The notes below the pieces were generated by a model. The model saw only the letters and a list, made by a program, of their open reading frames with translations, was not told the DNA's origin and made no database searches. A DNA stretch of 50,680 nucleotides, from the NCBI GenBank assembly GCA_020845935.1, contig JADLEV010000019.1, positions 1-50,680 of the forward strand. Direction: 5' to 3'. Position 1 is the stretch's first letter. Each line of letters starts with the position of its first letter. This stretch comes from Gammaproteobacteria bacterium (lineage in GTDB: Bacteria; Pseudomonadota; Gammaproteobacteria; Ga0077536). Positions 1 through 50,680 of the stretch are shown piece by piece. The translations under genes and the position numbers were made by a program.

Positions 1-165
1 GAAGCCGACACACAGCGTGACCTGGGTGATGCCGAGTGCCGCGAGCGCATCGAGGTGCCGCTGCAGCAGGGTTCGGTCGCCGAACCGCAGCAGGCTCTTC
101 GGGCCATCATGGCCGGAGCCGCTGAGGCGCTGGCCAATGCCGGCAGCAAGAATCAACGCCCGCAT
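1..165 (-). CDS. Nucleotidyltransferase (NTP-transferase fold), N-terminal part; truncated by window edge
   Basis: Reverse translation MRALILAAGIGQRLSGSGHDGPKSLLRFGDRTLLQRHLDALAALGITQVTLCVGF; LxAAGxGxR...PKxLL signature. Not in ORF track because it runs off the window. Confidence 0.8.
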   Translation of the reverse strand, partial: MRALILAAGIGQRLSGSGHDGPKSLLRFGDRTLLQRHLDALAALGITQVTLCVGF

Positions 166-252
166 CGGCGCAGCCTGTGGATCATCATGAACGTGGTGGC
201 AGGTGGTGACAGGCGGCGCATTCTAGCAGCCGCGCGGTTCGTGCTGAATGCA

Positions 253-2877
253 TCACTTGCGGGGATCGCGGCGCAGCGGCAGCACCTGCAACAGGCTCGG
301 CAATACCACCAGCGAGTAGACAATCATGATCGCCAGACCGGCAGCCAGCATCACGCCGAGGCTGCTGGTGCCGAGATGGCGCGACAACGCCAGATTGCCG
401 AAGCCGGCAATCGCGGTCAGACCGTCGAACAGAATCGCGCGCGCCGTGCTGGTCGTCAGCACCAGACCATCGCGTGGCAGGTCGGTGCGGTAGCGATGGA
501 GGATGTGCAGCGAATTATCGACGCCGATCCCGAGCAGCAGCGGCAGCGCGATGATGTTGGCGAAGTTGAACGACTGGCCACAGACGATCATCAGGGCGCA
601 GGCGGTGAGACTGGCGAGGAGCAACGGCCCAAGCGACAACGCCACCTCGCGTAGGTCACGCAGGATGAACCAAAGCAGCAGGGCGATCGTCAGGATCGCG
701 AGCGTGAAGGCCTGCTGGAAGGACCGCACCACCGCCCGTCCGGCTTCGACGATCACGACCGGCGTGTCGGTTGCACGGGAGCCGGCGACGGATCGCACCT
801 CGCTGACGAAGCGCTCGAGCGCGGTGTTGTCGTCGAGGTCTTCCCGCGGGAAGACTTCCAGCCGCATTCGGCCGTCCGGCGTGACCCAACGTTCGCGCAA
901 CGGCTCGGGCAGGTCCTCGCGCGCGAACGATTGCGGTTGCAGCGCATCGCGCAGGCGCGCGATGCGGCCGGGCAGATCGCCCAACAACGCTCGCTCCGTG
1001 CGACTCAGCAGCGTGCCGGTATCCGGTACTTCAAGCCGTGCCAGCAGTCGATCCAGCGTGGCGCCAAGCGCCACCGCTTCGGGCAGACCAGAGCTGTGCT
1101 GCAACGCGGCACGCAAGTTCCGCAACGCCTCGCGTTGCGCCGATGGCGTGGTCGCGGTTGGCTTGCGCGGAGGATCGAGACTGTTACCGAAGGTCAGCGC
1201 GAGGTCGTCGAGCAGCGCGAGCTTGGGCTCCTGATCGGCAGCAACGAACGTGTCGATGTCCTGCACCGAATCGACCGACGGCAGCGCTTCGAGACGCGCC
1301 TTCAGTGCGGCCGCCTCAGCCGAATCGTTGGCGACGATGGCGATGGAGTAGGGCGACCGGTTCGACTGTTCGAGCAGATCGCGAAAGGTCCGCACCGATT
1401 CCGTGGTCGGATCCTGGAGGTGGATCGGATTCTGGTTGAAGCCGGCAAACGGCACCAGCGCGGCGCTGACGATGGCGACGATGGCGGTGAACAGCACCAC
1501 CGGCTGCGCATGGCGCACTGGCCAGTGCGCCATGCGGGTCAGCAGAGTTCCCTGTGCCGCCGGCGCACGCGGCGGAAACGGCAGGTACCAGAGCAGCGCC
1601 GGCAGCAGTGTCATGCTCAGCACGAAACCGATCAACATGCCGGTCCCGGCAATCACGCCGAGTTCGGCCACACCCTGGTACGAGGTCGGCACGAATGAAT
1701 AGAAACCCAGCGCGGTGGCGAGGGCGCACAACAGAATCGAGGAGCCGACATGGCCGGCTGCGCCGACCAGCGCGCGCTGCTTGTCGCCCATGGCCAGCAG
1801 TTCGCGTGCCCGCAGCGCATAGTGAATCGAGAACGCGGAGGCGAGCCCCAGGTACAGTGCGGCGAAGGCGACCGAGATGAGGTTCAAATCGCCGACCGCC
1901 CAGGTCGCGAATGCGGTCGTCAGGATCAGTCCGACCAGCAGATTGAGCTGGGTCGCGATGACCAGCGTCCAGCTGCCGAGGCCGAGCACCAGGCAGATTG
2001 TTATCAGCACGAATGCGAGGATGCTGGCGCGGATCGAACCCTGCGCGACGCTTTGCAGTTCGTCATAACCAAGCGCCGCGCCACCCGTTCGTCGCACCTG
2101 CACCACGCTTGCAAGTTCTGCGGTCAAGGCGGCGACCGCGGCGCGCAGATCCGCCATCTGCGCCGCGCCGGGCAGCATCTCGGAAAAGTCGAGCAGCGGC
2201 CGGGCAACGATCACGCGCCGCAGCTCATCGGCGCTCGCCGGCGTGTCGCTCATCAGCTCCTGCCAGGACAAGGTCGCCGGTCGATCCTCGAGCACTGCAA
2301 GCAGCGTTGCATCGACCCGCGCCAGTGTCGCTGCAAGCGGCAGGCCCTCGTCTTCATCGCTGCGTGCAACCGCCTCACGCAGCAGTTCGGCGAGGCCGTG
2401 CAGCGTCGGATCGGCGGCCAGCTGCCCGAGCATCGGCTGCGCCGTGGCCAACCGATCGCTCAGGCGCGCGAGTTCGTCGCCATCGAGATACAGCAACTGG
2501 TTGGCGTGAAAATGCGGTTCGCTTTGTAGATCGAAGACATCGGCATAAAGATCCGGTCGCGCTTCGAGATGCGCTCGCAGCAGGCTGGCGGCATCGTCAA
2601 CGCGCCCAGGGATCGTGCCGTCCACCACGACGGCGATCGCGTCGATGTATTGCGGAAATGCCTGCTGGTATGCGGAATAGGTCTGCCGCCAGGCGAGCTT
2701 CGGCGACAGCATGTCCGCGGTATCGGTGTTGACGCCGATGTTGCGCGCGACGTAGAGCGCACTGGCGGCGGTCAGGAGCAGCGTGCCGACCAGCAACGGC
2801 AAGGCGTGGCGCAGTGATATCGCGACCACCCGCTCCAGGGCCCGCTCGACCCGTGCTTCGATCGACGCGAAGCTCAT
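253..2877 (-). CDS. hpnN: Hopanoid-associated RND/MMPL-family transporter (HpnN-like)
   Basis: Start MSFASIEARVERALERVVAISLRHALPLLVG; MMPL-type TM blocks, GVDNSLHILHRYR. The 1096-aa ORF is over-extended upstream through hpnG in another frame; ATG at 2877 overlaps the hpnG stop. Confidence 0.82.
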   Translation of the reverse strand: MSFASIEARVERALERVVAISLRHALPLLVGTLLLTAASALYVARNIGVNTDTADMLSPKLAWRQTYSAYQQAFPQYIDAIAVVVDGTIPGRVDDAASLLRAHLEARPDLYADVFDLQSEPHFHANQLLYLDGDELARLSDRLATAQPMLGQLAADPTLHGLAELLREAVARSDEDEGLPLAATLARVDATLLAVLEDRPATLSWQELMSDTPASADELRRVIVARPLLDFSEMLPGAAQMADLRAAVAALTAELASVVQVRRTGGAALGYDELQSVAQGSIRASILAFVLITICLVLGLGSWTLVIATQLNLLVGLILTTAFATWAVGDLNLISVAFAALYLGLASAFSIHYALRARELLAMGDKQRALVGAAGHVGSSILLCALATALGFYSFVPTSYQGVAELGVIAGTGMLIGFVLSMTLLPALLWYLPFPPRAPAAQGTLLTRMAHWPVRHAQPVVLFTAIVAIVSAALVPFAGFNQNPIHLQDPTTESVRTFRDLLEQSNRSPYSIAIVANDSAEAAALKARLEALPSVDSVQDIDTFVAADQEPKLALLDDLALTFGNSLDPPRKPTATTPSAQREALRNLRAALQHSSGLPEAVALGATLDRLLARLEVPDTGTLLSRTERALLGDLPGRIARLRDALQPQSFAREDLPEPLRERWVTPDGRMRLEVFPREDLDDNTALERFVSEVRSVAGSRATDTPVVIVEAGRAVVRSFQQAFTLAILTIALLLWFILRDLREVALSLGPLLLASLTACALMIVCGQSFNFANIIALPLLLGIGVDNSLHILHRYRTDLPRDGLVLTTSTARAILFDGLTAIAGFGNLALSRHLGTSSLGVMLAAGLAIMIVYSLVVLPSLLQVLPLRRDPRK

Positions 2878-3548
2878 GCGACGCGAAGCAGCGAAGCCGC
2901 GGCGCGCAGCGTGGCGAGCGCGGCACGAAAGTGGCTGCGCAGGCGCCACAGCGCTGGCAGGGCGTGTGGCGCCGCGAGCAGGGCGAGCGCCAACCGTCCG
3001 GTGCGCAGCGCGCCGGTTTCGTCCAGCGCGACCTGGGCCGGTCGCGGTAAGGTGAACGAGGCCGGATCGAGCACGGCGCGGACGGCGAGGAACGGCAGGC
3101 CATGCGCCACGGCAACCGTGGCGATCGCGGCACTTTCCATATCGACGGCACACGCATTGGTCGAATCGGCCAGCGCGGTTTTCGCCGCCGCCGTGGCGAC
3201 GATCTGGCGCCTGCTGCACAGTGAACCGGTGACGACCTGCTGGGCGCTCAGGCGTGTCAGCGCCGCGGCATGCCAGGCCGCGTCGATCGGCAGGGAGACC
3301 CCGTCGTCGGCGATGAGCCGCGACGGCAGCAGCAGGGTTCCCGGGGCAAGCGTGGGATCGAGGCCGCCGGCGGTGCCAAACGACAGCAATGCGCTGACTT
3401 GTTGTTGCGCCAGAGCTTCCGCAGCGACGGCGGCGCGTGCCGCGCCGATACCTGATTGCACCACCAGAGCGCTGTCGCCGCGTGCCGAGTGCCACGCGTC
3501 GGCCTCGGCGGCAAGGGCCGCGACCACCCCGATGCGGGACCAATTCAT
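2874..3548 (-). CDS. hpnG: Hopanoid-associated phosphorylase/nucleosidase (HpnG-like)
   Basis: MNWSRIGVVAALAAEADAW...SFGTAGGLDPTL...VDMESAAIATVA: purine nucleoside phosphorylase/nucleosidase fold, next to hpnN and squalene synthase. Confidence 0.78.
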   Translation of the reverse strand: MNWSRIGVVAALAAEADAWHSARGDSALVVQSGIGAARAAVAAEALAQQQVSALLSFGTAGGLDPTLAPGTLLLPSRLIADDGVSLPIDAAWHAAALTRLSAQQVVTGSLCSRRQIVATAAAKTALADSTNACAVDMESAAIATVAVAHGLPFLAVRAVLDPASFTLPRPAQVALDETGALRTGRLALALLAAPHALPALWRLRSHFRAALATLRAAASLLRVA

Positions 3549-3549
3549 G

Positions 3550-4605
3550 TCAGAGGGGGGGCGGGGCGATGGCTGTCACGACGCTGCTTGGCAGACCACG
3601 CGACATCGCGGCAAACAGTGCCCGCAACACAGGATCGTGGCGTACCGCGAGGTTGGTGGCGAGCACCGTGCCGCGCACGGCGCGACGCGAGATCTTCACC
3701 TGATCGCCGCTGGCATAGTTCGGCCGCGCATTGAGTTTGCGCAGCGTCAGCACCGCCATGCCAAGTGCCCACAGGCAGAATCGGCGGATGCCTGCCTCCC
3801 GTGCCGGGATCAACAGCGTATAGCGCAGGGCGTTGGCAAGATGTCCATGAGCGATGCCGATCAGCTGACGCATCGCGGTTTCGAAACCGGGCGGATTGCG
3901 GCCGGGAACAAGGTCTCGCAGTTCGACGCCATACCGCAGGAACAGATCGCGCGGCAGCCAGCAGGCGCCGCGTGCCTGGTCGGCCCAGATGTCCTTGAGA
4001 ATGTTGGTCATCTGCAAGCCTTGCCCAAAGGAAATGGCCAGCGGCAGCAACGTCGCCCGCCGGGCACCGATGTCCGGCGCGTGCAGACAGAACAATTCGG
4101 TCAGCATCTCGCCGACGACACCGGCGACGAAGTAACAGTACCGATCCATCGCCGCCTGGTCGGCAACGCCCTCCCGGCTGCCGGTGCGCTGATAGTGGAT
4201 CATGCCGCGCGCCATGATCGCGACACAGCGCGTCAGCGCCTCCCGCTGCGCCACCGGCAACGAATGCGTGATGCGCAGCACGGCGGCGGTGTGAGCAATC
4301 AGGTCATGTTCCGCCGCGGTGGCGTTGGGCGACAGCACCGCAAGCAGGTCGTGGCCGAAGCTTGCGGCATCTTCGAGGCCGTTGACCACACGGACGAAAC
4401 GCGTCGCATGACGCTCCTTGTCATCCAGCGCCAGCCGCGCGTCGTCTTCGATCGTGTCCGCGATGCGGCACAGCAGATAGGCATTGCCGACGGCACGCGC
4501 CAGCGGGGGCGGCAGCTGCGGTATCGTCAACGCGAACGTGCGCGACACACCTTGCAGAATCTCGGTCTGATAGCCTTCGTCGTCTCGGCAGGGCGCAATC
4601 GTCAT
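3550..4605 (-). CDS. Squalene/phytoene synthase family protein, resembling single-enzyme squalene synthase
   Basis: GVSRTFALTIPQLP, first Asp-rich motif DTIEDD, second QMTNILKDIWADQ, YCYFVAGVVGEMLTELF. Confidence 0.88.
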   Translation of the reverse strand: MTIAPCRDDEGYQTEILQGVSRTFALTIPQLPPPLARAVGNAYLLCRIADTIEDDARLALDDKERHATRFVRVVNGLEDAASFGHDLLAVLSPNATAAEHDLIAHTAAVLRITHSLPVAQREALTRCVAIMARGMIHYQRTGSREGVADQAAMDRYCYFVAGVVGEMLTELFCLHAPDIGARRATLLPLAISFGQGLQMTNILKDIWADQARGACWLPRDLFLRYGVELRDLVPGRNPPGFETAMRQLIGIAHGHLANALRYTLLIPAREAGIRRFCLWALGMAVLTLRKLNARPNYASGDQVKISRRAVRGTVLATNLAVRHDPVLRALFAAMSRGLPSSVVTAIAPPPL

Positions 4606-4729
4606 GATCGCCGATCTTAACCCGGAGGAGTGGTCGCCGCGCCCCGCGGCGCCGGCGCGGCGGGTCGCCCGGCCTGGGTCGAACTGCTAACATACGCGCC
4701 CGCATGGCAGGACGGACGGCACTGCCCCA

Positions 4730-4743
4730 CGGGCGTTCGCCCG
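4730..4743 (+). other. Hairpin CGGGC-GTTC-GCCCG in the metK leader region
   Basis: 5-bp perfect stem with tetraloop between the divergent starts of squalene synthase and metK. Confidence 0.4.
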
Positions 4744-4817
4744 ATGAGGATCGTCTCTGACGGACCTTGGCGATGCCTCGGTTTTCATTGGATAGTAAAG
4801 AACTTGGGATTGGATTG

Positions 4818-5978
<1,161 letters not shown>

Positions 5979-5989
5979 CACATGCGCCG

Positions 5990-6005
5990 CCGGGCCCGCG
6001 CCCGG
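5990..6005 (+). other. Intergenic hairpin CCGGGC-CCGC-GCCCGG between metK and ahcY
   Basis: 6-bp perfect stem, no T-tract; inside the 58-bp metK-ahcY gap. Confidence 0.4.
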
Positions 6006-6036
6006 TGCTTGTCCGTAACCTGAGGAGTCGTCCGAT

Positions 6037-7464
6037 ATGCCAGAATCCACCGCGGTACGCACCGCAGCCCCTGCCGATTACGTCGTCGCCGATATCGGTC
6101 TGGCAGCGTTCGGCCGGCGCGAGATCACGCTCGCTGAACACGAAATGCCAGGCTTGATGGCGACCCGCGAGGCCTATGCCGCCAGTCAGCCGCTGCGTGG
6201 CGCGCGCATCAGTGGCTCGTTGCACATGACCATTCAGACCGCGGTGCTGATCGAGACGCTGCGTGCGCTCGGCGCCGAAGTGCGCTGGGCCAGCTGCAAC
6301 ATCTTTTCGACGCAGGATCATGCCGCCGCGGCGATCGCGGCAGCAGGTGTTCCGGTCTTTGCCTACAAGGGGGAGACGCTCGAAGAGTATTGGGAATACA
6401 CCGATCGGCTGCTCGATTGGGGCAATGGTCGCGGGCCGAACATGATTCTCGACGACGGCGGTGACGCGACCATGCTCGTTCACGTCGGCTATCAAGCCGA
6501 GCAGGATCCCTCGGTCCTGGATCGCCCCGCGGAGAGCGATGAGCAACGCATCTTCTTCGCCCAGGTCAGGAAATCGCTGGCCCGTGATCCGCATCGCTTC
6601 CAGCGCATGCTGAAGGAGATCCGCGGTGTCACCGAGGAGACTACGACCGGCGTGCATCGGTTGTATCGGATGCACGAACGCGGCGAGCTGCTGTTCCCGG
6701 CGATCAACGTCAACGACTCCGTGACCAAGTCGAAGTTCGACAACCTCTATGGCTGCCGGCATTCGCTGGTGGACGGCATCATGCGCGCCACCGACGTGAT
6801 GCTGTCCGGCAAGGTTGCGGTCGTCGCTGGTTACGGTGACGTCGGCAAGGGTTGCGCCCAGTCGCTGCGTGGACAGGGCGCGCGCGTCCTCATCACCGAG
6901 ATTGATCCGATCTGTGCGCTGCAGGCAGCGATGGAAGGATATCAGGTGATGACGATGGAACAGGCCTGCACCATCGGTGACGTCTTCGTGACCACCACCG
7001 GCTGCTGCGATGTGATTCGCATCGAACACATGCAGCGGATGAAAGACCTCGCCATCGTCTGCAACATCGGCCACTTCGACAACGAAATCCAGGTGGCTCC
7101 GCTGCGCCAGTACCGCTGGGACAACATCAAGCCGCAAGTCGATCAGATCACATTCCCCGATGGCCACCGCATCCTGCTGCTTGCCGAGGGCCGGTTGATC
7201 AATCTTGGCTGCGCGACCGGTCATCCGAGCTTCGTCATGTCGAACAGCTTCACCAACCAGACCGAAGCGCAAATCGAACTGTTCAATCATCCGGAGCGCT
7301 ATCCGGTCGGCGTCTACACGCTGCCGAAGCTGCTGGACGAGAAGGTGGCCCGGTTGCACCTCGCCAAGCTCGGCGTCGAACTCGAGGTGTTGAGCAAGCA
7401 GCAAGCGAGTTATCTCGGCATTGCGGTCACGGGACCGTACAAACCGGAACACTATCGTTACTGA
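6037..7464 (+). CDS. ahcY: Adenosylhomocysteinase
   Basis: [64 protein letters not shown]; ends YKPEHYRY. Confidence 0.98.
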
Positions 7465-7508
7465 CCTGGCGCCACGACGCGCGAGTCCATCACAACCTGG
7501 GACGACAC

Positions 7509-8375
7509 ATGAGCAATATCATCGACGGCAAGAAGAAAGCGGAACAAGTGCGGGCGGATATCGCACGCGAAGTGGCGGCATTGCTCGCCGCGGGCAAACC
7601 GAGGCCTGGGCTCGCGGTCGTGCTGGTGGGAGAAGATCCGGCCAGTCAGGTCTATGTCCGCAACAAGGTCAGGCAGTCGGAAGAGGTCGGTTTCCATTCA
7701 ATCGAGCACCGCCTGCCGGCGGATGCCTCGCAGCAGCAAGTGCTGGAACTGGTACAGCATTTGAACCGCGATCCCGCGGTCAACGGCATATTGGTGCAGT
7801 TGCCGCTGCCGAAGCACATCGATCAGGCACCGATCATCGAGGCGATCCATCCGGCCAAGGACGTCGATGGTCTGACCACGGTGAACGCCGGGTTGCTGAC
7901 CAATGGCCAACAGGGCCTGGTGCCGTGCACGCCGCTCGGCTGCATCCTGCTGCTGCGCGACGTCGTGCCCAGCTTCGCTGGATTGAACGCAGTCGTGCTC
8001 GGCCGCTCGATCCTGGTTGGCAAACCGGTCGCGAGTCTGTTGCTCGCGGAGAATTGCACCGTGACGATTGCCCATTCGCGGACGAGAGAACTGGCCGAAG
8101 TCTGCCGCGCGGCGGACATCCTGGTCGCCGCGGTGGGTCGGCCGAAAATGGTTCAGGGCGATTGGGTCAAGCCTGGCGCCATCGTGATCGACGTCGGCAT
8201 CAATCGCGTGCAGGACGGCGACAAGTCCCGCCTCGTCGGCGACGTCGATTTTGAAGCCGCGGCCAAGGTCGCGGGCGCCATCACGCCGGTACCCGGCGGA
8301 GTCGGACCGATGACCATCGCCTGTCTGCTGGCGAACACGCTGACTGCGGCGAAACGGCAGTTCGGCGGCAACTGA
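7509..8375 (+). CDS. folD: Bifunctional methylenetetrahydrofolate dehydrogenase/methenyltetrahydrofolate cyclohydrolase
   Basis: [60 protein letters not shown]. Confidence 0.97.
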
Positions 8376-8380
8376 CACCG

Positions 8381-8932
8381 GTGGACAAGCTGGTCATCGC
8401 GGTGCTCGGCCGGGATCGTCCTGGGATTCTGGCCGCGGCGTCGCGGGTACTGGTCGAGCAGAACTGCAACATCGAGGACGTCAGCCAGACCATTCTGCAA
8501 GCGCTGTTCGGTGCCTTGTTCGTTGTCTCCGTGGCGGACGGGACCGACCCCGAGGAACTGCGCGCCCGGCTGCTCTCGGGTGTGCGTGACTTCAACCTCG
8601 AGGTCTATGTTTCTCCCTATTCCGGCGGCGGGCAGGCAAATGCAATCGCTGGATTGCCGTACGTGGTCACGGCACTCGGGCCGGATCGGCATGGTCTGGT
8701 CGCGGCAATCGCGGCGGTGCTCGCGGGCGGCGCAATCAACATCACCAATCTGAAGGCCGTGTTCAAGGGCGGCGACGATCCGCGCGACAACATCATGATC
8801 TTTGAAGTGGATGTGCCGGCCGGCAGCGACTTGCGGGTGCTGCGGGCACGCCTGCAGGAGGTCGCGCACAGCCTGCATCTCGAAATCAACCTGCAGCATC
8901 GTGCCATTTTCGAACGGATGAACCGGATATGA
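8381..8932 (+). CDS. ACT-domain protein (GcvR/UPF0237-like)
   Basis: GTG start; MDKLVIAVLGRDRPGILAAASRVLVEQNCNIEDVSQTIL; second ACT-like repeat VTALGPDRHGLVAAIAAVLAGGAINITNL. Confidence 0.88.
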   Translation: MDKLVIAVLGRDRPGILAAASRVLVEQNCNIEDVSQTILQALFGALFVVSVADGTDPEELRARLLSGVRDFNLEVYVSPYSGGGQANAIAGLPYVVTALGPDRHGLVAAIAAVLAGGAINITNLKAVFKGGDDPRDNIMIFEVDVPAGSDLRVLRARLQEVAHSLHLEINLQHRAIFERMNRI

Positions 8933-8951
8933 ATCGCTACGGACAGAGGCC

Positions 8952-10325
8952 ATGCTGAGCGAGCGCGAAATCATCTCCACGCTGGAGATGCTCAAGTACG
9001 AGAATCTCGACCTGCGTACCGTCACCATCGGCATCAATCTGGCAGATTGCGTCAGCGACGACCTTGGCCGTTTCATCGCCGCGATCACCAACCGGATCAA
9101 CCAGCAGGCGGGCCGGTTGGTCGAAACCTGCGAACGGATCAGCGGCAAGTATGGCATCCCGGTCGTCAACAAACGCATCGCGATCAGCCCCATTGCCGTG
9201 GTCGGCGCACCGTTCAACGCGGCGCAACTGGTCGAGGTGGCGCGTGCGCTTGACGTGGCGGCGGCGACGGTCGGTGTCGATTTCATCGGCGGCTTCAGTG
9301 CCCTGGTGGAGAAGGGCATGGCGGCTGGTGATCGCGCACTGCTGGCAGCGATTCCGGAAGCGCTGGCAGTCACCGGACGCTTGTGCGCGTCGGTGAACGT
9401 TGCCTCGACCCGGGCCGGCGTCAACATGGATGCCGTGCTGCAACTGGGACAGACAATCAAGGAGGCCGCCGAACGCACCCGCGCTGCCGATGGAGTCGGC
9501 GCAGCCAAGCTGGTGGTCTTCGCGAACATTCCCCAGGACATTCCGTTCATGGCCGGTGCGTACCTGGGCATTGGCGAACCGGATACCGTGATCAATGTCG
9601 GGGTCAGCGGGCCGGGTGTCGTCAAGCGTGCGATCGAACGCGCCCTGGCGGACGAGCCGGGAATCGATCTCGGCCGCATCTCGGAAGTGATCAAGCAGAC
9701 CGCGGCGAAGGTCACCCGTGCCGGAGAGTTGATTGGTCGCGAGGTGGCCGCCGCGCTCGGCGTGCCGTTCGGCGTCGTTGACCTGTCGCTCGCGCCGACA
9801 CCGAATCGGGGTGACAGCGTCGGTGAAATCTTCCAGGCGCTCGGCCTGCGCGCGATCGGCGCGCCGGGCAGCACCGCCGCATTGGCGCTGCTGAACGATG
9901 CGGTCAAGAAGGGCGGGGCCTTCGCCAGTTCGCATGTCGGCGGCCTGAGCGGGGCCTTCATCCCGGTCAGCGAGGACCAGGCGATCGCCGAAGCGGCGGC
10001 GTCGGGGGAATTGACGCTCGACAAGCTCGAAGCATTGACCAGCGTTTGCTCGGTGGGCCTCGACATGGTGCCCCTGCCGGGCGACACGTCGGCGGCAACC
10101 CTGGCCGCGATCATCGCCGACGAAATGGCGATCGGCGTCGTCAATCGCAAGACGACGGCGGCGCGGCTGATCCCGGTACCCGGCAAGCGGGCAGGGGACA
10201 GCGTGCAGTTTGGGGGGCTGCTCGGCGCCGCAATCATCGTTCCGGTTCGCGGTGGCGCGGCCGATAATCGCTTTGTCCGCTACGGTGGTCGAATCCCGGC
10301 ACCAACCCAGAGTCTGAACAATTGA
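8952..10325 (+). CDS. PFL/DUF711 (UPF0210) family protein
   Basis: LSEREIISTLEMLKYENLDLRTVTIGINLADCVSDD; APTPNRGDSVGEIFQALGL; GLDMVPLPGDTSAATLAAIIADEMAIGVVNRKTTAARLIPVPG. Confidence 0.92.
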   Translation: MLSEREIISTLEMLKYENLDLRTVTIGINLADCVSDDLGRFIAAITNRINQQAGRLVETCERISGKYGIPVVNKRIAISPIAVVGAPFNAAQLVEVARALDVAAATVGVDFIGGFSALVEKGMAAGDRALLAAIPEALAVTGRLCASVNVASTRAGVNMDAVLQLGQTIKEAAERTRAADGVGAAKLVVFANIPQDIPFMAGAYLGIGEPDTVINVGVSGPGVVKRAIERALADEPGIDLGRISEVIKQTAAKVTRAGELIGREVAAALGVPFGVVDLSLAPTPNRGDSVGEIFQALGLRAIGAPGSTAALALLNDAVKKGGAFASSHVGGLSGAFIPVSEDQAIAEAAASGELTLDKLEALTSVCSVGLDMVPLPGDTSAATLAAIIADEMAIGVVNRKTTAARLIPVPGKRAGDSVQFGGLLGAAIIVPVRGGAADNRFVRYGGRIPAPTQSLNN

Positions 10326-10333
10326 GAACTGCA

Positions 10334-11758
10334 ATGCGCCTGAAGAAGACCAAGATCGTTGCGACCATCGGCCCGGCGTGTGACGACGAGGCGGTGATGC
10401 GGGAAATGATGCTGGCGGGCGTCGATGTGGTGCGGCTGAATCTCTCGCATGGCCAGTTCGACGAGCACGTGGCGCGGATAGAAAAAATTCGTGCCGCAGC
10501 CACGGCGACCGGCGCCAAAATAGCGATCATGGCCGATACCCGCGGTCGCGAAATTCGCACGGGGGAACTGGATGGTGGCTCGGTGTTGCTCGAACGCGGC
10601 CAGGAGTTTGCGCTGTTGACGACGCTCGGTGTTGGCAACGCGGCTGGCGTGTCGATATCACACGCGACGCTGCATCAGTACGTGCAGCCGGGGCAACGGG
10701 TACTGCTCGACGATGGCCGCATCGAACTGCGCGTCTTGCGTGTGGCCGGTGACGTGATCCTGTGCCGTGTCGAGGATGGCGGCATGCTGCGCAATCGCAA
10801 GGGGGTCAATCTGCCGGACACGAGTGGCGTTTTCGAAGCGATGGACTCGGATGTCGCTGGCGACCTCGAGTTCGCCGCCGCCAATGGCGTCGATTATGTC
10901 GCGGCATCATTCATCAACACCGCGGCGGACATCGTGACCATGCGCGATCGGTTGCGCCGGCTCGGTGCGGACACGCCAATCATTGCCAAGATCGAAAGCC
11001 GCGGCGGCGTCGAGAATCTGGCATCAATCATCGAGGTTGCCGACGGCGCGATGGTGGCGCGTGGCGACCTCGGCGTCGAGATCGACCTGGCGCAGGGGCC
11101 GATCATCCAGAAAAGAATCATTCGGATGACCGTGACAAATGGCAAACCGGTCATCACCGCGACGCAGATGCTCGATTCGATGGAGCGCAATCCCCGCCCG
11201 ACACGCGCCGAAGTCAGCGACGTCGCCAACGCCATCCTGGATGGCAGTTCCGCGGTGATGTTGTCGGGGGAGACGGCAGTGGGCGCCTATCCGATCCAGG
11301 CAGTCAAGACCATGGTTCGGCTTGCGCTGGAGGCGGAAGCAGGGTTGCGCGATTACGGCTTTCTGCAACAGATACTGCCGCACCCGGCGAATGTAGTGAC
11401 CGAGGCGATTGCTCAGGCTTCGATCACGATGGCGAATCATCTGAAGGCGGGTGCAATCATCGCGCTGACCGAAACCGGGTTCACGTCACGGCAGATTTCG
11501 AAATACCGGCCCGATTGCCACATCCTTGCCGTGACTTCATCCCCCACCGTGGAGCGGCGGCTGGCGCTGAATTGGGGGGTGTTGCCGATCCATTTTCCGG
11601 GAGAACGCGACGGTGATGATGAAGCCAAGATCGCCTTCGCCATCGCGCACGCCCGCAGTGCAGGTTATCTGCGACTCGGCGACATCGTCGTCGTTACTGC
11701 CGGTAGCCACCGCCAATCCGGTAGCACCGATCTGATACGCGTGCTGACAGTGAAGTAA
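10334..11758 (+). CDS. pyk: Pyruvate kinase
   Basis: MRLKKTKIVATIGPACDDE...VVRLNLSHG...MVARGDLGVEI...TATQMLDSMERNPRPTRAEVSDVANAILDGSSAVMLSGETA. Confidence 0.97.
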   Translation: MRLKKTKIVATIGPACDDEAVMREMMLAGVDVVRLNLSHGQFDEHVARIEKIRAAATATGAKIAIMADTRGREIRTGELDGGSVLLERGQEFALLTTLGVGNAAGVSISHATLHQYVQPGQRVLLDDGRIELRVLRVAGDVILCRVEDGGMLRNRKGVNLPDTSGVFEAMDSDVAGDLEFAAANGVDYVAASFINTAADIVTMRDRLRRLGADTPIIAKIESRGGVENLASIIEVADGAMVARGDLGVEIDLAQGPIIQKRIIRMTVTNGKPVITATQMLDSMERNPRPTRAEVSDVANAILDGSSAVMLSGETAVGAYPIQAVKTMVRLALEAEAGLRDYGFLQQILPHPANVVTEAIAQASITMANHLKAGAIIALTETGFTSRQISKYRPDCHILAVTSSPTVERRLALNWGVLPIHFPGERDGDDEAKIAFAIAHARSAGYLRLGDIVVVTAGSHRQSGSTDLIRVLTVK

Positions 11759-11775
11759 CGACCAGCAAAAAGGAT

Positions 11776-11852
11776 TGGTCGGGGTGACACGATTTGAACG
11801 TGCGACTCCTGCCTCCCGAAGGCAGTGCTCTACCAGGCTGAGCTACACCCCG
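11776..11852 (-). tRNA. tRNA-Pro (CGG)
   Basis: Reverse complement CGGGGTGTAGCTCAGCCTGGTAGAGCACTGCCTTCGGGAGGCAGGAGTCGCACGTTCAAATCGTGTCACCCCGACCA; cloverleaf, loop TTCGGGA gives CGG, encoded CCA. Confidence 0.96.
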
Positions 11853-11912
11853 AAGTACGACAAGCGTGTTCCGGACGGTTTGTTGGAGTAACGGCGCCGA
11901 TTCCTTCGAGTG

Positions 11913-12902
11913 CTAGGATGTTCGCTCCACCGCGAAGACGGTAAGGGCGTTCAGCGCGTCGCGGTACCGAGATCCGGGAATCGTCGCGAGTGCTTCCGTC
12001 GCAAGCGCGGCCTCCTGTCGCGCAACGCGCAAAGTGTATGCGATGGCCCCGGTCGATTCAATCGCGCGTGTGATATCAGCGATGCGTTCGCGTCCTCCCT
12101 GTTCGATCGCTTCGCGGACCAGTTGCTTAATGTCTGGGGTGCCGTGCCACATCGAATACAGCAACGGCAATGTCGGCTTGCCTTCGGCAAGGTCGTCGCC
12201 GATGTTCTTGCCGAGCGCCTCGGTGGAAGCGCTGTAATCGAGCGCGTCGTCGACCAGTTGGAAGGCGGTGCCGAGATGACGTCCATAGGCGGCCATGGTG
12301 AGCTCGTGCGCCTCGTCGCGCCCGGCGAGCACGACCCCCAATTCCGCGGCGGCTTCAAACAACTTCGCGGTCTTCTGGCGGATGGTCTCCAGGTATCGCT
12401 GTTCGCTGATGGACGGATCGTGGCAGTTCAACAACTGCAGTACCTCACCCTCGGCTATGACATTGGTGGCGTTGGCCAGTACCTCAAGCACACGCAGGTT
12501 GCCGACATCGACCATCATCTGGAAGGCGCGGGAATAGAGGAAATCACCGACCAGCACGCTCGCCGCGTTGCCCCAGATTCGGTTGGCGGTAGCGCGTCCG
12601 CGGCGGCGATCCGAGTCATCGACCACATCGTCATGCAGCAGCGTCGCCGTATGGATCAACTCGACGATGACCGCGACATCAACGTGTCTGCTGCCGCCAT
12701 AGCCGGCGGCACGCGCGCTGAGTATCGCCAACATCGGCCGCAGGCGCTTGCCACCGCTGGCAATGACATAGCGACCCAGCTGGTCGATCAACGCGATATC
12801 CGAATGCAAACGCCGCAGCAACATCGCATCGGCTGCTGCCATGTCCGTGGCAATCAGGTCCCGGACATCATCGATGTTTGGCGCGTCGATTTGGTCGTTC
12901 AC
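11913..12902 (-). CDS. ispB: Polyprenyl (octaprenyl-type) diphosphate synthase
   Basis: GTG start VNDQIDAPNIDDVRDLI; GGKRLRP, LLHDDVVDDSDRRRG, FQLVDDALDYSA. Confidence 0.94.
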   Translation of the reverse strand: MNDQIDAPNIDDVRDLIATDMAAADAMLLRRLHSDIALIDQLGRYVIASGGKRLRPMLAILSARAAGYGGSRHVDVAVIVELIHTATLLHDDVVDDSDRRRGRATANRIWGNAASVLVGDFLYSRAFQMMVDVGNLRVLEVLANATNVIAEGEVLQLLNCHDPSISEQRYLETIRQKTAKLFEAAAELGVVLAGRDEAHELTMAAYGRHLGTAFQLVDDALDYSASTEALGKNIGDDLAEGKPTLPLLYSMWHGTPDIKQLVREAIEQGGRERIADITRAIESTGAIAYTLRVARQEAALATEALATIPGSRYRDALNALTVFAVERTS

Positions 12903-13103
12903 GTAGGAGTCTTGTCGGGTAGCAGGGGTTCTTGATGAACACACGGGATCTTGCCAATTCCACGGCGAAATTACCAAACTGGCATCAACTCGATGGCGTG
13001 TTTGTTTTGCGATCCGGCAAGCGCGCATCGGTGTCTCGAATCTCGACCCCCGGCGGTTCGCGGCCCTGGAACGCCGTTGACTTAACGGATCCAGCCATTG
13101 TTC

Positions 13104-13132
13104 TTGTATGGCCGAGGGTATTTCCGTAAAAT
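13104..13132 (+). promoter_or_regulatory. Predicted sigma70 promoter for rplU-rpmA
   Basis: TTGTAT-N17-TAAAAT followed by a GC-rich discriminator CGCGCGC. Confidence 0.75.
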
Positions 13133-13258
13133 CGCGCGCTGCCAAGGGCTTGGCGGCGACGATAGGCCGCTTCTGGGCCCTGCCTCGATCGAAGGCGCGT
13201 TGCATTACAAGCAAATTGAAATCTGAATAACAGGATATCCGGACAGGAGACAGTGCAG

Positions 13259-13576
13259 ATGTATGCGGTAATACGAACTGGCGGCAAGCAGTATCGAGTT
13301 TCGGAAGGTGACAAACTCGATATCGAGACACTGGCTGCAGCCCCGGGCAGCGATGTTGAACTGTCGGAAGTCCTGATGCTTGGTCATGGTGAAACGGTCG
13401 ATATCGGCAGTCCGCTGCTGGAAGGTGCAAGTGTCACGGTTCGGGTCATCGAACACGGCCGCCATCCCAAGATCAAGATCGTGAAGTTCAAGCGGCGCAA
13501 GCATTACAGGCGGCAGATGGGACACCGTCAGAATTTCACGCGAATCGAGATCACGCGAATCAACAAGGGGAACTAG
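13259..13576 (+). CDS. rplU: 50S ribosomal protein L21
   Basis: [25 protein letters not shown]...[26 protein letters not shown]. Confidence 0.98.
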
Positions 13577-13579
13577 GCC

Positions 13580-13840
13580 ATGGCACACAAGAAAGCAGGC
13601 GGCAGTACACGCAATGGCCGCGACTCCGAATCGAAGCGACTCGGGGTCAAGCGTTTCGGGGGCGAGCAGGTTCGCGCCGGCAACATCATCGTGCGCCAAC
13701 GCGGCACGCAGTTTCACGCCGGTGACAACGTTGGCATTGGTCGCGATCACACCCTTTTTGCCATTGCGGACGGGCGAGTCGTTTTTTCGGTCGCCGGGCC
13801 AAAGCAGCGGACGTTCGTCCACGTCATCTCGAACCGCTGA
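13580..13840 (+). CDS. rpmA: 50S ribosomal protein L27
   Basis: [61 protein letters not shown]. Confidence 0.99.
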
Positions 13841-14000
13841 GGAATTGCTTCGGCTTCGCGAACGGGGCCGAAATCGAACACTCAACGGCGGTAGGCGATT
13901 CGGTCGTATGCCTGTCGCGGTTGCCTCTCGGCCGCGGCGTGGATTGCCATTCCTCACGCTGCGCTGGAACAAACCCAGTCCGACAGACCGCAAGTCTTGA

Positions 14001-16195
<2,195 letters not shown>

Positions 16196-16204
16196 ACCAG
16201 CGAT

Positions 16205-16250
16205 GAAGGCGACAACGACGCCTTCGCCCGGAGTTGACGGTCGAAGGCGA
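16205..16250. other. Competing inverted-repeat segments (GAAGGCG / CGCCTTCG / CGAAGGCG) in the convergent proB-rpsT gap
   Basis: Middle segment 16219-16226 can pair with either flank (16205-16211 or about 16242-16249). No T-tract. Confidence 0.45.
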
Positions 16251-16278
16251 GGTGTTGCGAAGCTCTATTTGTGGCTAT

Positions 16279-16542
16279 TCAGGAAAGCGCCCGGATTCGG
16301 GTATTCAGCCGTGATTTGTATCGGGCCGCGGCGTTGCGGTGAATGATCTTGTGCCCAATCATGCGATCGACCACCGGTACGGCCTCCTTGTAAGCGGCTG
16401 TCGCGGCGTCCTTGTCGCTGCGCAGAATGGCTCGCAGCACCTTGCGGATCCGGGTGCGCAGCTCGGAACGCTGCTGCATGTTGCGCTCGCGCCGGCTATC
16501 CGCCTGCCGCGCACGTTTGCGCGCTTGATTCGTGTTGGCCAA
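16279..16542 (-). CDS. rpsT: 30S ribosomal protein S20 (TTG start)
   Basis: LANTNQARKRARQADSRRERNMQQRSELRTRIRKVLRAI...NAAARYKSRLNTRIRAL. Start set by homology; the ORF-track start is over-extended. Confidence 0.96.
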   Translation of the reverse strand: MANTNQARKRARQADSRRERNMQQRSELRTRIRKVLRAILRSDKDAATAAYKEAVPVVDRMIGHKIIHRNAAARYKSRLNTRIRALS

Positions 16543-16576
16543 GATTCGAACTCCAGGGTGTCTTGAAAGGCGCGAC

Positions 16577-16605
16577 AATATGCGACGATACGCCAGTCTT
16601 GTCAA
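16577..16605 (-). promoter_or_regulatory. Predicted sigma70 promoter for rpsT
   Basis: Minus strand TTGACA-N17-CATATT: perfect -35, optimal spacing, upstream of the TTG start. Confidence 0.78.
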
Positions 16606-16614
16606 TGTCGGAGG

Positions 16615-18195
16615 GTGGTCCTGAAAACCGGTTTGTTGCGCTCGATTGCGACCGTCGGGCAGATGACGATGGTGTCCCGGGTTCTGGGATTGGTACGGGA
16701 TGTCGTGATTGCGCGAACGTTCGGTTCAACGCTGGCGGCAGACGCGTTCTTCGTTGCTTTCAAGATCCCGAACCTGTTTCGACGGCTGGTCGCCGAAGGC
16801 GCGTTTGCACAGGCGTTCGTCCCAGTATTGGCGGAGAGTCGCGCCCGGCAGGAACATGCCGCGGTAAGAGAGCTGGTCAGTGCCGTATCGTATCGGCTGC
16901 TGGCAGTGCTTGGCGCGTTGACACTGCTTGGGGTGATCGCCGCTCCGGTATTCATCGCGGTCGTTGCTTTCGGTTTTATCGACGAGCCGGAAAAGTTCAA
17001 CCTCGCCGCGGCGATGTTGCGGATTACGTTTCCGTATCTCGCATTGATATCGCTTGCCTCACTGGCGGGCGGAATATTGAACACCTATCGCCAGTTTGCG
17101 GTGCCGGCATTCACGCCGGTGCTGCTGAACGTCGCCCTGATTGCCGCTGCGACGCTGCTGGCACCGCGGCTGGAGCAACCGGTGATGGCGCTCGCCTGGG
17201 GCGTGTTGCTCGGCGGCGCGGCGCAGCTTGCGTTTCAATTGCCATACGTCGCGCGCCTCGGTTTGCTGGTGTGGCCGCGCTGGCGGTCCGGTCACGAAGG
17301 AGTGCGACGCATCCTGCGGCTGATGCTGCCGGCGGTATTCGGTGCTTCGGTCGCGCAGATCAACATGCTGATCGATACCGTACTTGCCTCGCTGCTGGTC
17401 ACCGGCAGCATCTCTTGGTTGTACTACTCGGATCGGCTGATGGAACTGCCGCTCGCGGTGCTCGGGATTGCGTTCGGCACCGTCATTCTGCCGAGTCTGT
17501 CGGACAAACACAGTAATGGTGAAACCGAGGCGTTTTCGCACACGCTGGATTGGGCGCTGCGCCTGGCATTCATTCTTGGTGTGCCAGCGACGTTGGGTTT
17601 GATCCTGCTGGCGGAGCCGATCCTGATTACCGTGTTTCAGTATGGTGCGATGTCCGCGCATGATGTGCACCAGTCCAGCCATAGCCTGCGTGCCTATGCC
17701 TTCGGCCTGATGGGTTTGATCGCCATCAAGGTGCTCGCGCCCGGCTTCTACTCGCGGCAGGACACGCGGACACCGGTCAAGGTTGGGCTTGGTGCACTGG
17801 CGATCAATTTACTGCTGAATGTCGCGTTGATGGTGCCGTTACGACATGCAGGCCTCGCTCTGGCGACCTCGCTTGCCGCATATTTCAACGCCGTGATGCT
17901 TGGCCGAATCCTGCTCCGTCAGGGTGTGTACCGTCCGGAACCGGGCTGGATGAAGTTGCTGGCGCGGTTGTTCGTCGCCGGGGTGGCGATGTCGTTGCCG
18001 CTCGCATTCAGTGGTGACGCGGAAACCATCTGGCTGGCACGCACGATGCCGAGCCGTGTCATTTGGCTTGGTGTCTGGATCGGCGCCGCCGCTGGTGTCT
18101 ATTTCGTGGTTCTGGCACTGCTCGGTGTTCGCTTCAGCGAGCTGCGTGCGCCGCGCTCCGTGAGCGTCACAAATCCGCGTGCCAGCCACAGATGA
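16615..18195 (+). CDS. murJ: Lipid II flippase MurJ (MviN)
   Basis: GTG start; LLRSIATVGQMTMVSRVLGLVRDVVIARTFGSTLAADAFFVAFKIPNLFRRLVAEGAFAQAFVPVLAE. Confidence 0.97.
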   Translation: MVLKTGLLRSIATVGQMTMVSRVLGLVRDVVIARTFGSTLAADAFFVAFKIPNLFRRLVAEGAFAQAFVPVLAESRARQEHAAVRELVSAVSYRLLAVLGALTLLGVIAAPVFIAVVAFGFIDEPEKFNLAAAMLRITFPYLALISLASLAGGILNTYRQFAVPAFTPVLLNVALIAAATLLAPRLEQPVMALAWGVLLGGAAQLAFQLPYVARLGLLVWPRWRSGHEGVRRILRLMLPAVFGASVAQINMLIDTVLASLLVTGSISWLYYSDRLMELPLAVLGIAFGTVILPSLSDKHSNGETEAFSHTLDWALRLAFILGVPATLGLILLAEPILITVFQYGAMSAHDVHQSSHSLRAYAFGLMGLIAIKVLAPGFYSRQDTRTPVKVGLGALAINLLLNVALMVPLRHAGLALATSLAAYFNAVMLGRILLRQGVYRPEPGWMKLLARLFVAGVAMSLPLAFSGDAETIWLARTMPSRVIWLGVWIGAAAGVYFVVLALLGVRFSELRAPRSVSVTNPRASHR

Positions 18196-18220
18196 GGCAG
18201 GCTCTATAATTGCAGTCGCT

Positions 18221-19150
18221 ATGGAACTGATTCGAGGACAGCACAATATTCGCCCGCGACATCGCGGCTGCGTCTGCACGATTGGCAATTTTGATGGTGT
18301 CCACCTCGGGCATCAGAGTCTGCTCGCACAGGTTCGGGAACTCGCCGCGCATCACGGTAAGCCGTCTCTGGTGATTCTGTTTGAGCCGCAATCGGCGGAG
18401 TATTTCCGGGCTGCCGCGGCACCGGCGCGCCTGACCCGTTTGCGCGATAAGGTCGAGTTGCTGCGGGCGCAGGCAATCGATCGGGTGCTTGTGCTGCATT
18501 TCAACGACGCGCTGGTCGACCTGACCGCGGATGCGTTTGTCACGGATTTGTTGCTGGCCCGTTTGGAGGTTCGCGCGCTTGTGGTCGGCGACAATTTCCG
18601 TTTTGGCCGTGCGCGAGGAGGTGACATTGACCTGTTGCGCCGATACGCCAAGGTCGGAGGATTCGATATCGTTCAAGCCGCACGGTTTGAATACGGAGGC
18701 GAGCGGGTATCAAGCACGAGGGTCCGGGCTCGCCTCCAGGCGGGTGAACTCGACCAAGCGGCGGCTTTACTCGGCCGGCCTTACACCATGAGTGGACGCA
18801 TCGTCGCGGGTCAGCAGCGCGGCCGGCATATCGGCTTTCCGACGATCAATCTGGCATTGCATCGACGCAATACGCCGCTCGAAGGGATTTTCGCGGCGCG
18901 GGTGCGCGGCTTGCGCCCCAATCCGGTATCGGGTGCCGCCTATATTGGCCGCCGCCCAACAGTGGCAGGTGAGGATGTGGTCCTGGAGGTGCATCTGTTC
19001 GATTTTGCGGAGGAATGCTATGGGCGTTTCGTCGAAGTCGAGTTCGTCGCAAAACTGCGCGATGACATGAAGTTCGAATCGATCGAATCGCTGCGGCGCC
19101 AGATCAGCGCCGATACGGTGCGTGCCCGCGAGGTGTTGTGTGAAGCTTGA
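18221..19150 (+). CDS. ribF: Bifunctional riboflavin kinase/FAD synthetase
   Basis: MELIRGQHNIRPRHRGCVCTIGNFDGVHLGHQSLL; SSTRVRARLQAGELDQAAALLGRPYTMSGRIVAGQQRGRHIGFPTINL. Confidence 0.97.
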   Translation: MELIRGQHNIRPRHRGCVCTIGNFDGVHLGHQSLLAQVRELAAHHGKPSLVILFEPQSAEYFRAAAAPARLTRLRDKVELLRAQAIDRVLVLHFNDALVDLTADAFVTDLLLARLEVRALVVGDNFRFGRARGGDIDLLRRYAKVGGFDIVQAARFEYGGERVSSTRVRARLQAGELDQAAALLGRPYTMSGRIVAGQQRGRHIGFPTINLALHRRNTPLEGIFAARVRGLRPNPVSGAAYIGRRPTVAGEDVVLEVHLFDFAEECYGRFVEVEFVAKLRDDMKFESIESLRRQISADTVRAREVLCEA

Positions 19151-19655
19151 ACGGCAGTGGCGGTATTTCGGCTGGCTCGGGCTGGCCGCGATTTGTCTGC
19201 TGCTGGATAGACTCTCCAAGTCCATCGCGATTGCGGCATTGGCACCGAATGAAGCCATGGCCGTGGTTCCGGGATTCAATTTCACCCTGACTTTCAACAC
19301 GGGTGCATCGTTCAGCATGCTGAGCGATGCGGGCGGCTGGCAGCGCTGGCTGTTATCGGCGCTCGCAATCGGTTTCAGTTGTTTCGCGGTGTACTGGATT
19401 CGTGCCAGTGCCGGAAAACAGCTTCTGGTCCCGGCTGGCCTGTCGCTGATACTTGGCGGCGCGCTCGGGAACTTGTGGGACCGTTTGACGCTTGGTCATG
19501 TCATCGATTTTATTCAGGTCTATTACAAGACATGGTATTTCCCGGTGTTCAACCTCGCCGATACGGTGATCACGCTGGGTGCGACACTGTTGTTGCTTGA
19601 TGCACTGCAGGACTTTCAAGCACAACGGCGTGGGTCCGCGCCATCCGGATCGTGA
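19140..19655 (+). CDS. lspA: Lipoprotein signal peptidase
   Basis: GTG start overlapping the ribF end; LDRLSKSIAI, FNTGASFSMLSDAGGWQRW, GGALGNLWDRLTLGHVIDFI, FNLADTVITLGA. Confidence 0.95.
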   Translation: MKLERQWRYFGWLGLAAICLLLDRLSKSIAIAALAPNEAMAVVPGFNFTLTFNTGASFSMLSDAGGWQRWLLSALAIGFSCFAVYWIRASAGKQLLVPAGLSLILGGALGNLWDRLTLGHVIDFIQVYYKTWYFPVFNLADTVITLGATLLLLDALQDFQAQRRGSAPSGS

Positions 19656-19793
19656 CGAAGCGCTTGGCGGAATTGCGCCGGGATCGGAAAATGCGAGCGC
19701 ACGTATAGCCGCAAGCGAAATTGCGCATTTGATTCCAATTTGATTACGAGGTGCGACTCACGCAGATCCGTGAGCACGGCCTGGAGAATGGCA

Positions 19794-20753
19794 ATGGAAA
19801 TACACCTGGCCAACCCCCGCGGATTTTGCGCGGGCGTCGATCGGGCCATCGGCATCGTCGAACGGGCGCTGGAGATTTTCGGCGCACCGGTCTACGTCCG
19901 GCATGAGGTCGTACACAATCGGTACGTGGTCGATGGTTTGCGTGGCAAAGGCGCCATCTTCGTCGACGAATTGCACCAGGTTCCGGATGGAGCGGTTGTG
20001 ATCTTCAGCGCTCATGGCGTCTCCAAGGCCGTACGCGAGGAAGCAGCGGGGCGGAATGTGCGAGTGTTCGATGCCATCTGTCCGCTGGTGACCAAGGTGC
20101 ATATGGAGGTCGGCCGGTATCAGGAGGAAGGTCGCGAGTGCGTATTGATTGGTCATGCCGGACACCCGGAGGTGGAGGGTACGCTTGGGCAGTACCGCAC
20201 GCCGGATGGTCTGGGCGGAATGTATCTGATCGAATCGGTCGAAGATGTCTCCCGCTTGGAGGTACGACATCCGGAGTCGCTTGCATTCGTGACGCAGACC
20301 ACGCTGTCAATGGATGACACTGCCGAGGTGATTGCGGCATTGCGCAAACGTTTTCCGAAAATCATCGGGCCAAAGAAGGAAGACATCTGCTATGCGACGC
20401 AGAACCGCCAGGACGCGGTGAAGCGGTTGGTGGCGGAGTGTGACTTGATCCTTGTGGTCGGCTCGCAGAACAGCTCGAACTCGACCCGTCTGAAAGAAGC
20501 CGCCGAGAAGAAGGGAATCCCGGCTTACCTGATCGACAGTGCCGACGAAATCGAGCGGGAATGGCTGCGAGACAAAAAGAGTATCGGGGTGACTGCCGGA
20601 GCGTCCGCTCCAGAAATTCTTGTTTCGCAGGTCGTTGCGAGGCTGCAGGATTGGGGTGGCCACACCGTGAACGAGGTGCCGGGCATCAGGGAGGAAACAG
20701 TCTTCTCGTTGCCCAAGGAATTGCTCAAAGCCGAACGACGTGGGTCGAGTTGA
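19794..20753 (+). CDS. ispH: 4-hydroxy-3-methylbut-2-enyl diphosphate reductase
   Basis: [69 protein letters not shown]. Confidence 0.98.
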
Positions 20754-20796
20754 CGCCGCGTGTCGGGAGGCTCTGCATAGGTCGGATCGGCCAGAC

Positions 20797-20812
20797 GAGG
20801 GCTGGCGCCCTC
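20797..20812. terminator. Hairpin GAGGGC-TGGC-GCCCTC in the convergent ispH/pil gap; possible terminator
   Basis: 6-bp perfect stem, 4-nt loop, between convergent genes; no T-tract. Confidence 0.35.
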
Positions 20813-20884
20813 ACAGATCATACCGGTGGCTGCTTTGCATGCCGGAGCCAGCTTCAAACTGGGCTGGACGGAAAGGACAGGGAG

Positions 20885-21349
20885 TCACTTGCAGTTGGTC
20901 TCCGCGATTGCGCGCAGCTTGGCGATGTCTTCCTGACGTTGTTGCTCATCGATCCTGATTCGTGCTCCGGATTGGTCGACGTGAAATACGCGGGTACTGG
21001 TTTCCAGACCGGCTAGATTCGCGCGAGCCCGCGAGCACAATTGCTCGCGTTCTGCAGCCGCAGCCAACTGTGCCGCTTGCTCCTGAGCACGGTCGAGGCG
21101 TTGCTGGCGTGCCTTGTCTGCCGCGGCAACCAAGTCTCGCGTCGATACCGGGGCTGCGGGGGTCGAGCGTTCTGGACGGATTTCCAGCTGCTGGATATCG
21201 CGCCCCTGCGGTTTGGTGGAGGAATAGGTCACGGTGCCGTTTTCATCGACCCACCGGTAGACCTCCGCGGAACGAGCATCGTGCATCGTCACAACGAGCG
21301 CCAACGTTAGAAGCGGCAATCGATAGTCGAGCGGACCGCGGCGAACCAT
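20885..21349 (-). CDS. DUF4124-domain protein
   Basis: Signal-like N-terminus, then AEVYRWVDENGTVTYSSTKPQGRDIQQLEIRP (typical DUF4124 opening). Start assigned to MVRRGPLDYR. Confidence 0.8.
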   Translation of the reverse strand: MVRRGPLDYRLPLLTLALVVTMHDARSAEVYRWVDENGTVTYSSTKPQGRDIQQLEIRPERSTPAAPVSTRDLVAAADKARQQRLDRAQEQAAQLAAAAEREQLCSRARANLAGLETSTRVFHVDQSGARIRIDEQQRQEDIAKLRAIAETNCK

Positions 21350-21353
21350 AAGG

Positions 21354-21824
21354 CTACCAGCAGGCATCCACGGCAGCTCGCTCATCGGCCACATTGCTAC
21401 AGGAGGCTCCATCCTGAATGCACTTCACCCCGGCATTGTCGAGGCTGAGTACGGCGCAGCCGGCATCATGGTCGGCCTGAGAGCCGATCGGTGTCGCAAC
21501 CACGCGGAATGTGGTTGCCGTGAGGTTGTCGACCGACAGGTTGTAGGCTGGTGTTGGATCCTCCTGTGGGGACGATGCGAATGGCAGCGCGACACGAAGA
21601 TCCCCATCGTTTTCGTTTGGCGAATCATCATAGGCGCCGGTTGCGGTGAATTCCCGCTCCATCCACTGAGACAGCATGGCCAGATCGGCAGTGGCGGCGG
21701 CACGGTTGGTACGAACGCCGTATTGACGGTAACTGGGATAGGCAATCGCCGCGAGAATGCCGACGACGACTACGACTATCATCAACTCGATCAACGTGAA
21801 GCCGGATTGGCCGCGCATTTTCAT
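21354..21824 (-). CDS. pilE: Type IV pilin, PilE family
   Basis: MKMRGQSGFTLIELMIVVVVVGILAAIAYPSYRQYGVRTNRAAATADL; class III prepilin signal. Confidence 0.93.
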   Translation of the reverse strand: MKMRGQSGFTLIELMIVVVVVGILAAIAYPSYRQYGVRTNRAAATADLAMLSQWMEREFTATGAYDDSPNENDGDLRVALPFASSPQEDPTPAYNLSVDNLTATTFRVVATPIGSQADHDAGCAVLSLDNAGVKCIQDGASCSNVADERAAVDACW

Positions 21825-22174
21825 CGGCGCGCTCCTTCGATATCTTGCGCGAGCTTATCCTGAAGCCAGATCTCGCTGGTAAAAGGGCGTCTCTCCCGCA
21901 ACGATTCGACGCAGCGAACTTTGATGCCTGAATGTAATGCGGCAAACCCGTTCTCGACGATTTTACCGGCGCGGTCACGGACGACGAGCTTTTCGTCATA
22001 TTCGATGGCGCGCTCATTGATCACCAAAATCATTGCTTCGGTATCGATACTGTCGATCATCCCAACTACGGACTGAGGCAGTCGAGAACTGCTCGGTTCC
22101 TGGCCAATGGCCTCGCCAGAAAGCACGACGACCATCGCCAGCAGCACCGAGTAAATATGCATCATTTTGTTCAT
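21821..22174 (-). CDS. PilY2-like small secreted protein (assigned mainly by position)
   Basis: Signal peptide MNKMMHIYSVLLAMVVVLSGEAIG; sits between pilY1 and pilE as pilY2 does in Pseudomonas; 4-bp overlap with pilE. Confidence 0.6.
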   Translation of the reverse strand: MNKMMHIYSVLLAMVVVLSGEAIGQEPSSSRLPQSVVGMIDSIDTEAMILVINERAIEYDEKLVVRDRAGKIVENGFAALHSGIKVRCVESLRERRPFTSEIWLQDKLAQDIEGARR

Positions 22175-22197
22175 GGCTGCTTCTCCTTGGATTTGCG

Positions 22198-25100
22198 CTA
22201 GCGCACCTGACGCCAGGATTGCCGGCCGATGGAATCCTGTGGCGGCCGCAAGCGATACACCCCCGGGTCGTCCGCGTCGATCTCGCCGCCTTCTTCGTCG
22301 TTTGTCGTACCGCCGCCACTGTCCAACTCGGTCGTCAAGCCAAACATCACATTGCCGTCCTCCGATGCCACCAGAGTGACGGGAGCGACCGTCGTGCCGA
22401 TACGAATCATGCTGACGACTTCCGTGGTGCCGTCGCCCAAGTCCGCCCGATCCTGTTCATCGAAAGCGTCGTCCCGATTGATATCAAAGATGGAAAATGT
22501 CGTCCGGCCTCCGGTCGTGGCGTCGACCGCGACCAATGCCGAGGTAAATCCGCCCGCCGCACAATCTGATTTTGGCGCGTAGGTTGTAAATACCACCGCA
22601 CTTCCCAGCACGATCGGACTCTGTATCACACGTTCGCCAACGGGACCGGTTGCCGGAGAGACGATATCGAGATACCAGCCAAATTGTTGCCCGGGGCCGG
22701 GGGAATAGTTAACCGCGTTTCCGGATATCACACCCACGGGTTGGTCAAAGCCATCGAAATCCTGCACATCTTCGATCAACATTTGTTGCGGCTGCAACAA
22801 ATCGGAAGGCTGCGTTCCTTCGCCAGGCGTCGGCCGGGCTCCGACCGAATCGAGGATTGCGGCACCCTGGTCGCGGATACCGTAGAACGAATCGACAGTC
22901 GGGGGATCGCCGAGGATGTCGTCGCCGGTCGCCAGGTAGCGGCCGGTCCCGAACAGTATCTGGTAGCCGCCGGCGCTGTTCACCGCGACCGTAGGTGTCG
23001 TGGTAATCGCCTGTGGCTCGCCATCAGGTCCAACGGCACGATAAAGCGGACGCGGTGTGCCGCCATCATTGCTGAATTCGGCAATACCCCAGTCACTGGG
23101 ATCGTTGCTGCTCAGATCGAATTTCCACAGGTTTCCGAGCAGGTCCCCTGCGTAGACGGTATCGACATTGATATCGAGGTTCGGGTCGAGCAACAGTGGT
23201 CCAGCGAGTCCATTCGGGTGGTCGGCATCGCCTGCGCCGGTGTCAATCTGCTTGAGCACAGTACCCGTTGCCAGGTCGACGATGAACAGTTGCGCGCGGT
23301 TGCTGGCACTGTTGTAGCCATTGCCGAAGATCGCAACCCATTTGCCATTGTTCGCCCGCATTATCAACGGCCGATGGGTGATATTGCCCAGTTCAGCGGC
23401 AGAGAACTCCCACAGGACGCTGCCTTCATCGAAGGCCGTCGGTACCGACACGTCGAGTGCAAATACTGCGGAAGCGCCGCGGCCGGTCGACCCCACCAGC
23501 ACCGATTTCCAGGCGCCACCGAGGTAGGCATCGCCGGCATTCACTTCGCCGTCGACGTAGTAGCGGTGTTCATAGTTCGGAGCGGTCAACAAACCCAATG
23601 TCGAGAACACGGATCTGGGGACATAGGCCAGAACTTCTTCGCCGGAATCGGTCCGGAAACCATGCAACATGCCGTCGTTGGCACCGACATAAACCATATC
23701 CAACCGCGCCAGCTTGCTGCGTTGGAAGGCGAGGTAAGTGGAACCCTCGGAACCGGGTAACCGATCGTAGGGCCGAGGCGATTGATCCTTGGTCACCGCG
23801 GCCGGTGATGACGCACTGATGTCGCCGAGCAACGATGCTCGGGATCGGAAGGGGCCGCCGGACGACAATTCAAGCGTCCGGTCGCCGCGGATGTAGTCAA
23901 GAATGTCTTCCGAGCCGATGGCAGCCTGCTGTGTGGTTGTAAGGTTTGCCCAGAGGAATGCGGTGCCCGACCCCAATTCATCGTCCCAGGTGAGGATGTT
24001 GCGTTCCGCGCTATCCGGGATCAATTCGGACGCCTCCCAGAGTGTTTCGCCGACGACACCACCGCTGAGGAAGCGTTGGGCGTACAGCTTGCCGCTCCAG
24101 GTCGCTGTCTCGAACACCGGCGAGAAAATCAACGTGCCTATGCGCAGCGACGTCGAGGTCGCTGAAACCGCGGCGGCTGTCCCGAGGCGAGCGCTGATGT
24201 CGGCGAACGCATCGTTGAGCGTACGAATCAGTTCCTCTGGATCCTGACCTGGCAAATACTTGCCACGAGCGTTATAGGCGGCATGGCGCATGTCGTCAGC
24301 GGTCGTCACCGCATCTGACGAGGGGGTCGGCCACGGAGGAGACGGAGTCGCTGCATCGTAGTCGGAAGGTACTGCGGAGAGGGTGCCTTCCAGACCAAAC
24401 GAAACCGTGTATGTGACGAGGTGTTGGGCACTGTTTTCGTCGACGCCGGAAATCGTGGGTACCGTATTCGCGAGCGTCGGCGCAAGGTCGCGTTCGTAGT
24501 AGTGCATCGCGACATCGGCCAATGTGTTTTCCACCGCGTCGGCAGTTGGCCCGCCATCGAAGTCCGTATCGTCATCGCCATCGGCGTTGCCGATATCTGG
24601 AATCGTTTCGGCGGCATTCCAGTAACCGTCCGATAACAGGATGGCGAAATTCTGCTGGCATTCCCCCACATCGCCAGAGGCCAGAATGGGCGAAGGGTCG
24701 GAGAATCCGATTGCCGAATGGTCGGCGGACCCAGAGTCGGTCTGGTCAAAATAGTGCCCGACCAGGTCAAGCGCACGTTGCAGCGGAGTCGCACCGTTTG
24801 GATAAACTCTGAACATATTCGACATCAACGTCGATTTCGCCGATGGGTCGGTCATGAAGGCGATCGGCGTGGCGACATTATTATTGTTCCACAACGTAGC
24901 CAAACCCATCCTTTGTTGCGATGTGGACACGAGTTCGGAAATGGCGCGCTTCAACACGTAGATTCGTTTTCTATAATACGTGTACCAGTTCGCGAAATTC
25001 GTTTGTTGCGTAGCAGTTAGCGTATTGACAAAAACGAATCTTGGATTACTGAACGCGCCGCCATTGACACGGGCGGCATAACTGAAAAAACCGGTCGTGC

Positions 25101-25629
25101 CGATCGGACATTCGCCGCTTTGATACAGGTTGTCACCGTTGGTGTCCGTCCACTGGCCGAAGAGCGTGGGCTTTCCGGAACCATCGACCGATAGCAAATT
25201 GGTCACGCCAGCGTCCGGGTCGTAAGGGTCGTTTCGCGCGGCACTGATGGACTGGTTTGCGTAGGGAACCCCATCCTCGTCGACGCCAACCCAGGGCGTA
25301 TAAGTGACATTGGGATTGTAGGCCATCGTGTTGTAGCCAACGCACAACAACAAATCGCGGGTAATCGATGCCGAAGCGCTGAATGAATGTGGTGAAAAAT
25401 CCAGCCACCCCGAACCCTGCGCGTTCGGCCTTCGCCCCAGCACCTCCCAATCCATCGACCCGGAGTCATCGAGCATCAGGAAAATGTTCGCCGGAACATC
25501 ATTGCCGATGAACAGCGGTACATTCGGAATCGGAATTCCGGCGCCGGCGGATGACCAGGCACCGAGCAAGACACCGGTGATAGTCGCCCGCACTGCGGGG
25601 CTACGTAGCAGGGAAGGCATCGTGCTCAT
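22198..25629 (-). CDS. pilY1: Type IV pilus tip-associated adhesin PilY1
   Basis: VWA-like MIDAS NIFLMLDDSGSMDWE, PilY1 beta-propeller region, Ca-loop-like DINRDDAFDEQD, YIRGDRTLE; minor-pilin operon context. Confidence 0.94.
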   Translation of the reverse strand: MSTMPSLLRSPAVRATITGVLLGAWSSAGAGIPIPNVPLFIGNDVPANIFLMLDDSGSMDWEVLGRRPNAQGSGWLDFSPHSFSASASITRDLLLCVGYNTMAYNPNVTYTPWVGVDEDGVPYANQSISAARNDPYDPDAGVTNLLSVDGSGKPTLFGQWTDTNGDNLYQSGECPIGTTGFFSYAARVNGGAFSNPRFVFVNTLTATQQTNFANWYTYYRKRIYVLKRAISELVSTSQQRMGLATLWNNNNVATPIAFMTDPSAKSTLMSNMFRVYPNGATPLQRALDLVGHYFDQTDSGSADHSAIGFSDPSPILASGDVGECQQNFAILLSDGYWNAAETIPDIGNADGDDDTDFDGGPTADAVENTLADVAMHYYERDLAPTLANTVPTISGVDENSAQHLVTYTVSFGLEGTLSAVPSDYDAATPSPPWPTPSSDAVTTADDMRHAAYNARGKYLPGQDPEELIRTLNDAFADISARLGTAAAVSATSTSLRIGTLIFSPVFETATWSGKLYAQRFLSGGVVGETLWEASELIPDSAERNILTWDDELGSGTAFLWANLTTTQQAAIGSEDILDYIRGDRTLELSSGGPFRSRASLLGDISASSPAAVTKDQSPRPYDRLPGSEGSTYLAFQRSKLARLDMVYVGANDGMLHGFRTDSGEEVLAYVPRSVFSTLGLLTAPNYEHRYYVDGEVNAGDAYLGGAWKSVLVGSTGRGASAVFALDVSVPTAFDEGSVLWEFSAAELGNITHRPLIMRANNGKWVAIFGNGYNSASNRAQLFIVDLATGTVLKQIDTGAGDADHPNGLAGPLLLDPNLDINVDTVYAGDLLGNLWKFDLSSNDPSDWGIAEFSNDGGTPRPLYRAVGPDGEPQAITTTPTVAVNSAGGYQILFGTGRYLATGDDILGDPPTVDSFYGIRDQGAAILDSVGARPTPGEGTQPSDLLQPQQMLIEDVQDFDGFDQPVGVISGNAVNYSPGPGQQFGWYLDIVSPATGPVGERVIQSPIVLGSAVVFTTYAPKSDCAAGGFTSALVAVDATTGGRTTFSIFDINRDDAFDEQDRADLGDGTTEVVSMIRIGTTVAPVTLVASEDGNVMFGLTTELDSGGGTTNDEEGGEIDADDPGVYRLRPPQDSIGRQSWRQVR

Positions 25630-25689
25630 CGTGAATCACCTCGGCAAAGCCATTGAAATGCGGCCAGCTCACAAGCCATGTTTCTCCCC

Positions 25690-26256
25690 TCAGTCCCGAT
25701 CCGAGTACATCGTTTGAATCACGGATACGGCATTGGTATTGGCGCCCCAGCCACGCGCAGTGACGCGATAGGCATACCGCTCGCAGTCCTGCGGCTGACC
25801 CTGGGTAATCGCGCAATTGATATCCCGATAGAATGGAGCAACATATTCAATGATGTAGTCAGGTTGTGCCGCGATACCGGGTATATCCGGCCCGGCCCGT
25901 ACCTGCCATTTCGTATCCGGCGTCAGATCATGGTCGGGATCCCACCACAGGTCTCTTTGCCACCATTCGCTCAGATCCGGATCGGTTTCCGGCTGATGCA
26001 AACCCGGATGGGTCATGCCGTCCTTGGGCTCCACGATGAACAGGAAACAGCCCTCACAACTGATGTTGGCTTCGCCATCGCGGACGCCGGCTTCGGCCGC
26101 ATCGAACGACAACTGTTTGTTCCGCAGATTGCCTGCCATCCGCTCCTCGACGACGCTCGTGTTCATTGCCGACAACCCGAGCATCGTCATGATCACGAGC
26201 ATGATCAGGGCGACAATCAATGCTGCGCCGCGTTGCTTGATGGAAATAGTCTTCAT
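25690..26256 (-). CDS. pilX: Type IV pilus assembly protein PilX
   Basis: MKTISIKQRGAALIVALIMLVIMTMLGLSAMNTSVVEERMAGNLRNKQLSFDAAEAGVRDGE. Confidence 0.92.
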   Translation of the reverse strand: MKTISIKQRGAALIVALIMLVIMTMLGLSAMNTSVVEERMAGNLRNKQLSFDAAEAGVRDGEANISCEGCFLFIVEPKDGMTHPGLHQPETDPDLSEWWQRDLWWDPDHDLTPDTKWQVRAGPDIPGIAAQPDYIIEYVAPFYRDINCAITQGQPQDCERYAYRVTARGWGANTNAVSVIQTMYSDRD

Positions 26257-26266
26257 GGATCTATCT

Positions 26267-27399
26267 TCAGGGCATGTGATTACGAAGCGTGACGGTCGTC
26301 GTATAGGTCAATCGCAGCCTGCGGTCGGCCGCTTCACCGGTATTGACGGCGACTGTCCCCGGCACACCCGCGGCACTCGTGCCATCGAAGAAATTGATCG
26401 GTGCCGCGACATCGACCACGTTGTCCGCATTGCTTCGGATCAACAGGCTGATGCGGACCGTAGTGACGTCATTCCAGTTCTCGACGTTGGCCGGATCCCG
26501 ATAGACGTCGGCGAAGGAATCGTCGTTGGTATCCTCGCCGAGCATGATCTGCATTCCTTCGACGCCGGTTGCGATTGGCAGAGCATCGGGGAATGCACCA
26601 TTGTCGGACAGAGGGAGTCGGTACAGCATGGGATCTCCGCTGGGGCTGAGCGCGACGAAATATATCGATCCGGTCAATGGCATGATCATCGATGATTGCC
26701 CGTAGGCCTGCTGCAGCGGCGCATCGGGCGTGATGTTCGTGGTCGACCCGGCAACGGCAGCGGTACCGCGAAACAGATCACCACGAAGACAATCAGTGAT
26801 GAGAAACAGATCATCGTCTCCGTTGAAGGTCGCGAATTCGGTTGAACGCACCGGTATCGCCCCAGCGGCGCTCGCCATGTTGGCAAGCGTCAATGCATAG
26901 GTTTCTGAACCACGCACCACCGATATCGCGTCACTGACCAGACAGGCGCCGCCAGCACCATCGGCGTCACAGACCGTAACGTCTTCACCGCCATCGGTCG
27001 GCGTTTCCGGTCCATTCCAGTCTTCCGTGTTGTCGAACACTTGAACAGGATTGGATGCGGCGAAGGTCGGATCGAAATCGGGTGGTTGGCTCCCCGCATC
27101 GACCGAAGACCGGAACTGATAGACGAGCGCATCGTTCAACATCACCCGGCGACTACCACAACCGATCTGCCCGATCATCCGGAGATCCCGGGTTATCACC
27201 TGCATTGCCGAGCGGCCGTTCTCCTGAACCTGAGCCAGGCCTTCAGCAACCCGATAGGTTTGTCGATTGCCCTGGAACACCGAAATCGCGGAGATCAGCA
27301 GAATCGAGCCAAGCACCAGCGACACCAGCAATTCAATCAGTGTCATGCCGCACTGGCCGGCGCGAATCGACGGGGCTAGCGTGTTTTTCGGTCGCAACA
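26267..27399 (-). CDS. pilW: Type IV pilus assembly protein PilW
   Basis: MLRPKNTLAPSIRAGQCGMTLIELLVSLVLGSILLISAISVFQGNRQTYRVAEGLAQVQENGRSAM. Start shortened from the ORF-track start. Confidence 0.9.
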
Positions 27400-27410
27400 T
27401 GACTGTCACT

Positions 27411-27872
27411 CTAGATCTGCGACGAAAATGAGAAGGATGTGGCATCTGAACCTCCAGCACGGCTGTCATCCCACTGCACCGTAACCGTGCAATTGCCAAT
27501 GCCGTCACAGACGACCGCGCCATCGGCGGCGGGTAACAGCATTTGCAGCGTCGTCACCCAGTTGATGACCTCTTCGCTTGGAATACTGCCGGCGTCGGGC
27601 AATTCGTCGCCAATGTCACGGTTATAGGCACCCGCAATCGCGTTGCGGAAATCTGCTCGCAGACGCTCCATCATGTCGTTGGCGAGAGCGACCGCTTGCG
27701 AGCGCTGCTGCGCGCTGCCGTTGGCGCGCAGACCGTTCGCCTGCAGAGCGGAAAGTCCGAGCAGGCCGATGGCAAGCACCAGCACCGCGATCATGATCTC
27801 CAGCAGAGAAAAACCGTACTGGGCCGTCGGGCGCCGTGGCAAGGTCTTTCGGTACGGAGTGGTCATGGACAT
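27411..27872 (-). CDS. pilV: Type IV pilus modification protein PilV
   Basis: QYGFSLLEIMIAVLVLAIGLLGLSALQANGLRANGSAQQRSQAVALANDMMERLRAD. Confidence 0.92.
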   Translation of the reverse strand: MSMTTPYRKTLPRRPTAQYGFSLLEIMIAVLVLAIGLLGLSALQANGLRANGSAQQRSQAVALANDMMERLRADFRNAIAGAYNRDIGDELPDAGSIPSEEVINWVTTLQMLLPAADGAVVCDGIGNCTVTVQWDDSRAGGSDATSFSFSSQI

Positions 27873-28354
27873 GGCGCGCGTTGCAGTGTTACGAGACCGG
27901 AAAGGCCAACCGTGATGATGCGTTGCGGATTGGCCACGGTGCAGCGATGCGGGTCGAACGTGAAACTCTGAGCCGCAGCAAGACCACCGTGTGGCTGGAA
28001 TACAATCGTACCGGGCTGCGCGCTGAAGCTGCTTGCGCGAATTTCGTCATAGACGCGAATTGTTATCTCTCCGGCATCAGCGGATGAACCGTTGCAATTG
28101 ATATCGGTACCCAGCATCCAGCCTCCCGTCCAATCGTTATCTGTCAACGGCACTACCGCGATACAGAGTCCGCGGCTGATTGCTTCACTGCGAGCGAGGC
28201 TCAAGGCACTCATGAGGTTGTTGATTTCATTTGAATTGCGGTTACTGCCCATCACGGCGCGGAAACTCGGCACGCCAACAGACAGAATCACCGCCGCGAG
28301 TGCCACGGTGATGATCAATTCGAGTGCAGTAAAACCAGCCTGAGTTTTCATCAA
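27863..28354 (-). CDS. fimU: Minor pseudopilin, FimU/FimT (GspH) family
   Basis: MMKTQAGFTALELIITVALAAVILSVGVPSFRAVMGSNRNSNEINNLMSALSLARSEAISRG. Confidence 0.88.
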   Translation of the reverse strand: MMKTQAGFTALELIITVALAAVILSVGVPSFRAVMGSNRNSNEINNLMSALSLARSEAISRGLCIAVVPLTDNDWTGGWMLGTDINCNGSSADAGEITIRVYDEIRASSFSAQPGTIVFQPHGGLAAAQSFTFDPHRCTVANPQRIITVGLSGLVTLQRAPCP

Positions 28355-28394
28355 GCGAGAGTATCGGCCGAGGACCCGGAGCGATCATGCCCAA

Positions 28395-28428
28395 AGCGGG
28401 TGAGCGGTAGTTGGTAGCGGATAAGCGG
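28395..28428 (-). repeat. Phased direct repeats (four AGCGG/CCGCT cores, spacing 8-13-8) upstream of fimU
   Basis: Plus-strand AGCGG at 28395, 28403, 28416 and 28424; two 13-bp units, 11/13 identical, offset 21 bp. Confidence 0.75.
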
Positions 28429-28696
28429 CAGTTTTGAAGTCGGTGCAGAAGAGAACCGCGCGTCTTGCCTTAGAGGCAGTCTGCCGCCGCTCCGATCCGG
28501 CAAGTCAGCTGCCGATACATCTGATGGCCGTGACGGGTATCTCGAACCCAATTGGCGCTGACGCTTCAGAGGGAGACAGCGCCCCGGCTTATCGGGTCCG
28601 AGCTAAAAAAACCATTAGAGAATTCTTGTAATCATGGACAAGGTCTAAAAGGCGGTGCTAATCTTGCCCACAGTGCAATAGCTGGGATGTAACGCC

Positions 28697-29140
28697 ATGC
28701 CGGAATATTCCAATTCGTCCGAAGTATCTGTACCAGAGATGTTGGCCAGGTTTGGGATTGCGCCGACTTCGCAGCGCTTGCGGATCGGCGAAATCCTGTT
28801 GACCGAGAAGCAGCACTTGTCCGCCGATCAGATCATCGCGAAGTTGCGCGAGGTTGGGGCCTCGGTTTCCAAGGCGACGGTGTACAACACGCTCGGCCTG
28901 TTTGCGCGCCGTGGGCTGGTTCGAGAAATCATTGTTGACCCTACCCGGATTTTCTACGACAGCAACACCGTCGATCACCATCATTTTTACGATGTCGACA
29001 ACGGCGTCCTGCTCGATATCGATACGGAGGGTCTGCGGTTGGCGGGATTGCCGACGCCTCCGGAGGGCACGACGCTGGACGGTGTTGACGTGATCGTCCG
29101 AATCAGGCGCAATCCGGCCGCTCACGCGGCAATCACCTGA
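28697..29140 (+). CDS. Fur-family transcriptional regulator, Irr-like (no cysteines)
   Basis: FGIAPTSQRLRIGEILL...HLSADQIIAKLREVGASVSKATVYNTLGLFARRGLVREI...DHHHFYDVDNG. Confidence 0.88.
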   Translation: MPEYSNSSEVSVPEMLARFGIAPTSQRLRIGEILLTEKQHLSADQIIAKLREVGASVSKATVYNTLGLFARRGLVREIIVDPTRIFYDSNTVDHHHFYDVDNGVLLDIDTEGLRLAGLPTPPEGTTLDGVDVIVRIRRNPAAHAAIT

Positions 29141-29262
29141 ACAAATATACAATTCGCGAGCGGCGGAACGGTGGCGCTGCCCGGGCTTGCCCGTATAAAA
29201 TGCGCGCCGCTTCCAGTTTCGCAGATCCGCTTCGGCCGCCAGTGCGCGCCGGGGTCCCTCGC

Positions 29263-29338
29263 GCCGGGGTAGCTCAGTTGGTAGAGCAATCGATTCGTAA
29301 TCGATAGGTCGCAGGTTCGACTCCTGTTCCCGGCACCA
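29263..29338 (+). tRNA. tRNA-Thr (CGT)
   Basis: GCCGGGGTAGCTCAGTTGGTAGAGCAATCGATTCGTAATCGATAGGTCGCAGGTTCGACTCCTGTTCCCGGCACCA; loop TTCGTAA gives CGT; encoded CCA. Confidence 0.97.
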
Positions 29339-29393
29339 TTCCCATCATCCCAAGTCAACAGCGATTTCGCGACAACGAAACAGGAGACTTTCC

Positions 29394-30044
29394 GTGATCA
29401 AGCTCTACGGTGCGGCACTCAGCAACTACTTCAATATCGTCAAACACAATTTGCTGGAAAAAGGAGTTGCCTTCGAAGAGGTGATGGTTCGGCCGAACAA
29501 GGAGCCGGCAACCCTGGCCAAGAGTCCGATGGGCAAGATTCCGTTCATCGAAACGGAACAGGGGTCACTCGCCGAGTCGGCCGCAATCCTCGACTATCTC
29601 GAGGAACGTTTTCCGCAGCCGGCCATGTATCCGAACGATCCGTTCCAGCGCGCCAAGGCACGCGAGCTGATGCGCATGGTGGAGCTGTATATCGCCGGGC
29701 CGTCGCATCGTCACGCGATGGAGGTATTTTTCGGGGCACCGCGATCGCAGTCCGCCTACGCTGAGGTCAAACCTCAAGTGGAACTCGGCGTCCAGGCGCT
29801 GGCGAGGCTGGTGCACTTTGGTCCCTTTGTACAGGGTGCAACGTTTGGCAACGCAGACATCTGCCTGTTCCACAACATCAATTCGGCGCGTGCGATCATG
29901 CTGGCAGTTTATCAATGGGACATCTTGTCCGCCGTGCCGGGGTTGGAGCAGTGTCTGGCGGCCATCGGGGCGCGACCGACGACCAAGACTCTGGTTGCGG
30001 CGATGGAGGCGGCACGTGCGGCGATGCTGGCGCAACAACATTAG
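29394..30044 (+). CDS. Glutathione S-transferase family protein
   Basis: MIKLYGAALSNYFNIVKHNLLEKGVAFEEVMV...SPMGKIPFIETEQGSLAESAAILDYLEERFP. Confidence 0.9.
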   Translation: MIKLYGAALSNYFNIVKHNLLEKGVAFEEVMVRPNKEPATLAKSPMGKIPFIETEQGSLAESAAILDYLEERFPQPAMYPNDPFQRAKARELMRMVELYIAGPSHRHAMEVFFGAPRSQSAYAEVKPQVELGVQALARLVHFGPFVQGATFGNADICLFHNINSARAIMLAVYQWDILSAVPGLEQCLAAIGARPTTKTLVAAMEAARAAMLAQQH

Positions 30045-30053
30045 GCAGCGGCC

Positions 30054-31067
30054 ATGATCATCGATTGCCACGGCCATTACACGACCGCGCCCGAGGCGCT
30101 CGGGCGCTACCGCGAGCAGCAACTGGCGGAATTGAAAAAGGATCCGAAACCGTCCTCCAGCAAGGGATCGCTGATCATCAGTGATGACGAGATCCGCGTC
30201 AGCCTCGAAAACGCCCAACTCAAATTGCAGCGGCAGCGTGGCACGGACCTGACCATCTTTTCGCCGCGGGCGAGTGCGATGGGCCATCACCTCGGCGATG
30301 CCGCGACCAGTCGTTTCTGGACCGAGCACTGCAACGAGCTGATCCATCGCGTCGTGGCCCTTTATCCTGACAACTTCGTCGGTGTCTGCCAATTGCCGCA
30401 GAGTCCCGGCGTACCTCCGGCACAGGACTGTGTCCGGGAACTCGAGCGCTGTGTCAACGAATTCGGTTTCATCGGCTGCAATCTCAACCCGGATCCCTCG
30501 GGCGGGTACTGGACCGATCCGCCGCTCAGCGATCGCTACTGGTATCCGCTCTACGAGAAGATGTGTGAGTTGGACGTGCCAGCGATGATCCACGTGAGTG
30601 CCGCCTGCAATCCCTGTTTCCATACGACCGGGTCACACTATCTCGGCGCCGACACGACGGCGTTCATGCAGATGTTGACTTCGAACCTGTTCCGCGACTT
30701 CCCGTCGCTCCGGTTCATCATTCCGCATGGCGGCGGCGCCGTGCCGTATCACTGGGGCCGCTTCCGCGGCATCGCCCAGGACTTGGGCAAACCACCATTG
30801 ACGGAACTGCTGTTGCAGAACGTGTACTTCGATACCTGCGTCTATCATCAACCGGGCATCGATTTGCTGCTGCAGGTGATTCCGGCGGAGAACATCCTGT
30901 TCGCGTCGGAGATGGTCGGTGCGGTTCGGGGCATCGATCCGGAAACCGGCCATTATTACGACGACACCAAGCGCTACATCGATGGCAACGATGCCCTGAC
31001 CGCGGAGCAACGCCGCTGGATCTTCGAGAGCAATACACGTCGCGTGTTTCCCCGATTGCGCTGCTGA
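30054..31067 (+). CDS. ligJ: Amidohydrolase-family 4-oxalomesaconate hydratase (LigJ-like)
   Basis: MIIDCHGHYTTAPEAL...NLNPDPSGGYWTDPPLSDRYWYPLYEKMCELDVPAMIHV...IIPHGGGAVPYHWGRF...ILFASEMVG; next to LigK- and LigU-like genes. Confidence 0.82.
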   Translation: MIIDCHGHYTTAPEALGRYREQQLAELKKDPKPSSSKGSLIISDDEIRVSLENAQLKLQRQRGTDLTIFSPRASAMGHHLGDAATSRFWTEHCNELIHRVVALYPDNFVGVCQLPQSPGVPPAQDCVRELERCVNEFGFIGCNLNPDPSGGYWTDPPLSDRYWYPLYEKMCELDVPAMIHVSAACNPCFHTTGSHYLGADTTAFMQMLTSNLFRDFPSLRFIIPHGGGAVPYHWGRFRGIAQDLGKPPLTELLLQNVYFDTCVYHQPGIDLLLQVIPAENILFASEMVGAVRGIDPETGHYYDDTKRYIDGNDALTAEQRRWIFESNTRRVFPRLRC

Positions 31068-31113
31068 TACACTGAGGCCCGGTTCCGCCGACAACAATTC
31101 TGGAGGCTCTCTC

Positions 31114-32859
31114 ATGCAGAGGTCCTGGGATAAAGACAAGCTCATCCGCGTGAACATGACGGAGCAGACGGTAGCCGTCGAACCGTTCCCGGATGAATGG
31201 AAGTTGCTCGGCGGTCGAGCTTTGTCGGCGAAGATTCTGTTGCGGGATTGCGACCCGACCTGTGACCCGCTGGGTCCGGGAAACGTCCTGACGCTGCTGC
31301 CGGGCGTTCTGTCCGGCACCGCGGCGCCAACCTCCGGCCGGCTGTCGGTCGGCTGCAAGAGTCCTTTGACCGGTGGCATCAAGGAAGCAAGCGCCGGTGG
31401 AGAGCCTGCCCAGGATCTGATGAAGCTTGGCTATCGCGGCATCATCGTCACCGGGCAGCCGGCGGATCGCTCCAAATTGTGGGGGCTCGAAGTCGATGTC
31501 AATGGCGTTCGGTTGATCGCGGCCGATTCCTATCGCGGCATGCTGAACTACGCGATGTGCGCACGCTTGCTCGCCAATTATTCCAGCGATGCCTCGGTCA
31601 TCTCGATCGGCCCGGCCGGAGAAATGCTGTTGTCGGGCGCTTCGGTAGCCTGCACGGATCGAAGCAAGGATCGCCGTCCGGCACGGCATGCGGCACGCGG
31701 CGGGGTCGGCGCGGTGATGGGGTCGAAATGCCTGAAATGGGTGGTGGTCGATGCGGGCAAGGCACCGGTTCGACAGCCAGCCGATCGCCCGGGCTTCGCG
31801 AAGTTCGCCAAGGCATTCAGCAACGACTACCTGACCAAGGGGCGCCACGAGACGTTCAAGTGGGGCACCAGTGCGGTCGTGCCGATCGCCAACATGCTGA
31901 ACACGTTTCCCTACCGAAATCGCACCGAAGGTCAGAATCCGCATTTCGAGAGACTGGACGGTGCCCGCATCCGCGAGTCATTCGCGACCCGAGGCGGTGA
32001 AATGCATGCGTGCATGAATGGCTGCATCGTTCGCTGTTCGAATGTCGTACATGATGCCAGCGGCGATTACCTGACTTCGGCACTGGAGTTTGAAACGCTG
32101 ACACTGCTGGGCTCCTGTTGCGACATCAACCATTGGGAGGATGTCGCGGAACTTGATCGGCTGTGCGACGAACTGGGTGTCGATACGATCGAAACCGGCG
32201 CGGCAATAGCGGTAATGATGGACTCCGGCGGTATTCCCTGGGGCGACGCAGAACGAGTCAAGACATTGCTCCGTGACGATGTTCGGCAGGGGACCGAACT
32301 GGGCCGTTTGATTGGCAATGGAGCGGTCGCCGTGGGCAAGGCGCGCCATCATCCTCGCGTGCCGGTCAGCAAAGGTCAGGCCATCCCGGCCTGGGACCCA
32401 CGTTCGATGAAGGTCGTCGGGGTCACCTATGCGACGAGCGCGCAAGGTGCCGATCACACCGCCGGCCTCATCGTGGATCCGGTGATTTCCGGTCGCGACG
32501 CGGTCATCAAGTCGCAGGAAGTACAGATCGTCAATGCCGCGACGGATTCATCCGGCATGTGCACTTTTCTAGCGGTGTCTCTCGACGAACTGCGCGCGTT
32601 TTACGGGCACTTCTACGGCCATGAGGTCTCGCGCGAAACCGTCGCCGACATGGGCTGGAACTGCCTCGCTGATGAATGGGAATTCAATGAACGCGCGGGT
32701 TTCACCGCGGCTGACGATGTACTGCCGGCCTGCATGGTCGAGGAAGGCATTGGCCCGGAGCATTCGATCAAGTTCGATATCGCACCGGAACTGACGGCCC
32801 TGGCGAAGGTTCGGCAGCAGCACGGCGAAAGCCTGTATCGCGGCGGCGCCGCCGGATAG
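31114..32859 (+). CDS. Aldehyde:ferredoxin oxidoreductase (AOR, tungsten-type) family protein
   Basis: GGRALSAKILLRD; SGRLSVGCKSPLTGGIKEASAGG; CMNGCIVRC (32011-32037) and DSSGMC (32544-32561) match AOR FeS-ligand/pterin motifs; SAQGADHTAG. Confidence 0.88.
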   Translation: MQRSWDKDKLIRVNMTEQTVAVEPFPDEWKLLGGRALSAKILLRDCDPTCDPLGPGNVLTLLPGVLSGTAAPTSGRLSVGCKSPLTGGIKEASAGGEPAQDLMKLGYRGIIVTGQPADRSKLWGLEVDVNGVRLIAADSYRGMLNYAMCARLLANYSSDASVISIGPAGEMLLSGASVACTDRSKDRRPARHAARGGVGAVMGSKCLKWVVVDAGKAPVRQPADRPGFAKFAKAFSNDYLTKGRHETFKWGTSAVVPIANMLNTFPYRNRTEGQNPHFERLDGARIRESFATRGGEMHACMNGCIVRCSNVVHDASGDYLTSALEFETLTLLGSCCDINHWEDVAELDRLCDELGVDTIETGAAIAVMMDSGGIPWGDAERVKTLLRDDVRQGTELGRLIGNGAVAVGKARHHPRVPVSKGQAIPAWDPRSMKVVGVTYATSAQGADHTAGLIVDPVISGRDAVIKSQEVQIVNAATDSSGMCTFLAVSLDELRAFYGHFYGHEVSRETVADMGWNCLADEWEFNERAGFTAADDVLPACMVEEGIGPEHSIKFDIAPELTALAKVRQQHGESLYRGGAAG

Positions 32860-32868
32860 GAAGGTTGG

Positions 32869-32897
32869 CCCCGGTTCGGTCTCGCGCCGAACCGGGG
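32869..32897. terminator. Bidirectional terminator-like hairpin, 11-bp perfect stem CCCCGGTTCGG/CCGAACCGGGG, 7-nt loop
   Basis: Perfect inverted repeat centred in the 46-bp gap between convergent AOR and LigK genes; no T-tract. Confidence 0.65.
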
Positions 32898-32905
32898 GTC
32901 GCGAT

Positions 32906-33598
32906 TCACAGATCGCGTATGTCGTCGAGATAGACCAGGCCAGCCTGCTCCAGCTTCGGCCGCATGTTGTAGATATCGAGCCCCAATTCCCCCGCGGCCA
33001 ATCGCGCTCGTTTTGCTGTTTCGTTTTCTTCCCGCTTGCGTGCCGCCTGTGCGACCGCGACCACGTCACGCCGCGGCACGATAACGACGCCATCGTCGTC
33101 GGCGATCACGACGTCACCCGGATCGACCAGTTGACCCGCGCAGACGATCGGCACATTGACCGCGCCAAGCGTTTCCTTGACCGTGCCCTTGGCGCTGACT
33201 GCACGCGACCAGACCGGGAATCCCATCTCGTGCATCGTCCGGATATCGCGCACGCCGGCGTCGATCACGAGGCCGACGACACCGCGAGCCAATGAAGACT
33301 GCGCCAGCAGATCGCCGAACATGCCATCGGTATTGTCCGCGGTGACCGCGACGACCAGCACATCGCCCGGTTTGACCAGTTCGAGGGCGACATGCAGCAT
33401 CCAGTTGTCGCCCGGCTGCGCCAGCACGGTCGTCGCGCTGCCGACGATGTCTCTGCCGGGGAAGGTCGGCCGCATATACGGTTTGAGCAGCCCGACGCGG
33501 CCTTGCGCCTCGTGTATCGTGGCGACGCCAAGCCCCTTGAGTGCATCGATTTCCGCGGCGCTGGCGCGCGGGAAGTTTCTTACGGCAACAGTTTTCAT
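32906..33598 (-). CDS. ligK: 4-carboxy-4-hydroxy-2-oxoadipate aldolase (LigK/RraA-like family)
   Basis: ATIHEAQGRVGLLKPYMRPTFPGRDIVGSATTVLAQPGDNWMLHVALELVKPGDVLVV...GLVIDAGVRDIRTMHEMGFPVWSRAVSAKGTVKE. Confidence 0.88.
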   Translation of the reverse strand: MKTVAVRNFPRASAAEIDALKGLGVATIHEAQGRVGLLKPYMRPTFPGRDIVGSATTVLAQPGDNWMLHVALELVKPGDVLVVAVTADNTDGMFGDLLAQSSLARGVVGLVIDAGVRDIRTMHEMGFPVWSRAVSAKGTVKETLGAVNVPIVCAGQLVDPGDVVIADDDGVVIVPRRDVVAVAQAARKREENETAKRARLAAGELGLDIYNMRPKLEQAGLVYLDDIRDL

Positions 33599-33668
33599 CT
33601 CGCCCCTTTCTTCATTGCGTCATGGATCCAGCCCGATCCATGAAGCTCCCGTGACATGTTGTTGCCCT

Positions 33669-34757
33669 TCACTCCGGCAAGCGTTCCGGCACGTAGACCT
33701 CGCCGCGAAACAGTAATCGTGCCGAACGCAGCAAACCGGCTCCGTTGATGGTCGGGATGCCGTCCGCGCCGGGTGGGCCGAGTGCAATGCGTACATCAAG
33801 CGCGCCGGACGGATGCTCGACGCGCAGCGTCTTGCTGGCACCGGCCGGTATCCGCGTGATTCCGGTCGCGACCGAACCCGGCAACACACACGCGGTCGCA
33901 ACCGAGACGGCGCCGAAGACGCCGATCGTTTCGTGGCAGATATGCGGAATGAAGGTACGTGTGTGGACGTGCCCGCCATCGCGTGCCGGCGCCAGCAGCG
34001 TCATCTTCGGCACCGTGAGCTTCGCGACATCGCCGAGTCGCATGCGCGGGCCGGCCTCGAGGCGAATCGCCTCGAGGCGTTGCTTTAAATCCTTGTTGCC
34101 GTCGAGTTCGGCCGGTGACTCGTAGCCGGTCACACCAAAATCCGCCGCGCGCAGCAACACGACCGGCATGCCGTTGTCGATGCAGGTGGCGAGGATGTCG
34201 TCGAACCGGTCGACCACTGCGCCGGTCGGCAACAGGGCACCGCAGCTCGATCCGGCGACATCGAGAAAATCACAGACGATGGGGGCGCTGGACCCCGGCA
34301 CGCCGTCAAGTGTGCAATCGCCGTCATAACGTACCCGGCCGTTGGGCGTCTGGACGATGAGTCGGCAGAGCTTACCGGTGTTGAGCATGTTGACCGTGAT
34401 CGTCGTCTCATCTCCGGTTGGCATGACCAGCCCGGTCTCAAGGGCGAACGGTCCGACGGCGGCAAGGATGTTGCCGCAGTTCTGCGCGCTGGTGGCGCGG
34501 CGCTCGCCCGGGATGACTTGCAGGAACAGGTAATCGACATCGGCATCGGGGATGGACGCCGGGCCTATCACCGCCACCTTGTTGTTCAGCGGGTGGCCGC
34601 CACCGATGCCGTCCACCTGGATCGCATCGGGACCGCCCATCACCGCGGCGAGCAAGGTGGACAACTGATCCGGATCCTGCGGCAGATCGCGGCGCAGGAA
34701 ATAGGCGCCGCGTGAGGTGCCGCCGCGCATCAACAGACAGGGTATGGCGTGTTGCAT
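33669..34757 (-). CDS. galD: PrpF-family 4-oxalomesaconate tautomerase (LigU/GalD-like)
   Basis: MQHAIPCLLMRGGTSRGAYFLRRDLP...DGIGGGHPLNNKVAVIG...SAQNCGNILAAVGPFALE. Confidence 0.86.
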   Translation of the reverse strand: MQHAIPCLLMRGGTSRGAYFLRRDLPQDPDQLSTLLAAVMGGPDAIQVDGIGGGHPLNNKVAVIGPASIPDADVDYLFLQVIPGERRATSAQNCGNILAAVGPFALETGLVMPTGDETTITVNMLNTGKLCRLIVQTPNGRVRYDGDCTLDGVPGSSAPIVCDFLDVAGSSCGALLPTGAVVDRFDDILATCIDNGMPVVLLRAADFGVTGYESPAELDGNKDLKQRLEAIRLEAGPRMRLGDVAKLTVPKMTLLAPARDGGHVHTRTFIPHICHETIGVFGAVSVATACVLPGSVATGITRIPAGASKTLRVEHPSGALDVRIALGPPGADGIPTINGAGLLRSARLLFRGEVYVPERLPE

Positions 34758-34781
34758 GGGTGGCTATGATACCGTGCCCAA

Positions 34782-35747
34782 ATGACTCGGGACATCCAAC
34801 AAACAGCAGCGATTCCGGTCGCCGATCCACTTCCGGAACACACGTTGACGCCAGCGCGCGCGGCCTGGCTGGTGACGCTGGTCATGCTCGTCTGGGCCAG
34901 CAGCAGCGTAGTCGTGCGTGCCGTGTATCAGGAGATTCCGCCGGTCGGTCTGTCGTTCTGGCGCTGGCTGGTCGCCGGGTTGGTTCTGACACCATTCGTC
35001 GTGCGGCGTATCTGGCGCGATCGGGCGCGCCTTTGCCGTGGCGCCGGGCGATTTTTGTTACTCGGGATCTTCATGGTCGGCGGCGGGACCGTGCTGTTCT
35101 ATGCGCTGCAATTCACGACCGCGACCAATGCCTCGCTGGTCAATGCCACACAACCGGCCCTTACCGGCATCGCGGTATGGTTGTTACTCGGCGAGCGACC
35201 GTCGGTCCGACAACTGTTCGGCATCGGTATCGCCACCGGCGGCGTATTGATCACGGTGGCGCAGGGCAATCCCATGGTGCTGCTGTATCTGAGCTTCAAT
35301 CCCGGCGATCTGCTGGTGCTCGGTTCGGTCGCGGTCTACGCCCTGTACGCGGTGTACCTGCCGCGCTGGGCGCACGGCTTCGATCCGTTGACGGTGATCT
35401 TTCTGGTCTGCCTTGCCGGTGTCGCAGCGTTGCTGCCGTGGTATCTCGCCGAAACACTCGGCGGCAAACCGGTGCCGGTTACCCGCGCGACACTGCTTGC
35501 GGTGGGTTATCTCGCGGCCTTTCCTTCGGTGCTTGCGGTGTATCTGTGGAACCGCAGCATCGCGGTACTCGGCGCGAACCGAACCGCGATATTCGCCAAT
35601 CTGTTACCGATCTTTGGGGCGCTGCTCGCGGTCGTGTTTCTGCGTGAGCGGCTGTATCTCTATCACGGTCTCAGTCTGCTGCTGATCCTTGTTGGTATCT
35701 CGCTGGTGGTACGCGGTGCCGGCGAGGTGGTCAGACGCGCTCGATGA
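34782..35747 (+). CDS. DMT/EamA-family permease
   Basis: Ten hydrophobic segments; VWASSSVVVRAVYQEIPPVGLSFWRWLVAGLVL; LLPIFGALLAVVFLRERLYLYHGLSLLLILVGI. Confidence 0.9.
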   Translation: MTRDIQQTAAIPVADPLPEHTLTPARAAWLVTLVMLVWASSSVVVRAVYQEIPPVGLSFWRWLVAGLVLTPFVVRRIWRDRARLCRGAGRFLLLGIFMVGGGTVLFYALQFTTATNASLVNATQPALTGIAVWLLLGERPSVRQLFGIGIATGGVLITVAQGNPMVLLYLSFNPGDLLVLGSVAVYALYAVYLPRWAHGFDPLTVIFLVCLAGVAALLPWYLAETLGGKPVPVTRATLLAVGYLAAFPSVLAVYLWNRSIAVLGANRTAIFANLLPIFGALLAVVFLRERLYLYHGLSLLLILVGISLVVRGAGEVVRRAR

Positions 35748-36936
35748 TGGTCGTGATGCCCTGACCGACACCAATGCACATCGTGCACAGCGCATAACGC
35801 GCGCGGCGCTGTTCGAGTTCGATGACCGCGGCGGTCAGCAACCGCGCGCCGCTCATACCGAGCGGATGACCCAGCGCGATCGCGCCGCCATTCGGATTGA
35901 TGTGCGGCGCATCATCGGGCAGACCAAGCTCGCGCAACACGGCCAGGCCTTGCGCCGCGAACGCCTCGTTCAGCTCGATGACGTCCATCTGCTCAAGCCG
36001 CAGCCCGGCGCGCGCCAGCGCCTTGCGCGTTGCCGGCGCCGGGCCGATGCCCATGATGCGCGGCTCCACACCGGCGGTGGCGGCGGTGACGATCCGCGCC
36101 CGTGGCGTCAGGCCGTGGGCCGCAACGGCAGCCTCCGAGGCGAGCAACAAGGCGCAGGCGCCGTCATTGACACCGGATGAATTGCCGGCGGTGACGCTGC
36201 CGCCGCTGCGGAAGGGAGCGGGCAGTTTGGCGAGTGATTCGAATGTGGTATCGGGGCGCGGATGTTCGTCCTGTTCAACGCGCAGTGGTTCGCCCTTGCG
36301 CTGCGCGATCAGCACCGGCGTGATTTCCAGAGCAAGGCGGCCGGAGCGCTGCGCCGCCCCGGCGCGTTGCTGGCTGCGGATCGCGAAGGCATCCTGATCG
36401 GCGCGTGCAATCTGGTATTGCTCGGCGAGATTCTCGGCGGTCTCACCCATCGAATCGACGCCGTAGAGCTTCTTCATCAGCGGATTGATGAAACGCCAGC
36501 CGATGGTGGTATCGAAGATTTCATGGTTGCGATCGAACGCGCTCTGACTCTTGTTGAACACGAACGGCGCCCGTGACATCGACTCGACGCCGCCGGCGAT
36601 GATCAGTTCGGCTTCGCCGGTGCGGATCGTGCGCGCACCGGTCGCGACCGCATCCATGCCCGAGCCGCACAGCCGGTTGATCGTCGCCGCGGCGGTGCTG
36701 ACCGGCAGCCCGGCAAGCAGGGCGCTCATGCGTGCGACGTTGCGATTGTCCTCACCCGCCTGATTGGCGCAGCCGAGCAGCACTTCATCGAGCCGCGACC
36801 AATCCACCTTGCCGTTGCGTTCCCGCAGGGCGCGGATCGGAATGGCGGCGAGATCGTCAGTACGAACACCGGACAGGGCGCCGGCATAACGGCCGATGGG
36901 CGTACGGATCGCGTCACAGATAAATGCTTCGGGCAT
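35731..36936 (-). CDS. paaJ: 3-oxoadipyl-CoA/acetyl-CoA thiolase (PaaJ/PcaF-like)
   Basis: AFICDAIRTPIGRYAGALSGVRTDDLAAIPI; NRLCGSGMDAV; GGVESMSRAPFV; NPNGGAIALGHPLGMSGAR; CIGVGQGI. Confidence 0.88.
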   Translation of the reverse strand: MPEAFICDAIRTPIGRYAGALSGVRTDDLAAIPIRALRERNGKVDWSRLDEVLLGCANQAGEDNRNVARMSALLAGLPVSTAAATINRLCGSGMDAVATGARTIRTGEAELIIAGGVESMSRAPFVFNKSQSAFDRNHEIFDTTIGWRFINPLMKKLYGVDSMGETAENLAEQYQIARADQDAFAIRSQQRAGAAQRSGRLALEITPVLIAQRKGEPLRVEQDEHPRPDTTFESLAKLPAPFRSGGSVTAGNSSGVNDGACALLLASEAAVAAHGLTPRARIVTAATAGVEPRIMGIGPAPATRKALARAGLRLEQMDVIELNEAFAAQGLAVLRELGLPDDAPHINPNGGAIALGHPLGMSGARLLTAAVIELEQRRARYALCTMCIGVGQGITTIIERV

Positions 36937-36972
36937 GGCTGAGTCCTTGGTGGCAATCGTTGTTGACGGAGG

Positions 36973-38502
36973 TTACCGCGAACTTGTCAGTAACGGCATG
37001 TGGGCGAGGGCGCGGCGGCGCAGCAGTGGCGAGGCGCGATAGCGCGGGTCGCGATAAAAGTCGTTCAGGGCATCGAGCACGTGCACGACCTGGGCCAGGC
37101 CCAGTTGCTCGGCCCAGGCCAGTGGTCCGCGCGGATAGTTGACTCCGGCCTGCATCGCGGCATCGACGCCCGCGGCGGTACAGATGTGCTGGTGCACGGC
37201 CTCGGCACCTTCGTTGGCAAGCATGCAGACGGTACGCAGCAGCAACAACCCGGGGAAATCGTCGATCACGGAAACGGCCTTGCCGAGTGCCTGCCAGAAG
37301 CCGATGACCGGATCGAGGCTCACGGTGGCCTGATCGGCGCGGCATATCGCGATGCGCTCGGCACTTGTGAAATCGAGTGCAATGTCATGCAGCGCGACAT
37401 TCGGGTTTCCGGTCGCGGCGGCGAGTTGCGTCGCGCAACGACCATCGCTCAACAGCAGCAGCCAGGCGCCGACGCGCCAGCCGTTATCCGGCAAGGAAGG
37501 GTCGGTAGTTACCTCGATGCCCGCCGCGCGTGCCATGGTCGCGAGCGGCGCGGTCACGGATCCGAGCGAGCCATGGGCCACGCTCCGTGGTGCGGCCGCG
37601 GCCGCTGCGCTGACCGGCTCGGAATTGACCGCACCGGCGCCATAGCGGTAATGGCCGCGCTGGGACTTGCGCCCGAGGAACCCGGCATCGTTGAGTTCCT
37701 TCTGCAACAAGGACGGTTGATAACGTGGGTCCTGATAGTAGGCGGCGAATACCGAACAGGTCACCGCGTAATTGATGTCGTTGCCGATCAGATCCATCAG
37801 CTCGAACGGGCCCATGCGAAAGCCGCCCGCCTGTTTCAGCACGGCATCGATCGTCGCGCGATCGGCCGCCCCTTCCTGGGCCGCGCGCAAGGCTTCGCCA
37901 TAGAACGGCCGCGCGACCCGGTTGACGATGAACCCGGGTGTCGAGCGGACATGCACCGGACGTTTGCCCCAGGAGGCGGCGAGTGTGAACACTTGGTCCG
38001 AGACGTCGCGGTCGGTGGCGAGGCCGCTGATGATCTCGACCAGTTGCATCAGGGGCGCCGGATTGAAGAAATGCATGCCGAGGAACCGTTCCGGGCGGCG
38101 CAGCGCCGCGGCGATCGCGGTGATCGAGATTGACGAACTGTTGCTCGCGAGCACGGCGTCGTCGGCACAGATCTCTTCGAGTTCCCGGAATAACTGTTGC
38201 TTGGCCGCGAGGTCCTCGATGATGGCCTCGATCACCAGCGTGGCGTCCTTGAGTTCGGCCAGCGCGGTGCAGGGCGTGATCCGGCCGAGCAGGGCATCGC
38301 GCGCCGACGCATCGAGCTTGCCGCGTTCCACCAACCGCGCCAGGCTCGCGCCGATCTGTTCGAGTGCGCGCGCCGCGGCACCGGCAAAGGTATCGAACAA
38401 CAGCACACGATGGCCGGCTTGGGCGGCGACTTGGGCGATGCCGGCGCCCATGGTGCCGGCACCGACGACCGCGACCAGCGCGGGCGAAGACGATTCAGAC
38501 AT
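36973..38502 (-). CDS. paaH: 3-hydroxyacyl-CoA (3-hydroxyadipyl-CoA) dehydrogenase, PaaH-like
   Basis: VAVVGAGTMGAGIAQVAAQAGHRVLLFD; FLGMHFFNPAPLMQLVEII; STPGFIVNRVARPFYGEALR; second HCDH C-domain, as in PaaH. Confidence 0.88.
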   Translation of the reverse strand: MSESSSPALVAVVGAGTMGAGIAQVAAQAGHRVLLFDTFAGAAARALEQIGASLARLVERGKLDASARDALLGRITPCTALAELKDATLVIEAIIEDLAAKQQLFRELEEICADDAVLASNSSSISITAIAAALRRPERFLGMHFFNPAPLMQLVEIISGLATDRDVSDQVFTLAASWGKRPVHVRSTPGFIVNRVARPFYGEALRAAQEGAADRATIDAVLKQAGGFRMGPFELMDLIGNDINYAVTCSVFAAYYQDPRYQPSLLQKELNDAGFLGRKSQRGHYRYGAGAVNSEPVSAAAAAAPRSVAHGSLGSVTAPLATMARAAGIEVTTDPSLPDNGWRVGAWLLLLSDGRCATQLAAATGNPNVALHDIALDFTSAERIAICRADQATVSLDPVIGFWQALGKAVSVIDDFPGLLLLRTVCMLANEGAEAVHQHICTAAGVDAAMQAGVNYPRGPLAWAEQLGLAQVVHVLDALNDFYRDPRYRASPLLRRRALAHMPLLTSSR

Positions 38503-38612
38503 CGGCTTGGTTTCTCCTGTGGCAGGCGCGCGACGGACGACGCGCGCGGCGGATTATACGGGATCGGTTCCGCAGTCATGGCCGGGTCACGCCAGCGCAA
38601 AAGATTTCGCGA

Positions 38613-38640
38613 TGGACATGTACGGAGCTTTCTTTAGAAT
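38613..38640 (+). promoter_or_regulatory. Predicted sigma70 promoter for ffs
   Basis: TGGACA-N16-TAGAAT immediately upstream of the SRP RNA. Confidence 0.75.
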
Positions 38641-38648
38641 GGCGCTCC

Positions 38649-38758
38649 GGCGGCTGCTCCGGCCCCCTCGCGACGCGAAGCCGCAAACCCCGTCAGGTCC
38701 GGAAGGAAGCAGCGGTAGCGGTGGGTGCGGGTGCCGTGGTCCGGCTGGTGTGGCCGCC
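38649..38758 (+). ncRNA. ffs: Signal recognition particle 4.5S RNA
   Basis: Diagnostic domain-IV core GTCAGGTCCGGAAGGAAGCAGC; closing helix GGCGGC/GCCGCC at 38649-38654/38753-38758; upstream of dnaX as often seen. Ends approximate. Confidence 0.92.
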
Positions 38759-38813
38759 TTTCCCGATGCAATAATGCCCGCCAGATCATTTTCCAGCGCG
38801 TGGCACTTCCCCG

Positions 38814-40457
38814 ATGAGCTACCTCGTTCTGGCGCGCAAATGGCGCCCCAGAAAATTCAGCGATATGATTGGCCAGGCGCACGTCATCCGGGCATTGTGC
38901 AACGCGCTCGACAGCAATCGCCTGCATCATGCCTATCTCTTCACCGGCACCCGCGGTGTCGGCAAGACCACGATTGCCCGGCTGTTCGCCAAGTCGGTCA
39001 ATTGCGAGCAGGGCATCGGCAGCCAGCCGTGCGGCACCTGCTCGGCTTGCCGCGAGATCGATGAGGGCCGCTTCGTCGATCTGATTGAAGTCGATGCAGC
39101 GTCGCGCGCGCGGGTCGATGAAACCCGGGACTTGATGGACAACGTGCAGTACGCACCGGCGCGCGGCCGGTACAAGGTGTATCTCATCGACGAAGTGCAC
39201 ATGTTTTCGAATCATTCCTTCAACGCGTTGTTGAAGACGCTGGAGGAACCTCCGCCGCACGTGAAGTTCCTGCTGGCGACGACCGATCCGAAGAAATTGC
39301 CCATCACCGTGCTGTCCCGTTGCCTGCAATTCAATCTGTCACGTATCCCGGCAACGGAAATCGAGGCGCAGTTGCAGCGCATCCTCGACGCCGAAGGTAT
39401 CGGCTACGACCTGGCCTCGGTGCGAGCGATCGCCAAGGCGGCGGACGGCAGTGACCGGGACGCGCTGAGTCTGCTCGATCAGGCCATCTCGTATTCCGGT
39501 GGCACGCTGACCGGTGAGCAGGTGGTGACGATGCTGGGCAGCATTCGCGTCGAGGACGTCCATGCGCTGATCGAAGCGCTCGCCGCCGATGAGGCACGCC
39601 CGCTGATCGATCGTGCCCGGCGGCTCGCCGAGTATCAGCCGGACTATGCCGGCGTGTTGGGCGAACTGTTATCGACGTTGCAGCGCATCGCGGTGTGTCA
39701 GGTGCTTGGCGCCGCAGCAGCAGAGGAGGTCGAGGACGATCCGGTGGTGCGGCAGCTCGCCGGCAAGATATCGCCACAGGACTGCCAGTTGTATTACCAG
39801 ATTGGTCTGCTCGGCTTGCGTGATCTGCCGTTCGCGCCCGACCCTCGCGTCGGCTTTGAAATGACGCTGCTGCGGATGCTCGCCTTCCGGCCCGTGACGC
39901 AGTTTCCGTCCGCGGGTGGCACGCCGGGAGCGAAGCAGCCACAAGCAACGTCGCCACCGGCGAACGGTTCGCAGTCGGCCGCCGGAAAAATCAGCGTGGC
40001 GAAGGCGGCGCCAGTGGCATCGGCTGTTCCGAAGACAGCGCCCGTGCCGGCACCCGCGACCACGCTCGCCACGACGGCAATTGAACCGACGGCCGAACAT
40101 TGGCCGGCACTGATAGAAAAAATGGGATTGACGGGGCTCGTCCGTGAACTCGCCAAGCGCTGCGCCTGGACTTCGTTCGGTGCGGGTGAACTGTGTCTGG
40201 CGGTCGATCCGCAGTTTGTCTACAGCAAGGCGACGGAAACCCGCCTGGCCGATGCCTTGCGCGCGCAGCTCGGTGCATCGGTGCGTGTGCAGTTCCGGAT
40301 TTCGGCCGAAGCCGCACCGGACACGCCAATTGCCCGCGATGCCGCGGAGCGACGCGAACGGTTGCGGCAAGCGGAACAGGCGCTGGAGCAGGATGAAGTC
40401 GTGCGGGCGTTGCAGGCAGATTTCGGCGCGAGCATCGAAGAAGTGACGGTCAAATAG
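38814..40457 (+). CDS. dnaX: DNA polymerase III subunits gamma/tau
   Basis: MSYLVLARKWRPRKFSDMIGQAHVIRALCNALDSNRLHHAYLFTGTRGVGKTTIARLFAKSVNCEQG. Confidence 0.98.
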   Translation: MSYLVLARKWRPRKFSDMIGQAHVIRALCNALDSNRLHHAYLFTGTRGVGKTTIARLFAKSVNCEQGIGSQPCGTCSACREIDEGRFVDLIEVDAASRARVDETRDLMDNVQYAPARGRYKVYLIDEVHMFSNHSFNALLKTLEEPPPHVKFLLATTDPKKLPITVLSRCLQFNLSRIPATEIEAQLQRILDAEGIGYDLASVRAIAKAADGSDRDALSLLDQAISYSGGTLTGEQVVTMLGSIRVEDVHALIEALAADEARPLIDRARRLAEYQPDYAGVLGELLSTLQRIAVCQVLGAAAAEEVEDDPVVRQLAGKISPQDCQLYYQIGLLGLRDLPFAPDPRVGFEMTLLRMLAFRPVTQFPSAGGTPGAKQPQATSPPANGSQSAAGKISVAKAAPVASAVPKTAPVPAPATTLATTAIEPTAEHWPALIEKMGLTGLVRELAKRCAWTSFGAGELCLAVDPQFVYSKATETRLADALRAQLGASVRVQFRISAEAAPDTPIARDAAERRERLRQAEQALEQDEVVRALQADFGASIEEVTVK

Positions 40458-40469
40458 CGAGGCAGAGTC

Positions 40470-40793
40470 ATGAAGGGCACGATCGGCAACATGATGAAAC
40501 AGGCACAGCAGATGCAGGCGGATATGCAAAAGGCACAGGAAGCCATTGCGCTGCTGGAAGTGACCGGCGAGTCCGGCGCGGGCATGGTAAACGTCGTGAT
40601 GACCGGTCGGCATGATGTCAAACGCGTGCGGATCGATCCGCAACTGCTGCGTGAAGACATCTCTATGCTCGAAGATCTGGTCGCGGCCGCGGTCAACGAT
40701 GCCAATCGCCGCGTCGAACGGTTGACGCAGGAAAAAATGGCTTCCGTCACCTCCGGCATCAAGCTGCCGCCGGGTTTCAAACTACCTTTTTAG
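40470..40793 (+). CDS. ybaB: Nucleoid-associated protein YbaB/EbfC
   Basis: [53 protein letters not shown]. Confidence 0.96.
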
Positions 40794-40828
40794 ACGCTTT
40801 CCCCAACGAATCAGGAGTCTGCCCGGAC

Positions 40829-41422
40829 ATGAGCGGTACGCTGCTGGAACAACTCGTGGATGCCTTGCGCTGCCTGCCAGGTGTCGGACCAAAATCGGCG
40901 CAGCGCATCGCGTTTCATGTGCTCGACCGCAACCGTGCCGGAGCCAAGCACCTCGCCGAGACGATGTTGCAGGCCATCGAGCGCATCGGCCATTGTGAGG
41001 ATTGCCGGACCTATACGGAAGACCGGCGCTGTCCAATCTGCGCGTCCGACAAACGGGATAACTCGGTGCTCTGTATCGTCGAGCGTCCCCAGGATGTGAC
41101 GGCCATCGAACAGGCCGCCGAATATCGCGGCAAATATTTCGTGCTGCTTGGCCGGTTGTCGCCGCTCGACGGCGTCCGTCCCGAAGACATCGGCATGGAT
41201 TTGTTGCGCCAGCGGCTGGCGTCCGGAGTCATCGCCGAAGTGATCCTCGCGGTCAGTACGACGATGGAAGGAGAGGCGACGGCGCACTACGTCGCCGAAC
41301 TCGCCCGCGCCAGCAACGTGCGAGTCAGTCGTATCGCTTATGGTGTACCGCTCGGTGGAGAACTCGAATACATTGATCGCGGCACGCTGCGGCATGCGCT
41401 GACCAGCCGGCGCGATCTGTAA
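40829..41422 (+). CDS. recR: Recombination protein RecR
   Basis: LVDALRCLPGVGPKSAQRIAFHVL; CEDCRTYTEDRRCPIC; GRLSPLDGVRPEDIG; GVPLGGELEYIDRGTLRHAL. Confidence 0.98.
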   Translation: MSGTLLEQLVDALRCLPGVGPKSAQRIAFHVLDRNRAGAKHLAETMLQAIERIGHCEDCRTYTEDRRCPICASDKRDNSVLCIVERPQDVTAIEQAAEYRGKYFVLLGRLSPLDGVRPEDIGMDLLRQRLASGVIAEVILAVSTTMEGEATAHYVAELARASNVRVSRIAYGVPLGGELEYIDRGTLRHALTSRRDL

Positions 41423-41449
41423 TACCTCGACACGGGAGTTTGCGAGCGC

Positions 41450-42001
41450 ATGAAATCACCGGAGACCGACCGGCTCATCTGGATCGACCTGGAAATGACC
41501 GGACTCGAACCGGAGCGCGACCTGATCATCGAAATCGCGACGCTGGTGACCGATGCGGAATTGAATCTGATCGCCGAGGGTCCGGTATTCGCGATCCGGC
41601 AATCGGACGACGTCCTGGCGGCGATGGACGACTGGAACCGGGAACACCACGGCAAGTCCGGCCTGCTCGACCGGGTTCGCGCCAGCAGCATGGATTGCCG
41701 CGGCGCCGAGCTGGCGACGCTCGAATTTCTGCGGCGCCACGTGCCGGCGGGTGCATCGCCGATGTGCGGCAACAGCATCTGCCAGGACCGACGGTTCCTC
41801 TATCGCTACATGCCGGAACTGGCGACGCACTTCCATTACCGCAATCTCGATGTCAGCACGGTCAAGGAGCTGGCGCGGCGCTGGCGACCGGATCTCGCGG
41901 CATTCACCAAGGAATCGAGCCACCTCGCGCTCGCCGACATCCACGACTCGATTGCCGAACTGCGCCACTATCGGGTGCGGCTGTTCGGCTTGCCCGCCTG
42001 A
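41450..42001 (+). CDS. orn: Oligoribonuclease
   Basis: [61 protein letters not shown]. Confidence 0.98.
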
Positions 42002-42005
42002 CCCG

Positions 42006-43535
42006 ATGCACCTGCCCGCCGGTTCGTTACCGGCCGCGTTGTACGACGCCAGCGCGGCGCGCGCGCTCGACGCGGCGGCCATCGATCTCGCGGGCATCCC
42101 GGCGCTCGAACTGATGCGCCGCGCCGGCGCCGTGGTGTGGCGCGCACTGTCCGATCACTGGCCCCGTGCCGGCAACATCGCCGTCGTTTGCGGCGGCGGC
42201 AACAATGCCGGCGATGGTTATGTCATTGCGCGGTTGGCCGCCGTGGCGGGGAAGGGAGTGCAACTGATCCAGATCGGAGACACGTCGCGGCTCGGTCCTG
42301 CGGCACGCCTCTGTCGTTCGGAGTTGCCGGCGAATATCCCGGTATCGAGCGAGGCCAGCGTCGCGCAGCTTGCACGGGCCGACGTGATTGTCGACGCCCT
42401 GTTCGGCGTTGGCCTCGACCGACCGGCCAGCGGTATCTATGCATCGGCGATTGAGGCCATCAATGCGGCACACCGGCCGGTGCTGGCGGTCGATGTCCCG
42501 TCCGGGCTGAATGCGTCGACTGGAGCCGCGCCGGGTGCCGCGGTCAAGGCCGATCTCACGGTGACCTTTATCGGTTGCAAGCAGGGACTGCTGACCGGCG
42601 TCGGACCAGACCTGGCCGGCGAGATTCGGTTCGAGGATCTGGGTGTGCCCGAGTCGGTCGCGGCGACCGTGCCAGCGACCGCGAGTCGAATCGACGAGAG
42701 GCAGGCACGTCGGCTGTTGTCGCCTCGGACCCGGACCGCCCACAAGGGCGCCTATGGCCATGTGCTGGTCGTCGGCGGTGCACCGGGATTTGCCGGCGCG
42801 GCGCTATTGGCGGCCGAAGCGGCCGCTCGCGTCGGTGCTGGCTTGATTACCGTTGCGACGCATCTCAACCACGCGGCGCAGGTAGTCGCGGTGCGGCCGG
42901 AATTGATGTGTCATGGCGTCGCGATGCCTGGGGAACTATCGTCCCTCATCGCTCGGGCCAGTGTGGTCGCGATCGGTCCCGGTCTCGGACAGGAGGCCTG
43001 GGGACGCGGCCTGTTCGCAACGATTCTTGAAACGAAGCTCCCGCTCGTGATTGATGCGGATGCCTTGAACCTGCTTGCGGTGGACCCGGTCGCGCGCGGC
43101 AACTGGATTCTGACGCCGCATCCGGGTGAGGCGGCTCGGTTGCTGCGGTGCGATACCAATGCGGTGCAGCAAGATCGCTTTGCCGCGGTAAGGCGATTGC
43201 AACAACAGTACGGAGGCGTCTGCGTGTTGAAAGGTGCCGGGACGTTGCTCGCGGCGGCAGCCGATGCATCAGTTCAGCTGTGCACCGCCGGTAATCCGGG
43301 CATGGCGAGCGGCGGCATGGGAGATGTTCTGACCGGTGTGATCGCTGGGTTGCTGGCGCAGGGAGCGTCGTTGCCGGAGGCAGCGGCCTCCGGCGTCTGG
43401 CTGCACGCAAACGCCGCCGATCGCGCCGCGGCCGGCGGTGAACGCGGCCTGCTCGCGCGGGATCTGATGCCACATCTGCGGACCTTGGTGAATCCGGGCG
43501 CGTCTGGTGCCACCCGGGATTCGAGCGACGAATGA
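42006..43535 (+). CDS. nnr: Bifunctional NAD(P)H-hydrate epimerase/ADP-dependent NAD(P)H-hydrate dehydratase
   Basis: VVCGGGNNAGDGYVIARLAA; AHKGAYGHVLVVGGAPGFAGAALLA; LTPHPGEAARLL; GNPGMASGGMGDVLTGVIAGLLAQG. Start at 42006 rather than ORF start 41751. Confidence 0.95.
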   Translation: MHLPAGSLPAALYDASAARALDAAAIDLAGIPALELMRRAGAVVWRALSDHWPRAGNIAVVCGGGNNAGDGYVIARLAAVAGKGVQLIQIGDTSRLGPAARLCRSELPANIPVSSEASVAQLARADVIVDALFGVGLDRPASGIYASAIEAINAAHRPVLAVDVPSGLNASTGAAPGAAVKADLTVTFIGCKQGLLTGVGPDLAGEIRFEDLGVPESVAATVPATASRIDERQARRLLSPRTRTAHKGAYGHVLVVGGAPGFAGAALLAAEAAARVGAGLITVATHLNHAAQVVAVRPELMCHGVAMPGELSSLIARASVVAIGPGLGQEAWGRGLFATILETKLPLVIDADALNLLAVDPVARGNWILTPHPGEAARLLRCDTNAVQQDRFAAVRRLQQQYGGVCVLKGAGTLLAAAADASVQLCTAGNPGMASGGMGDVLTGVIAGLLAQGASLPEAAASGVWLHANAADRAAAGGERGLLARDLMPHLRTLVNPGASGATRDSSDE

Positions 43536-44008
43536 GGAAACCGCGTACTGGCAATCCGGCATCGTGCTTCTGCTGTCCCACAGCCGAGGACCTCGAGGCC
43601 CTTGGTGCCCGTATCGCCAGCCGGGCACAACCACCGTTGACGATTTTTCTGTGTGGGGAGCTTGGCGTCGGCAAGACGACCTTCGCGAGAGGATTCATTC
43701 GCGGTTGTGGCCACCAAGGCCAGGTGAAAAGCCCGACCTTTACGCTGGTCGAGCCCTACGACACCCCGTGTGGAATCATTTATCACTTCGATCTGTTTCG
43801 CGTTAGCGACCCGGATGAGCTCGAACTGGCTGGCCTGCGTGAATACTTCGCGAGCGATTCGATCCGCCTGATTGAATGGCCGGAACGGGCCGCTGGCTGG
43901 CTGCGAATTCCTGACCTCACCCTTGAAATCCTTGCGACTCCGGGCGGTCGGACAGTCGATGCCCATGCCGCAAGTGACAACGGCACCCGGCTGTTGGCAT
44001 ACAGTTGA
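43532..44008 (+). CDS. tsaE: tRNA threonylcarbamoyladenosine biosynthesis ATPase TsaE
   Basis: IFLCGELGVGKTTFARGFIRGCGHQGQVKSPTFTLVEPY...IYHFDLFRVSDPDELELAGLREYF. Confidence 0.96.
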   Translation: MRKPRTGNPASCFCCPTAEDLEALGARIASRAQPPLTIFLCGELGVGKTTFARGFIRGCGHQGQVKSPTFTLVEPYDTPCGIIYHFDLFRVSDPDELELAGLREYFASDSIRLIEWPERAAGWLRIPDLTLEILATPGGRTVDAHAASDNGTRLLAYS

Positions 44009-44198
44009 CGATCGTTCGTGCGAGTCCGAATAAAAACGGTCGCAGGACGCCAGACGGGATGCTAGAATCCGCTGCGAAATCAGACGCATACCAGAGTAAA
44101 TGCGTCCAATACTTGAAATCCCGTGCATTTCGAACTATTGCTATACGGGGTCGGGTTCTCAGATATGACTGGCCGGCTACGGCCAAAATCAAAAAAAT

Positions 44199-45587
44199 AT
44201 GGTTACGGACTGCATGGCTTTGTTGCGCCGCGTCGCGAATCTTCTGTTGCTGTCCGCCGAGAGGCGGGTGGGCGGTTGGCTGTTGTTGTGGCTGCTCCCG
44301 GTTGCTGTCGGCGCGACCGAGATCAGCAACCTGCGGATGTGGCCGGAGCCTGGCAGCACGCGCCTCGTCTTCGATCTGACCGAGCCAGACGGCTGCAAAG
44401 TGTTCTCGGTCAGTGGGCCGGATCGCATCGTCATCGACTTCGAGACCGCCAAGACGGCTCGGCCGTTGCAGTTGCCCATGGCCGACCCGGACATCATTGC
44501 CAGCTTGCGTCATGCACCACGCGAATCCGGAACACGCATCGTGATCGACGTGCGCACGGATGTCGAAGTCAGTCACCGCCTGCTCGAACCGCGCGCCCCA
44601 TATGGACACCGTTTGGTGGTGGATCTGCGAGCCAGCAAACCGGCGAAGACCGCAATGCCGGAATCGGCCGCCGAACGAGCAGCCGCGCCGACTGTGGTCG
44701 CCACCCCTTCGCGAATCGCTTCCGCCACGCCTGCCGCACTGCCGGACCTGTCTCGCGGTAAAGCCGACAGATTTGCCGGGAGGGACGTGATTGTTGCCAT
44801 CGATGCCGGCCATGGCGGCGAGGATGTCGGCGCCATCGGCCCGGGTGGCAGCTATGAGAAGAACATCACGCATCAGGTTGCGCGTGAACTGGCGAAGCTG
44901 ATCGACAGCCAGCGCGGCATGAAAGCGGTGTTGACACGCAATGGCGATTACTACGTTGGCTTGCGCCAGCGTACCGAAATCGCGCGGGCTCAAAAGGCAG
45001 ATCTCTTCGTTTCGATCCACGCCGATGCATTTCGCGACCGCCGTGTCGCCGGAGGGTCGGTTTATGTGGTTTCTTCCAAGGGCGCCAGCAGCACGGCGGC
45101 ACAATGGCTGGCGGACAGCGAGAATGCGTCGGACCTCGTTGGCGGCGTTACCCTGAGCAACAAGGACGGCACCTTGCAGTCTGTGCTGCTACGCATGTCG
45201 CAAAGCGCAACACTGGATGGCAGCATCGATGTCGCGCAATCGATCCTGGCGTCACTGCGTCGGGTCGGTACCGTGCACAAGAACTACGTCGAGCGCGCCG
45301 GATTCGTCGTGTTGAAGTCGCCGGATATCCCTTCGGTACTGGTGGAATTGGCCTTCATTTCCAATCCGGCCGAGGAGAAAAAGCTCAACGATCCGGTGCA
45401 CCGCCAGAAGTTGGCGCGGGCGGTTCTGTCCGGAGTCTCGGGCTATTTCGATCGCCATGCCGCGCCTGGAACGCTGCTGGCAGAATTGCGGCGTTCCGGT
45501 CAGGGTTCCGATCCGATCCTCGCTTTGGTGGGTACCCCCGAGAAGGGATCGATGCGGTCGGTCGGTATCACCGCATCGCTGCCGTAA
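44199..45587 (+). CDS. amiC: N-acetylmuramoyl-L-alanine amidase with AMIN domain (AmiB/AmiC type)
   Basis: AMIN region EISNLRMWPEPGSTRLVFDLTEPDGCKVF; amidase VIVAIDAGHGGEDVGAIGPGGSYEKNITHQVARELAKLI; LVELAFISNPAEE. Start may be 44214. Confidence 0.93.
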   Translation: MVTDCMALLRRVANLLLLSAERRVGGWLLLWLLPVAVGATEISNLRMWPEPGSTRLVFDLTEPDGCKVFSVSGPDRIVIDFETAKTARPLQLPMADPDIIASLRHAPRESGTRIVIDVRTDVEVSHRLLEPRAPYGHRLVVDLRASKPAKTAMPESAAERAAAPTVVATPSRIASATPAALPDLSRGKADRFAGRDVIVAIDAGHGGEDVGAIGPGGSYEKNITHQVARELAKLIDSQRGMKAVLTRNGDYYVGLRQRTEIARAQKADLFVSIHADAFRDRRVAGGSVYVVSSKGASSTAAQWLADSENASDLVGGVTLSNKDGTLQSVLLRMSQSATLDGSIDVAQSILASLRRVGTVHKNYVERAGFVVLKSPDIPSVLVELAFISNPAEEKKLNDPVHRQKLARAVLSGVSGYFDRHAAPGTLLAELRRSGQGSDPILALVGTPEKGSMRSVGITASLP

Positions 45588-45653
45588 CAAGCGACTCGTC
45601 GCACCGCGACCGCGTGTTGACGCGGCCGGACTGATCAGCGATACCTACGGCGC

Positions 45654-47288
45654 ATGTCTGAACCGCGCCCAATCCGACCGCTCCCCGACCACGTCATCAA
45701 TCAGATTGCCGCTGGGGAGGTCATCGAACGCCCGGCCTCGGTGGTCAAGGAACTCGTGGAAAACAGTCTCGATGCCGGGGCGCGCAGGATCCTCGTGGAA
45801 TTGAGCGAAGGAGGTTTGCAGACGATCCGCGTTACCGATGATGGCTACGGCATCCCCGGTTCCGAACTTCCCCATGCTGTTACTCGCCACTACACCAGCA
45901 AGCTGAGTCGGGCCGAAGATCTGGCGGCCATCGCCACGCTTGGCTTCCGTGGTGAAGCCTTGGCCAGCATTGCCTCGGTGGCGAGAATCAGCGTGACCTC
46001 GGCGATTGCCAACGCCGCATCCGGCTATCGGCTCGATGCGACACCTTCCCAACCACGCGAGGTCCATCCGGCAGCTCATCCTGTGGGGACGACCATTGAA
46101 ATCAGTGAATTGTTTTTCAACACGCCGCCGCGACGCCGCTTTCTGAAGCGACCACGCACGGAATTTCTGCTGATCCAGCAGTTGCTGCGCCAGATCGCTT
46201 TTACCCAGCCTGCTCTCGATCTCGAACTGCGCCACGATGGTGACCGCGTGTTTCGCCTCATCCCTGCCGCCCTAATCGCCGACAAGGTCCGGATCGGGGC
46301 GCTGCTCGGCCGGTCGTTTCTGCGTCAGGCCGTGGCCATCGATACGACCTTCGATGACATCCATGTGGTCGGCTGGGTCGGCCTTGCCGGCGCGGCGCGT
46401 TCGCTGCGCGATCAGCAGTATCTGAGCGTCAACGGCAGAGTGATCAGCGATCGTCGACTCGGCCATGCGTTGCGTCTGGCGTTCGCCGATGAGATTCCCG
46501 CCGGCCGTCATCCCTGTTACGCCCTGGCGATCGAACTGCCGCTCGACCAGGTCGATGTCAACGTGCATCCATGCAAGGCGGAGGTGCGATTCCAGGAGCC
46601 GAGACTGGTCCATGATGCGCTGTATCTCGCAGCATCGCGTGCCTTGCGCGCGAAGGAAGCGGCAACCGAGCCACCGGAATCCGTGGAGCGCGAGGTTCAA
46701 GAATCGCGCCTTTGGCCGGGTTATCAAGGAAATGCGTTCGACCTGATGACGACTTTACCCAACAAGTCGAATGCGGCGATGCGGCACGAACGGATCCTTT
46801 ATGTGGTCGCGCGACGCTGGCTTGTCACGAACGATCGCAACCGCCTGTTCGTGATCGATGGCAAGCTTTTGATCGAGGGGATTGTTCGTTCGCGCTTGCG
46901 GCAGGACCCGGATGGCTCGCGCCGCCGGCCACTGTTGCTGCCGGTGCCCCTGAGTGAGTGCGACCCGCTGCTTGCCCATGCGCGAGAACTTGAGTCTCTT
47001 GGTTTCGGCTTGCGGCACGGCGCGCTGCATGAGGTTCCGGTTTGCCTGCCGGAGTTCGATGCCGCGATGTTTGTGAACACATTGCGCACAGCACCGGCGT
47101 CCGATTTGTCGGGGACGATCGCACGATCGGTCGCGGCCGGCTGGGTCGCGCCAACGCAGTCGGAGATGGTTGCGACGCTGCTGGCCGAGTTCGCAACGAT
47201 TGCCCCGCTGTCCGCCTGTGCCGTCGAACTCGACACCGCGGCTTGCGAGGAACTGTTCACCTCGGCCAAGGTGGCGCGAGATGGATGA
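45654..47288 (+). CDS. mutL: DNA mismatch repair protein MutL
   Basis: IRPLPDHVINQIAAGEVIERPASVVKELVENSLDAGARRI; DDGYGIP; LGFRGEALASIASVARI. Confidence 0.98.
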   Translation: MSEPRPIRPLPDHVINQIAAGEVIERPASVVKELVENSLDAGARRILVELSEGGLQTIRVTDDGYGIPGSELPHAVTRHYTSKLSRAEDLAAIATLGFRGEALASIASVARISVTSAIANAASGYRLDATPSQPREVHPAAHPVGTTIEISELFFNTPPRRRFLKRPRTEFLLIQQLLRQIAFTQPALDLELRHDGDRVFRLIPAALIADKVRIGALLGRSFLRQAVAIDTTFDDIHVVGWVGLAGAARSLRDQQYLSVNGRVISDRRLGHALRLAFADEIPAGRHPCYALAIELPLDQVDVNVHPCKAEVRFQEPRLVHDALYLAASRALRAKEAATEPPESVEREVQESRLWPGYQGNAFDLMTTLPNKSNAAMRHERILYVVARRWLVTNDRNRLFVIDGKLLIEGIVRSRLRQDPDGSRRRPLLLPVPLSECDPLLAHARELESLGFGLRHGALHEVPVCLPEFDAAMFVNTLRTAPASDLSGTIARSVAAGWVAPTQSEMVATLLAEFATIAPLSACAVELDTAACEELFTSAKVARDG

Positions 47289-48213
47289 TCGCTTGATTTG
47301 CCTGATGGGCCCGACCGGTGTCGGCAAGACCGATCTCGCCGTGCAACTGTGTGCGCTCGGTCCGTTCGCGATCATCAGTGTCGATTCCGGCATGGTCTAT
47401 CGCGGGCTCGATATCGGCAGTGCCAAGCCGTCGCCGGCGGTGCTCGCGCAGGTCCCGCATCGGCTGGTCGATGTCTGCAACCCGGACGAGCGCTACAGCG
47501 CGGCGCGTTTCCGCAACGATGCGCTCGCCGCAATCGACGAGATTCGCGCGCGCAGGCAGATTCCATTGCTGGTCGGTGGCACCGGGTTGTATTTCCGCGC
47601 CCTGCTCGAAGGTTTATCCTCACTGCCGGAGGCGGATGCGGCGGTACGGGCGCGACTGGAGCGCGAACTCGCGGCACAGGGCAGCATCGGCTTGCACCAG
47701 CGTCTTGGCGCCATCGATCCGGAAGCGGCGGCGCGGATCCATCCACACGATCCTCAACGCATCCTGCGGGCGCTCGAAGTCCATGAACTGACCGGTGTGC
47801 CGCTGTCGCGGTTGCAGCGACGACGCGGGCAACCTGCGGCCAGTGGCCAGGTGATCAAGATTGCGCTAGCACCGACGACACGTGAGCTATTGCATCGCCG
47901 TATCGAACGGCGGTTCCACCAGATGCTGGATCGGGGCCTATGCAACGAGGTGCGCGCCGTGCGCGAGCGCTTTGGCGCGGCGACGCCGCTGCCGGGCTTG
48001 AAACTGGTTGGCTACCGGGAGATCGACGCCTATATCCGCGGCGCGCTCGACCGGGACAGCGCGGCGCAACGGGCGATCACGGCGACCCGGCAGTTGGCGC
48101 GACGCCAGTTCACCTGGCTGAGGGGTGATGGTTCGGTGGAATGGTTCACAAGTGATACCATGCCATCGGCGGCTCGGTTGCGGGATTACCTCGCCGAACG
48201 CAGCGGAAGCTGA
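47281..48213 (+). CDS. miaA: tRNA dimethylallyltransferase
   Basis: MDDRLICLMGPTGVGKTDLAVQLC...SVDSGMVYRGLDIGSAKPSPA...VGGTGLYFRAL. Start at 47281, overlapping mutL. Confidence 0.97.
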   Translation: MDDRLICLMGPTGVGKTDLAVQLCALGPFAIISVDSGMVYRGLDIGSAKPSPAVLAQVPHRLVDVCNPDERYSAARFRNDALAAIDEIRARRQIPLLVGGTGLYFRALLEGLSSLPEADAAVRARLERELAAQGSIGLHQRLGAIDPEAAARIHPHDPQRILRALEVHELTGVPLSRLQRRRGQPAASGQVIKIALAPTTRELLHRRIERRFHQMLDRGLCNEVRAVRERFGAATPLPGLKLVGYREIDAYIRGALDRDSAAQRAITATRQLARRQFTWLRGDGSVEWFTSDTMPSAARLRDYLAERSGS

Positions 48214-48250
48214 GGTCGCGGGAGCCGAGTCTGGGCGATAGGCACACCAC

Positions 48251-48280
48251 AATAACAACAGCCGTAAGGCGAAGAATAAT
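48251..48280 (+). promoter_or_regulatory. Putative Hfq-binding ARN-repeat sites in the hfq leader
   Basis: AAT-AAC-AAC-AGC (48251-48262) and AAG-AAT-AAT (48272-48280), the second just upstream of the SD AAGGAG (48284-48289). Confidence 0.5.
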
Positions 48281-48295
48281 TACAAGGAGCATACG

Positions 48296-48544
48296 ATGAG
48301 CAAGGGGCAGTCATTGCAGGAGCCTTATCTGAATGCTTTGCGCAAGGAGCGCGTGCCGGTTTCGATTTACCTAGTCAATGGCATCAAGTTGCAAGGGCAG
48401 ATCGAATCGTTTGATCAATTTGTCATTCTGCTGCGCAATTCCGTCAGCCAGATGGTCTACAAACATGCCGTTTCCACGGTCGTCCCCGCACGCACCGTCA
48501 AGGTGCCGCGCAGCGACGATGACGTCACCGAAGAAGAGACTTGA
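48296..48544 (+). CDS. hfq: RNA chaperone Hfq
   Basis: [68 protein letters not shown]. Confidence 0.99.
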
Positions 48545-49893
48545 TCGACGTCGCGCCGCAAGATAAAGGGGAGCGCGCCATCATCGTCCAGGTCCAGGAC
48601 AGTGGCCAGGACGATGCGGAGCAAAGAGCGGAATTCAAGGATCTGGTCGGCGCGGCCGGCGTCGCGGTCGCCGCGACGATCGATGCGCCGCAGAAGGTTC
48701 CGCATGCCCGGTTCCTGATCGGCAGCGGCAAGGCGGAACAGGTCCGGGACGCGGTCAGCGCCACTCAGGCGGATGTCGTTGTCGTCAATCAATCCCTGAC
48801 TCCGGCACAGGTCCGGAATCTCGAACGTCTGGTCGGTTGTCGGGTCATCGATCGCATCGACCTGATTCTCGATATCTTTGCGCAACGGGCGTCCTCGTTC
48901 GAGGGCAAGTTGCAGGTTGAACTTGCCCAACTCGAACGGATGTCGACACGGCTCGTGCGCGGTTGGACCCATCTCGAACGGCAGAAAGGCGGCATCGGCT
49001 TGCGCGGTCCCGGCGAGACCCAGTTGGAGACGGACCGGCGCCTGATTGGCCGCCGCATCCGTCAGATTCACGAGCGGCTGGATCGGGTTCGCCGGCAGCG
49101 CGAAGACACCACGCGGGCACGGCGCCTGGCGCATGTCGCGACGGTGTCCCTGGTCGGATACACCAACGCCGGCAAATCGACGTTGTTCAATGCCCTGACC
49201 GGTGCCGGCGCCTACGTCGCGGACCAGTTGTTCGCCACGCTCGATACCACCTCCCGCCGGTTTCACGTCCCGGGCGAACGCCCGGTGTTGCTGAGCGATA
49301 CCGTCGGCTTCATTCGCGAGTTGCCACACGAACTGATTGCCGCGTTTCATGCCACGCTCGAGGAAACACGCGAGGCGGATCTGTTGCTGCACGTCATCGA
49401 CGCATCCGCATCGGATCGGGAACAGCGCATGCAGGACGTGCGAGAGGTACTGCAACAGATCGGCGCCGCTGCGGTGCCGCTGCTGGAGGTCTACAACAAG
49501 ATCGATCGCTGCGAGGGCCTCGCGCCGGCGCTGGAACGGGACGGGCAGGGCTTGCCGGCCGCCGTCTGGATCTCGGCGGTCACCGGCAGCGGTTTGCCAT
49601 TGCTGGCCGCGGCAATCGCGGAACATATGAATCGCCACAAATCGCAGTTCCGCATTCGCCTGCCGGCGAGCGCGGGCAGATTACGCGCCCGGTTGTACGA
49701 GATCGGTGCGGTGGTCACCGAGGTCACCGATGCGAATGACTCGGTGCTGGTGGTCGCCATCGATGCCGCACGCCTCAAAGCAATGTGCGTCGCGGCCGGC
49801 TTGTCGGTGTCCGACGCCGTCGAACCACTTGAGCATGCGAATGCATCGGTGCAACGTGCCGAAGCCGGTCCGGTTGCAGCACCCAACGCCTGA
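48541..49893 (+). CDS. hflX: GTPase HflX (TTG start overlapping hfq stop)
   Basis: [82 protein letters not shown]. Confidence 0.96.
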
Positions 49894-49948
49894 CCTTACA
49901 ATCCGGCGTAACGGCGAAATTCGAATTTATTTACAGGAATCAACGGCT

Positions 49949-50680
49949 TTGGCGTGGAACGAACCAGACGAGGATAACCGCGACCCGTGGCGCGGGCGCA
50001 AGAATCCAGCAGGACCGCCGGACCTCGACGAAGTGCTCCGCAAGATGCAGGAGAAACTTGGCCGTCTGTTCAACGCCCGCCATCGCAAGGGTGGTCGTGG
50101 CGGCGCCGGTGAGGCGCCGCGAAACAGCGGCGCGGCTTGGGGCATTGCGCTGGTGTTGTTGATCAGCTGGCTCGTGGCAGATGCGTTCTATCGAATCGAA
50201 CCGGCTGAGCGCGGCATCGTGCGCAGGTTCGGCTCGTTCGTGGATGTGCTGGATCCGGGGCCACATTTCCGCTTGCCGCGACCAATCGAATACGTCACCA
50301 AGGTCAACGTCGATGCGGTCAAGGATCACCGTGTCATGGCGACGATGCTGACGGGCGACGAGAATATCGTCGATGTCGAGGTGGCGTGCCAGTACCGGGT
50401 CCGGGATCCGGACAAATATCTGTTCATGTCCGCCGATCCGGACGACACCGTCCGGCAACTGACCGAAAGTTCGATCCGCGAAATCATCGGCATGAGCGCA
50501 TTCGATTTCGTCATCACCGAAGGTCGCGCCGAAATTGCGATTCAGGCACAGCGTCGGATTCAGGGCATCATTGACCAGTACGATGCCGGCATCGAGATCA
50601 CCAGCGTGAACATGCAACCGGTCAAGCCACCCGAGGAAGTCCAGGCGTCCTTCGACGACGCCATCAAGTCGCGTGAGGAC
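49949..50680 (+). CDS. hflK: FtsH protease modulator HflK (TTG start; truncated by window edge)
   Basis: MAWNEPDEDNRDPWRGRKNPAGPPDLDEVLRKMQEKLGRLF...RGIVRRFGSFVDVLDPGPHFRLPRPIEYVTKVNVD. 244 open codons to the window end; absent from ORF track. Confidence 0.95.
   Translation, partial: MAWNEPDEDNRDPWRGRKNPAGPPDLDEVLRKMQEKLGRLFNARHRKGGRGGAGEAPRNSGAAWGIALVLLISWLVADAFYRIEPAERGIVRRFGSFVDVLDPGPHFRLPRPIEYVTKVNVDAVKDHRVMATMLTGDENIVDVEVACQYRVRDPDKYLFMSADPDDTVRQLTESSIREIIGMSAFDFVITEGRAEIAIQAQRRIQGIIDQYDAGIEITSVNMQPVKPPEEVQASFDDAIKSRED

Follow-up and report, generated by a model that had tools for sequence, protein, structure and literature searches.

Gene content and organization of the locus

The window (the whole 50,680-nt stretch of DNA analyzed, contig C20 of a gammaproteobacterial bin of 2.16 Mb and ~62% completeness) harbors a tRNA-Thr gene followed by five protein-coding genes, three on the plus strand and two facing them (Table 1). 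Genes were assigned by Pfam, NCBIfam and PDB comparisons, and open frames, domains and profiles agree with the gene positions and the plus-strand gaps of 9 bp (GST–ligJ) and 46 bp (ligJ–AOR) described in an earlier note on this DNA. Its designation of three products as LigJ-, LigK- and LigU-like was upheld as well: LigK and LigU score above their NCBIfam cut-offs, and LigJ, in which His6, His8, His180 and Glu286 are all found, matches the 4-oxalomesaconate hydratase 2gwg far better than LigY-type hydrolases (E ~5e-64).

Table 1. Features of the AOR locus in window coordinates
Feature	Position	Strand	Size	Basis and remarks
tRNA-Thr (anticodon CGT)	29263..29338	+		ARAGORN; 55 bp upstream of GST gene
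GST family protein	29394..30044	+	216 aa	GTG start; GST_N domains; closest solved relative 3lxz, E 2.8e-37
LigJ, 4-oxalomesaconate hydratase	30054..31067	+	337 aa	Amidohydro_2; 2gwg, E 7.6e-156
AOR/WOR-family large subunit	31114..32859	+	581 aa	AFOR_N + AFOR_C; top solved relatives 9mqx, 1aor
Hairpin	32869..32897		12-bp stem	Between convergent AOR and ligK ends; fold -29.5 kcal/mol for 55 nt, z -3.2
LigK, 4-carboxy-4-hydroxy-2-oxoadipate aldolase	32906..33598	-	230 aa	RraA-like domain; TIGR02798, 347.5 bits (cut-off 304.5)
LigU, 4-oxalomesaconate tautomerase	33669..34757	-	362 aa	PrpF domain; NF033377, 491 bits (cut-off 440); 6p3j, E 1.5e-116

Because of the short gaps, and because a hairpin (a probable bidirectional terminator) splits off ligK and ligU, the GST, ligJ and AOR genes read as a single unit and look like one predicted transcription unit. 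LigJ, LigK and LigU are also found together in an operon of Paraburkholderia caribensis (L167), as at the window locus; canonical protocatechuate 4,5-cleavage operons, however, additionally include LigA, LigB, LigC and LigI and are devoid of an AOR. As the earlier note had stated, none of the genes in the window was found to encode a ring-cleavage dioxygenase; LigAB and LigC are encoded elsewhere in the genome.

An AOR subfamily with an altered active site

The Pfam domains AFOR_N (residues 9–213) and AFOR_C (residues 243–550) of the AOR each lie far over their cut-offs. In the PDB comparison, its closest solved relatives were aldehyde-oxidizing AORs and BamB was the weakest match; assignment as a BamB-like protein was rejected, given that the match to 4z3w is weak (E 7e-13) and confined to the N-terminal domain and that the aldehyde-type E313 and H448 are kept. 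The motifs CMNGCIVRC and DSSGMC singled out previously are both present, with the refinement that the former is CX3CX3C and not CX2CX3C. Together with Cys483, this motif would supply the four Fe–S cysteines, as opposed to the CX2CX3C arrangement of the solved AORs compared.

In our tree, the window AOR falls inside a clade of 80 sequences (57–70% identity), apart from PfAOR, AaAOR, WOR83, YdhV and the BamB-like protein. Besides Gammaproteobacteria and Myxococcota, this subfamily occurs in a small number of further phyla, sometimes with more than one copy per genome. Adjacent to it in the tree is a clade of the same order (34–37% identity) with the same CX3CX3C motif, but with Tyr312 and Tyr427 retained. 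The window AOR forms the longest end branch of the gammaproteobacterial part and is, with moderate support, not grouped with the orthologues of its own family; this long branch and separation would fit acquisition or an old paralogue. No characterized member of the 80-sequence clade was found in the literature consulted, so the tree gave no clade of known unrelated function, the placement that would have spoken against the proposal of the earlier note.

Comparison at single residues (PfAOR numbering) bore out the view that residues typical of W-pterin/4Fe–4S enzymes are present in the AOR: Thr243, Glu313 and His448 are kept in 80/80 clade members (T252, E327 and H448 in the window protein), Cys304, Cys308 and Cys483 likewise in 80/80, and Cys300 in 79/80. 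At the positions of three tungsten-near tyrosines of known AORs, 312, 427 and 452, the window AOR has F, W and L. Across the clade, Tyr312 is replaced by Phe in all 80 members, Tyr427 by Trp in 77 and by Phe in three, and Tyr452 by Leu in 79 and by Phe in one. In the reviewed AOR mechanism, Tyr427 places the aldehyde, and it is conserved in most characterized AORs, with variation being rare (PMC12096430). The replacement of all three tyrosines hence renders aldehyde oxidation by the window AOR less certain.

Beside the AOR gene, whose neighbors encode GST, LigJ and LigK, no gene for a small subunit, ferredoxin or flavin partner was identified. A large subunit on its own, without WorS, WorN or WorABC alongside, is what sets Class I WORs apart, e.g. 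PfAOR (1aor), CsWOR87 and BmWOR of Brevibacillus massiliensis, which are likewise lone large subunits with AFOR_N and AFOR_C and have T243, E313, H448 and the four cysteines in common with the window AOR. A further likeness is the presence of ThiS-like, MoeA and TupA-like genes beside some relatives of the window AOR. These Class I enzymes differ in possessing Tyr312, Tyr427, Tyr452 and CX2CX3C where the window AOR has Phe, Trp, Leu and CX3CX3C. AaAOR of Aromatoleum aromaticum (8c0z), a Class III WOR, resembles the window AOR in being a WOR large subunit from an aromatics-degrading proteobacterium, but comes with small and NAD-linked subunits and, unlike the window AOR, groups with a 30%-identical orthologue found in relatives of the family (L032). 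With BamB of class II benzoyl-CoA reductase (4z3w), the window AOR has the AOR/WOR fold and the tungstopterin family in common. Judged from its sequence, the window AOR is a Class I-like WOR, a stand-alone subunit from an apparently uncharacterized subfamily, which would presumably contain tungsten.

Genomic neighborhoods of the subfamily

The surroundings of AOR homologues vary between lineages. A frequent order in Myxococcota is ThiS-like–AOR–MoeA–MoeA/PBP, in one case (L070) followed by TupA-like and permease-like genes. As ThiS-like WorX genes adjoin some Class I WORs (PMC13328260), the ThiS-like neighbors make a tungsten enzyme likely. Several gammaproteobacterial loci instead run from a divergent P450 through the AOR to genes for a PLP decarboxylase and a class-III aminotransferase; some of these loci (L058, L062 and L063) have hmgA (homogentisate dioxygenase) and kynureninase close by. 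In L092 and its relatives an aminotransferase adjoins the AOR, and L092 also carries a DAO-family oxidase and a PuuR-like regulator. Such decarboxylase, aminotransferase and oxidase settings could be ones in which aldehydes arise, e.g. from amines, and, going by these contexts, the enzymes of the clade would seem to be general-purpose aldehyde oxidoreductases that serve different pathways.

No conserved link between the AOR and 4,5-cleavage genes

The earlier note would have taken a lack of AOR–ligJ/K/U neighborhoods beyond this strain as refuting its proposal, and such a lack was observed: the AOR lies next to ligJ, ligK or ligU in no other genome examined. Among 80 loci of AOR homologues (57–70% identity; up to 10 kb per side where contigs allow), none had LigJ, LigK or LigU nearby. 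The order comprises 36 genomes of a single family, the window genome included, and an AOR orthologue is present in 9 of the 35 others (eight full-length at 66–70% identity, one fragment at 59%), in none of which LigJ, LigK or LigU was found near it. A true LigU was encountered in 0/35 of these genomes, the best matches being 32–39% identical PrpF-family proteins. Searching from the other side, LigJ was present in 14/387 genomes of a class sample, i.e. in 13 besides the window genome, and no AOR lay beside it in those 13 (~1.5 kb per side, larger for five loci) or in larger regions of three further AOR-bearing genomes, where its neighbors were lig or unrelated genes. With no second case in either search direction, a conserved AOR–Lig operon was rejected, and the AOR does not count among the conserved components of protocatechuate/gallate 4,5-cleavage. 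Nor did the literature consulted link AOR with 4-oxalomesaconate or connect it to protocatechuate and tungsten.

The two gene families do co-occur at the level of genomes, which is a weaker signal. Both other class-sample genomes with the AOR also have LigJ, on other contigs (Fisher P ~0.001, for n=2 and confounded by lifestyle), and LigJ is encoded somewhere in seven of the 32 AOR-bearing genomes tested, all gammaproteobacterial, one of the seven also belonging to the class sample. Four of these seven share one AOR neighborhood and are probably related, which inflates the count. Lifestyle could explain the co-occurrence of AOR and LigJ as well as function could. Of the link to the 4,5-cleavage route proposed in the earlier note, the gene identities stand and LigAB and LigC are present in the genome; the idea of a dedicated AOR–LigJ/K/U system found no support, the adjacency being confined to the window genome among those examined.

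Integration and rearrangement often take place at tRNA genes. Integration at tRNA-Thr was rejected here: the 3′ end of the tRNA is single-copy in the window, and neither an att-like repeat nor a break in composition was found. GST–ligJ–AOR facing ligK–ligU beside tRNA-Thr is most likely the product of a lineage-specific rearrangement. A pairing of GST with AOR was also considered and set aside: among the members of the family, only two near-identical genomes (L048 and L067) have a GST, 42% identical, upstream of the AOR.

Pathway and cofactor genes elsewhere in the genome

Outside the window, the bin encodes a LigAB pair on contig C68, in answer to the question of a ring-cleavage enzyme raised in the earlier note, and a LigC on C74 that is 57% identical to LigC of the canonical Paraburkholderia operon. 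LigI was not found in the ~62%-complete bin and may sit in the missing 38%. C40 encodes a TupA-like protein, which scores highest against the TupA profile of NCBIfam (202 bits, under the 400-bit cut-off) and has permease-like and ABC-ATPase frames close by, and C44 encodes a MogA-like protein. These TupA-like and MogA-like proteins represent part of the tungsten/molybdenum cofactor machinery whose absence the earlier note would have taken as evidence against its proposal. One of two MoCF_biosynth matches was discarded as a pterin gene, being CinA-like, and MoaA, present in 29/36 genomes of the order, was not found in the ~62%-complete bin. Most of the 4,5-cleavage pathway is thus in the genome, together with at least some of the genes for tungstate uptake and pterin handling.

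Candidate roles of the AOR

We favor, with moderate confidence, the view that the AOR is a Class I-like WOR converting an aldehyde to its acid in a ferredoxin-linked reaction, put in place by lineage-specific rearrangement and not as a conserved part of 4,5-cleavage. A single W-bispterin/4Fe–4S subunit would oxidize the aldehyde and pass the electrons to a ferredoxin encoded elsewhere. The GST–ligJ–AOR unit, opposite ligK–ligU, would have been assembled beside the tRNA-Thr gene in this lineage, and following this local rearrangement the AOR would be co-transcribed with GST and ligJ. Candidate substrates would be aromatic aldehydes that lead to protocatechuate or gallate, aldehydes of the phenylacetaldehyde type, or 4-carboxy-2-hydroxymuconate-6-semialdehyde (CHMS). 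We infer the aldehyde substrate, the ferredoxin partner, co-transcription and rearrangement; the spacing of the genes and the closing hairpin, which suggest co-transcription of ligJ and AOR, count against a mere chance neighborhood. The contrast drawn in the earlier note between an oxygen-dependent route and an anaerobe-type enzyme proved weaker than claimed: BmWOR stems from an obligate aerobe and is active in air (PMC9424855), so dependence of the route on oxygen does not by itself speak against such an enzyme.

Should the AOR have a role in 4,5-cleavage, the likeliest would be that of a feeder turning aromatic aldehydes into the corresponding acids. Expressed along with GST and LigJ, it might perform an entry step in which vanillin, protocatechualdehyde or 4-hydroxybenzaldehyde are converted to acids for LigAB, in keeping with the shared strand, the 9- and 46-bp gaps and the hairpin, with LigAB and LigC in the genome, with the acceptance of aromatic aldehydes by characterized AORs (PMC13328260, PMC9424855) and with the frequency of LigJ in AOR-bearing genomes (7/32 vs. 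14/387 in the class sample). Yet the adjacency recurs in no other genome examined, the nine other AOR-carrying genomes of the order are without a true LigU, and the seven LigJ-positive genomes include the four probably related ones, so we consider this step rather doubtful. Phenylacetaldehyde-type aldehydes derived from aromatic amino acids or amines are suggested by the gammaproteobacterial homologues with a PLP decarboxylase and an aminotransferase, near hmgA and kynureninase, and by AaAOR, which oxidizes phenylacetaldehyde (PMC13328260); the relevant neighbors would then be PaaH/3-oxoadipyl-CoA thiolase-type (PaaH/PaaJ-type) genes downstream (35731–38502), not lig. That these lie on the other strand, beyond LigK, LigU and EamA, and that neither a decarboxylase nor an aminotransferase was found next to the window AOR, makes such a substrate improbable.

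Within the 4,5-cleavage route, the aldehyde is CHMS, which LigAB produces. Its oxidation by the AOR straight to 4-oxalomesaconate would bypass LigC and LigI and would suit both the failure to find LigI in the incomplete bin and the position of the AOR gene directly after ligJ, the next enzyme of the route. However, a LigC close to the canonical one (57% identity) is present, LigI may belong to the missing part of the bin, and none of the 80 homologue loci offers a comparable context; we give this bypass only the slimmest chance, and the AOR as a necessary LigC replacement was rejected given LigC in the genome. Very unlikely, too, is that the subfamily with its rebuilt active site (Phe/Trp/Leu and shifted Fe–S ligands) was recruited for a 4,5-cleavage aldehyde, e.g. 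in the conversion of CHMS to 4-oxalomesaconate. If it was, tungsten would be used in both oxygen-dependent and oxygen-independent breakdown of aromatics, given the bam genes described below.

Under the favored reading, a Class I-like WOR placed here by rearrangement, the AOR–lig pairing looks like a one-off and is itself of little weight because it is not conserved; among the findings, only the altered active site is unusual. The enzyme family is known, and novelty lies in the apparently uncharacterized subfamily. The latter may matter for its occurrence in Gammaproteobacteria and Myxococcota, many Myxococcota members being accompanied by pterin genes and some by tungstate-uptake genes. Moreover, by departing at Tyr427 of the proposed AOR mechanism (PMC12096430), it could show whether this tyrosine is needed for aldehyde oxidation.

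A second AOR-family protein in the same bin

Contig C54 encodes another AOR-family protein, a full-length match to Geobacter BamB (4z3w, E 2e-232); in the alignment, Cys322, which ligates tungsten (PMC12096430), is conserved in position. It is surrounded on the same strand by BamD-, BamE-, BamF-, BamG-, BamH-, BamI- and BamC-like genes, assigned by domains and order, and together they appear to make up a full class II benzoyl-CoA reductase (bam) operon. Class II benzoyl-CoA reductase is a system associated with anaerobes. Gross mis-binning of the bam contig is not obvious, as C54 also carries what we take, by eye, to be rpoN, hprK, rapZ and lpt genes, a content that fits a gammaproteobacterial chromosome.

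Relatives of the window AOR and their gene neighbourhoods

Most genomes of the order encode a member of a second AOR clade (L012–L031 and further loci), which is 34–37% identical to the window AOR and shares its CX3CX3C motif but, unlike the window clade, retains Tyr312 and Tyr427 (PfAOR numbering). Within the window clade, a class-III aminotransferase gene immediately follows the AOR gene at four loci (L092, L094, L103 and L111), and the neighbours at L092 additionally include a DAO-family oxidase, an alanine dehydrogenase and a PuuR-like regulator. In this setting, reminiscent of amine breakdown, the AOR seemingly stands in for an aldehyde dehydrogenase. Some gammaproteobacterial genomes carry window-clade AOR genes as tandem pairs (L047, L056, L061).

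Aromatic-degradation genes in the window's genome

The operon on contig C54 (locus L217) looks like a complete one of the class II benzoyl-CoA reductase type. The gammaproteobacterial bin it comes from also encodes LigAB, an enzyme of oxygen-dependent ring cleavage. At L162 (9988–11695), the LigAB pair has a surprising neighbour behind it, a pterin-4a-carbinolamine dehydratase gene.

Features located in the window and on contig C54
Feature	Location	Coordinates	Remarks
Fur-family regulator	window	28697–29140	upstream of tRNA-Thr; best models IrrA/Irr, score below cut-off
Apparent class II benzoyl-CoA reductase-type operon	L217	1296–11875	gene order D-E-F-G-H-I-B-C
BamB-like protein	L217	9216–11315	against solved BamB (4z3w), E 2e-232
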